Made by a program: the position numbers and the translations under genes. A stretch of DNA of 64,000 bases from Maylandia zebra (Eukaryota > Chordata > Actinopteri > Cichliformes > Cichlidae): the NCBI RefSeq assembly GCF_041146795.1, contig NC_135176.1:14318286-14382285 (forward strand), given 5' to 3'. Under the pieces are notes generated by a model. That model was not told where the DNA came from and did no database searches. It saw nothing but the letters and a program-made list of their open reading frames with translations. Positions 1-64,000 of this stretch are shown piece by piece. Numbering within the stretch: the stretch's first letter is position 1; the number at the start of each line of letters is the position of its first letter.

Positions 1-8
1 GAAGGCTG

Positions 9-488
9 TGTAAATAAAAACAGAATGCAGGGATTTTGAAATGTCATACACCCATATTTTATTTACAGTAGAATATAGAAAACATCAAACTGTTAAAATG
101 TACAATTTTAAAAAAGAAATGGCTATTTTTTTTAATTTTATGGCAGTGACATATCTCAAAAAAGTTGGGAAGGGGCACGTTTACCACTGAGAAGAATCCC
201 CTCTTCTTCTAAGAACAATCGTCTGCAAACTGAGGAGACCAGTTGTTGGACTTTTAGGGCGGGAGTGTTGCCCCGTTGTCTGATTTAGGATTCCAGCTGC
301 TTTTTATTACCACTTACGTGTCATTATCATCCCAACTTTTCCGAGACGTTTTGCTGCCATCAAATAGAAAATTTCATTAAATACTAAAATACTAAATACT
401 AAAAGTTTTCTATGTTTTACCATAAATAAAATGTTGGTCTGTGAGACTTGCAAATCATTCCATTCTGTTTTTATTTACATTTTACACA
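9..488. mobile_element. Non-autonomous DNA transposon (MITE-like) with imperfect terminal inverted repeats
   Basis: The left end begins GTGTAAATAAAAACAGAATG and the right end, reverse-complemented, carries the same TAAATAAAAACAGAATG word; a second shared word, ATTTTATTTA, lies about 30 bases further in on both sides. The interior has no coding capacity. It resembles, from memory, a high-copy teleost dispersed repeat, but I cannot name the superfamily and see no clear target-site duplication. It lies just downstream of the minus-strand gene that ends at 589. Confidence 0.6.
470..475 (-). promoter_or_regulatory. Candidate poly(A) signal for the cfap100-like gene
   Basis: AATAAA on the minus strand, about 114 bases past the stop codon at 589-591. 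It lies inside the right terminal repeat of the MITE-like element, so the transposon may supply the 3' end of this transcript. Position and motif are seen; use is inferred. Confidence 0.4.
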
Positions 489-588
489 TCCTCCCCAGTT
501 TTTTAGACCTGAAGTTGTGATTATCACACAATCCCTGTGAAAACATGGACTCAGACAGGTGTAACAAGTAGAGCATTTGTACTTATTT

Positions 589-1791
589 TTAATCTGAGTC
601 CTCGGCGAAGAGGTGGGAACGGAAGTCCTCCATCAAGGTGATGACCTCATCAACAACTTCAATCTTCTTCTTGACCGGGAAACATCTGGGCATGAGCTTT
701 CGTCCATACTATAAGATTTTAAAGGTGGAGCCTTAACCATTAGTAGGATATAACTTGCTATGAGATTTTTTTTCTAAGCTAACTAAAATTGATTTGTTGG
801 TAGAGCATTGAGAGGCTAAGTGTCTTTATTTCTCAAAGCTAGAGGTAACATTTCTCAATTGTAAGAAGAGCATTCTGTGTGTTTGTGTTGAGCTGCATTT
901 TTACAGATGTTCCCCCTAACATCACACAACAACCACTTATATATGTGGCACACTGACTTAATGCAAGTACAGAATGTATTTAATGTTGTATGAATCTATG
1001 TTAAATGACTCACTGTTTTCTTGGCTTCATCCAGCGATCTCTGAATGCACTCCTTCATCCTTTCTCTGTGTTGCTCCATCTCCAGTTTAAGTTTTTCCTC
1101 TCGCTGTCTGGAGTGTGTAACAACATGTAATAAGAGAGGTAGTTATACAGTATACTGGATTTTTGTCAATGCACCAAAGACAGGAATTAAAATATAAAAA
1201 GAAACAAAACCCATTTTTATCTTTCTGGATTGTTAAATAAAAACTGGAGATTAAGGAGGTGGATAAAATTTACTATTCACAAGTTAGCCCTGTTTACTAA
1301 ACATCTGCGTTCAGTGAGACAAACCTGCTCCTCTTCTCGCTGTCCTTGATGTTCCTCAGTGTTTTCAGCACGTCCTCTGGGATGCTCTCAACTTGCTGGA
1401 ACAGCAGAGATATATGGTGCTCAAAACCAGTCAGCATCTCCAAAGTGGTGAGTTGGGTCGGCCGTTCATCGACGCATGAGGAATACACCTTTGCCACCTT
1501 AATCGCCAAATCATTCAACATAATATCCTGTATGTAAGACAGTTGTAGAAGATGAGAGAAAAAAAGGTTCCCCAAGGCTGCTTTGATTTCAAATAGGATG
1601 ATATATTAAAAAAGTTGAGCATAAAGTACACTCTGCATCATTACCTGGTCCTCTGTCTTTATTGATTCATGGAGATGAACACTCTTTTTAAGCATGGCCA
1701 TTCTCTTCTTTTTGATGTCAACTCTCTCCTTCATATCTTCTACATGCATGTTTAGCTGCTCTTCTTCCTCTTTCCTTGACACAAAGAAGAG

Positions 1792-1873
<82 letters not shown>

Positions 1874-4800
1874 CTTGGTGCTTTCCTTTTGCTTGGTTAG
1901 CAGACATAGCAGCAGTCACATAAATTGTAAGTTCAAAAAGCAACCAACCGCTGTCACGAGAGATCTGCAAGATACTGTGAGGACTTCTTCACAAAAGCCA
2001 AAATTCATGCTGTGTACACCTGGCTTTGAAAGAACTGTTAGAAAAACCGCGATTCTCACATTTTCTTTATGGTGACCTCGAAAGTGTGCTCCATTTTCTT
2101 ATCCATCCTGGTGATGTTGTGAATCAGAGACAGGTTCTGGTCAGTCAGCTCTGACAGCAGGACGATTACCTCCAGGGGATCGAAGTTATATAGTTCCAGC
2201 TTGTCCTGCAGGGAAAGGTAAGTGAGCACTGTAAATAAAGCCTCCTGATGAAAATGGCTGTTGCTTTAATGATCTTTGGTTTTAGACTCACTAACTCTGA
2301 CCTCATAGATTGTGTTGTTTCCATTCAGCTGGGAATTCTTCACCCTGAAATGAAATAGATTTTAAGATCATAGTTTTAAAAAGTTTTATTCTGCTGGAAC
2401 TCCTACCACCTTCTTTGCTGTTGTTGCATTGCTCCCTGTTGCTCTGATAACATCACAGATTAAATTATCCAACAAAACTAAAACTAATCAAACTAACTAA
2501 TCAAATTAAATGACCTGAGAATTGATAGAAAAGAACCAACTGGTGATAGTGTGTGTGTGCTTTCTTACACGGCATCACTGTGGTTTGAGAACAGTGTAGA
2601 CTCACTGGTGGGAGGCAGCACTCTATCTGGAGTGGAATCCAGATCTTTCTCCAAGCCTGTGTTAAAGTTCATACTTACAGATCAGATGTATGTGAGCTTC
2701 TATGCCAGCAGTTATAATGCATTCAATAGTAACTCAGACACGGTTTATTTTTTAATAAAAGGCTGGTCTCCTATTTAAGAAACCCACACCAGTCTGACCC
2801 GTATCCATTTAATGTTGTTTTCCTACCATCTGGTCTGTCTGGCAAGCCTTTGGTTGTTAAAGTCGCTGCTTTCTGGGCTTCCTGCCACTCGGGAGGAGAA
2901 AGCTTGAACAGAACTCTCCTGTACCTCTTATATTCATTCAGAACCTTCTCAATCTTGGCAACTTCACTATAAAGAAGAAAGCTTTAGCATGCTACTTATT
3001 CCAAATTTGTCACTTTCTTTTACAGATCTATGCATTAAACCGATGCGTACCGCATTTAAGTGACATGCATGATATTCCTATTGTTAGCCATACCTTTTTA
3101 ATATTGCTGTTTCATCGGTGACCTTCTCAATCTTATCATTCATTTCCTGTATGGAGCTACTTGAGTTTTTCAACCTGCTAAAAAAGCAGTTTTACAGTTA
3201 TTACAACAGAAAATTATATTTAAATCAACCCATCCCCTATTCAAAACAATATTTATATCAAAATATCCCATTTTGATATGGGGAATTTTCTGATGCTTAC
3301 AGATTTTGGGCATCCATAACTTTCTTCTCGACAGAGGTGAGGAATTCTTTCAAAAAGCAATCTTCAAATGCCTTGAAATCTTCAAGTCTTTGTACTACAT
3401 ACTTCTGTGCAGTCATGGCCTTTGCGGTCGTCTTAATCTTTGAACTGATCACCTTATCATCAAACTGGATTATTTAACAACATAAGATTAACATACTGTA
3501 AATTTGTCATAATTAAAAGACAGAAAAGCTTTGATGACTGTTTTCTAACAGAAAACACATTTATTAAAGAAATAATGAAATATGCTAGACTTTATGTGCA
3601 TACAATTGAAAAAATAGTTCCAGATTTTAGGAAATATAAATCAAGGAAGAGATAAGAGCCAATACGTCCTTCTTTTTTAACAAACAAAATTTGATTTTAT
3701 TTCCCCCGCTTCCAGTCTCTCCAGGCTGTAGCGAAATCCTAAGTAAGGCTAATCCCAAACATCTTTTCATTCAAATTAAAAGTTTGTCAGATTAAAATCT
3801 CTATAGCTCCATTTAAGAGCAGGATATTTGTACTTTTGCTCACATGAATTTTGAAATAATCTCGACCTCAGGATTAGTCCTTACAATTGAGGGATTCTTC
3901 TTGGGTCTAGAAAAACAAGCTAAACATTTTAATAGAAGTAGAACAATGTGCAAAAGTTTTGAGCCACCCCTCAAACAGAAATTAGTTTCAATGATTTTTG
4001 AAATATGCAACCATAGTTGTACAATTATAAGAACTAATGTAAGAGAAAATAATAGTGTCTGTATCTCTATCTAATTTTGATGGGCTTATGATGGACCTCT
4101 AAAGTTTTCTTTTCTTTTGTTTAATGCAACTGCTGATTTTGCAAAAACTATGCCTTAGACCCTTTAATTACATTACCTTTAGCTGCGCATTCTTCTCTGA
4201 CATGAGGATCCAGTTCTCACTGCTGTCTCTCTTAGAAATGTCTAAGCAAAGAGAATAAGTCATGTCAACACTAGAGAGCAATCCTTCAAACCAAATGTAA
4301 CCTTTAAAACACTGCATTCTGCTCTTTCTTCACCCACCTTGATTAACCTCAGACGTTGACATGCCTGTGAGGTCTTGAGTAGGGAGAGATGTGTTTTTCC
4401 TCTTCTCCCTTTCCTCCTGCTCTTTCAACAGCTGACCTATCACCTCATTTGTGGACATGCTTTGTCTGTCCTGCACTGAAGACAGTCAAAACAAACCCTA
4501 AAAATAGTTTTCAATACAGTGCTTTGAAACAGTTTTTGTGTATGTGTGTGTGTATTTTTCACACTTGCATGTTTCACATCGTTAAAGAAATGCTGCTGAT
4601 CAAAAGGAACTCAAAGGCTCGTCTCAAATTTACCAAAAAGCATTCCCCAAGAATTTTGTGAAAATATTCTGTTGACTGATGAGACAAATTAAAAGGTTTT
4701 GGAAGGTCTAATTCTTGTTACACCTGGGATAAAAACAAAAACATCATACCAACAGCCAAACATGGTGCTGGTTAAGTGTGATGGTCTGGGGAAGAAGCAT

Positions 4801-5302
4801 GGACCATGGATTCATACACAGTGATTTCAAAGACTCGTTGACAGTTATTCCTAACATGTGACTGCAGTTCTTGCTGCCAAAGCTGGTACAATCAGTTATT
4901 AGGTTTGGGCGGCAATTATTTTTTAACACAGATTTAGATAGTATTTTTTTCAAAATAAATTAATTCATCATGTAAAAACTGAATTTTATATTTATGTGGA
5001 TTATCTTTGCCCAGTATTCAAATTTATTTGATGTTCTGAAACATTAAAGCGTGACACATATGACACAGGAAAAGAAATTAAAGAGTGGGCAAATATTTTT
5101 TCACAACATTGGAGTTAAGTGCTATATTTACATTTTACAATTTCACAACACTTTTTTTAACCAATAAGGTCCAGATTTCTAAATAAGTACATATTTCATC
5201 CGATGAAATGACACTACAAATATCACCAAAACTTTGTGAAAAACTAGCAATTAATTTTTACATATGATTTGGGTGCTTACCTGGCTGTAGTAGTGAAGAC
5301 AT
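589..5302 (-). CDS. cfap100: Cilia- and flagella-associated coiled-coil protein, CFAP100/CCDC38 family (13 coding exons)
   Basis: The family's algal member FAP100 sits at the base of axonemal inner dynein arms, so an axonemal role is expected. Exons on the minus strand, in order: 5281-5302, 4338-4475, 4177-4241, 3301-3464, 3094-3174, 2827-2966, 2569-2656, 2302-2344, 2060-2205, 1645-1774, 1325-1527, 1014-1107, 589-708. All junctions are GT/AG and the phase holds throughout, giving 1434 nt (477 aa), shorter than human CFAP100 (about 600). The start is the ATG at 5302-5300. Recognition rests on the coiled-coil body, on KLSPPEWQEAQ near residue 180, on DQNLSLI in exon 9 and on GRKLM close to the C-terminus. 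CCDC38 is the alternative name. A decayed Tc1 copy lies in intron 1 and a tetranucleotide tract abuts the exon 10 acceptor. The gene model is firmer than the symbol. Confidence 0.75.
1792..1872. repeat. (CTAT)n microsatellite
   Basis: About 20 uninterrupted tetranucleotide units. It lies in an intron of the cfap100-like gene and ends only about 17 bases from the predicted splice acceptor of exon 10 (exon edge at 1774). Confidence 0.97.
3465..4176. other. Intron 3 of the cfap100-like gene, with a short transposon-end trace
   Basis: Mostly AT-rich unique sequence. At about 3949-3975 the words GTGCAAAAG and TTGAGCCAC occur together, matching the terminal sequence of the Tc1-like element at 5996-6472, so a fragment of the same family probably lies here. 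Nothing else is recognised. Confidence 0.4.
4558..5110 (+). mobile_element. Decayed Tc1/mariner-like element, 3' half
   Basis: Reading on the plus strand, the sequence keeps traces of a Tc1 transposase (a GACTGATGAGAC stretch for the WSDE region, a GTGATGGTCTGGGG stretch for the MVWGR region, and a C-terminal region with GTACAATCAGTTATTAGG). It ends in a degraded terminal repeat with GGGCAAATATTTTTTCAC. No long frame remains. It sits in intron 1 of the cfap100-like gene, in antisense. Confidence 0.65.
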
Positions 5303-5995
5303 CTCTTAGCTTGATGCTAGATTCGCTGTTGTTCTTACAAACAGACGTTTAAAGTCAGGTTTAGCCGCAGTTTCTTCAGACTACAAACAGCAACCATATA
5401 ACAACACACTAATTCATAACAAAAGAAAAACACTGACTGCCCTACTGAAACGTGATGTTGTCATTCTTATCATTTTGTAATTCCACCAAAATCTTAAACT
5501 GGAACTAGCGTTAGCTTAGCTTATTTAACCCTCTGTGCAAGTAGAACTGCTAGCTTATCGACACCGTAGAAGTTAGCCTTTATGCTAACTTGTTGATAAC
5601 ACTTTTTATGCATGCTTTAATTTAAAACATGGTGAATTCAGAAATAAAATAAATTACCAAATACATAAAAACTCAATGACTGCACCCTCTGAACATACTC
5701 TTTCTCTTTATCCCATGGATAGGAACACTGGAGCTTCAAACTTTGATGTTTAAGATTAAAAGTAACAGACGACTGTCCTGGTTACTGTTGCCTTGTTTTT
5801 CTTCTTCTTTGCGACTATTGTTTAAGACTGAGGAAGTGGACAGTGTTTAGAGGAACTGTGTAAAAAAACTGCAAGAAATGTTTTACATTTTCTGATGTTT
5901 AGATGCAAATGTTAGTTCCATGTGCAAAAGATGATTAAAAAATAAATAAACGCTCATAACAGTTTCTCATATTTTATGTATTCTTCAGATTATTT
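5303..5995. other. 5' flank of the cfap100-like gene
   Basis: Contains the presumed 5' UTR and promoter of the minus-strand gene. The transcription start is not clear: no TATA box is well placed. The words GCTTAGCTT and CTAGCTTA recur around 5510-5560. No other coding region is seen. Confidence 0.35.
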
Positions 5996-6472
5996 ACAGT
6001 AACGTGCAAAAGTCTTGAGCCACAGCAACTGAAACATGGGGTAACATAAATGGTTTTCAAACTGAGTTTGTATGAGTCTAACAAGCTTGGACGACAATAT
6101 TTGGTATGACCACTTGTGTTTTTGAATATTGCCTGAAAGATAGAAAGATAAAAATGTTAAGTTGTCTGGTTCATCCCTTGAGCTGGGTGTCATGTTATGC
6201 TTGAATGATTCATAGATCACTGGTAAGTGGCATAACAAATAAAGAGAGAAAGAAATAAACAAACCAAAATCCCCTTTAATTAGTCAGATACAAAGACTGT
6301 AAAAAAATGCAACTGGTGTCAAAAAAAGAGAAGAAGAAAACTTTGAAAGACCTTCAGAAAACCTGGGGAACTATTGCTAAAGAGCTTCTTTTTTTAATTA
6401 AAAAAAGTCTGACTCCTTGGAATCAAAACCAAAAAAGAAAGAGATGGGTGGCTCAAAATCATATATTACTGT
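5996..6472. mobile_element. Short non-autonomous Tc1-like element with terminal inverted repeats
   Basis: Both ends read ACAGTAA followed within 20 bases by TTGAGCCAC when each is read inward. The interior keeps traces of Tc1 3' sequence in antisense (CAATATTTGGTATGACCAC near 6090) and in sense (GACCTTCAGAAAACCTGGGG near 6350). There is no open transposase frame. Confidence 0.6.
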
Positions 6473-7461
6473 GCATTTGAGTGGCTATGACTAATAAATA
6501 CAGCAAAAAAAAAAGTATACCATTATATTAATGTAATCAGAATGTTTACAGCATGAGACAATGAGGCAATACATGAGAATCGTTATTTTGTAGTGCAGAC
6601 CCAGAAAGAATTAGACCAACACCAAGGAGAGCTGCAACCCCCAAACTTCTATTAGCCCCAAAACTCAAATAAAAAAAGCATTCAGGGCAAGTGTTGGGAT
6701 ATGTCACAGTGAACGAGCCTGGATACTCATATTTCCTTTTATTTTAAAAGGAAATATTTATCATGTAAAGAGTGGCAATGCTACCCTCAGACTACTCTTC
6801 CGTAAAAGACTCTACAGGAGGCTGGAAAAAAGTAATGCTTCAGTGCCCTCTAGAGACAAAAAGAACATGAAACTCTATGTGTCTTGGTGACGTTTTCTGC
6901 AAATCATGAAACACTTTAACAAAAAATATACATGAAAAATTACAGATTCAATAACGAGCTACCCCGTGCACATGTATTAGACAGCAAGCGCTTCAGGTCA
7001 GATGACAGAGCTCTGGTCTGATAGTTACCAGGGAATGATGAGTGACAAAGGGTTTGCTTTTAGGTCATGATTCCAGAGGACTGCAGCAAGCAAGCAATTC
7101 ATTGCCCCAGAGAGGCAGTTATTCCACAGCAACTGGAAAAGACATCGCTAGATGACAAAGAACCACCTTTAAAGTGTATTTATGCGCATCTCAATTCTTC
7201 CTCTATATTTTAAAAAATTTGCTCAATCTGGACAAAAAAAGAAAGCAAAAATAAGGAGTTAACTTTAAACTATCACTTGTACAAACTGCATTGAGACAGC
7301 TGGATTAGACAATGTCTCAGAATAGGGTATGCTCCTGTAATAACTGAATCATAATTTCACAGTGTGCTACTTAAAAAGGTTTAAGCCCTGATATGTGGGT
7401 TACAGTACTCCCTCCCACAGGCCAGATTATGCCATCTGTGAGAAAAAAAACAGTATATCTC

Positions 7462-7552
<91 letters not shown>

Positions 7553-9512
7553 CTTTCAAATAAAATTCTGAGTGTCTCATTTCACTCTTAATCCAGGTCA
7601 TTCCTACTGTGATGTTAATAGCCTAAAGGGGACCGACACACTCCTGTTTACGCCAAGTAGTTGATCTGAAGTGAAGTGATAACACACACACAACAGACAC
7701 CCATACACACAAAAACATAAGGAGCAAAAGTTAAAGAATGCACAAAATTAACCCTTAGAATTGAGAATACTATGCAGATTTTAACCACTGTATATATTAA
7801 TTTTTTCTGCTAATTAATCACTTTGTTAAAACGGTCAATAAAATTTTTACTGCTTATCAAAAAGTGATAAGCAGCGTCTGTGTCACACTAAAGTTAAACT
7901 TTTCATTCGGTCTTGATTTGATGTCAAAAACTTGAGGTTGGCACACGAATATCCGATTCATAGAAGGTTGACTTGTGGCCCTTAAAAATAGGACTAATAC
8001 ATCCTGAAATAAAATACTGGATGCCATGGCGACTGTGATTGGATGACAGGAGTAATCTGCTGACTAAATCCCCTCATGGCTCAAGCTGTGATTTGGACTG
8101 GAGATTTGTTTTCAGAGTGAACTCCGCCCTGCAGAGATGACTGTCAACGTAAAGTACACTACAGACTGCAGCAGGCCAGCAAATAGTCTGTTTAATTTGG
8201 AGGAAACAGCTTGGACTCGACTTTGACAGCTTCTTCCCTGCGTGCTGACGTGAACAAAACGAGCCAACCGGCAAGCCAACGCTAAAGCTATTCTATGGTA
8301 GGACAATCATGACCAAGTTTTCAGCTGCTGCGAATGTAGGTCTGTTGTTACAGGTTGTGTTTTCTGTATTAGTATAAGAAAAACCTTTTTTTTTTCCTGT
8401 ACAAGTAATTAATAAAATAATTTTAAAAACTGAAACGTCATACTCCCACCCCCCCAGATTCTGTGATTGAAAACATTTTTTAAAATACAATGTTATCATA
8501 GAATTGAACAGTTTTGTATTTTAAGTAATTAGTTTGTTGTTTCAGTGAACTTTTATTAAATGTTAACTGTCTAAATAGGAAGCCTGGTCCAGCTAAAGCT
8601 AAAGCAGTCTAAGGAGGACAAATAAAAGTTGTATTTTCCAAGGTCACAAAGTTTTAACATGAACATGCTACAAAACAGTCCTTTTGTCCTTTGTCCATTC
8701 AGCTATTGGTTATTAATTGATCATAAATAAATACATGAGGCTGAGCTCAAATTAATTGATAATATGCATGATAATAAGAAACTAACAGACAGCCCATTTG
8801 CTCTAACCAACAATATAAGCATGTAGTTTTTTGGGAATTGAAGAATGGACCTCTGATGCTACACCAAAATCATTCCCTCAGTGTCAGTCAAGCATTAAAT
8901 GAGCATCCACTCCATAATTTAACATTTTCTTTGAGCTTCAGAGCTGCAAAAACAGCTGTTAAAATTACATATGGTAGTTTATGTTCTTGTTGTTACCTAT
9001 ATTAACAATGTGCTGGCATGGCCATCCCTTGTTTTCATCTGATATAGATATGTAAACAGGAATGCAAATTCGCTTAAAAAACAGTCGCACAGTGCCTGTG
9101 TTAGCTCCCCTTTTGTCACAATAAGGTTCCTGAATAAAACAGATGTTGCAGCGAGTACGTTAACCTCTTTGCAAAAATGGACAATTACATACAATAGGCG
9201 TACCACTTTGACAGGTAGTGATAAACTGGGACATTCAACAGCAAGTGGCCCAATGTACAAAGCAGCAAATATTGGAAAAAAAACCCCTCAAAGGTGTCAT
9301 TTTTAATTTGTCTCTCTATTACACGTTCCCCACACACTTTTTAAATTGTAAAAGCATGGAAAGCTAACAAGCATACTAATGCATTGTGCATTATGCATTA
9401 CAGGGTTGCTTTTTAAATATAAAGACACATTTAAAGTGAAATTATTAACTTAATTTGAGAACATTAGTGACTGTGTCGACTTTGTGCATTAATATGTTGA
9501 TTGTTCTAGTCC
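6473..9512. other. Intergenic region upstream of wasf3
   Basis: I recognise no coding region. It holds the (GT)n tract listed separately, a 9-bp-stem hairpin at about 7851-7875, and a GC-richer stretch at about 8040-8300 that could be a non-coding first exon or promoter of wasf3. That last point is a guess from position and composition. Confidence 0.3.
7467..7550. repeat. (GT)n microsatellite
   Basis: 84 bases of uninterrupted GT dinucleotide in intergenic DNA. Confidence 0.98.
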
Positions 9513-9587
9513 ACAGGTTGCAGTAAGAAGTGAGCTGTCAGCTCTGTCCTCTGACTCCAAGCAGCTGGGGAGATGTGAGAAGGGGTC

Positions 9588-12230
9588 ATGCCTCTGGTGA
9601 AGAGGAACATTGAGCCTCGGCACCTGTGCCACAGTGCCGTGCCCGATGGAATTGGCAACGAGCTGGAATGTGTAACCAACAACACGCTGTCCGCTATAAT
9701 TCGACAGCTCAGCAGTCTGAGTAAGCTTACAGTTGATCAGATTCAGAATAAAGTATCAATGCGTCTTTAACCTGTGCTCATTACATGCAATCAAGGTGTT
9801 GCCACTATTAAGCAAATCGAAATTTAAATCATAAGGAAAATTATACAGTAAAAAACCTAAACTATCTAAATATTCAGGGCATAATTACTTCAAGTTGTGA
9901 AAGATCGTTAGAAGTGATGGGGTGGGAAACTAATTTGCACACAGTGATTTTTAGCTTGATTTATTATGCATTTAACAGATCGATTTGTCACAACTAATAC
10001 ATAATATGGACCAAAGTACTTGGCCTCCTACACCTTACTTCTAGAGGAACTGCTCAGCCATTGAAACTCAGGCCATGAAGCTCCCAGTGCAGTTTTTGTG
10101 CTGATGTTAATGCTAGAGGAGCTTTGGAGCTCTGCACTTTCTCCCTGCTCTGTAACTTTACATGCCACTTACAAATGATCGTGGAACATTTAGGAAGGAA
10201 GGCATTTCAAAAAAACTGACTTTTTGTAACAGTAACATCCTGTTGCAGCACCACACTCAAATTCTTTAGGAGGATTGACACTTTTGAAGATGTTTGTAAA
10301 GGGAGACTGCTTAGTGCTTGAATTTATACATCGGTGGCAGTGGGACTGAAAATACCTATATTCAAAGATTAAGAGGTGTGACCTAATCCGTTGGCTACAT
10401 AGTGTATATCAGTCCTGTAACACAACACAATACGCATTGAGTTTTCTGGGGATAATAATTTGACATATTGACATATACCCTCTATGTCATAGGAGTGCTT
10501 TTGTTTTCTTAATCCTTTAAAAGGGATTATCAGATAAGAGTGTCACTTAATTGCTGGCTTTGAATGAGGGGAGAAACAAACAAAGAACATATTTTAAGGG
10601 TATCAAATTTGTCAGTGTGTGATTTGTTGCAGTCGTTGCTAAAATGCATTTCACTCTGTACACAGGTTTGTGCAGAAGTACAGTGGTTAATGTTAAACAT
10701 GTTGTTGCAATGTCTGTATAAAGATTAGAAAGCCTGTGTGCTTTTGTGGTTACAAATAAGTGAGAGGAGACAAGAAGAAATCCTACAACATATCCTTTGA
10801 TAGTTTGTACATCCGTGTGTGTGTGTGTGTGCGATTAGTAAACTTACCGAAGCTTAGAGCTTAGCGTACAGATTTGTACAACAGCACGATAAGATGGAAA
10901 GTAACTGGGCGGAGACACAAACACAGGCAGTCTAATTATAGCTTTTACATTAAGCAGACTAGAGCTGTTTGAAATGTGCCCCTGACTGAGTAATGGAAAC
11001 AAACATTTTGAGCAGTTTAATTTAGATAGTTGATATCAACACTCTGCCTTTAAGGTGCCATTATCTTTTAAATGTTATTGAGATTTGACACACCTTTCCA
11101 TTTATTGCTTTTCCTCTATTCTCTCCCGCTTTCTTGCTCTGGTTGCAGGTAAGCATGCAGAAAATGTTTTCGGGGAGCTTTTTAATGAAGCCAACACCTT
11201 TTACGTGCGCGCAAACTCTCTTCAGGATCGAATTGACCGCTTGGCCATCAAAGTCACCCAACTAGACTCCAGTGTGGAGGAGGGTTAGTTCATTGGGTAT
11301 CAGTGAATCTTCTTCTGTTTGTTGCTATGGTTATTCCTACACGCTTTATATCAAACTTTCCTCCTTAATTTTGCTTTTTTAAAGTTTCCCTTCAAGACAT
11401 AAACATGAGGAAGGGCTTCAGAAGCTCGAGTGTCCAGGACCAGCAGGTTTTATCCAAGGGCAGCCTTCCTAGTGCTGTAGCCGACATGTACAACAGCAGT
11501 GACAGACCTCCTCCTCTCAGCAACCTCACTGCTTACAGGTGCTGCACTGTTTTTCTTTCTTTTTTTACTGTTCTAAAGTTAGATATCTGTCTTCAGTTAA
11601 TGTTGGAAATTGGTTTTTAAATACAGAGAGGATTCTACTGATGCAATGAAATACTACTCTGACCCATCATACTTTTTTGACCTGTGGAAAGAGAAAATGC
11701 TTCAGGACACAGAGGAGAAGAGGAAAGAAAGGCGGAGGCATAGGGTCAGAGTGCATTTTACCCATCATGTTTACGCATGTACGTATTTACTTACTGACTG
11801 CTTACTCAAACTCTGTATTCCTGTTGTTTCTGCAGGAACAGAAGCGATGTGTGGACAGCAGCACCATTCAGCGTGAGGTGAAGAAGGTCAGAAAGGCACG
11901 AAACCGCAGGCAGGAGTGGAACATGATGGCGTTTGATAAAGAGCTCCGTCCAGATCACAGACATCCACAGAGTCTCAGGCGAGGAGCATCATCTGAGGGC
12001 TCCCTTTCACCAGATGGGAGGTTAGAGAAGCTACCAAGATTGTGTTTTGGATAGGTTTTCAATGTATTTTTCTGTATAATACAACGCTACAGAGGGAATT
12101 AAAGAATTTCCCATCTTTGGGACTAATGATGTAGATCTTATTTATCCTAGTTGTATTTTTATGGAGAAATTTGTAAAATTATTGTAGATTTATGTTACTT
12201 TTAAAATAAAACTTAGCAGATGGGGGGGAC

Positions 12231-12304
<74 letters not shown>

Positions 12305-13352
12305 CCAAAAGGAGGGGTAGATCCGTTTTCACAAATAGGACCTTGTGACCCAAATTGTAATATCTTTGTTGTGTAAAGCGTCGGCTTTGATATTGTAACA
12401 ACAAATCTACCATCTGGATCTGCATCTGCATGACAAACTCTCTTTTACTGTTTATCCAGGCCTGACCTCTTAGATTACCCCATCCCTCCAGTGCCTGCCC
12501 ATGCTGCTTGTAACTCTGCCAAGTCTCACGTTCCTGGGAACACGCATCCCTCACCACCTGTGGAGCATGAATACCAAAGCATTGATGTCAACTACAAGAG
12601 AGTAACCTATGCCGCAGCAGAGCCTCGTGCTGCAGACCGAATGAACGGTTCAATTCGTCTCCCTGCAGATTACAAGTATGTGAGAGAAATTGAAATATAA
12701 TATACTCTTTTTGGGCATCTGCAACTTAATCCTCTTTCTTTTACTGTCACACAGGTCTATCCCACCACCTCCTGCCCCCGGCCCTCCAATCCCATCAGCC
12801 CAGACAGCCTTTGGTTTTCCACTGGGTGCACATCCTCCAGCGCCACATAATGGCGTTGGGCACGCGGGCCCGGGCTGCCCACTCCCACCAATACCTCCTC
12901 CAGGGAATCACACGGTCCCTCAACCCCCGGGTCCCCCACCTCCTCCTCTCCCTCCGCCATCTGCACCCTCACACCTAGCGGGACACAGTGAAGGCTGCAG
13001 ACGTGAGACCAAACCTGTGAGAGACGCAAGAAGTGACCTGCTGTCTGCCATCCGCATGGGTGAGTCAGCGTGCTTAGACGCAGTTGGCATGGCTTCCAGC
13101 TGGTCAGATGAGCACACATGTGAGCAGCTAACACTCTGTGCAATACAGACATATAATATTCTGTCCTCTCTCTACATGTGTGTGCCCTCATTAGGCATCC
13201 AGTTGAAGAAAGTCCAAGAGCAGCAGGAGCAGCAGAGCAAGCGGGAGCCAGTGGGGAACGACGTAGCCACCATCCTTTCCCGACGCATTGCAGTTGAGTA
13301 CAGCGACTCTGAGGAGGACTCTGAGCTTGATGAGAATGAGTGGTCGGACTGA
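9588..13352 (+). CDS. wasf3: WASP family verprolin-homologous protein 3 (WAVE3)
   Basis: WAVE3 acts in the WAVE regulatory complex downstream of Rac and activates Arp2/3 to build branched actin at the cell edge. Exons: 9588-9720, 11149-11283, 11385-11538, 11627-11744, 11836-12020, 12460-12675, 12755-13059, 13195-13352. Splice phase is consistent and the total is 1404 nt (467 aa), against about 502 in human. The N-terminal WAVE homology domain (about 1-170) starts [14 protein letters not shown] and includes [18 protein letters not shown] basic [16 protein letters not shown] segment follows, then a proline-rich region in exon 7. The C-terminal VCA module has a WH2 motif (about 405-425, [17 protein letters not shown]) and an acidic end, DENEWSD. 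It matches human WASF3 better than WASF1 or WASF2 from memory. The missing residues lie mostly in the variable linker and proline-rich stretch. Intron 1 (9721-11148) shows nothing recognisable. Confidence 0.95.
12232..12303. repeat. (GT)n microsatellite in a wasf3 intron
   Basis: About 72 bases of GT, preceded by a short run of seven Gs, between coding exons 5 and 6 of the eight listed for wasf3. Confidence 0.97.
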
Positions 13353-13505
13353 CAAAACACTGAATTGGTCTTTTCTCCACTGGATCTTCAGCACAGATGA
13401 AAGAAAACTGTGAAACACTCCATCTAGCTCCATCTAGTGGAGTCTTTGTACCAAGCCACTACTGCCAAAATACCTCTACCTTGTAGTTTTTATTTCTACT
13501 TTCAT

Positions 13506-13511
13506 AATAAA
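13506..13511 (+). promoter_or_regulatory. Candidate poly(A) signal of wasf3
   Basis: AATAAA about 155 bases past the stop codon, followed at once by a T-rich run (13515-13542). A later AATAAA near 14206 could serve a longer transcript. Confidence 0.55.
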
Positions 13512-13542
13512 TATTTCTTTTTTTTTTTCTTTTTTTTTTTTT

Positions 13543-15239
13543 CCCTAAATATTTCATGAGCAACTGAACCACTAATCTAGCACATCTACACAGTTTGCAC
13601 CAGTTTGTTTTGTAACAGGTTAATATCCTCATTTCAAAACTGAGTCAGTGTGTGATAAATCACACAGTTCTATCACATGGAAATGTGACCCATTAGTTTC
13701 TTAAGATTGTCTTTGTATACTGCTTGTTCTAGCAAAATGTCCTTACGTGATGACCTCCTATCTTTGTCCAGCAGCATCCCAGCGGAGAGCATTTCAGTGT
13801 AAGAAAAGCATAGGTATAAATAATACATGTTACCATTGGCTGACTTCCACATAGCTTCTTTAGTTTCAAGGTCTTTGTATTAGGCACGCTGGCTCATTGG
13901 CACACTACCTAACTAGCCGGCTCAAACACTCAAACACACAAGTAGAGCAAGCCTGTGCTTTCCCTACTATGACAAGTTAAAATATGTGCTGTGATATAAA
14001 CAAGCACTGAATCATACCATAATATTGAAAGATTCAAGGGTTTTTGTTTTAATTTAATCTTCCTAATCTCACACTTAATTCCATTAGTTTTGTAATAGCT
14101 ACCTCAAGTTGTAACAATTTCTCAGTTCTGATTGTGTGTATGAAGGTATCATGTCTGACATTAATTCTATTAGTTGTGATGCGTCTTTACAAATACTGAT
14201 ATATCAATAAACTTTCCAAATTAGCAAGAAAATCATGCTATCATTAAGTCCTTGTCTTTTTTCTTTTTTACTTCTTTCTTTTTAACTTAAACTCCACTAG
14301 ATACTAGAGGTCAAAACCCACTTGAAAATTATTTATAGATTTTTGCACAACCTTAATGGGGATGGGCCAGTGGGTCAAAAATATGTTGCAGAGACATATG
14401 ATGAATACACATAATGACTTTGAATGACCGTAAAGGCAAAAATGACCTAAACAACCCTGCAGACATACAAAGTAGCCAAAAAAGAGGCATAGAGTGGCTA
14501 CAAAGAGATTAAAAACAGGCAAAATCAGACAGAATATCATAGAATTTGAGCAGAGACACAAAAATATGGTCACACAATGACTACAAAATGATGGAAAAAG
14601 GAGTAATATAATACACAACAAAATCAAAATTAAGTAAATGATCACAAAGAGACACGAGATGGCTAAATTCACTGATCAACTGAGGACTAAAGTGATATGT
14701 AAATTTAATTACATAAAAAATGATAATCAAAACAGTCAATGTGCAAATGTGCAAATCATTAAAGGACTTCATATATGAACGCACCAAAACTGGTAACACT
14801 GCCTCACACTCAAAAAAATTTTTTTCATTTAACCAGTTTTTGAACAATAATTTGGGGATATTTAAATAAGGAATGAAAAAAAATTTACTGTGAAAAATTT
14901 TCAAGTTACAGTACCTGGAAGGACAATGAGGTGATTCAAAAGTTTGTGCTCTCAAAACTACAACCAAATCAACTTTACAGCCACTTAAGTTACAGAAACC
15001 AAAACCGTTTTTAATTCTGCAACCAATTTTCAGCTTTAATTTTATAGGCTATATCATAGTGTCAATAAAAATATAATATAATATTAAAAATGCTAAATTA
15101 ATTATGGAATATAAGTATTTAATAAAATAAAGAAAACAATGAAACAACGAGGCCTGTAAATTCATTCACACCCAGCAGAGGTCACCCGATGCCAAAGTGT
15201 AGCTCAACGGAACTTGAGAAACTGTTAACTATTAGACGC
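13543..15239. other. wasf3 3' flank and intergenic DNA before atp6v1a
   Basis: AT-rich, no convincing coding frame. Part of it may belong to a long wasf3 3' UTR. It contains the degenerate repeat at 14430-14680. Confidence 0.4.
14430..14680. repeat. Degenerate ACAAAGAGA-type minisatellite
   Basis: Words such as GTGGCTACAAAGAGA, AATGACTACAAAATGA and GATCACAAAGAGACACGAGA recur at loose 20-40 base spacing. They fit a decayed tandem array built on an ATGACTACAAAGAGACACA-like unit. The unit is inferred by eye. Confidence 0.45.
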
Positions 15240-15412
15240 CATGTTGGCTCTGTAATAACTGCCAGCGTTGCAAGACAGGAAGCGAGTTGAGCCGCAATGG
15301 AGATGTTTTCGTCCCGTGACAGTGTACTGGTTGGCAGGTGATTAGCACAGCGAAGCTCCTCCTCAGTCTTCTACAGTAGACACAAATCTGGACAGCTGAC
15401 CATTGTAATAAG
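15240..15412 (+). promoter_or_regulatory. Probable promoter and non-coding first exon of atp6v1a
   Basis: GC-richer than its surroundings and with several CpGs, as at a housekeeping promoter. Two possible splice donors end it: GGCAG|GTGATT (exon end 15337) and ATAAG|GTATAG (exon end 15412). The next exon carries the ATG at 15977 after a short leader. No TATA box is seen. Confidence 0.4.
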
Positions 15413-15976
15413 GTATAGTATTTATACAGGCTTTGTAGGGTTTTACATTCCCACCAGCTTGCCTTTCAGTTATGGGGCAAATTTCGAGTGTAAAATTCTT
15501 TGTTTAGCTTAAACTGTGAACGATGATGATGAAGATAGCTAGTGTGTGCTAACTAGTCACCTGACTTCTACGTGCACACGCTCAAATCAGCTTTACTCTC
15601 AGCCTTCCGTATGGAGGAACAAACAAGCTACCATCTGGCCAGGAATGGCAGCGCTGACTCATTTTACCTCATCTTTAGTATCTGATGGAAGGAAAATGAA
15701 GCTTTAGCAGAGTTAGCTCACGACCTAACACTGTTAGATGTGGTCATTCATTCATGAGAGAAACCACCAAGTCACGGTGCTCGCATAATTCCCCCTGTCA
15801 CACTAGCATCTAAAGTAAGTCTGGAAAAATAATAGTAATACAATAACTCTACCCTGGCTAATGATTAAGTATTGCACGATGTCTTAACTTGTGTGTGAGT
15901 GTTATAAAATGACTTGAAAGCATATTTTGTCCTCTGTGTGCCCCTCAAGGAATTTAGTAAGATATAAACTATCAAG

Positions 15977-22383
<6,407 letters not shown>

Positions 22384-22949
22384 GTTTCCTACCTCTCAGC
22401 TTGTCTCTCAGATATCCAGACCCCAGTGCAGTGCAACATAGTAAAGACTGATTGGCCCATGTTCTGAATGTCTGCCACAGTCACATAGTCTTTTTTTTTT
22501 TCTCCTTGATGTTTACGCCCAAACATTCCATGACCTACACAAATTGTATTTCATTTTGCTGATTTTCGACAAGTTTACTCATAAAAAAAAAACAGTACTG
22601 AAATCCCCTTAGGCTGTCTCAGAATATTACTTAAATAAATTCGCCCCAATCAAGTGCTGCACTCGCACTCCACTAGTAGCTGCGAAAAAAGAGTTGTCTC
22701 TTTCCCCCAGATGTAACAGTGATCAATGCAGATATTTAATCAAATGGGAACATGAATGTGGATAAAGGGACAGAGGCAGTGTATTCAGGGGATGTGAGGA
22801 GTTCTTCCACGTCTTACCTCTAAAGTGTGATTGTGATGCTGTGGAATATATACTTGATATTATGTGTAAAATGTGAATGAATGAGATTGTTGGTTTGTGT
22901 TGTAAAAGAAGTCTTGCTGTTTTGTCCATGGTACATTATTGTCTCCCTA

Positions 22950-22966
22950 AATAAATGGGAAATAAA
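22950..22966 (+). promoter_or_regulatory. Poly(A) signals of atp6v1a
   Basis: Two AATAAA hexamers (22950-22955 and 22961-22966), about 570 bases past the stop codon, suit the end of the 3' UTR. Confidence 0.6.
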
Positions 22967-22983
22967 TAAAGTAGATGGTTTCA

Positions 22984-23439
22984 GTAAGATTTTATTTCTC
23001 ATATTTCTTTCAAAACATAAACCAGCAGTTTGAAATCTTTCAAACTTTCATACACAAATTTTGATAATTGATGTAAGAATCGGTCATTGGTGCAACCTTA
23101 TAAGCACACCTCAATTCAATAAAGGACTCGTTACTGTAGATGGCGCGCAGATAGATTTAGACATATGTACAGATGAGCGGTGAATTATTAGCCCTCGTAT
23201 GAAATGTAAACTTTTGTCAACATTTTCTCCAGTGTTTTTCTTTTTCTTTTTTTTTAAATAAAGCAAATTAATTTTCAACATAGCATTTGCAAACATACTA
23301 GTTTTCTTTAAAAAGCATTAATTGGGGTCAGTATTATAGCTGAACATTTTGTCACCACAGCACAAACCAGTGTTGTGTAATGATGTGCTGAGTTTCAAAC
23401 GGGTTGTCTTCCAGTTTACACAAAGTATTAAAAACTTCA
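22984..23439. other. Intergenic DNA before a Tc1 copy
   Basis: AT-rich; no coding frame, RNA gene or clear repeat recognised. Part may belong to the Tc1 element that follows, whose ends I could not place. Confidence 0.3.
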
Positions 23440-24310
23440 GTGAGGGTTTGAGCTGTCACTGAAGAAAACGTAATCGTAACAGTAACCAAAGAAATCAGTT
23501 TAGACTTGAGAAAAAGAATTGTTGATGCTCACAAACTAGGAGTTGTATATGTAAAGTTATCAAGTGTCAAGAACTGGAATTAGAAGCATAATCAAGGAAT
23601 TCAAAGAGAGCCACACAGTATTGAACAAGTGTGACTCTGGAAAGAAAACTAGTGAGAAACGTGTCTAAAGACCCCAGAACAACTTCAAAAACATGTGAAT
23701 GACTTAGCCAAGTTGGAAATTGTAGTCTTAAAGAAGACAATCACCAGAGCTGTGTGCAGGAATGGATTTCAAGACTACAGACCAAGAAAAACTCAACTTT
23801 TGCACATGAGACACCTTCAAGCCAGACTGAAGTTTGCTAAGAACCTGGAGAACAACTATCTATACTGGAAGCAAGTTCTTTGGTCAGATGAGAAGAAACT
23901 AGAGCTCTTTGGCCACAGAGATGCTGCTTATATTTTTAGAAAGACGGGAGAAGCATACAACACAAAGAAGGCCACCCCCACAGTGAAAAGCAGTTGTGGG
24001 AGTATTATGCTGTGGGAATGCTTCAGTGCATCTGGAAATGGAGGATATGCCAGTTTCAGATGCCACAAATCTGAGTCACTTAGTCTTCCTATACAACAAC
24101 AACCCAAAACATACGTCGCTCCTGGTGAGGAACTACCTTCGAAAGACCAAAATGAGCATTACTGACTGGCCTGCACAAAGCCCTGACTTGAATCCTGTTG
24201 AAAATCTGTGGGGTAAACTGAAGACCATGACAGAAGATCACCAAATCTAGAGGAACTTGAGAGATTTACCAAAGAAGAATTGGCCGGGATCGCTGTTATC
24301 CTCTAAAAAG
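23440..24310 (+). pseudogene. Tc1-like transposase pseudogene
   Basis: A decayed DD34E transposase on the plus strand. Recognisable parts in order: an N-terminal helix-turn-helix region with stops (about 23510-23690), ARLKFAKNLENNYLYWKQVLWSDEKKLELFG (first catalytic Asp, read from two parts near 23820-23920), CGSIMLWECFSASGNG, then in another frame NNNPKHTS (where the family has DNDPKHT, so the second catalytic Asp appears lost) and SPDLNPVENLWGKLK (about 24178-24220). At least one frameshift lies near 24060, and the region before 23695 is not open. Terminal repeats were not found. Its decay suggests an old insertion. Confidence 0.85.
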
Positions 24311-27246
24311 GATCGAGAATTGACTATAAGCATCAGTGGTTTTCCATGATGTTTGCAGCAAACTACCTACAAAGTAAAACGAAAAACTGGTTCTTCTTTT
24401 CTCTTTGTCAGTTGACAAATAAAGAGAATTCATGTTATTCTCTTTGAAAGCATCTTAACTCGATATGTGATGCTTTAGTACATTAGAGCACAAATATACA
24501 AAATATACAACAAGGAGATGGACTGATTATTACATTTATTTGTCATACTGCATTATCAGCATCTTAGCAGTTTGCTGATGCACAATCTTCAGCATTCACT
24601 GTTGGTTCAGTGTATTTCTCTAGCATTAAACCCTCTAAAATAGATTAGAGTCGCTATCTCAGGTTCCGGGCTCCATTAGGACTAATGGAAGCGTAACCCG
24701 CTGGAGAAAGAGCAGCAGCTTTTCTCTGCATTGATTCTGTCCATCCAGTGCAGACACTACCAGCCTATAGCTCATAATGCACCTGCCCCTCTTTCTCTTA
24801 TTCTTGAATTAGTAATGATTCATGGGGCAGTGTGTGTAAAGAGGACATTAACAAAACTGTAAATGGATTTGCTTATGTGCAAGCGAAAGTGGCATGGACT
24901 TCCAAGGCATGTCTAACCTTTTGTTTTGCCACGTTGAAAACAGGATAACCATTATTTCATTATTTAAACTGTTCTTAGTAAAGGTCATACTGGCTATTTT
25001 GTCTCTGATAAGATACCTTATGGGTCCTAACGTCTGTCTTTCAGGTTCCAGTGTTTCCCCTTTCACTGAGCTGCAACAGCATTTCATTTTAAAGTTGGTT
25101 TATGCTGCAGAGTGACCCAGATCAAGCTCAAGTTGGATAAACTGTCCGCTAAAGTGTTCATAAGCATGAAAATGTGTTGTAACAGATGTGAATAAGGACC
25201 TTGGCTCCAGGTGAGAAAAGAGAACTTCCCTGCATGGGTCACTGAGCACACCGTTAGTGTCGGTATCCAGTGTTGTCGCACGAAGAGTGCAATGTGTACA
25301 GCGCAGGGCTTAATGAGCGTAAACACAGAGGCCTCCCGTGCGCCTTTGATCCCGCACAAATGCACTCTTCGAGAGTTTTCGGTGGGTGAGCCTCAAGGTC
25401 AGGTTGCTTGTGGGAGGAAATATGATGCCAGAGGGTGGGGCTGCCCCGTGGATCATCGCTCAGTCTCTCATCTTTGAGTGCCTGTCATGTTTCTCATACG
25501 CACCCTCGTTCGGCTCAGCGTGGATTATCAGGGCTGCTGTTGCAGCTTTTGAATACCTCAACACAGCCTCTCAGCTGTGGGCAGAGGTATGAAAAACTCC
25601 TGGCTCTCTCTGGCTCCCTCAACCAAATGAGGGAGGGCCTATATTTGCCAAGCACGCCAGTATTAAAATCTAAAATGATAGCTGATGGAAGCTGTAAGGC
25701 AGAAGCAGGCTGAGTATCCCCGAGAACGACTTGTGAACTATTTAATGACATGTGAGAAAGATAGTCTTTGGAAATGTGATCTGGCAGATGCAACACAATA
25801 TCAAGCTACTTGTCAGGACTTCAAGTTGCCTTCTGTTGGGACGCTTCCACCATGGGAATGCAAGAAATGAAAACCATCTCACTGCACTGATTCGGTGTCG
25901 CCACAGCACCATCGGGGCAGGGACATGCCAATTTCCTTTTTCATCACAAATGACTGATGAGAAACTAGGCTGCGCTTTTCATTTTTTCCCCTTCAGTCAC
26001 TTGCAGAAGGAGCCTGGTGACAAGGGGTCATCTTCTTAAGCATTTCTCTCCTCATTGTTTGCTGAGGATGGCGTAGCTCTCGTGTAGAAACTGTGAATTT
26101 TTTTTGAGCCAACGTAGCTTGCTGTTTTTGTGTTTTTGCATTGGAGACAAAAGGTAAGTCAACACAATAAATCTTTTCTTTGTGAGTGTCCCTTATTAAC
26201 AGTTAACACCTAGAAGTGTTAGATAGTGCTAATTAAGTAATTTCTGAATAATAATGATCTTTAGCAGACAAACTCAGATTGCAATAACTATTTTTGTCTT
26301 TAAAATTATTTTTTTCTGGAAATCCCTGTATAGCTATGTGTCAGATGCCACATAATAAGGTTATAACCACAGATACAAATCAGACTAATGTAATAACTCA
26401 CACAGACAATAACTCAAAGACATCTCAGAGAGTTTAAGTCTTCGGTTTGCTGGCCCAGATAGTTTGTCCCTGCGGACACCGTGGCCTTGTTTCAACAAAT
26501 TACATTAGAAGCTCTTGGGGACATAATAAGACTGAGAATACTCTGATTATGAAAATTATATATTTTTTTAAACAGGGATCTTTTAGAGTTACAAGTACAG
26601 GTCATGTACGCATTGCTATAATCCGTTTAATACTGTATTTGTTACTCTAATATATAATCTAAATATAAATGTGCTGTTACAGTATTAATAGCATCAACAA
26701 GTATGAACACAAATATGCTCTACGTGCTGTTCTACATTGCCAGGTGTCTTTTCTGGTATGTATATTGAGAGTAAAGAAATAGCCAGAGTACTTGGTCAAT
26801 AAAGCTGATTCTGATTATATTTTTTGTTTTTACTTATCTTTTGCACTTGTTTATGCATATTTTTTGTAATAGGCGTTTAAAACTTTTTGTAATTTCTTGT
26901 ATTAAAAATATAATCTTGAAAACGGATCCTAGATTTGTCAGCACTGTTGCTAATTCTCAAAAGCAACCTACTTAGAGCCCAGTAAGCTGGGGTGAGAGCT
27001 GTGTGTGTGTGAGCATGTTTGCTTTTCTCTGTGCACTGCAAGTTAATTGTGAGGTCTTTCAAGGCCACGTAAGGAAACAAGGAATCAATAAAGGGTCTTT
27101 GTTTGGATAGTTTTTATTGATCATGACACGATTACTTGCTTGTGTTTTTTAAGTCATGTATCATGCAAACGCAGCACGCTGTAACTGTGACATCTGTGGC
27201 ATGCAATGACCTTTTTTTGTTAAATCTCCATCTTTAGCAGGCCATT
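24311..27246. other. Intergenic region upstream of zdhhc23
   Basis: No coding exon is recognised. Short frames here lack similarity I can see. At about 26800-26820 there is AATAAAGCTGATTCTGATTA, which looks like the tail of a fish LINE or SINE. The region just before 27247 presumably holds the zdhhc23 5' UTR. Confidence 0.35.
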
Positions 27247-30200
27247 ATGCAATGGCAGAAGTTAAAGCCACCGGAGCCAGATGATCCTATTTGTTGCTGT
27301 GAATGCGATCTCTACCAGTACGGATGTTGCTGTGACTGCGAGGATCTGGATGAAGCCTTTAACAGGTATGAAGGTGTGAAGAAATGGGTGAATAAACTAA
27401 TAATCAAGGAGTGTGTGCTGTATGTGTAGTACTGTTGTTAGAAAGCTACACAAGTAGCCGTTGTTTGTGGGCACTAAGAAAGGTTGGACACAAACCAGAT
27501 ACAAAGGAATCAGAAAATAGTGTGAGATTTTATGCTATTAGTTTATTGGCTTTCTAAAGAAAGCGAGAGGAGGTGATACCATTCTCATGTCTGTCAGTGA
27601 AACATGAAACGAATGCCAACAGCTGGATAACAAGCTTAGCTTTAAGACTGGAAATAGTCCACGCACCCACACTGGTTTACTGGCAATGTCTCGCGGCCGA
27701 GAAACAGATGAAGTTTCTTTCTTTCTTTTTCTTCTTCTTTGTTTTGCACAGATAAATAAGATCGAGATGAGCCTTAGCTGTGTTGGTAGGGAGTCTACTG
27801 ACTTCTAATAAAATGAATCAAACTTTCAAAGAGAAAACCAAAGATGCAAATTTACCATATATTTATTGTGATACCTGAATTATTATATTATCATATTAAG
27901 TCTTGTAGCAGGATGCTGTTATTTTTTTATTTTGATTTTTGAATTATGTAAATTCTTAATAATTTGCCACAAACAATTAACTTTACTTCCTAAAATGTGC
28001 CAAAATTCACAATGAGAGAGAAAAGGAGGGCACATATAATTCTTTCTTTCTTTTTTTATTCCTTTTTTATTTGGCAGGCCCCTCTTATCGGTTAGAGCGG
28101 CTCTAAAAGTTTTCTCTGAGATTACCTGAGAATGCAAAAGTCATATCTTATCTTTCCTATTATTCTAGAGTCAAAGCAAACTATCGTGTATGTCTCAAAC
28201 CTGAAAAAGCCAACTATGAAATCATTTTACCTTGCATGCAGCTCAAGAACTTGAAAATAAATTCCATCAGTGAAAAGGGAAATGATTAGACACATGAATA
28301 AACATTTGTCTAATTATAACTCTATGACCACTGTTCTCTGTAGGTGGCTGAAAATACCATCTAAAAGTACATTTCAGTCTCCTGTATTTGGTGCCATGGC
28401 TGAAAATCTGGAAATTTCCCTGATCCCAGCCCTGCTGATGCTGCCTCTCCTGCTGAAGGTTGCAGCGTTGCACTACCTGCTGGGTATAACCGTCCTGACA
28501 GCTCTGCCTGGCCTGGTGCTGTGGTACTACTATGCAACGCACCGAAAGAAGAGACGCACCCTCTTCTTCCTCACCCTCGCATTGTACTCTCTGGCCTACA
28601 TGTATTACCTCTTCATCACAGAGATTTTACCGCGTGGGGACGTCAGCCAGCTGCAGATGTGCACCGTGACCTCTGGGATGATCTTCACTATAGTCTCTCT
28701 TATTCACACCAAGAAAGGCCCAGGATTTGTGACTGCTGCCCTTCACAACTCTCACAGTCAGGAGGATAAAAAGGAGTCCACACAAGTAAATAATGGATCT
28801 CTCCAATCAGCAGCCTCTCCCTCAGGGACACCAGCAGAGCTGCAAACCCCAAAGGAGGGCCTCGGAGCAAAGTGGAGCAGGTGTCCTTTGTGCAAAATAA
28901 TGCGACCACCGCGGGCTGGTCATTGTCGAACCTGTGGCTCATGTGTCCAGCGTTTGGACCACCATTGTATCTGGTGGGTCTGACTTCACGTCATGTTTAT
29001 ATATTTCCTTTGTAAGCAAAGCATTGTGTGTTTAATATTCAGTTCAGTTTGGGTTTATTCAGTTGCCTCAAGGTGTTTTATACTGTAAGGTAGAGATTCT
29101 CTCGAAAAACCCTCATAATCAAATGGTCCCTGCTGAGTAAGCACTATGCAATGGTGGGAAAGAAAAACTCCCATCTAAGAGAAGGAAACCCCTGGCAAAT
29201 CGGGCCCGGGGGCACAGACATCTGTCATGACTGGCTGTGGGGGTATTGGAAAACAAGAGAAAAGGGAAAAAAGAGGGTACATGGAGCCCAGAAAAGCCAC
29301 AGACTAAGGGAAAGATAAAGCAAAAATGACTTTTTCATCCCTGTCGGTACTGTCACTGCACTGTTTTTTGGAATAATGGAGGCAGGTAAGGAATTTATAG
29401 AATAACATGATAATAATTAATTACAATAGCCCAGCCAAGAAGTAATGAATGTATGAACTAGTTTTGTGGCATCATTCTGAGACTGTATGGTTCTAATTGT
29501 ATATATTAATGTGCACATGAAAAAAAGTGTTACTATACATTTGTTTCATATGCGCATTGAAGGACACATCCTGGTCAAAAACAACTTCCAGGCTTCTCAT
29601 AGTGTTGCTGAAGGCCCTGATAATGCCATCCAGAGTAAGTGTCTGGTTAACATCATGTTTCTAAGATTTATTAGGGCCGAGTGCATAACCTCAGTTTTAT
29701 CTGAATTTAGTTTTAGAAAATTACAGGACATCCACGTCTTTATGTCTTAAACTATTAGTTTCATTTTTAGGCTGTCTGGCAGCATAATTGGTGGTCATGG
29801 TGGCCATTCTGCTGAAATAAACAACGAAATTAAAATGAGCTGTTGAATTTGTGGGTCCACACCTCTTGTGTTGTAATTAGATTAGGGGAACAAACCTGAG
29901 CAGAAGCTTGGACCAGGGGGACGTCACATTCACAGCTGATCAGCAGATGAGAACTGAACTCTCTTTTACATTTCCCCACACTAGAAAAAAATAGTTTAAT
30001 TTTACTGTTAGATCATAATTTAGTAAGCACATGATGGGCCTCATCAGGCCATAAACACATCACATGTCATCAAGTTTTCCATAATCAGTTCCTTTTGACA
30101 GATTTTGATAAACGTACTCCAAAACTCATGCAGATGGATTTAGATTTTCCTATTAATATTATTATTTTGGGGACATCTACAAATTAGATTTTTTTTTCTG

Positions 30201-31377
30201 CCACACTGAAAGTCCTCTTGCAGAGTGCTCTGCCAAGAGGAAAAACGAATGGGCACTCCAAAATGCTCACGCTCACTCACACACATTTACAGAAATCCAG
30301 ACGGCAGGGAAGACCGGCAGGGAATCTAGAAGGCCTGTACACAGAGAAAAATAACGTTAGGAGGAAACTCTAGGTGATCACAAGGAATACTTTCAAAGGC
30401 TAGGCTACACTGACGCTAGGTAATGTGACGATCCAGCGAGGAAGCAGCCTCTCTTGCCATCTTAAGTAGTCTGCCAGGATCAGTGTGAATGAGCCACAGG
30501 TGTGTGTTCAGGGCGGGTTCAGAGGCGGGGAATCAAGGTCCAGTTCCGCCCTGGTGGGAGAGGCGAAGACAAAAAACACACACACCACGACCTCTGCAGA
30601 TCTTGAGAACCATGACACTTCTAAACTAAATAAAATCTGTAAATGTAGCAGTTCTGTCATTTTATATACAGCATGATAGTGAGATACACATGTAACCTGG
30701 TCTCTCTGGTGTTGTGTGTCCCTGTTGAGATGTTGTAGGATAAACAGCTGTGTAGGACAGGCAAACCATCGCAGTTTCCTGCTGACCCTCTCTGTGTTTG
30801 TGTTGACCTCTCTGTACGGGATCAGTTTGGTGCTTTGCAGCCTCTGTCCTCATCAGTATCTAATGACAGCGCTCTTCTACTGCCCAGGCGTCTACACTCA
30901 GTCTAGGTACAGCACTCTATATGTTTTTTTTTTCTGCTGCAGCCTTGAAATTGAATCACTTTAATCATTAAATAATTATTTCAATTCATCAATGACAATT
31001 TTAATTACTGTTTTTGGTGTGTTTTTCTTGAATTTGTCCTGCCAGTATGAGAAGAAAAGGTGGGTTATGTTGCAGTAATGATTTGTTCTCTTTACTTTTA
31101 CAGCACAGCACTTTGCTTTACCTGTGCGTGGTACAGCAGCATTGTCGCAGGTGGACTGCTTTACCTCTTGGTGGCACAAGTTCTCAATATCAGCTTTAAC
31201 GTGACAGAGCGAGAGGCTCAGCTGGCTCTGAGGAACAAAACGGGCCAGAGCCGCCTGTGGGGACTCGTTGTTGACACAGGAGAGTATTCTCGTGGCTTCT
31301 ATCAGAACTGGGTTGAGTTCCTCACCATGACAGATGCTTCAGCTTCTCCTCGGTCCAGCCTTACTGACTTGGTCTAG
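27247..31377 (+). CDS. zdhhc23: Palmitoyltransferase ZDHHC23
   Basis: DHHC-type S-acyltransferase that attaches palmitate to cysteines of membrane proteins; human ZDHHC23 (NIDD) binds nNOS and acts on BK channels. Exons: 27247-27365, 28344-28973, 30739-30906, 31104-31377; 1191 nt, 396 aa. The N-terminus is cysteine-rich (CCCEC at 16-20, [10 protein letters not shown] at 27-36) as in human. Hydrophobic helices follow at about 65-105 and 110-170. The cysteine-rich catalytic domain runs from CPLC through [12 protein letters not shown] to DHHC at residues 245-248. Two more helices lie in exons 3 and 4, and NVTERE and [10 protein letters not shown] precede the C-terminus. The protein ends TDLV (human EDIV), a D-x-V class PDZ ligand that could suit nNOS. 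The join AFN-RW between exons 1 and 2 skips roughly 12 residues present in human; a missed small exon is possible. Teleosts often have two paralogues and I cannot say which this is. Confidence 0.93.
29035..29330 (+). repeat. Teleost dispersed repeat in zdhhc23 intron 2
   Basis: Carries GCCTCAAGGTGTTTTATACTG, GCAATGGTGGGAAAGAAAAACTCCC, and GACTGGCTGTGGGGGT, phrases of a high-copy fish repeat. A second degraded copy is at 58165-58395. Family name not certain. Confidence 0.6.
29555..29760 (+). repeat. Second dispersed-repeat fragment in zdhhc23 intron 2
   Basis: Reads CACATCCTGGTCAAAAACAA, AATGCCATCCAGAGTAA, and CAGTTTTATCTGAATTTAG, matching from memory a widespread teleost repeat. No coding capacity. 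Confidence 0.5.
30220..30610. other. Possible degraded dispersed repeat in zdhhc23 intron 2
   Basis: Less AT-rich than the rest of the intron, with GGGCGGGTTCAGAGGCGGGG and CACACACACCACGACCTCTG. The tone matches fish retroelement flanks, but I cannot assign it. Confidence 0.25.
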
Positions 31378-31739
31378 TTGTACTTAATGCACTCGGTGAC
31401 ATCGTGGTAATACACTGTTCGTGCTGCATGCATGAAGAATTCGATTTCTTTTTTTTTTCAATACATTCCAGGACTGCGGTACTAATAGAAACATGTTTTT
31501 AATGACTGTTTAAAGATGCATAGATGTGTTTGGGGTTTGGATTTTTAGCATCATTTTCTGTTGAAGCTTTTGACCTGGACACATGCAAGACAGTCTGTGG
31601 ATTTTGTGCCTTTTATAAAATTTAATCGAAGACTGCAGACATTATAGCCTGCCTTTTTATACACGTGCAGAAAGTAAGAAGGAAATATGTTGTCTTTATA
31701 AAAAAAAATAATCTCACTGCATGCAAGTCAAAAAAATCT

Positions 31740-31745
31740 AATAAA
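31740..31745 (+). promoter_or_regulatory. Candidate poly(A) signal of zdhhc23
   Basis: AATAAA about 360 bases past the stop codon. Confidence 0.5.
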
Positions 31746-34080
31746 CTTCAAAATGATACAAAAAAAAACATTAAATGATTCTGGAGTTCAAATCAAAGAA
31801 GATAAACCAGAAACAAAACTGCCGGATTCAAGACTAGATAGCTGTCCTTTACTAATTTAATATCCAGTAGCAACGTGGTTTGGCCCTAAGATGGCATCAG
31901 AGGGAAAGCCAAAGAAAAGCAAATGGTCACTTTTGACCCGTTCTGCAGACATGCACTCAGTAAATACTGACACCACTGTACTGGTCAAGTTGGAAATTTA
32001 AAAAGAAACAAAGATATATTAAAACAATTAATAAGAAGGCAAGAAAAACGAGTTATAGAAGGATCTGCATCTGTGAGAAGAGGCCTAACTAATATAGAAC
32101 AAAGAGGCTAGCTTAGCTCAGTGTAAGATGTTAAAATAATGTCTAAAATATGTTGCATGTGATGGTTAGAGCAAGAACAAAGTTCATCACCTTGGACACA
32201 ATAAAATGTGCGTTTTGTGCCTTTCTTCTCTGCAGTGTGCTGCATTATTGTGTGTGTTTTTTAACGAATGTTTTTTGGTCATAACTGTCTCACGGTGCCT
32301 TCAACACTGATCTACAAATCTAAACACACATGCCAATCCTTTCTCTAATTATTCTGTTATAGATAATAATTTATGTAAACAGTTAAATCACTGTTCTCAG
32401 TCATATAGTGTGAATTGAAAATGAAACCCCATCTATTCTACTGTAATTTCTAGTCTCAATTTTCATTTCACACTGTTCACTAATTAGCATTATTTCTCAT
32501 AATCCACATTTTGGGTGGAGCACATCAATAAATATTCTTATACCGATACATTTCTTCCATTTGAAGGCATATTTCATCCCTGTAACTTCAGTGCCAGCAC
32601 TTTTAGCTTTTCCTCTGCTGCCACCCTCAGGCCACTCTGTGCTTAACATTAACAAAAACACCCAATAACATTAATATTAAGTCTGTTGCTCAGTCAGTTT
32701 GTGATGTGTATCGATGTCTTGATTCTAGGTTTAAGCAACCAGTCTTAGCAAGGGGTTAAAGTAAGTTTAAAAATACAGTTTCCTTAAAACAAATAGAAAT
32801 CAAAGAGGGGGGGGGGGGGGGGGGGGGGGGGAATCTAATCACAAAGAAAAATATCTGTGTCCCTTCACAAAAGAGATGAGTTGGTGGGCTGGGGACAGTT
32901 GTGGTTGCTTCCTTAATGGCAGTCCTCCCACAGCTACCACTATGGGTTGAGTTGGTATCACACTTCATCCTCAGTCAGCACTGCCTTGAGATTTGGGCCA
33001 CAGGAAACATGTCTGCACCCAGAAACACAGAGGAATGAAATGTGTTTGCTCCTTTCAGTCGGTTCACAGCATGTTTAAGACATTTGAGGGAAGTCATTAT
33101 ATCACTGGAAGACTTACCAATATTAAACTTATTCAGCCTTAAATGAGGGAACAAAAACACATAAAAGAAGATTGTGTTGGTGTGTCCATCACTAGTGCCA
33201 AGTGCACATAAAGAGATGAAAAAGGGGGATAAACAACATAATTTATGCATCATTTATAGCACTGTACAAAGTGTTAAAGTGAGGCGGAGCAGATGTCGAT
33301 CAGTTGTCCATCAAAGTCTGGCATTTTAAAAATAGGATAATTTAAAATACAATTTTAAAAAATGTCAGCAAACAAACACAAACTAATGCTTACTCAAGAC
33401 GACTAAATTAGGACAACTTCTTCATTGTGAGCATTTCCCAGGGAGAGAAAACAATGTGAGACACCTTCACTCAAAGTAGGCAACATCACCCACTGCCTAC
33501 AATGCAGGCAACAGCAAATGGAGCTTTTGTATAGCACAGGAGTTACATTAACACCTCCTGCATCTTCCATGTGAAGTATGGGAAACTGCTGCAGCCTTCT
33601 CACAACCAAAGCATTCACAAAGTGATTTGTAATCCTTTGGAATGATTTCATCCGGCAGCCAGCACGCTAACTTGCTGGGCTAGTGTTTCCCTAGCAGTCA
33701 GAGGTTACCAGGGGGTCACTGACTGGCATCTGGCCTAAATGCAACAGTAATTAGGTCACAAGAAGGTAACCCTTATGTTTTAACCAAATTACCAGAAGGC
33801 CACAATCTGTGGGTAGTGATCAAACAAGCAAGTTCACTCTGGACCCAGATAGATGGTGGATGGATGGTGTGACACTTTCATTCTTGTCACATAAAAGGTT
33901 GTTAGAAGAACCATTGATTACCTTTTGTAGTGAACAAGAACAGATCAAACTTTGAGATTCTTCATCACTCAACAGCAGTGGAAAAAAGATTCCACAAATG
34001 TATTTACTTATTATTGTTAGCTTATCCAGGGAATCATTTCAGGTTACTACACAGGGAAGCGTGATTAGGAATCCAGTTTG
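31746..34080. other. Intergenic DNA between zdhhc23 and the lipocalin array
   Basis: No exon, RNA gene or named repeat recognised apart from the G-run below. Short frames here show no family features. Confidence 0.4.
32807..32831. repeat. Poly(G) run of 25
   Basis: 25 consecutive guanines on the plus strand, an unusually long homopolymer that could form a G-quadruplex. Confidence 0.95.
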
Positions 34081-34084
34081 CGAG

Positions 34085-34170
34085 CCATGTGTTTTGTCTG
34101 TGCGCGTTACTGTCACATCTGCTGACAGCTACATTTGATTCTGTGGTCTCAGTCGCAGAAAGCGCTGGAG
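34085..34170 (+). repeat. Upstream block shared with lipocalin copy 2
   Basis: GTGTTTTGTCTGTGCG ... GCTGACAGCTACATTTGATTCTGTGGTCTC lines up with 50131-50210 (GTGTTTTGTCTCTGCG ... GCTGATAGGTGCATTTGATTTTGTGATCTC). It lies about 430-520 bases before the start codon in both copies, so duplication took in the promoter. Confidence 0.75.
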
Positions 34171-34506
34171 TTTAGCCTTGTTTACCACTGTGGATTCAGT
34201 GTACTTTGTTTCAAAACAGATTTTTTTTTGTCTCCACTCAAGCTGAAATTTAATTACTACTTTATTTGCTTTCCAATTCTCTGACATCCCAGCTGATTTG
34301 TTATTCAAATTTTTGATTTGTTTTTGTGTGTTTCTCCTGCCAGCTGTTTGCTATATACCTCTCATATGGTTCACTGAATTCTGCCTTTGCATGGTTGTGA
34401 AACCATGCATGCAGGTTCATGTGGTGAACCCATCCCCGAACCCGGGTTTTGTCTAGGTGTGTGTGTGTGTGCGCTGGCCTCGAGGGAAGAGGTAATCTCC
34501 CTCGGC

Positions 34507-34514
34507 TATATAAA
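34507..34514 (+). promoter_or_regulatory. TATA box of lipocalin copy 1
   Basis: TATATAAA, 89 bases before the start codon. The same box precedes copy 2. Confidence 0.8.
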
Positions 34515-34602
34515 GGAAGTCAGGCAGAACCTCAACAGCACACTTCCAGATCTTCATCCACACTCTCCCACATCATCATTTCTTCACTCATCATCAGCAG
34601 CC

Positions 34603-35985
34603 ATGCATTTACTTCTCACTCTGCTGGGAGCTGTGCTCTCCTCTCTGATGGTTTCTTCTGAAGTCCAACCTCAGGCAGACTTCAATGTACAGGCGGTAAG
34701 ACAAATGGCTACATTAGTATGTTTTATTTTACAATATTTATTTCTATGATCATTGTATTTATTTAATTCCCTATATCGTTTGTAAGTCCAGCAGCAATGC
34801 ATGTTCAACTTGCTTATATGGTTTTGGCTTTTCACTTTTTGACTTTTGTGTTTCATGCTGTGATAAATCTTTTGTTCACTGCCTTCATAAACAAAAGCAA
34901 TGTAGCTGTCTTCAAAAACAAAGAAAAAGAAGAAGGCGCACATGAAGTGTTTTTTTCCCCTCTGTCTTCCAAAGCTTACGCGAGTTATTAAAACACACTT
35001 TTTTGTAAAGGTGATCACAGAAAGTGTTTCAAAAATGCTTCAGTAAAGTTTTCAACTCCCGATGCTTTCCTCTTGTGTGCCCACAGATGGCAGGTAAGTG
35101 GTACCTGATTGGAATTGCCACTGATGCCCAGTGGTTTGTCAGTCACAGAGCCAGCATGAAGATGGGCACGGCCATGATTACCCCAACTGCTGACGGGGAT
35201 CTGGAGATGTCATATTCCAGTCTTAGGTAAGTGTGAGGGCATGAGGACAATGGACATTTAAATAAATAGGAATATATATCTATATATCTGTATATAAATA
35301 TATATGAAAGACAACATGTGAAAGAATTAATGTTTTAGTGATCTCTTTGCAGCCCTAATGGCTCGTGTTGGAGAATGAACAATCTGGCCAAAAAAACTGA
35401 GATACCGGGAAAGTTCACATACACAAGTCGGCGTGAGTACACCCACACACAGAAGCACGATTTAACGATCTAGTACATTTGCCTTTTCTGCTTTCATAAT
35501 TTCATGACCCCTTTTCTGCTGCATTCCCTTTGTCAGGCTGGGGGTATCTCAGTGACTTGCGCATGGTCGACGTGAAGTATGACGAGTATGCCCTGATTCA
35601 TTCCATCAAAACAAAGGGGAAAGAAAGCTATGTTGTTAACAAACTATATGGTAATATGGCATTTATCTCTGATTCTACACTCTGCTCAATCCATTTTAAC
35701 CTGTTCTGCTGGTCGGTAAAGCTATACCTGCTGCAGCAGATTTACATCATCTGTTTTCACAGGGCGTGGTGTGGACCTCAGCGCTGAGGTGCAAGAGAAG
35801 TTCATTCAGTTCTCCCTGCAAAGCAGCATCCAGCCTGAAAATATTGTCATCCTTCCCAAAAACGGTACTTTTACCTCTGAGATGTTTTATTTAAAATAAC
35901 TGCAATCAAGAGTGATGTTATGCACTGATCACTTTTCCATTTTCTTTCCCTTTTCCTCTCTATAGAGCAGTGCCCAGCTGCCTAA
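34603..35985 (+). CDS. Secreted lipocalin, prostaglandin D synthase-like, copy 1 (catalytic Cys replaced)
   Basis: Lipocalin of the L-PGDS branch: a secreted eight-strand barrel for small hydrophobic ligands. Exons: 34603-34695, 35087-35226, 35353-35432, 35537-35650, 35763-35864, 35966-35985; 549 nt, 182 aa, the usual length and six-exon lipocalin layout. A signal peptide covers about residues 1-20. The lipocalin GxW motif is GKWY at 34-37. VDVKYDEYAL matches the conserved central strand (human VVETDYDQYAL), and the C-terminal helix ends ENIVILPKNEQC. The disulphide pair is Cys83 and Cys179. At the place of the catalytic cysteine (human Cys65, LSMCKS) this protein has MKMGTA, Gly58, so prostaglandin D synthase activity is not expected; a carrier role is likely. 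A possible N-glycosylation site is Asn80. It is the first of a tandem array and closest to fish ptgds genes in my recollection. Confidence 0.9.
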
Positions 35986-36168
35986 CCTTGTGTCCAGGTG
36001 ATCATCTCACCGAGGAGCTTTCACTGTTCTGAAAATCTCACGTCGATGACCTGAGACAGTTTGCTTTTTACTTTACTATCTCTGCTCTTTCGTTATTAAG
36101 AGAGCTCATAATATCACAAAATTATATTCATCACTTTGCATTTATCCACCTGCTGTTATAACCACAGA

Positions 36169-36174
36169 ATTAAA
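36169..36174 (+). promoter_or_regulatory. Candidate poly(A) signal of lipocalin copy 1
   Basis: ATTAAA about 185 bases past the stop; no AATAAA is nearer. Confidence 0.4.
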
Positions 36175-36204
36175 AAGTATGAAATGGCTAAAATCTTTTG
36201 ATTT

Positions 36205-36540
36205 ACTCAATTTTTAAACTAATACTTTGAATTACATCCATAACAGCACAGCTAAAACCTTCTTTTTATCAAGTCTTTGTATCTACACACTTTGCAAAGA
36301 TTTAGATACAAAAAATAATAGAAGAACCTGTGAATTAAAAAAATATAAAATATACATAATCACAGAAGATGACCAAAACAATGCACCAGTGTTCTGAATT
36401 TGTATCTACAAACATGCAAGTTTCCCTTTCTACAGGCAAAAGTACGTAAGTAAGTCGAGAAAACAAGGAGTTCAGCCCTTAATTTTAAAACAGCAGCAGC
36501 AGATATACTGTTCATCTTTCATTTAGACGAGACAAAGCAA
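36205..36540. repeat. Downstream flank of lipocalin copy 1, duplicated at 63270-63690
   Basis: Shares long near-identical words with the right end of the window, including TTTCCCTTTCTACAGGCAAA followed by AGTAC, and GATATACT with CATTTAGAC. The first part also matches 52010-52080 after copy 2. Hence the duplicated unit extends at least 550 bases past the stop codon. Confidence 0.8.
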
Positions 36541-36877
36541 CAGGGGTGACAGACTTTGACCATTTTGTCACAGCACACAGAGTTTATTTGAATCCAAACA
36601 AAACACCCACCAAGTCCGAAGTAGATCAGATGAACTGTCGACCAGACAGACTGACAGACAAACATACAGATTGCTTGAGCCATTAGTGCGACAAAACTTC
36701 ATATATTTGTTTTCCAGGATTAAAGATCTATTATAACTGGCACGGAATGCAGGCAGGAGAAATCATTAACAGCAAAACACGTTACTAGTACATCTCCTCA
36801 GCCTAGTGGTGTCATGGTCTCAAAGCTGTGCAGTAGATAAAAGAATCTGAGGGATGATACAAAGGTGACCAAAGTTA
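36541..36877. other. Spacer between the duplicated flank and the BEL/Pao fossil
   Basis: No coding frame or recognised repeat. CAGACAGACTGACAGACAAA-like short repeats near 36640-36665. Confidence 0.3.
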
Positions 36878-39800
36878 CTGTAACAGTTGGTGAAATGTTA
36901 GTATTTGACCACTAGGCGGAGCTCTTGTAATGATAATGTAACTAACTCATTTTATTTTGTATGTTTTATTTTTGTGTTGAGCATGTTAACATTTTCCTTT
37001 TTTGCCTACCGGATTGGTGTACAGTTAATTTGATACATGGAAAATAGCCGGTTAATTTTGTAAATATAAGGTAAGGGCAGAGGTCACTTCCTGTTTTGGA
37101 AAAAAGTTAAATGACTTGACAAACAATTTTGAGCGAGTTTACAAGAAGTGGAAATACCACATAAACTTATTTAAAAGAATGGTGAAGAGTAAAGACATTG
37201 AGTTAATACCTGAAGCTGTAAGTGTTATAGACACTAGTATGACTGACATCTGTAACATTCATGATGAGATCAGAAAAATACAAAGTCCTGATATTGAAAT
37301 GCGCAGAAGATGTGATGTGTGCATGGCTATCAGTGAAACTGCCAGAGCAAAGGCTCGGTGCCTTTTAGAAGAAGATGGTGATCCAAATAGTATACCCTGG
37401 CCTGATTCAGAGTCCGTGTATGACAGCAGTTCATCCAGTGCTTCTTCAAGGATCACATATAAGTCAAGGTCTATCTCTGGGATGTCAAAGCAATCATATC
37501 TGGTCACACTACAACAAAGACAAGAAGCTGCAGCTGATGTAGCAGCTACAGAAGAAGTCATTAAAATAATGAAAACACAGCATCAGTGTGAGGAAGAAAT
37601 CAGAGAACTTGAAGTTGAGGATGCAAGGAAAAGAGCTCAATTTCTAACTGAGAGCACCTCAATAAAGACAAGGTTAGATGAAAAGAGAAAGGAAGTGGAA
37701 CTTTTGAGAGAATTGCAAAAGCGTAATGCAGCACAAGCAAGATTGAAAGTGTATGCTGAAAGTGTGAATAGTGAGGATGAAGACAAATCTCCTGTTCATT
37801 CCCAAGTAAGACAAGATAGTTCCGTCCCGCAACCAAGCTTTCCAAATGTGAACTCGAAACCATTCATCCCATCTCAAGTTAGAGCTCCGCAACAAATTGC
37901 ACCTCTCCGAGCCTCTGTCCCTCAAACAGCAATTCGTAGTGCAAATGAAACGCCCTCCACTGATCTTGTAAGGATGCTCGCTGAAGCTATCACTGCAAAC
38001 AGAATCCCAATCCCAGAGCCTCCAGTCTTCACAGGTGATCCACTGCAGTATAATGACTGGAAGTTGTCTTTTCAAACATTAGTTGACCGCAAGAATCTGC
38101 CAATTCAAGAAAAGCTATTCTTCCTGAGAAAGTATGTTGGAGGTTCAGCGAAGAAGGCTATTGAAGGACATTTTCTGGTTGGAACAGACACCGCTTATCA
38201 TGCTGCCTGGGAGATACTCAACGACAGGTTTGGAGATCCCTTTGTGATAGGCAAATCATATCGTGACAAGATTCAGTCATGGCCAAAAATTAACAACAAA
38301 GACACTAAAGATCTACGTGAGTTTGCAGATTTTCTAAGCAGTGTTGAGTCAGCCATACCTTATGTTCAAGGTTTACAAGTTTTGCATGACTGCGTGGAAA
38401 ATCAGAGGATAGCTGCAAAGCTGCCTGACTGGCTAAGTGCACGGTGGAACAGAACGGTGACAGAGTTTCAAGATGAACACAGAATGTTCCCAGATTTTAG
38501 TCATTTTGTCAAATTCCTGAATAAAGAAGCAAGAATTGCATGTAATCCTATCACTTCTCTGCCTGCAATAAAGCCGACTGAACAAGACAAGCATGCATTC
38601 AAAGACAAGCCCAAAAGAAACTACATGCTGAATGCTAAGTCACTTAGTACAAGCTCTAGTGAAAGGACAAATGTCACATGTCTCTTTTGTAAGAAACCTG
38701 GTCACACGCTTCAGAAATGTCGCAAGATAATGGACAAGTCAGTTGAAGAGAGAGTAAAGTTTGTGCAGTCTGAAAAACTGTGCTTTGGTTGCCTCAAGAC
38801 TGGTCATAACTCTAAGAACTGCACTTCCAGAAGTGTGTGTGACAAATGCCAAAAGCCTCACCCAACTTGTCTACATCAAGACAGAGAGAAAAGAGACAAG
38901 GAACAAAGAAAGAATAGCCAACAACAATTTAAGGCTAACCAGGAAACAGAGGTTTCTGAAGTACAAGAGCAAGTATCTAACCAAGTTACATCCAACAGAG
39001 TTGTGCAACAAAAGTCAAAAGGTTGTACTTCCTCAGTTGTCCCAGTTTATGTATCCACTGTGGATGAACCAGAGAATGAAAAGTTGGTGTATGTTTTGCT
39101 CGATACTCAAAGTGACACCACTTTCATCTTGAAAGACACAGCTCAGTCGCTCAACGCCATGTTAGAGCCAGTTAAACTCAAGATTTCCACTATAACGTCC
39201 AAAACAAAAGTTGTTTCAAGCAGCAAGTTAAAGGACTTACAAGTAAGAGGCATTTACTCTGAAACGAGAATCAAACTACCAACAAGCTATACCAGAGACT
39301 ACATTCCTGCTAACAGATCACATATTCCCACAAACAAAACAGCAGAGAACTGGTCACATTTGAAACATTTATCAAAGGAGATGGCTCCCAAGCTTGATTG
39401 TGAAGTTGGACTACTGATCGGATATAACTGTCCTCAAGCATTGCTCCCTCTAGCGGTGGTCAGTGGTGATCGAGACCAGCCATTTGCACAGAAATCTCTG
39501 CTTGGCTGGAGCATCATTGGCTACAGTGACTCTGAAGGTGATTGTGAAGATGAAATAGGAGTAAGCCATCGTGTTATTGTTAGACAAGTCTTGCCAGCTG
39601 TAGGACCAGCTCACAAGCTCAAAACGGAAGTTCACTTTGTAAGCAGAAACAAAGTCAAAGAAATACTTACTCCAGCCGAGATACTTAATGTGCTAGAGAT
39701 GGACTTTGTTGAAAAAAGTGTTGAAGAAGAGTCAATGTCACAAGAAGATCTACTGTTTCTAGCCAAAGTAAAAGAAGGCATAAAACAAAGGCAAGATGGC

Positions 39801-41920
39801 CACTTTGAAATGCCACTACCCTTCAGACAAGAAAGACCTGACTTGCCAAACAACAAACTTTGTGCAGAACACAGACTGAAGTGTTTAGAAAGGCGTCTCA
39901 GAAAAGACGAGCGCTACTACAAGGACTACGTGACTTTCATGCAAGACATCATAAAGAGAGGTGACGCAGAGAAAGTGCCAGAGGCTGAGCTAAATAATCA
40001 ACCAGCATGGTACATTCCTCACCATGGCGTCTACCATCCGCAGAAGCCAAATAAGATCCGCGTCGTCTTTGATTGCTCTGCAAGGTTCCAGAATACATCG
40101 CTCAACGAGCATCTCCTGTCAGGACCTGACCTCACAAATACTCTTGTTGGAGTTCTGTGTCGTTTCAGGAAAGGACGTGTAGCTGTCATGTGTGACGTGG
40201 AGCGCATGTTTCACCAGTTTCATGTTGCCCCAAAAGATCAAGATTACCTCCGATTCCTATGGTGGGAGGATGGTAACATGGAAAAGTCCACATCAGTGTT
40301 TCGCATGAGAGTCCACTTGTTTGGTGCAGCATCTTCACCAGGATGCGCAAACTTTGGATTCAAGCATGTCGCTGCGCAAGGTGAAAATAAGTTCAGTGAA
40401 GCCACGGTGAAGTTCATGCAACGCAACTTCTACGTGGACGACGGTTTGGTGAGTGTGGATTCAGTGCAAGAAGCTATTCAACTTGTAAAGGAAGCTAGAG
40501 AACTGTGTGCCACCGGTAAGCTGCACCTGCACAAGTTCATTAGCAACAGCAAGGAAGTGATTGCTGCTATCCCAAAGGAAGAATGTGTAGCAGGAGCAAC
40601 TGATCTGGATCTGGCACTAGGAGAGCCAAAGATAGAAAGAGCCTTAGGGGTCCAATGGTGTGTAAGCTCAGACACCTTTCAATTCAGGGTGATTGTAAAG
40701 AATAACCCCTTCACTAGAAGAGGAGTGCTCTCGACAGTGGCCTCAATATTCGACCCACTTGGATTCGTCGCTCCGTTCATTTTAGTTGGTAAGAAACTCC
40801 TCCAAAGAATGTGTCAGGAAAAGCTGGACTGGGACGAGCCGCTTCCAGAAGATCTCAAGCCTCAATGGGAAGCTTGGCTCAGAGACCTCCAGAACCTGTC
40901 CTCCATAAAGATATCACGTTGTTATGTCCCATCAACATCTGACCAAGTGAAGCAGTATGAGTTACACAGCTTTTCTGATGCCAGTGTAACCGGTTATGGT
41001 GTGTGTTCATACTTGAGAACCGTGACCAAGTTTGGAGAAGTACAGTGCACTCTTGTGATGGGTAAAGCAAGAGTCGCTCCTACTAAAGTGACAACCATCC
41101 CAAGATTGGAGCTTTCTGCGGCTGTAGTAGCTACGAGAGCAGCTGACTTTCTAAAGAGAGAATTGGAGATCCAAAATATTCAGGTGTACTACTGGACTGA
41201 TTCCAAAGTTGTCCTTGGTTATATTAACAACGACGCAAGGCGCTTTCATGTATTCGTTGCTAACAGAATACAGAGAATCAGATCAAGTACAGAACCAAGT
41301 CAATGGCGATATGTTGCCTCTGAACAAAATCCTGCAGATCACGCATCACGTGGAGTCATGACAAAAGAACTAGTACAGTCCAACTGGTTCACAGGACCAA
41401 GTTTTTTATGGCAAAAGGAACTACCACAAGAAGATGCTAAAGTGAAAGAGATCAGTATCGAAGATCCAGAACTCAAAGTCACAACAGTATTCGCAGTTAA
41501 GGCAAAAGAAGAGAAATCCATTTTAGAACGACTGGAAAAATTCTCAGATTGGACGAGAGTTGTGAAAGCAATAGCAAGATTAAGACGACGTGTAAAGTAT
41601 GCAAAGAACTCAAAGTAAATGTCCAATGAAAGTACTACGTTGGAAGAAAGGAAAGAAGCCGAGGAGTTCATCATACAGACAGTTCAACAAGAAGCATTTG
41701 GAAAGGAAATTAAGATCATAAAGGATAAGGAGGAAGTCAGACCATCTCACTCAAAGCTACTTCAGTTAAGTCCATTCCTTGATCAACACAATATCTTGAG
41801 GGTAGGAGGAAGACTTACAAAAGCATCAATCCATCCCAACATCAAACACCCAGCCATTCTGCCAAAGAAACAAATCCAGCTGTACTGGAAATGTTTTCAG
41901 AGGTCCAAACTCTTTGGCTT
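36878..41920 (+). mobile_element. BEL/Pao LTR retrotransposon fossil, 3'-truncated
   Basis: Fossil of a Pao-type LTR retrotransposon. A possible 5' LTR or leader lies at about 36878-37110. One long frame (to 41618) carries, in order, a gag-like region with coiled coil and a DUF1759-type segment (about 38000-38560), two zinc knuckles (about 38680-38880), a retroviral-type protease region with LLDTQSDT (about 39090), a reverse transcriptase (about 39990-40480, with the FYVDDG catalytic box), and an RNase H region (about 40940-41350). The start of an integrase-linked region follows in a separate short frame to about 41870. Most of the integrase and the 3' LTR are not seen, so the element is broken; I count about one or two breaks. 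The long open frame suggests a fairly recent arrival. It stands between lipocalin copies 1 and 2. Confidence 0.9.
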
Positions 41921-42494
41921 TGTCATGATTCGAGTTTTGAGGAGAAGACAAACGACTGCATGGTCTCAGTAGATGTCAGAATAGTGATCTTTATTACACA
42001 CTTCTGAACCAGAAGTATGGGAAGACTGACGTACAGCAACAATCTCCAAAGAGTGGACCGTTCCCCATCCTTATATAACCCATGATGACATCACACAGTT
42101 AGACCTTACTGGAAATGATAACAGTCTCCCCATAGTCCAAAGTTCTCCTTATACAAACATCAGATGATACTTTAGAGAAAAACAAGTGTGTGACATGTCA
42201 TGTTGTGCAGTTCTGTGAGCCTGTATGTCCAACTAGAGAATGTCCTGACATGACCTCCCTGTGTAAATAAGGGTGAACGTGCGTGTTTACATAACTCTCT
42301 ATGTGCATGTTCTGATGTAGGCCTGCAAATGAATTAGAACAAGGTCCTGCTGGACCCTCCAGTTATGGACGGTGAATACAATGCTGTGGGTACCATTTGA
42401 GACTTGATTACAATGATGATAACATGCATACATTAATCTTTACTCAGATTACCATAGATATAAAACAAAGATTATACTGTCATCAGATTCCACA
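41921..42494 (-). repeat. LTR-like block (possible solo LTR fossil)
   Basis: On the minus strand the block begins TGTGG and ends GACA, with a TATATAAGG box (42069-42077) followed some 75 bases on by AATAAAG (41991-41997). That is the U3-R-U5 order of a retroviral-type LTR. It abuts the truncated BEL/Pao fossil. No target-site duplication is evident, so the ends are uncertain. Confidence 0.4.
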
Positions 42495-45400
42495 ATGGTA
42501 AATGATTAATGATTGATACTTCTAATTATAACTGTGATCATAAGAATACAAAATAAAATATCTCCTGGTCACATTCCTCCTCAAGCCAGCCCAACTCACA
42601 CCAGGATTTGTCTCCAAACCAAACAAACACGTTATGACACTTATCAACCCCAACACCTCCGTTGTTTTCCAATTTTCCCACAACCCAGCTGTTCTTTTAG
42701 CTTCAGACTCGAGTTTCAGCCTGTCACGCTTCAGGCCCCTTTACCACCTCCTCTTGGAGTGAAGAAACGCCCTCGGATTCTTCTTTCTTCAGCTCCCCAG
42801 GTAGACTACTGAGTGAGCTAGCCACGTTGCAGAGGATTATTCTGCCTCTGTTTTACCACCCGTGTTGTGACTTGGAATGAGCTTTTCCCTGAGCTCCCCT
42901 CTGCTCATTCACCTTGAGACCACTAGAAGCAGAACTATTACTTCCGGAGCTTGGCACGCTCCCTCCATCCTTCCGGTTTTCATGTTCCAATGCTGCTGAA
43001 GGTTTGAGGCAGAGGAGGTTACACCTCTCCATCCCCTGGAAGCTCAGTAGCATAGCTCTCGGTGCCAGTTCCGCTCAGATCTCCTCCACGCACTCCTCGA
43101 GACCTCATTGTTCTGGTGTCTACTCCTTTCTCTGCAAGAGACAGAAGCCAACCCCTCTCCCGCGCTGGCTCTCATAACCTAATGTTGTTAACTGTATGTA
43201 TTCCAATCCTATGCTATGCCTATGTGTGTAAGCGTGCATACATTTAACCCTCTGCACGTGAAGTCAATAGCTCCAATATATCAATCCGATCCGTTGTCGG
43301 ATGAAGCTTTTGACCTTCACAGACTAAGTGCCAGCTCCTTATAAGCACATTTGCAATGTGTGTATAAAAGTGAACAACAGACCTCAAACAAATTGGGCAT
43401 TCTTAATTCCAACTTAAGTGTAGTACTCAGTTTCTGATCATCTAATTATGCTTCTGACTGGTCCCCTAAATTGTCTAAAAACCTTTAATTTTGCCATACC
43501 TAAATTATTAAAACACAAAGCAAATCATAGACCCCCTATATAGCTTTTGCCTTTATGAGCACACTTCAATAATGAGCAACAACCTGCAATCTGTACCAAA
43601 AATCTTCATGGTCACACCTGCAATTAAAGATCAGATGCATTTTATACCTGTTTTAATTCTTCCTTATATAGAACCTCCTCAGTTTCAGGTTAGTTGCGAT
43701 TAGTCTCAATTAATCGTTCTAGTTGTATTTTGCAATTCAGCTAAAAAGCAAACCTGTTAAAGCAAACAGCTTATTTACAACCACCTGCAAATCATGAGAG
43801 TAATAAAAGATTCAGGACAACAGACAAGTATCATGTTCAGGATTTCTCTGATCATTAAATCACTATTATTGCCACAATTTATTTTATTCACCCTTTGGGC
43901 AATGTTACTCCACTTGTGTATCCCTACCAAGAGCTCCCTAGTGGCCAGTTAGTGAGCTCTGTCAAACAGTCCCCAAATTAGTTATTTGTTATTATTACTT
44001 GTTTTATTATTATTCTTTTGTTTTCATGTCACTTGTCTGTTTTCTACTGCACCCTCCTCACACATTCTTAACAAAGCAAAGCAAACATTAGCAGCACATC
44101 CACATTCCAGAGGTGCTATAAAAAGATTTCCTGTAAAAAGAATCACACATAAATTCATCCACCCTCTTGTTCTATCTCGGTGGAGGTTAACCTTAAGTCG
44201 TAGTCAAGTCTTGTCAGCTTTTACCAGTCAGTCCGTTTGTTTTATTTCCAGTCTTTCATCCATTCATTCATTCATCCATTCTTTCTTTCTTTGCTGATAG
44301 TGGAAACCATCGCCGCATTTAGATTTCCGCCCTCAGCAAAATGAGCTCATTTCAAAAAGAAAAAGAAGAACTTGAGATCGGATTACCTCGCTGAATCCTT
44401 TTTTGGGCAGGGACTCTCATTTTCTAATTGTCCCCATAAGTGGTTTCCTCCAGAGCCAATTCTAATGCGGAGAAACTCACTTACAACAATTTTCTCGCCG
44501 ACGTGTAATGCTTGTAATTTTCGATGTGCAGATCTGCTTAAAGAAAAGATTCACAAACAAAAATCAGTGCACTGTTCAAAATATAAAACAAAATAAAATG
44601 AAAGATAACAAAAACAAAAATGCAGACGCCCGGGTCTTAGGACTTGTCACTGAATATTCCTCCTATCAGTAAAAATGCCAAACCTAAACCTAAACAGAGT
44701 CAAATCAACACCACCTCAACCTTTTCATATTCATAAACCTATATATTTTTGTGTTCGTGAAACAAAATTGAACCGTTTCCATATTAAGTAATTTGAGCTC
44801 TTGAAATGTTTTAGTTCTCTTAATTCTGCCAGTTTACCTCAACACTCATTCCATAACTTTTATTCAACTGCTACTTGGTCACTCAAATCTTACCTGTTCA
44901 AATTGCCTAGGGTTCAACAAAGTCTAAATCCTAGTTATCATGAAACTTGAACGGGTCTACACTGATTTACTTACAGTAATTTAGAATCATCACTCAACCT
45001 AACTCTAATACTGGCACTGCGTGACTTTTCTCACACTGGAAAGCAGAATTTCGTACAGATCTTTAATACCTCAGGCAATCGGGGTCAAGGGCTGCCCCCC
45101 CCCTTTCTCTTCTTCTTTGTCCGTGTGTTCCTCCTTTTATTAAATCTCCATCACAATGATGTGGCGCTCTGAAATAAGACTCACACTGTTAATTCATCGT
45201 TTTCACTCTGCACCACTGCTCAGGCTGTTTTCTTTTCTTTTTAGTGTACAGTAAACAATTGAGTCGAGGCCTTAAGCCCCAGATATCTCGCACGGGCATC
45301 GTTTTCATAACCAAACCGCTCTGGACTCTGCTCCCCAGACCACACAGATGCCCTCTGGGCTTATTATTGTAACAGATTCTGTATTTGAATTTGTTGTGTG

Positions 45401-45559
45401 CAGCATTGAGCCTTTGTCAGTAAAGCATTCTTCATTGCAGCAGCTTGGAGCATTGTGTGTCACTTCTTAGTGAATTGAATCAACATTTTGATTTTGGTGC
45501 ATGGGTGTGTATCAGTTTTCACTCACTCAACGAGTGCATAAGTGTTCATGTGTGTGTTT
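42495..45559. other. Intergenic DNA without recognised genes
   Basis: Short frames around 42510-43250 on both strands look like chance frames in a GC-richer stretch. A CATT/TTTC simple-repeat patch lies at 44257-44294. No named element is recognised. Confidence 0.35.
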
Positions 45560-46025
45560 CTCTTCATTCTAAGTCGGCGGATGCAGAAGTGTGTGTTTGT
45601 GTGTTTGTGTTCATCACCTTCCTGTTCTGTTGTTTGGGTAAACCAGCGGCCTGAAGCATGCCCTGAGGTCCTGCCCTCCTCTTTGGGTCTGTTTGCATCC
45701 GTTGTTGCAGCTGCCTGCATCTTCTCCTTGTAACTTGACCCTTTTGCTTCTGTAGCTCCTTCAGGGCTTGCTCCTGCTGTTGGAGCTTTGCATCAGGTCT
45801 GGCGACCTCCTGCTCCAGCAAGCTTCCGCCTGATTTCAAGTCCTGTATGTGGGACTCCAAGTCTGAGTGATGGGTTCAATTAGCAGCCAGCTCCTCCGGA
45901 GCCATGCTCAGTTTCTGCTCTGATGCCTTAAGCTCTTACTGAGGGCAAAAACCTCAGAGTCTTTTCCTTCCACGTCAGATCGGAGTCTATTTATGTTGTC
46001 CTTATTTTGCTTTTTGCTTTCTGCA
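45560..46025 (-). pseudogene. Fragment of a coiled-coil protein gene, broken
   Basis: On the minus strand, pieces in more than one frame give heptad-rich protein: NKDNINRLRSDVEGKDSEV and FALSKSL (about 45940-46010), then SLLEQEVARPDAKLQQQEQ and LKELQKQKGQV (about 45730-45830). At least one stop and two frame changes separate them. The upstream edge near 46019 has a fair splice acceptor (CTTGCTCTGCAG). No parent gene is identified; it could be a duplicated internal exon pair of a long coiled-coil gene. Confidence 0.45.
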
Positions 46026-46821
46026 GAGCAAGAATGTAAGAAGTATCCAAGCTAACTTAACTTTAGATAACATGAGGAAAAATGCCTCTTCCCAAAGTTT
46101 CCTACAAGTATTTGGTTTATATTTAGAGAAGCAAAGGCTCTTCATCCTGACAGATGTTCCCTGGTGGATCTCTGTCCTGTGACAGTGGCACAGTATAGTG
46201 TATTATAATCAAAGCCACTTCCCTAACCAATTTTTAAAGCTATTTAGCAGATGGACAAAGTGGATGTAGACTCTGTCTGCTGTGTACAAAAGGTTATATG
46301 ATTAACCACATAGCAGATACTGCACAACAATAGTAGCAGCAGTTCACACAAAGTAACACAGTGCTCAGTGTACTGTAATATTAAAACAGTTGACAGTCTC
46401 GACCTTAAGATTTCTATTTGCTGTAGACTAAGCCGGGACAATTAACTTGCCAAAGGACCACTGATTAAAGTTTACTCTTAATAACAGTAGCAGTTTATAT
46501 GAATATATTGTTTATGGGTGTTTTGCCTACTGGTGCAGCAACAGTCCAGTGCTCCTTAGAAAAATGAACTACTCGTGCCTAAGCTAACAATTTCAGTCAC
46601 ACCGATGTCTTTTATTTACAGAGTTAGCTTAGCGACTTAGCTTAGCAAGACTTTATTTGAAAGTTCAGGATTTTTTGTTCACACTGGCAGCACATTCGGC
46701 CAGTGAGGTTGGTTCAACGCCCTTTTTGACCCATGAAACAGCAGAAAATGAAACATTCTCATTTCAACACCCATTTGTTAGCGTTAGCTATTCTGCTGTT
46801 TTTCATCATGTCACAGCTGAA
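46026..46821. other. Spacer before the nested transposons
   Basis: AT-rich, with the GCTTAGC word repeated around 46625-46650. No gene or repeat family recognised. Confidence 0.3.
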
Positions 46822-47205
46822 TAGGGTTGCCAACCGTCCCTTAAAAAACGGAATCGTCCCGTATTTAGAAACAAAAGTACACGTCCCGTATTGAGCTAAT
46901 AAGGGACGCACTTTGTCCCGTAATACAGTGAGAATCAAAAGTAGTCTATAAATGTTTATGGAATTAACGCTTTGTTTGAAAACATAATTCCCAGCCCCTC
47001 TCCTGCTTTGTGACCAATGAGCTGACAGCACACTTATGACAATTCGAGTATGACAATTCAGATTACCGCTCATCTCATTGGTCGAGGAAAGGTCGCTTAC
47101 GGAGAAAATACCGGAAGACAACAGATGACCACAACAAGAAGCATGGCCAACAGGGAAACAAACGCCGACACTGCAGTGCAAGTCTCGGACGACAGTACAC
47201 CTAAA

Positions 47206-48885
47206 GCTGGGCAGACACTGTGCGATTTTTTTCAGTCACGTTATTCAGCTCCTGCTCAAACTGCACGATTGACTCGCAGGGGTTAGAAGTTGGTAGGTCA
47301 CGATGCAGGGTTTCACACTATACGGCCCGATGCTCTGATGCGACCTGAGTGCTCACACTGTGCCTCCATAAAATGAAGGTTATAACAGAAAATCTGTCGC
47401 TCGCTCTCTCTCTCTCTCTCTCTTTCACTCACACAGACACACCACCACCACCAACTTTGCTAAATTGCTAATGAAAAACATTGATCAGGCAGCTGTGATT
47501 GAGCAGCAGTGTAGATCCAACTATTTTCACGGTTGTTGTGGTCGTGATAATTTTGTGAGGCCACATCGAAAAGGCTTGGATGAGCTTTCCAAAGTTCTAC
47601 AAGTTGTGCCTCCATCGCTGGCAGTGTTGGTCAAGTTACTTGAAAAAAGTAATCAGTAACTAATTACTGATTACTCCCCCCAAAAAGTAATCCCGTTACT
47701 TTACTGATTACTTATTTTCAAAAGTAATTAATTACTTAGTTACTTAGTTACTTAGTTACTTTTTAAAAACACGATTTACAACCTGAAGAGGTGATAAAGT
47801 GATAGATCTTTCAGCCCAATTCTACTTTTTCTACATAATCCATCATACAAAATGTAATCAAATGGAAAAGTCTCTTTTTTTAACTTGTTTTATCAGTTTT
47901 AATCTTTTAACTTTATGCATCAAGCAAAACATTTAATTATATGCAACATTCTCTGACTTGAATAAATTAGTTTAACATTTAAACCTATTTTCTACACATT
48001 CCAGCACATAAAATAAAATATTTTTTGTGTTTTCACTCACTCTTTCAAACAGATGCAAGTAAAACACAGCAGAAAATAAATAAAGTCAAAGACTCAGCGG
48101 TCCTTTTGCTCTATTTTCACCTGTAAAGCAGGAGCAGGGTAGGCGGAGGGTTACCCTGGTGTAGGTGTGCTGCGGTCAGTTGAAGAATCCGCGCGAGTTT
48201 CTCTGTGAGTTTCCCATCACGTCGTAGCTACTCGGTGCTTGCTCGGAAGTTTAGGGGTTTTTTTCGCTGTAAAAAGAAGTTTTCTTCCCACGCACGATGG
48301 ACGCTAATGTTTTTGTCACTTTTTATGGAATCAAACTCAAAGTAAGGTCAGTACTTCCACACTTTAAACGCTGCACGCTCATACTCTCTCCCGCACTCGA
48401 TATATTATCCATTGTTGATCTGCACACAGCTGCTGTCACCAACGTCGCACTTGTTTACGTCACTGTCATGAGACATTCTCACAAAAAAAATCACGGTTTT
48501 AGTAACGCAGTAACGCAGCGTTCCTACGGGAAAGTAACGGTAATCTAATTACCGATTTTGCAATAGTAATCCCTTACTTTACTCGTTACTTGAAAAAAGT
48601 AATCAGATTACAGTAACGCGTTACAAGTAACGCGTTACTGCCCATCTCTGATCGCTGGTGTCCAGATCACACGCTGCACAGCCGTGCTGCTCCGTCTTTT
48701 TCACAGACGTTTACGTGTTTGCGCGTGAGCAGTGTGAGCGGCTGTGTCACCACAGCCGCTTCTCGTTACCCCACGTATACTAAACGATGCACGATGAAGG
48801 CCAAAATCGGGCCGATCACCAAATCGGTTACACGACTCAAAAATCGTCTCAAAATGGGCCAAAAATCGCACAGTGTAAGCCCAGC
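47206..48885. mobile_element. Middle transposon (element B), non-autonomous, nested in A
   Basis: Terminal inverted repeats of 25 bp at 47206-47230 and 48861-48885 differ at two positions (GCTGGGC..ACACTGTGCG). The repeats may extend a few bases outward (CTAA/TTAG). A CT microsatellite lies at 47400-47424. There is no transposase. With element C removed it is about 650 bp. Confidence 0.7.
47622..48650. mobile_element. Inner hAT-type element (element C) with 8-bp target-site duplication
   Basis: Ends read CAGTGTTGG and, inverted, CAGAGATGGGC, followed by rich repeats of AGTAATCAGTAAC type. It is flanked by ATCGCTGG at 47614-47621 and again at 48651-48658. An 8-bp duplication with CAG..CTG ends is the hAT signature. 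Its 1029 bp hold no transposase, so it is non-autonomous. It sits inside element B. Confidence 0.88.
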
Positions 48886-49841
48886 ATTAGAGCAGCAATG
48901 TTTGTTCGCTCAGAGAAAGAAAAAAAGGCTGCAAAAGTACAGGGAGGAATGGGAAAAGGAAAACACCTGGCTGGGAAAATGCACGATAACACCTTTAAAG
49001 CGCACTGCACTGTGTGCCGGCGCACTTTTTCCATAGGCATGCTTCTATTGGTGGGCACATGAAGAACATGAGGGGCATGAAAGCTCGGGGAACCCTTTAC
49101 CAATTTTTTGTCCGCCAGGCCATGGCAGAAGCAGATATGGTATGTAAACACTGGTTTGTTTTTTTTAAACCCTCTGGTTAAGGATATGGGCATGTGCAGT
49201 GAATATCAGCGCTATGTGGCCAGAAGTGTGATAATATAATTTATTTTGTGTAATAAACAACTGCAAGGATAGATGATTACAACAAATAGATGACTAATAC
49301 ATAAAAGTAATACATATTTTAATAATGATGATGAGTTATGATGCGTAATCATGGGAACAAGTGGGTTTACAAACAGGAGCAGCTGATTAGCTTTAGAAAA
49401 GCTGAAATAATACCTCAACTGAAGCCATTTGTACTAAATGCACATGTGCACTGTTACAAGAATATTTTTCGTTCTATTGTTTTCTATTAATTTATATAAT
49501 TTTAAGTTAAGCAGGACAGAGTGCTTTTAAAGAAAGATTTACTTATATTCTCAAAAGTTAAGCATGACAGGCTTCTGTTTAAGAAAGAGACCTGTTTTAT
49601 TGCGTTAATGTTTTCATTTTGAGCTAAAAATAAATGGCTAAATGATCATTTGTTTCACATATGGTCATATCACAAAGAATATGCATCTGCTTAAATCAAA
49701 TTCAAGTCAAATGGTTAAAAAATAATTTCACACACAAAAAAAAGAGCTACAAAATTCACCACACTGGGAAGGGTGAACTGGGTTGCCCGGCCCTGGCCAC
49801 GAGGTGTCCCTTATTTATTTTTCAGGGAGTTGGCAACCCTA

Positions 49842-50130
49842 CAGGTGAAATGAAATGATAGTACATTTACTTTGCTTCCTGTAGGAGTGATCATGTCATG
49901 TGAGACCGTGTATTACTTATGAGGAAAGCCAACTTTGGGATTCCTAATCAGTCAGCTTTGGAAAAAAAATGTTTGAACTGTGTGTGAACAAAGCTCTTCT
50001 TTTTACTCTGGGGATGGTACACACTGCACAGTAGTTTTTAGACAAATGAGGGTAAAATGAGACATTAAAGCCTTAAAAGACAAACCACATTTTCGAAGAA
50101 AGCATCTCAGGTTAATATCTCTGTCAGGGC
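49842..50130. other. Spacer before lipocalin copy 2
   Basis: Nothing recognised; homology with the copy 1 upstream region begins near 50131. Confidence 0.35.
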
Positions 50131-50210
50131 GTGTGTTTTGTCTCTGCGACTGTCGCAAATGCTGATAGGTGCATTTGATTTTGTGATCTCCGCCACAGAG
50201 AGTACTGGAA
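50131..50210 (+). repeat. Upstream block shared with lipocalin copy 1
   Basis: Counterpart of 34085-34170, at a similar distance before the start codon. Confidence 0.75.
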
Positions 50211-50554
50211 GGCAACTACTACGTTGTTAAAAGTAGAAACGTAGTTTATAAATGAATCATGTAACTATAACTTTACTACTTTGCAGCTCCTTAGTTTGTG
50301 ATTTCTATGATATGAACTTAGATGTCCTGTTATTTGAGTTTTTTTGTTTAGTTTGTGTGTTTTTTACTGTTTTTCTTGGTAACTGTCTGACATTCACCTC
50401 TCACACAGTGGATACAATTCTGCCCCTGCAGGAATAAACTTTGTGGTTATGAAACTGACCAAGTGTTTGCATAAAATGTCACGTGTTCAAAGCCGTCACA
50501 GAACCTGGGGTTTGTATAAGTGCAGCTGTTGGTGGGGAGATAATCTCACTCTTC

Positions 50555-50562
50555 TATATAAA
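50555..50562 (+). promoter_or_regulatory. TATA box of lipocalin copy 2
   Basis: TATATAAA, 75 bases before the start codon, in the same context as in copy 1 (GGAGATAATCTC upstream here, GGAAGAGGTAATCTCCC there). Confidence 0.8.
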
Positions 50563-50636
50563 GAGTCACCGGACAGCAACTTCCAGATCTTCATTTGCGA
50601 TCTCCTCCATCATCATTTCACCACTTATCAGCAGCT

Positions 50637-51856
50637 ATGGCTTCACTTCACACCCTTCTGGGAGTGGTACTGTGCTCCCTCATGGTTTCTTCCTCTGAAA
50701 TCCTACCTCAGGTAGACTTTGATTTACAGGCGGTAAGAATCATTGATAATCATTTTTATTTTACCACCCATCTATTTTCATAACCATGTCTCTATCTTAG
50801 GGCCATGGAAAGGGGGTACTGGAGGTTATCTAACAGGGATAAGCAGGGACCCCCCCCCAAGACAGTTTAGCAGTCTACACGGGAGGCTAACCTTTGCACA
50901 ATTTACTTTTATAATGACTTCACCGTTTATGTTATGTGGTTATGTTTCACGCTGGATTTATATTCTGTGTTACAATAAACAGCTCTTGTGCTTCTGTCTA
51001 ATTCTCAATGCTTTCCATTTGTGTGTCCACAGATGGCAGGTAAGTGGTACCGGACTGGAATTTGCTCTAATGGCCAGTGGTTTGTCAGTCGCAAAGCCAA
51101 TATGAAGACCTGCACGGCCATCATTACGCCAACTGAAGATGGAGGTCTTGAGTTGTCGTTCTTCAGTCTTATGTGAGTGCGAGAGGACAGACAGAGCAAA
51201 TATCATTTGAATAGCATTAAAATATTTACACTGGAGATTAATGCGATGTCTTTGCGACAGTAATGATACATGTCAGAAAATGGAGAATTTAGCCAACAAG
51301 ACCGAGGTGCCTGGAAAATTCACATACAAGAGTCGGCGTGAGTACGCCCACAAAGAGAGGAAACGAATAATTTTCCATCATCATCATCCAGTATTATTTT
51401 TTCACATATTCTCTTCTGCTTTTTTCCTTTTTGTCAGACTGGGGGTATGTGAGTGACATGCTTATGGTTGATGTGAAGTATGATGAGTACGCCCTGACCT
51501 ATTCCTTCAACACCAGAGGGAATGAAACCTTTGTCATTAACAGACTATTTGGTAAAGTTGCATTTAGCTGTGTTCAGTAAACCGTTTAGCAAAGTTACAC
51601 CCACTGCAGCAGATTTACATCACGTGGTTTCACAGGACGTAGTTTGGACCTCAGCGATGAGGTGGATGAGAAGTTCAGGCAGTTCTGCTTGCAGACCGGC
51701 ATCCTTCCTGAATATACTGTCCTTCTTCCTAAAAGCGGTACTTTTACATTGGTGGTGAAGTTCTATATAAAAACAGCTTGGAATACAGTGATGTTGTGCA
51801 CTGATCACCTTACACTTTCCATTTTTCCTTCCACAGAGGAGTGTCCACTTGCCTAA
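50637..51856 (+). CDS. Secreted lipocalin, prostaglandin D synthase-like, copy 2 (catalytic Cys kept)
   Basis: Exons: 50637-50732, 51033-51172, 51261-51337, 51438-51551, 51636-51737, 51837-51856; 549 nt, 182 aa, with the same intron phases as copy 1. Signal peptide about residues 1-21, GKWY at 35-38, VDVKYDEYAL in exon 4, disulphide cysteines at 83 and 179. The motif MKTCTAIITPTEDGGLEL aligns with human LSMCKSVVAPATDGGLNL, so Cys59 occupies the catalytic position of L-PGDS. Two further cysteines (GICSNGQW and QFCLQTG) are absent from copy 1. Possible N-glycosylation sites are NDT at 80 and NET in exon 4. By motif this copy could convert PGH2 to PGD2, while copy 1 could not. Fish ptgds is the best family match; orthology within the array is not settled. 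Confidence 0.9.
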
Positions 51857-51953
51857 CCTTCTGTCCCACCGATCGTCTCACCAGTACTGCATGAAGATCT
51901 TACACCATCTGTTATGGAAATGTGCCTGAGCACCATCTTGAGATGTTTTTAAC

Positions 51954-51959
51954 AATAAA
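51954..51959 (+). promoter_or_regulatory. Poly(A) signal of lipocalin copy 2
   Basis: AATAAA about 100 bases past the stop codon. Confidence 0.65.
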
Positions 51960-52082
51960 AATGCAAACATCGAGAATATTTTTCTTCATTATTCATCCTT
52001 TGTATGAAATAAACTGAAGAACACCCATAACAACACAACCAAAATGTATTTCCCCCCCCATTCACACACTTTATAGTATTCA

Positions 52083-52616
52083 AGCAATCAATCAATCAAT
52101 CAATCAGTTTATTTATAAGCACATTTAAAAACAACAGAGGTTGACCAAAGTGCTATAAAAGCAAAAAGTAAAACAAACACACCTAAAGAGAACAAAACAA
52201 AAACTCAGTCACAATTAAAAGCTAGGGAGTAGAAATGTGCTTTCAGACGGGATTTAAAGTGGTGGAGACGTCCTAATTTGAAGAGGCAGACTGCTCCAAA
52301 GGGTCAGGCAAACGCTTGGTCTCCTCTGTGCTTTAGTTTGCTTTTAGGAACAATCAGAAGCAATGTAACAGCTGACTGAAAAGTTCTATTTGCAGTGTTT
52401 TTAGTTAAAAGATCAGAGAGCTACGAGGGAGCTAATCCACTTACAAACAAGCAATAAAATCTTAAAATCAATTCTAGAACATACTGGAAACCAGTGTAAA
52501 CGAGCCAAGACTGGGGAAATATGGTCACGTTTACGAGTGCCTGTCAAGAGTCGGGCTGCAGCATTCTGAACAAGCTGAAGACGAGAGAGCAGAGAGCATT
52601 CGATTGTTAAAAACAA
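52083..52616 (-). mobile_element. L2-type LINE, 3' end
   Basis: On the minus strand, the C-terminal part of an L2/CR1-type ORF2 is seen: LQLVQNAAARLLTGTRKRD and HISPVLARLHWFPV (52450-52580), then FKSRLKAHFYSLAFN (about 52220-52260) after a stop. The element ends in an L2-style tail, ATAAATAAACTGATTGATTG, made of TGAT repeats (52085-52106). It is 5'-truncated, as LINE copies usually are. It cuts the duplicated 3' flank of lipocalin copy 2. Confidence 0.8.
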
Positions 52617-52845
52617 ACAGTGGTCACATTATAAGTTAAATGCATATTCAAGCTTTTATTTACATCCGTTTACAATTCACTGAGTTTTATTTTATGTGAT
52701 TAAATGATCTTAGATCATCCACCTGTAGATGAAGGTCAGAATGACTCCTTGTTTTATCTGCCCATATTGTGGTTTTAGTCAACATACTAAAGGAAATATG
52801 CTACCGAGTGGTGAGGTCAGAGTACCTCATAGCACACCAGTTGCT

Positions 52846-52848
<3 letters not shown>

Positions 52849-52920
<72 letters not shown>
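52849..52920. repeat. (CA)n microsatellite at a transposon boundary
   Basis: About 70 bases of CA directly before the Tc1 element, with a short TACACACACACA on the other side (54527-54538). The transposon appears to have landed in this tract. Confidence 0.95.
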
Positions 52921-52923
<3 letters not shown>

Positions 52924-54526
52924 GGGGCAAAAAAGTATTTAGTCAGCCACCGATTGTGCAAGTTCCCCCACTTAAAATGATGACAGAGGTCAGTAATTTG
53001 CACCAGAGGTACACTTCAACTGTGAGAGACAGAATGTGAAAAAAAAAAATCCATGAATCCACATGGTAGGATTTGTCAAGAATTTATTCGTAAATCAGGG
53101 TGGAAAATAAGTATTTGGTCAATAACAAAAATACAACTCAATACTTTGTAACATAACCTTTGTTGGCAATAACAGAGGTCAAACGTTTACTATAGGTCTT
53201 TACCAGGTTTGCACACACAGTAGCTGGTATTTTGGCCCACTCCTCCATGCAGATCTTCTCGAGAGCAGTGATGTTTTGGGGCTGTCGCCGAGCAACACGG
53301 ACTTTCAACTCCCGCCACAGATTTTCTATGGGGTTGAGGTCTGGAGACTGGCTAGGCCACTCCAGGACTTTCAAATGCTTCTTACGGAGCCACTCCTTTG
53401 TTGCCCGGGTGGTGTGTTTTGGATCATTGTCATGTTGGAAGACCCAGCCTCGTTTCATCTTCAAAGTTCTCACTGATGGAAGGAGGTTTTGGCTCAAAAT
53501 CTCACGATACATGGCCCCATTCATTCTGTCCTTAACATGGATCAGTCGTCCTGTCCCCTTGGCAGAAAAACAGCCCCATAGCATGATGTTTCCACCCCCA
53601 TGCTTCACAGTAGGTATGGTGTTCTTGGGATGCAACTCAGTATTCTTCGTCCTCCAAACACGACGAGTTGAGTTTATACCAAAAAGTTCTACTTTGGTTT
53701 CATCTGACCACATGACATTCTCCCAATCCTCTGCTGTATCATCCATGTGCTCTCTGGCAAACTTCAGACGGGCCTGGACATGCACTGGCTTCAGCAGCGG
53801 AACACGTCTGGCACTGCGGGATTTGATTCCCTGCCGTTGTAGTGTGTTACTGATGGTGACCTTTGTTACTTTGGTCCCAGCTCTCTGCAGGTCATTCACC
53901 AGGTCCCCCCGTGTGGTTCTGGGATCTTTGCTCACCGTTCTCATGATCATTTTGACCCCACGGGATGAGATCTTGCGTGGAGCCCCAGCTCGAGGGAGAT
54001 TATCAGTGGTCTTGTATGTCTTCCATTTTCTGATGATTGCTCCCACAGTTGATTTTTTCACACCAAGCTCTGCTTGCCTATTGTAGATTCACTCTTCCCA
54101 GTCTGGTGCAGGTCTACAATACTTTTCCTGGTGTCCTTCGAAAGCTCTTTGGTCTTGGCCATGGCGGAGTTTGGAGTCTGACTGTTTGAGGCTGTGGACA
54201 GGTGTCTTTTATACAGATGATGAGTTCAAACAGGTGCCATTCATACAGGTAACGAGTGGGGGACAGAAAAGCTTCTTACAGAAGACGTTACAGGTCTGTG
54301 AGAGCCAGAGATTTTCCTTGTTTGAGGTGACCAAATACTTATTTTCCACCCTGATTTACGAATAAATTCTTTACAAATCCTACCATGTGGATTCATGGAT
54401 TTTTTTTCACATTCTGTCTCTCACAGTTGAAGTGTACCTCTGGTGCAAATTACTGACCTCTGTCATCATTTTAAGTGGGGGAACTTGCACAATCGGTGGC
54501 TGACTAAATACTTTTTTGCCCCACTG
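52920..54526 (-). mobile_element. Nearly intact Tc1-like transposon with about 200-bp inverted repeats
   Basis: Terminal repeats lie at 52920-53119 and 54328-54526. They start CAGTGGGGCAAAAAAGTATT and differ by a length change in an A-run and very few substitutions. The right side is followed by TA; on the left the TA is masked by the CA tract. The transposase gene lies on the minus strand (listed next). The near-identical repeats and almost whole frame mark a recent insertion. Confidence 0.93.
53138..54162 (-). pseudogene. Tc1-like transposase with one frameshift
   Basis: DD34E transposase that cuts and pastes at TA sites. The start is the ATG at 54162-54160 (MAKTKELSKDTRKSIVDLHQ). A 2-base gain near 54068-54072 (an extra AG after the CAG of IGKQ) shifts the frame in the N-terminal DNA-binding domain. 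From 54061 on the frame is open for 307 aa. It keeps [32 protein letters not shown] and [11 protein letters not shown], so all three catalytic acidic residues are in place, and ends GYVTKY. Full length would be about 341 aa, as usual for the family. The copy is not functional as it stands. Confidence 0.93.
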
Positions 54527-54539
54527 TACACACACACAA

Positions 54540-56055
54540 TTTTAACAAGTTGTTTCTGTGCTTAAATTTCTTACATTTTTTTCTTCCATTGATTAACCCA
54601 CTATTTGAAATCAGATATTTTTCACTATTCTTCTTGGTTTATACATGAACTCTCCTTTGAGTACATTTCCTTACAACCAGAATATTATGATTGTTGGACA
54701 ATCATGTAGTCAGACTCGGGTTTCTTTGTTTTCTGGTCTTCATGAAAGCCAAATCAGAACGTTTTTCCTCAGAAGTAGCTATTCCACTTCTGGGGTGAGC
54801 AACCTGTGCTCCCAAAATATCATTTTTGAGCATTTTAGTGGCCAAAAAGAATCTATATAGAGCTGCAAAACAAATCTGAATTTTATTAGAAAAAAAAAGA
54901 AAAAAAGGTGATACAGCCTGTTCCTGTTAAATATACATGTGTCTTTCAACATTACTAATACTAATACATGAAAAATAATTAATATCTTTTACCACATTTG
55001 GCTACTCTACAGTGGGCTATATGATTATTTGGTACTTGGCATGGTGGTAAAGGGCACAAAGATCCACAGCCCATCTGTTCCCTTTTAATTCTGTAGGTTT
55101 TCTCTCAGTGCTCTGGTTTCCTTCCACACCCACAGACATATGTGTTAGGTTAACTGGTTATTCTAAACTTGCTCTCTGAGTCAGCCTTGCAGCAGAGCGA
55201 TCATCCTATCGGGGCGACGTCTCTGCTTTGAAAGGCAGTGCCTCCAACATTCAGCAATAAAAAGAAATTCTGCTGACCATAATGAATCTCAGTTACATCA
55301 TATTATCAGAAGGCTCAATTTTAGGTGGTCAGGTAGAGAGCATTGAGAGAGTTATACAATTTAACAACTGTCCCAAATGTCTTTATTAACGATTCCAGAC
55401 ATTTTCGCAGTTATTTACTGTCAGAAGATTAGACATGTGACCCTCCAGACAGCTGACAACGACCTGGCTTAATAACAACAACACCAGCTGGTTATAAGCT
55501 AACATTTTGCCAGCTAATATTATCACTGAGTCTCCTAAGAAAATCACACTTTCCCTCTGGTAAACAGTGTGATACCCGCACATCATTTGAGGATTTATTC
55601 TCTAAGCGTCCAACAATGAAAGTTTTACTAACACCAGCTAACAGAGGCTTACAGTGACAAAAACAGCAGCACTTACCAACAAAAGAAGTTCAGGAAAAAC
55701 TCAGCAACTCAGCTCAGTATCACTGTCATTCGACAGAAATGGCCTTCAGTAACTAACAAAGCTCTATTCAGAGCTCAGGTAAAGAGCAGACTGACAGCCT
55801 GCACTCCATATGGATCAACCAGTCACAGTTTTTCGTCCTCCTGCAGCCACCATTGCTAGGATTATGCACTTTAGAGGGGGTAAGACAACAGAACTCAGCT
55901 GACTGCAGTCTGTACTCTACTGACATCTAGTGGTGAGATATCACACCAGTGAAAGTTACAACTTTAAACAAAGTTCCAAAAACAAACAAGTGAAACTCTC
56001 TCTTGATTGTATACTTTAACAGTAATACACATGCAACCTTCTAAACTATGGAACG
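54540..56055. other. Intergenic DNA after the Tc1 element
   Basis: Around 55020-55260 phrases such as GGTTTCCTTCCACACCCACAGACATA and TTAGGTTAACTGGTTATTCTAAA recall a fish dispersed repeat (related to that at 20528-20780). The rest is unrecognised and has no coding frame of note. Confidence 0.35.
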
Positions 56056-56059
56056 CCAG

Positions 56060-56260
56060 GACTGCCATAATGAATTAATTAAATACACCATTAAATAATT
56101 AATTAAATGTGGCAATAATTAATTAAAATTGGAATTAATTAATTAAATAAATAGTTATGACACATGTAATTAATTAATTATTGACACATTTAATTAATTA
56201 TTTATGTATTTCACATTTTAATTAATTATTGACACATTTAATTAATTATTGACATCAGAT
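56060..56260. repeat. AT-rich tandem repeat built on TTAATTAATTA
   Basis: The word TTAATTAATTATTGACACAT or close variants recurs at about 20-50 base steps, at least four times in 56168-56250, with looser AATTAATTAAAT copies before it. Nearly all A/T. Confidence 0.85.
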
Positions 56261-56267
56261 TTCCACA

Positions 56268-56455
56268 AGCTAACGCGGTTTTTGCCTCTGTCAGTGCACC
56301 CCAGGGTGGCTGTGGCTACAATGTAGCCTGCCATCACCAGTGTGTGAATGTGTGTGTGAATGGGTGGATGACAGGTTGTGTAAAGCGCTTTGGGGTCCTT
56401 AGGGACTAGAAAAGCGCTATACAAATACAGGCCATTTACCATTTACCATTTTTTG
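56268..56455 (+). repeat. SINE-like fragment, 3' part
   Basis: Reads GGGTGGCTGTGGCTACAATG, GAATGGGTGGATGACAGG, AAAGCGCTTTGGGGTCCTTA and GCGCTATACAAATACAGGCC, phrases of a SINE-type repeat common in perciform fish. The tRNA-derived head with A and B boxes is not seen. Confidence 0.65.
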
Positions 56456-56714
56456 TTGTTGTTGTTTTTGGACAAATTATTTCAGAGCTGGGTTACATCA
56501 GGGGGAACAGACATCTCATTTAAATTTAATGTCTCATTTTTCCAAGTGTGTAAGGAACGTCATCCATCTACAATATAATCAGCAAGCACATGGAGCTATT
56601 TGAAGCTTTGTGAAATCATTAGAATTAGAAGTTTGTATTTCTTGTATTAATATTATTTTAATATCACATTTATATAGCGGATGGAGGTTCAGTTAGTTCT
56701 GTACTTTGTACTGC

Positions 56715-56925
56715 TTCAGAGGAGTGCTCAGCTGCCCAGTCTTCTGTCCCAGTGGTCATGTCACAGAGGACCACTTCCACTCGCATCCATAACCTGCAAC
56801 AGTTTTCCTTTAAATTCATTGTCTGTGGTCTTTCAAACATTAAGAATTAATTAATTAAATGTCCCAAAACAATATTCATCACTTTACTTCTATCTGCCTG
56901 CAATTATAGCCACCTACCATGTACC
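56715..56925 (+). pseudogene. Lipocalin relic: last exon and 3' flank
   Basis: CAGAGGAGTGCTCAGCTGCC corresponds to the last exon of the ptgds-like copies (acceptor AG, then a codon for Cys), and CTTCTGTCCC and TCATCACTTTACTTCTATCTG match their 3' UTR. No earlier exon is found nearby. This is the remains of a further array member. Confidence 0.65.
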
Positions 56926-56929
56926 GGAT

Positions 56930-57497
56930 CTTTATTACAGCTGGCTAATAAAAAGTGTTAAGGATAAAGCATCTGTCTGCACTTTTCCCTCTAAGCTGCA
57001 CACTGCTGACACGGTCTCTGCGCACACAAAATCTGCACTGCACACAAAACCCCCCAAAACAAAACAGAAAAAATCAAACCTGGAATTAAAATAAATATAT
57101 AACAATTGATTCTGTGCTGTTTTGGAGTGTGAGTCAGTGAGTGATCGGTAACTGGCTGCTCCAGCCAATGATGCCACTCACATTCATATAAACGTTAATC
57201 AGTGTCGTTGACGGGTTGTGACGGCGTCCTTATGTGCCGACACCGGCGTTTTAGTTAGTAAAGCGGTGTGGCCAATGTGGAGTGGCTGAGTGAAGACATG
57301 CTAATGACAACGTGTACAAGCATTGGAGATGTGAGCAGGACAGACAGAAAAATGAAGGTGAAGTTTAAGTTCTCAGTCAGATTTGTGCTTATCCAGTGCC
57401 ATTTATTTCCAATTCTTATTTGTGGATATTGATCATTAAATACTGACACTAGTTTATAAGTAGTGGAAATGCAAATAATCGTGTCATTATCAGTGAT
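56930..57497. other. Unassigned, possibly transposon-derived sequence
   Basis: Around 57180-57300 the sequence is CpG-rich (GTCGTTGACGGGTTGTGACGGCG), in the style of internal parts of fish hAT-type elements. Not assigned. Confidence 0.3.
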
Positions 57498-57765
57498 GAG
57501 AATAACGGCCGTTACTTTTTTCAGTAACTAGTAATCTGATTAATTACTGTTTCTATATTTCTATTGTTACATGGCTATTACTAAGAAGAAAATGCGGTGT
57601 GGACTCATTAATATTTTTCAACACACAGATGGTTGAATCTGTCTTCAGTTTACTGGGAGTTGGAGCCGGGGGGCAATCGTACAAGTGCTGCTTAGGTGGA
57701 TTCACCTCTGTTTGCACCATTTAGTTATGAGCTGTTGCATCTGTGGATGCCAAAGAGAAAACTTC
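57498..57765. mobile_element. hAT-type element fragment with an embedded repeat
   Basis: GTGATGAGAATAACGGCCGTTACTTTTTTCAGTAAC resembles in two halves the ends of hAT elements such as element C. It runs into a repeat (57599-57765) that recurs inverted within the Tc1 copy at 61310-61635. Confidence 0.5.
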
Positions 57766-58164
57766 CCACTGGATACTGAGCTGACTATACCTGTCTTCCG
57801 TGTGTAGCACAAGCGTTTACTAGTGTAAGGCTGTAGAATTTCAATTTACAAAGTCAGTTACCAAAACTGTTAATACTTCCATGAACCATTGAGCAAGGCA
57901 TATTACTTGATAGATGCTATTAGGAATGCTTTCAAAAGGCATCAACAGCACAGATACAGTAGATATCATTCACAGAACAATGTTTTCAAGCAGCATGTAA
58001 ACATTTTTATTTCTGCTGTTAGATTGTTCTAATTTGACATTTTTACATGTTTTAAATGAGACAAAATTACAGGTTCAGACAACAGATTTTTTGGTTAATG
58101 CAATTTTTTATTTTTATGGGTAAGATGTTATAATACCCTGGTTCACTCTGTGACTTTGTCTCCT
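57766..58164. other. Downstream flank of the 58.5 kb minus-strand gene
   Basis: AT-rich. AAATAAAAA on the minus strand near 58106 could end that gene's transcript. Nothing else recognised. Confidence 0.3.
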
Positions 58165-58395
58165 ATAAATCTTCTTTAATTCAGTTCAATTCAATTCAAC
58201 AGCATTTACATACAAATGAATTGAACTGAACTGAATTAAAGAAAAAACCCAACAATCCCCTATGAGCAAGCACTTGGCGACAGTGGGGAGGAAAAACTAC
58301 CTTTAAAAAGGTAGAAACCTCCGGCAGAACCAGGCTCAGGGAGGGGCGGCCATCTGCCGCGACCGGTTGGGAGGGGTGGAGCCGATGACAAATGT
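58165..58395 (+). repeat. Teleost dispersed repeat, partial
   Basis: TTCAGTTCAATTCAATTCAA, CCCCTATGAGCAAGCACTT, GGCGACAGTGGGGAGGAAAA, AACCTCCGGCAGAACCAGG and CCGCGACCGGTTGGG: a well-known high-copy fish repeat, also seen degraded at 29035-29330. Confidence 0.75.
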
Positions 58396-58513
58396 ATACA
58401 CAACTAAATATTAAAGCAAATATGCTTTAAAATTGATGTTTAGGGAGTTGAAGTAACTGTTAATATTTAGTTGTATATAACTTTGATTTTATAGGAGACA
58501 GAGCTGAAGTCAC

Positions 58514-59911
58514 TTAAGTGAACAGTCTCAGAAACCAGTTGCGCTTCTTTTTCTTTTTTGGCTTTTCTCTCTGCATGTTGTCATCTCGGGCCTCTGGATT
58601 TTCTGGTTTGGTAGTACTGGCCTCCTCTTTTTCTTGCTTATTCTCCTGGAGTGTCTCGACTTGGGCTGGAGAATTTTCTGCTTCAGTAACGCTGGTCTCT
58701 TTTTGATCTATGGTCTCTTTTTTGGCTGGAGAATGATCCTGATTGCCAACGTTGGACTCGGTCTCTTCCTTCTTTCTTGTCTCTTGCAGAGACCGCAACG
58801 ACTCCTGAAGAATGATCTTTTCATCTTCTGTTTGCTTGAGTTGTTTGCGGATTGTTGTGTTCTCCTGGTTTTTCCTCTCTACAATCTCCAGGTAGAAAGC
58901 TCTGGTTTTTTCCAGCTCTTCTTTTACGTTTTGGACCTCCAAATTATTTGCCTCACAAACAGCCTCACTGAGGCAGAGTTTGACTATGAGCTCAGCGAAC
59001 TCACAGGGGGCTCTTTCTTCCTGTTCTTTACGTTTTGCAACTTCCTCTTCTAGGTTTTTCTGTGTTTTGAGGAGCTGCTCGCGGAGTTGTTGGATCTCTT
59101 CCTGCTGTTTTTTACATTGGACCTCCAACTCAGCTTCCCGAACAGTTTTCACCTCTGTAGAGTCTGTGTGTGGAGCTTCTGTAGTTTGTGTTGAAGCGTC
59201 CACACTCAGCTCTGCAGCTGTGACAGCTGTGTTGCTGTCTTGAACAGGAGCCTCATGCACATCAGGGGTGAGATTCTCCTCGGGTCTGCTTCTGCGAGCC
59301 TGTTCCAGTTGTTTTTGGAGCTCAAGAATGGTTTTCTCAGCATTTCCTCTGCAGCACTGTAGCTTTAGGCGAAGCCAATCATTTTGGGTTTTAGCCGCAG
59401 AGGCTTTGTGGTTCGCTGCTGTCATATTGTAGAGATTGGTTTTACTCATGTGCTGAGCCTCCTGCAGGTGAAATCTCAGTGCAGCCATTTCATCGGTCTC
59501 ACTATATGGACATTTGCCATCATTTGGCATTAAGTGAGGATTAGGCTGTGGTTGAGATGGTCCATCATTGGTTCTAAAGTCAGGCTGATGATGCACAGGC
59601 CCTCGGTTCGGTAAAAACGGTGGCTTGTACCAATGCTGCCCAGGCCCATTATTGGGGTTAAAGTGGGGATTGGGCTGATGTGGCCCATGCCCTCGATTGG
59701 GTCCAGGGTTTCTGGCTCTGGGGTTTGGGTTTGCATTTCTTTGCTTTTTATTCTTATTTTCACCCTTTGGTTTGGCAGATGAAGTCACCTCATTTGGTGC
59801 CCGGTTTTTCCCTCTTTGCTTTGGGTTTGGCTGCTTCGCTTTTGTGTTAGGGCGAACAGCGGCCGATGAGGTTCCTTCCTGGGGATCAAGGTTTTGCTGC
59901 ATACTCTGCAT
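58514..59911 (-). CDS. Unrecognised intronless coiled-coil protein with polybasic C-terminus
   Basis: One uninterrupted frame gives 465 aa from the ATG at 59911-59909 (context AGAAGAATGC); the frame stays open about 10-20 codons further up but offers no ATG before a stop. I do not recognise the protein. Residues 1-130 are basic and rich in Pro, Asn, Gly and His, with loose repeats of the PNPH/PNxG/NDG type. About 135-210 is helical, with ILELQKQLEQARR. Coiled coils follow at about 255-305 (QQEEIQQLREQLLKTQKNLE) and 325-390. About 390-450 is acidic, rich in Glu, Lys, Thr and Ser. The end is KPKKKKKRNWFLRLFT, a polybasic stretch with an aromatic tip that may bind membrane or nucleic acid. There is no zinc finger, transmembrane helix or enzyme motif. 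It stands alone among transposons and lipocalin relics; a retrocopy, a young lineage gene or a domesticated element part are all possible. Confidence 0.7.
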   Translation of the reverse strand: MQSMQQNLDPQEGTSSAAVRPNTKAKQPNPKQRGKNRAPNEVTSSAKPKGENKNKKQRNANPNPRARNPGPNRGHGPHQPNPHFNPNNGPGQHWYKPPFLPNRGPVHHQPDFRTNDGPSQPQPNPHLMPNDGKCPYSETDEMAALRFHLQEAQHMSKTNLYNMTAANHKASAAKTQNDWLRLKLQCCRGNAEKTILELQKQLEQARRSRPEENLTPDVHEAPVQDSNTAVTAAELSVDASTQTTEAPHTDSTEVKTVREAELEVQCKKQQEEIQQLREQLLKTQKNLEEEVAKRKEQEERAPCEFAELIVKLCLSEAVCEANNLEVQNVKEELEKTRAFYLEIVERKNQENTTIRKQLKQTEDEKIILQESLRSLQETRKKEETESNVGNQDHSPAKKETIDQKETSVTEAENSPAQVETLQENKQEKEEASTTKPENPEARDDNMQREKPKKKKKRNWFLRLFT

Positions 59912-60087
59912 TCTTCTTGTCTTTGCTCTTACAATGTACAATGAAGATTTTTTTCTACTTGATCAGGGTTTGGACTTGTGTTCGTTGCATACACTGAACG
60001 TTTCAAATCGTTTTCCTAAAGGTTGGCTCGTGGTGTGTTCCTAAAGAGTCGCACAGTTCTGAGACATACTGAGAGCACGCTGCGGTC

Positions 60088-60119
60088 CTATTTAAGGACT
60101 TTTGAGATGATGTCACGTG
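60088..60119 (-). promoter_or_regulatory. TATA-like box and E-box upstream of the intronless gene
   Basis: On the minus strand TTAAATAG lies at 60095-60088, about 180 bases before the start codon, and the palindromic E-box CACGTG lies at 60119-60114, some 20 bases further up. The spacing suits a focused promoter. Use is inferred. Confidence 0.5.
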
Positions 60120-61114
60120 CTCCTTTGGTCTGTTTCCTTTGATCTGATAGAGCAAATTGAGTGTGATGTCATTAACTTAGCAGAGAATCTTGTTTTTCTT
60201 TGAAATAGAATTCTACCAAACTTAAATTAAAAACTTTAATTTTGTACGAGATGTTAAATTCCCAATCTAAAGGCCAAATCTACCCAAGATCTTTAGGAGA
60301 AAATTACACAAATAGCTCAGAAGCTTCAATAAATGTTTCTGCATCAACATGTTTTCCATATACATCTTTAAAAATATTTTCTATTCGCCTAAACAAATTT
60401 GAAAAGAGTCTTTGTCATATTAATTTCTGTCCTAATGGAAAAAGGAACGATTTTCAAAGCTTCAAGTTTAAAAGAAAATCATTTTATTTAACACTATCAA
60501 GTTGCAGATTTGCTATATAAATTGCAAGTCTGAAATAGGTGAGTTTTAAGGGGCATTCACTCAGGACAAAATAAATTATTTGCTTTCTGTGTCAGACTTG
60601 CAAACTTATAAATACTGCAGGGATGCGTGCATGAGTTAATGCTGTAGAGGAGACAATAATCAGGCAACAAACTGCTGCCATAGCCGCTCCTTAAATATCT
60701 GGTCTTGACTAAGCTTAAAATATGAGTGCTGAAAACTCCTCTGATGCTATCCAGTGGTATGTTCAGTGCACTTCACTATTCCTGTTAATAGAACATCTGA
60801 AAAAGAAAGAAGTAAAAAGTCATGCTGTCATAGTAAAAGAAGTCCTTCTTAAACTCAGAAAAATCTGCATTTGAACCACATAACAAAAATATTTTAAAGA
60901 TCTGGCCTCAGATTTATTATTTTAGTGTTTAGAAAGCCCTTCTACACATATCTGAGCAGCTTAGTAATTTTCTTTTTAGTTTCAGGAAAAAATGGTGCTC
61001 CCAACTAAGCACAGCGGGGTAAAATAAGCCGAATAACACGCTGTATTGTGGGCTGGTTACGCTGTCAACAGGTAAGCATTTTTCCAGTGATATGGGTGAA
61101 GAAAGAAACATATT
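60120..61114. other. Intergenic DNA
   Basis: AT-rich; no family recognised in the short frames, and no repeat named. Confidence 0.35.
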
Positions 61115-61309
61115 TACAGTGGCTTGCAAAAGTATTCGGCCCCCTTGAACTTTTCCACATTTTGTCACATTACAGCCACAAACATGAATCATTTTTATTG
61201 GAGTTCCACATGAAAGACCAAAACAAAGTGATGTACACGTGAGAAGTGGAATTAAAATCATACATGATTCCAAACATTTTTTACAAATAAATAACTGCAA
61301 AGTGGGGTG

Positions 61310-61635
61310 AGGATTCTCTTTGGCATCCACAGATGCAACAGCTCATAACTAAATGGTGCAAACAGACGTGAATCCACATAAATATACTTTTCATATCTGA
61401 AAGTCCTGAAGAGAACAGTGTTATGTAAAAAAGTAGAAAATTAGCTTTTGGTTGAAACTTTCTTCTTTGTAACAATGCTCTGTGGCAATAAACCTTACAC
61501 CACTGGAAAGCCTTTTTATTTCCATTGAAATTGTGGCACATTTGCAAGTAATAAGCAGCACTTGTGCAATTGTTCCAACTCCTGGTAAACTGAAGACAGA
61601 TTCAACCATCTGTGTGTTGAAAAATATTAATGAAA
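61310..61635. repeat. Repeat inside the Tc1 copy, shared in inverse with 57599-57765
   Basis: TTTGGCATCCACAGATGCAA ... GTGCAAACAGACGTGAATCC and CTGAAGACAGATTCAACCAT occur here on the plus strand and at 57599-57765 on the minus strand. Here the two parts are split by about 165 bases of other sequence (61390-61555). Confidence 0.75.
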
Positions 61636-61651
61636 TGCAGCCAAGAGGCCC

Positions 61652-62420
61652 ATGGTGACTCTGGACGAACTGCAGAGATCTACAGCTCAGGTGGGGGAAT
61701 CTGTCCATAGGACAACTATTAGTCGTGCAGTGCACAAAGTTGGCCTTTATGGAAGAGTGGCAAGAAGAAAGCCATTGTTAACAGAAAACCATAAGAAGTC
61801 CCGTTTGCAGTTTGCCACAAGCCATGTGGGGGACCCAGCAAACATGTGGAAGAAGCTGCTCTGGTCAGATGAGACCAAAATGGAACTTTTTGGCCAAAAT
61901 GCAAAACGCTATGTGCGGTGGAAAACTAACACTGCACATCACTCTGAACACACCATCCCCACTGTGGTGGTGGCAGCATCATGCTCTGGGGGTGCTTCTC
62001 TTCAGCAGGGACAGGGAAGCTGGTCAGAGTTGATGGGAAGATGGATGGAGCCAAGTACAGGGCAATCTTAGAAGAAAACCTCTTGGAGTCTGCAAAAGAC
62101 TTGAGACTGGGGCGGAGGTTCACCTTCCAGCAGGACAACGACCCTAAACATAAAGCCAGGGCAACAATGGAATGGCTTAAAACAAAACATATCCATGTGT
62201 TAGAATGGCCCAGTCAAAATCCAGATCTAAATCCAATCTGTGGCAAGATCTGAAAACTGCTGTTCACAAACACTGTCCATCTAATCTGACTGAGCTGGAG
62301 CTGTTTTGCAAAGAAGAATGGGCAAAGATTTCAGTCTCTAGATGTGCAAAGCTGGTAGAGACAGACCCTAAAAGACTGGCAGCTGTAATTGCAGCAAAAG
62401 GTGGTTCTACAAAGTATTGA
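61652..62420 (+). pseudogene. Tc1-like transposase, N-terminally lost and frameshifted
   Basis: From about 61652 the frame keeps the second half of the DNA-binding domain (TISRAVHKVGLYGRVARRKP) and WSDETKMELFG. A frame change near 61970-61980 leads to [28 protein letters not shown] and [12 protein letters not shown]; another, with loss of the IENLW segment, occurs near 62240. The last part, LELFCKEEWAKISVSRCAKL to GGSTKY, is in a third frame. The N-terminal helix-turn-helix is absent. Confidence 0.88.
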
Positions 62421-62839
62421 CTCAGGGGGCTGAATAATTACGCACACCCCACATTGCAGTTATTTGTAAAAAATGTTTGGAATCATGTATGATTTTCGCT
62501 CCACTTCTCACGCGTACACCACTTTGTGTTGGTCTTTCACGTGGAACTCCAATAAAATTGATTCATGTTTGTGGCTGTAATGTGACAAAATCTGGAAAAG
62601 TTCAAGGGGGCCGAATACTTTTGCAAGCCACTGTAAATATTTAAAAGGAGATGCGTAATAACTAATAAGACGACTACTGTTTAAACGATGTCTTTGAAGC
62701 CCTTATGGTACATGTTACACAACTTTCCTTCATCCCAACAAGACTGAGGTGCCCACATAGTTGACACATACAACTGATTATGAATGCACTATTTAACCAT
62801 TCCTATTTTTACATCATCTACTTGGCTTTATTATTGAAA

Positions 62840-63155
62840 GTCTGTGGACACTCTGACTTGTGCATAGCTGATGTGAAGTATGATGACCACTACCTGACTT
62901 ACACCATCAACAACAGGGCAGCCAAAGCTTTGTTGTTAACAGATTGCATGAAAAGGCAAAATGTCTCATTCTACACTTGTGTTCGGTAAAGTTGTATTCA
63001 CTGCAAGTTCAGGCAGTTCTACTTGGAGACTGGGTGAAAATATTATCATGCTTCCAAAACATTCAGATTTTATAAAAATAAATAAATAAATGATCCCCTT
63101 ATTACTCCTTCCATTTGAGCATCACCTGGCCAAACCTGGGGCTATTCTAGGGCCT
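62840..63155 (+). pseudogene. Lipocalin relic: remains of exons 4, 5 and 6
   Basis: ADVKYDDHYLTYTINNRAAK (62868-62925) matches VDVKYDEYALxxSIxTKG of exon 4; FRQFYLETG (about 63007-63033) and ENIIMLPKH (about 63036-63062) match exon 5; GAGCATCACCTGGCCAAACC (63117-63136) resembles exon 6. Exons 1-3 are missing, at least one frame change is present and the splice sites are degraded. It is a dead copy of the ptgds-like array. Confidence 0.8.
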
Positions 63156-63269
63156 TTCACCTTGAGACAACTGTTGTTATCATTTGACTCCATATAAATA
63201 AAACTGAATTGAATCCAACTATTTGCTGGCAAACAAAAACTCCCAAACAGCTAAAATACTTTGCTTTAT

Positions 63270-63690
63270 TATCTTTTTTAACAAATACGCTGAAGTACAT
63301 CCACAACAACACAGTTGAGATCTCCTTTTTAATCAAGTGTTTACATCTACACGCTTTGTACAGATCTGTATACAAAACAATAATTTACGTCCCATAGAAG
63401 TCTAGTTACACTTAACTATACAACAACTTGTAAATGAAATAAATATAAAACAGATAATCACAGGTGATAACAAAAAAATGAAAAAAAAAAAAAAAAATGT
63501 AAAAAGCCAAAAGTACATGTACACCACCAGCACCTGTCTTCTGAAGTTGCATCTAAAAAGATATACATGTTTCCCTTTCTACAGGCAAAAGTACATCTGT
63601 GTAGGAGAAATCAGAGTTCAGTCCTTAGTTTTATAACAGCAGCACCAGATATACTATTCAACTCTCATTTAGACCAGACACTTATATTAG
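63270..63690. repeat. Downstream flank of the lipocalin relic, duplicate of 36205-36540
   Basis: Near-identical words to the flank of copy 1: CATCCACAACAACACAG, TTTCCCTTTCTACAGGCAAA, CAGCAGCACCAGATATACT. It looks better preserved than the relic exons beside it. Confidence 0.8.
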
Positions 63691-64000
63691 GACACTGATC
63701 TGGCATATTTTTTATAACCCAGTCTAACATTGGTAGCATACTGATACTTGCAGATTACCCTTTTTCAGTGATTTAAAAGATATGTCAATCGTTACAAAAA
63801 AATTTTTTTTATGAACAGTTCATCAGTTTTCAAAAGAAATTGAGGAGGAAACATTTTCCTCTCTTCACATATTTAAAAAAAAAAAAAGAAAGAAAGAAAA
63901 GAAAAAGTCATGTCAAATTAAAAGGATTTCACTTCCGAGAAAGCATTAATGCGTTAATTTAAAAAAAAAATAAAAAAATAAAAATAATACTGTTAGTGAG
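63691..64000. other. Right edge, AT-rich
   Basis: A-rich runs and an AAAG repeat near 63880-63905. Nothing recognised. Confidence 0.4.

Follow-up and report, generated by a model that had tools for sequence, protein, structure and literature searches.

A large multicopy family of single-exon genes in Maylandia zebra, with coding tandem arrays and an isolated intact member

The window analysed here is a stretch of 64,000 nucleotides of the Maylandia zebra genome (C10:14318286-14382285). On its minus strand, at 58514..59911, lies an unbroken frame of 465 codons (465 aa) that runs in a single exon from an ATG at 59911 to a TAA at 58514-58516, exactly as an earlier note on this DNA had drawn it. 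Other stretches of the window match the Pfam models of V-ATPase (1.3e-07), DHHC (2.5e-10) and WH2 (E 0.0013, below cut-off), and the neighbouring genes are presumably WASF, ATP6V1A and ZDHHC23; a search of the whole window with Rfam gave no match. Lipocalin-like copies, which the note had placed around the gene, lie on both sides of it (34.5-36.2, 50.5-51.9 and 62.85-62.98 kb), and the match of a further piece, at 56.72-56.91 kb, is confined to the 3' side of the first copy. We take these copies to be lipocalin-like from the letters of their exons; neither Pfam (two of these stretches searched) nor the solved-structure search returned a lipocalin. The surrounding transposons, also claimed in the note, are Tc1 and Pao elements. 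At 37116-41618 a 1500-codon frame of a Pao-type retroelement scores above cut-off for Peptidase_A17 and DUF1759, and an open Tc1-like transposase frame of 307 codons at 53141-54061 lies between arms that are 99-100% complementary; this Tc1-like copy is perhaps young. A candidate element ending in a 68-base inverted pair around the 465-codon frame was rejected, as this inverted pair is formed by two Tc1-like pieces.

The open stretch around the frame measures 482 codons, the second longest in the window (behind the Pao element frame), and the longest open stretch in 64-kb sequences simulated 100 times with a second-order Markov model was 239 codons, with a mean of 169. The position-base information of the frame is 0.045 bits, against at most 0.0086 in 200 background stretches (overlapping masked stretches of 1398 bases, not proven to be non-coding), so that both its length and its codon periodicity exceed background. 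Taken in four 100-codon blocks, which cover all but the last 66 codons, the frame is equalled by 11, 6, 0 and 5 of 506 background blocks, respectively. The ATG has the favourable context reported for it, with A at -3, and a search with simple donor and acceptor patterns found no splice sites inside the frame. By these measures of the sequence alone, 58514..59911 is a real intronless coding gene.

The predicted protein has the layout of basic head, coil and polybasic tip that had been described for it. Its head carries a Pro/Asn/Gly/His-rich repeat (59516..59698, minus strand; best offset against shuffles p 0.004) in which N-x-G recurs at residues 72, 87, 102, 115 and 130, at spacings of 15, 15, 13 and 15. 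A linker, VDASTQTT (residues 237-244; 59180..59203, minus strand), precedes a heptad region at residues 253-385 (58757..59155, minus strand) that is clearest at 253-301 and 344-385, and the protein ends with KKKKKRNWFLRLFT (residues 452-465; 58517..58558, minus strand). Several coiled coils had been proposed, and heptad periodicity is supported over residues 253-385, where the mean score is matched by 1 of 400 shuffles and the best window by 22 of 400; at residues 141-210 the same region test gives no significant result (matched by 48 and 154 of 400 shuffles). The single-window scan is insufficient by itself, since p <0.05 is reached in 6 of its 62 windows (35 residues each), including one in the head, which is about what chance and overlap could give. 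A supposed repeat in the acidic tail was dropped, as 16% of shuffles reach the same score.

The earlier note read this gene as one of unknown family, at a kind of place where lineage-specific genes arise. Our analysis changes this reading, and the gene is not a lone one of its locus: a search of the 962-Mb genome of the same fish returns 91 matches on 17 contigs. This count, which comes from one search of one genome, is a lower bound at E up to 0.001, and it is a count of matches rather than of copies, as broken copies yield several matches each. Thirty-five of the matches are single-exon frames without stops, full or nearly full in length and at least 512 codons long, on contigs C17, C18 and C12 (34 span at least residues 23-457, and one spans residues 135-457 in a 527-codon frame), and there are ten further stop-free matches at 55.8-61.9 Mb of C3, whose open frames are 276 to 495 codons long. 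The 28 loci that were fetched contain 27 ATG frames with a match to the window protein; overlapping loci contribute some of these frames more than once. With these 35 frames and the C3 set among the 91 matches, homology places the window gene in a large multicopy family of single-exon genes. In a midpoint-rooted tree of 20 of the frames, in which C6 is a long row, the window and C6 copies stand on one side and the other 18 frames on the other, and within the latter the C3 group is set apart from a group from C1, C11, C12, C17 and C18.

Part of the family is arranged in tandem. Between 23,265,023 and 23,326,441 on C17 there are 15 matches from this set of 35 at steps of 4,287-4,290 bases, each in a 527-codon open frame, and other neighbours on this contig are about 3.68 kb and about 4.7 kb apart. 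Two neighbouring units that were read through (C17:23293500-23302000) repeat with a period of 4,290 bases, share 99.95% identity across 4,211 bases and each carry a 516-aa frame, so the array has a frame in every tandem unit as far as the 15 matches and these two units go. The window copy itself is not part of any array. Among coding macrosatellites, those of primates are the most familiar; the human D4Z4/DUX4 and RS447/USP17 macrosatellites have tandem units of a few kb with an intron-free frame in each. The C17 array is like these (human side as general background; compare PMC3018141) in having 15 units, each about 4.29 kb long and with an open frame, but the fish protein is unrelated to theirs in Pfam searches, and the fish family has many dispersed copies besides its arrays.

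No fitting family was found in Pfam for the window protein and four further members. The matches there, at E 0.1 to 0.58 for pieces and 0.033 to 0.78 for the members, fall well short of the cut-off and were put down to chance, as was the one match (E 0.41) in a profile search of solved structures, none of which fits. The description of the window protein as belonging to no known family thus holds for the libraries searched (Pfam and solved structures). A viral or prokaryotic origin was also considered and rejected: 10 pattern matches in viral contigs and 76 in genome contigs yielded none that was confirmed, phages searched for relatives gave none, PHROG gave one match at E 0.42, and NCBIfam gave E 0.076 at best. 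Among the papers listed in searches of the open-licence literature, none, judged by its title and the first lines of its abstract, deals with this gene family.

Eleven aligned members share a T-x-T-x-E-A-x-H-x-D linker, in which T241, T243, E245, A246, H248 and D250 are among the invariant residues, and I273, L276, L280 and L287, which lie at heptad-like steps, are nearly invariant in the family. In the window protein the linker is also a candidate motif for the dynein light chain LC8. It has TQT, which is expected by chance about 0.2 times in this protein (hand arithmetic), with Asp at -4, Val at -5 and no proline in the eight motif residues ahead of the anchor. According to the portion of PMC6607443 consulted, LC8 favours at -4 a residue that can form a hydrogen bond, in many cases Asp, and at -3 a larger residue with a positive charge, and many peptides with TQT fail to bind. 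The window protein thus resembles known LC8-binding coiled-coil scaffolds in its TQT, its Asp and its lack of nearby proline, and differs from them in having Ala, not a positive residue, at -3. It differs as well in that only 6 of the 20 members (the window copy, C6 and the four C3 frames) have TQT, while the remaining 14 have TPT; a C22 copy has TQT as well. The same six frames have the NWxxRLF end, which is absent from the other 14 (one of these is cut short), so that neither LC8 binding nor the tip would be family-wide.

The window copy is intact, and its four nearest copies all have stops or frame shifts. The C20 copy has two TGA and three TAA codons in its match and the C9 copy one TGA and one TAA in its main match; of the two C6 copies, the one at 11.57 Mb has its later part in frame and its head in a different frame, and the one at 11.64 Mb has stops. 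The C20 copy is 92% alike over 1,909 aligned bases, up to about 440 bases above the TATA-like box, and 1746 of 1819 bases are alike in a closer alignment. On the gene strand, where the ATG is at 1590 and the stop ends at 2987, homology extends over 962-2802 in the C20 copy, 852-3097 and 3362-3571 in the C6 copy at 11.57 Mb, 1463-2525 and 2797-3809 in the C9 copy, and 1799-3809 in the second C6 copy; it thus takes in promoter and flanks, and its ends differ from copy to copy. Downstream of the gene is a piece of a Tc1-like element (57605..57759), of which 57692-57759 is common to the C9 and second C6 copies; their homology runs to window position 57692, inside this piece, and is followed there by Tc1-like sequence. 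Homology through the promoter and through a Tc1 piece common to two sisters argues for spread by DNA duplication, and the shared flanks and Tc1 piece are, as far as the alignments go, the pattern that DNA duplication with flanking insertion gives.

The same homology, reaching as it does beyond any transcript, disfavours retrocopying among the sisters. That the gene is a retrocopy of a spliced parent, the alternative by which the earlier note thought its own reading might fall, would fit the lack of introns, and such an origin is possible for the family taken as a whole; in sea bass, 1,585 single-exon genes (8.3% of genes) derive from spliced parents (PMC8207432, in the portion consulted). Against it, the first 1,014 bases past the stop contain no run of seven or more A, no stretch longer than 9 bases is common to the flanks searched, the promoter and downstream flank are common to sister copies, and no exon-by-exon parent is evident by eye among the 91 matches; poly(A), target-site duplication and transcript-limited homology, the usual marks of a retrocopy, thus all fail to appear, and we regard this origin as highly improbable. 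The gene and the teleost single-exon genes treated in that portion of PMC8207432 both have one coding exon in an intron-rich genome, but here the spread among sisters is by DNA duplication.

A candidate core promoter at 60087..60119 (minus strand) consists of CACGTGACATCA at 60108-60119 and TTAAATAGG at 60087-60095, and a second TGACATCA lies at 60164-60171 on the same strand. The TATA-like box and E-box reported here are by themselves weak signals, as TTAAATA has 37 copies and CACGTG 8 sites in the window, but the pairing of TAAATAGG with a CRE-like site no more than 60 bases upstream occurs once in the whole window, at this gene. A CRE-like octamer stands 21-35 bases ahead of TAAATAGG in 15 of 20 members examined (one with TCG for TCA), in the forms TGACATCA, TGATGTCA and, in one member each, TGACGTCA and TGATGTCG. 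Because most of these 15 members are closely related to each other, the pairing is independently supported by the window, C1, C11, C18 and the C12/C17 group. TAAATAGG is missing from five members, namely C6 and the four C3 frames; in three of these C3 copies (L013, L014 and L027) TGATGTCA occurs two or three times upstream of the ATG, in 26-base steps.

Could the window copy be recently dead or dying, so that only the arrays matter? Its four nearest copies are all broken, a repeat and Tc1 pieces crowd it, and an AATAAA is found as near as 401 bases past the stop. With C6 and C9 as outgroups, changes could be polarised over 1,040 coding and 562 upstream columns. Since the split from C20, the window branch has acquired 7 synonymous and 9 non-synonymous changes and no stop (0.44 of neutral expectation), and the broken C20 branch 4 synonymous and 10 non-synonymous changes and one stop (0.85 of neutral expectation), with 11 and 13 upstream changes, respectively. 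The one-sided P for constraint on the window branch is 0.084, with small numbers; the direction of the counts, small as they are, fits constraint. The frame has nevertheless stayed intact through its 16 coding changes, with 11 upstream, and the chance of this would be 2% at a neutral divergence of 2.5% and 21% at 1% (indel rate assumed). On balance we consider a dying window copy unlikely.

Among 17 family pairs, which are not independent of each other and two of which gave no computable value, the 11 close ones (dS <0.1) have dN/dS of 0.31 to 1.63, so many copies may be barely constrained. In three deep comparisons with the C3 branch dN/dS is 0.53-0.55 at dS of 0.46-0.52, which suggests that the frames have been kept under selection, at least partly; for the window copy against that of locus L009 it is 0.25, where dS, at 2.9, is saturated. 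Over these pairs the family appears to retain its frames and to change fast. The close pairs with dN/dS around 1 would also suit a selfish or mobile element with a protein that promotes the element's own spread, or an amplified satellite in which a frame has stayed open by chance, as would the matches on 17 contigs, some of them mixed with transposon pieces, and the ends at L009 614 and 3645 that are shared in several comparisons. C17-type copies are flanked on both sides by stretches of a similar repeat (L009 near 560-613 and 3646-3720; 472-551 and 3739-3821 are 80% alike), which is absent at that border in C12 copies. The shared ends, however, abut what we take to be a different repeat on the C17 side, and copies of the window branch differ in where homology ends. 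Moreover, Pfam finds no transposase, gag or other mobile-element domain in the window protein and the four further members, and a two-unit stretch that was examined has no other ATG frame longer than 108 codons. A selfish or mobile nature of the family therefore seems distinctly improbable.

The reading that we prefer, and think probable, is that of a single-exon family spread at the DNA level, with macrosatellite-like arrays and mostly its own CRE and TATA promoters, in which the window copy is old, isolated and intact and the protein works as a scaffold. The protein would pair through its heptad region (253-385); the T-x-T-x-E-A-x-H-x-D linker would dock a partner, LC8 in the TQT-keeping branches; and the basic repeat head and polybasic tip would act by binding acidic surfaces, for example RNA, chromatin or membrane. 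Germ-line promoters with CRE and TATA elements are familiar, and the CRE and TATA promoter here might drive expression in the germ line. We infer that the protein functions as a scaffold in dimeric form, perhaps in the germ line. It is possible, and we suggest it only tentatively, that this is an undescribed, fast-evolving fish family of germ-line single-exon scaffold genes, in part scattered and in part amplified into coding macrosatellites comparable to the primate DUX4 and USP17 arrays, possibly through genetic conflict, and that the window copy is a preserved early branch of it. Zebrafish orphan and teleost-specific genes, of which a high share was made by duplication, are similar in having no known domain and few exons, but they have mean lengths of 131 and 168 aa against the 465 aa here (PMC3599513, in the portion consulted). 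Fifteen near-identical coding units, other arrays and an old intact relative would allow growth, homogenising and decay of the family to be followed, and they raise the question of what keeps stops out of the frames of so rapidly changing a protein.

The 3' flank of the window gene has two further features. A palindromic stretch of 97 bases after the stop (58389..58485, minus strand) is predicted to fold well as RNA; the fold of the 134 nt at 58380-58513 has a z of -5.1, and none of 200 shuffles is as good. A gapped inverted copy of the 3' end of the gene is also present (58141-58171 against 58485-58523, on the opposite strand), with a score that 1 of 500 shuffles equals.
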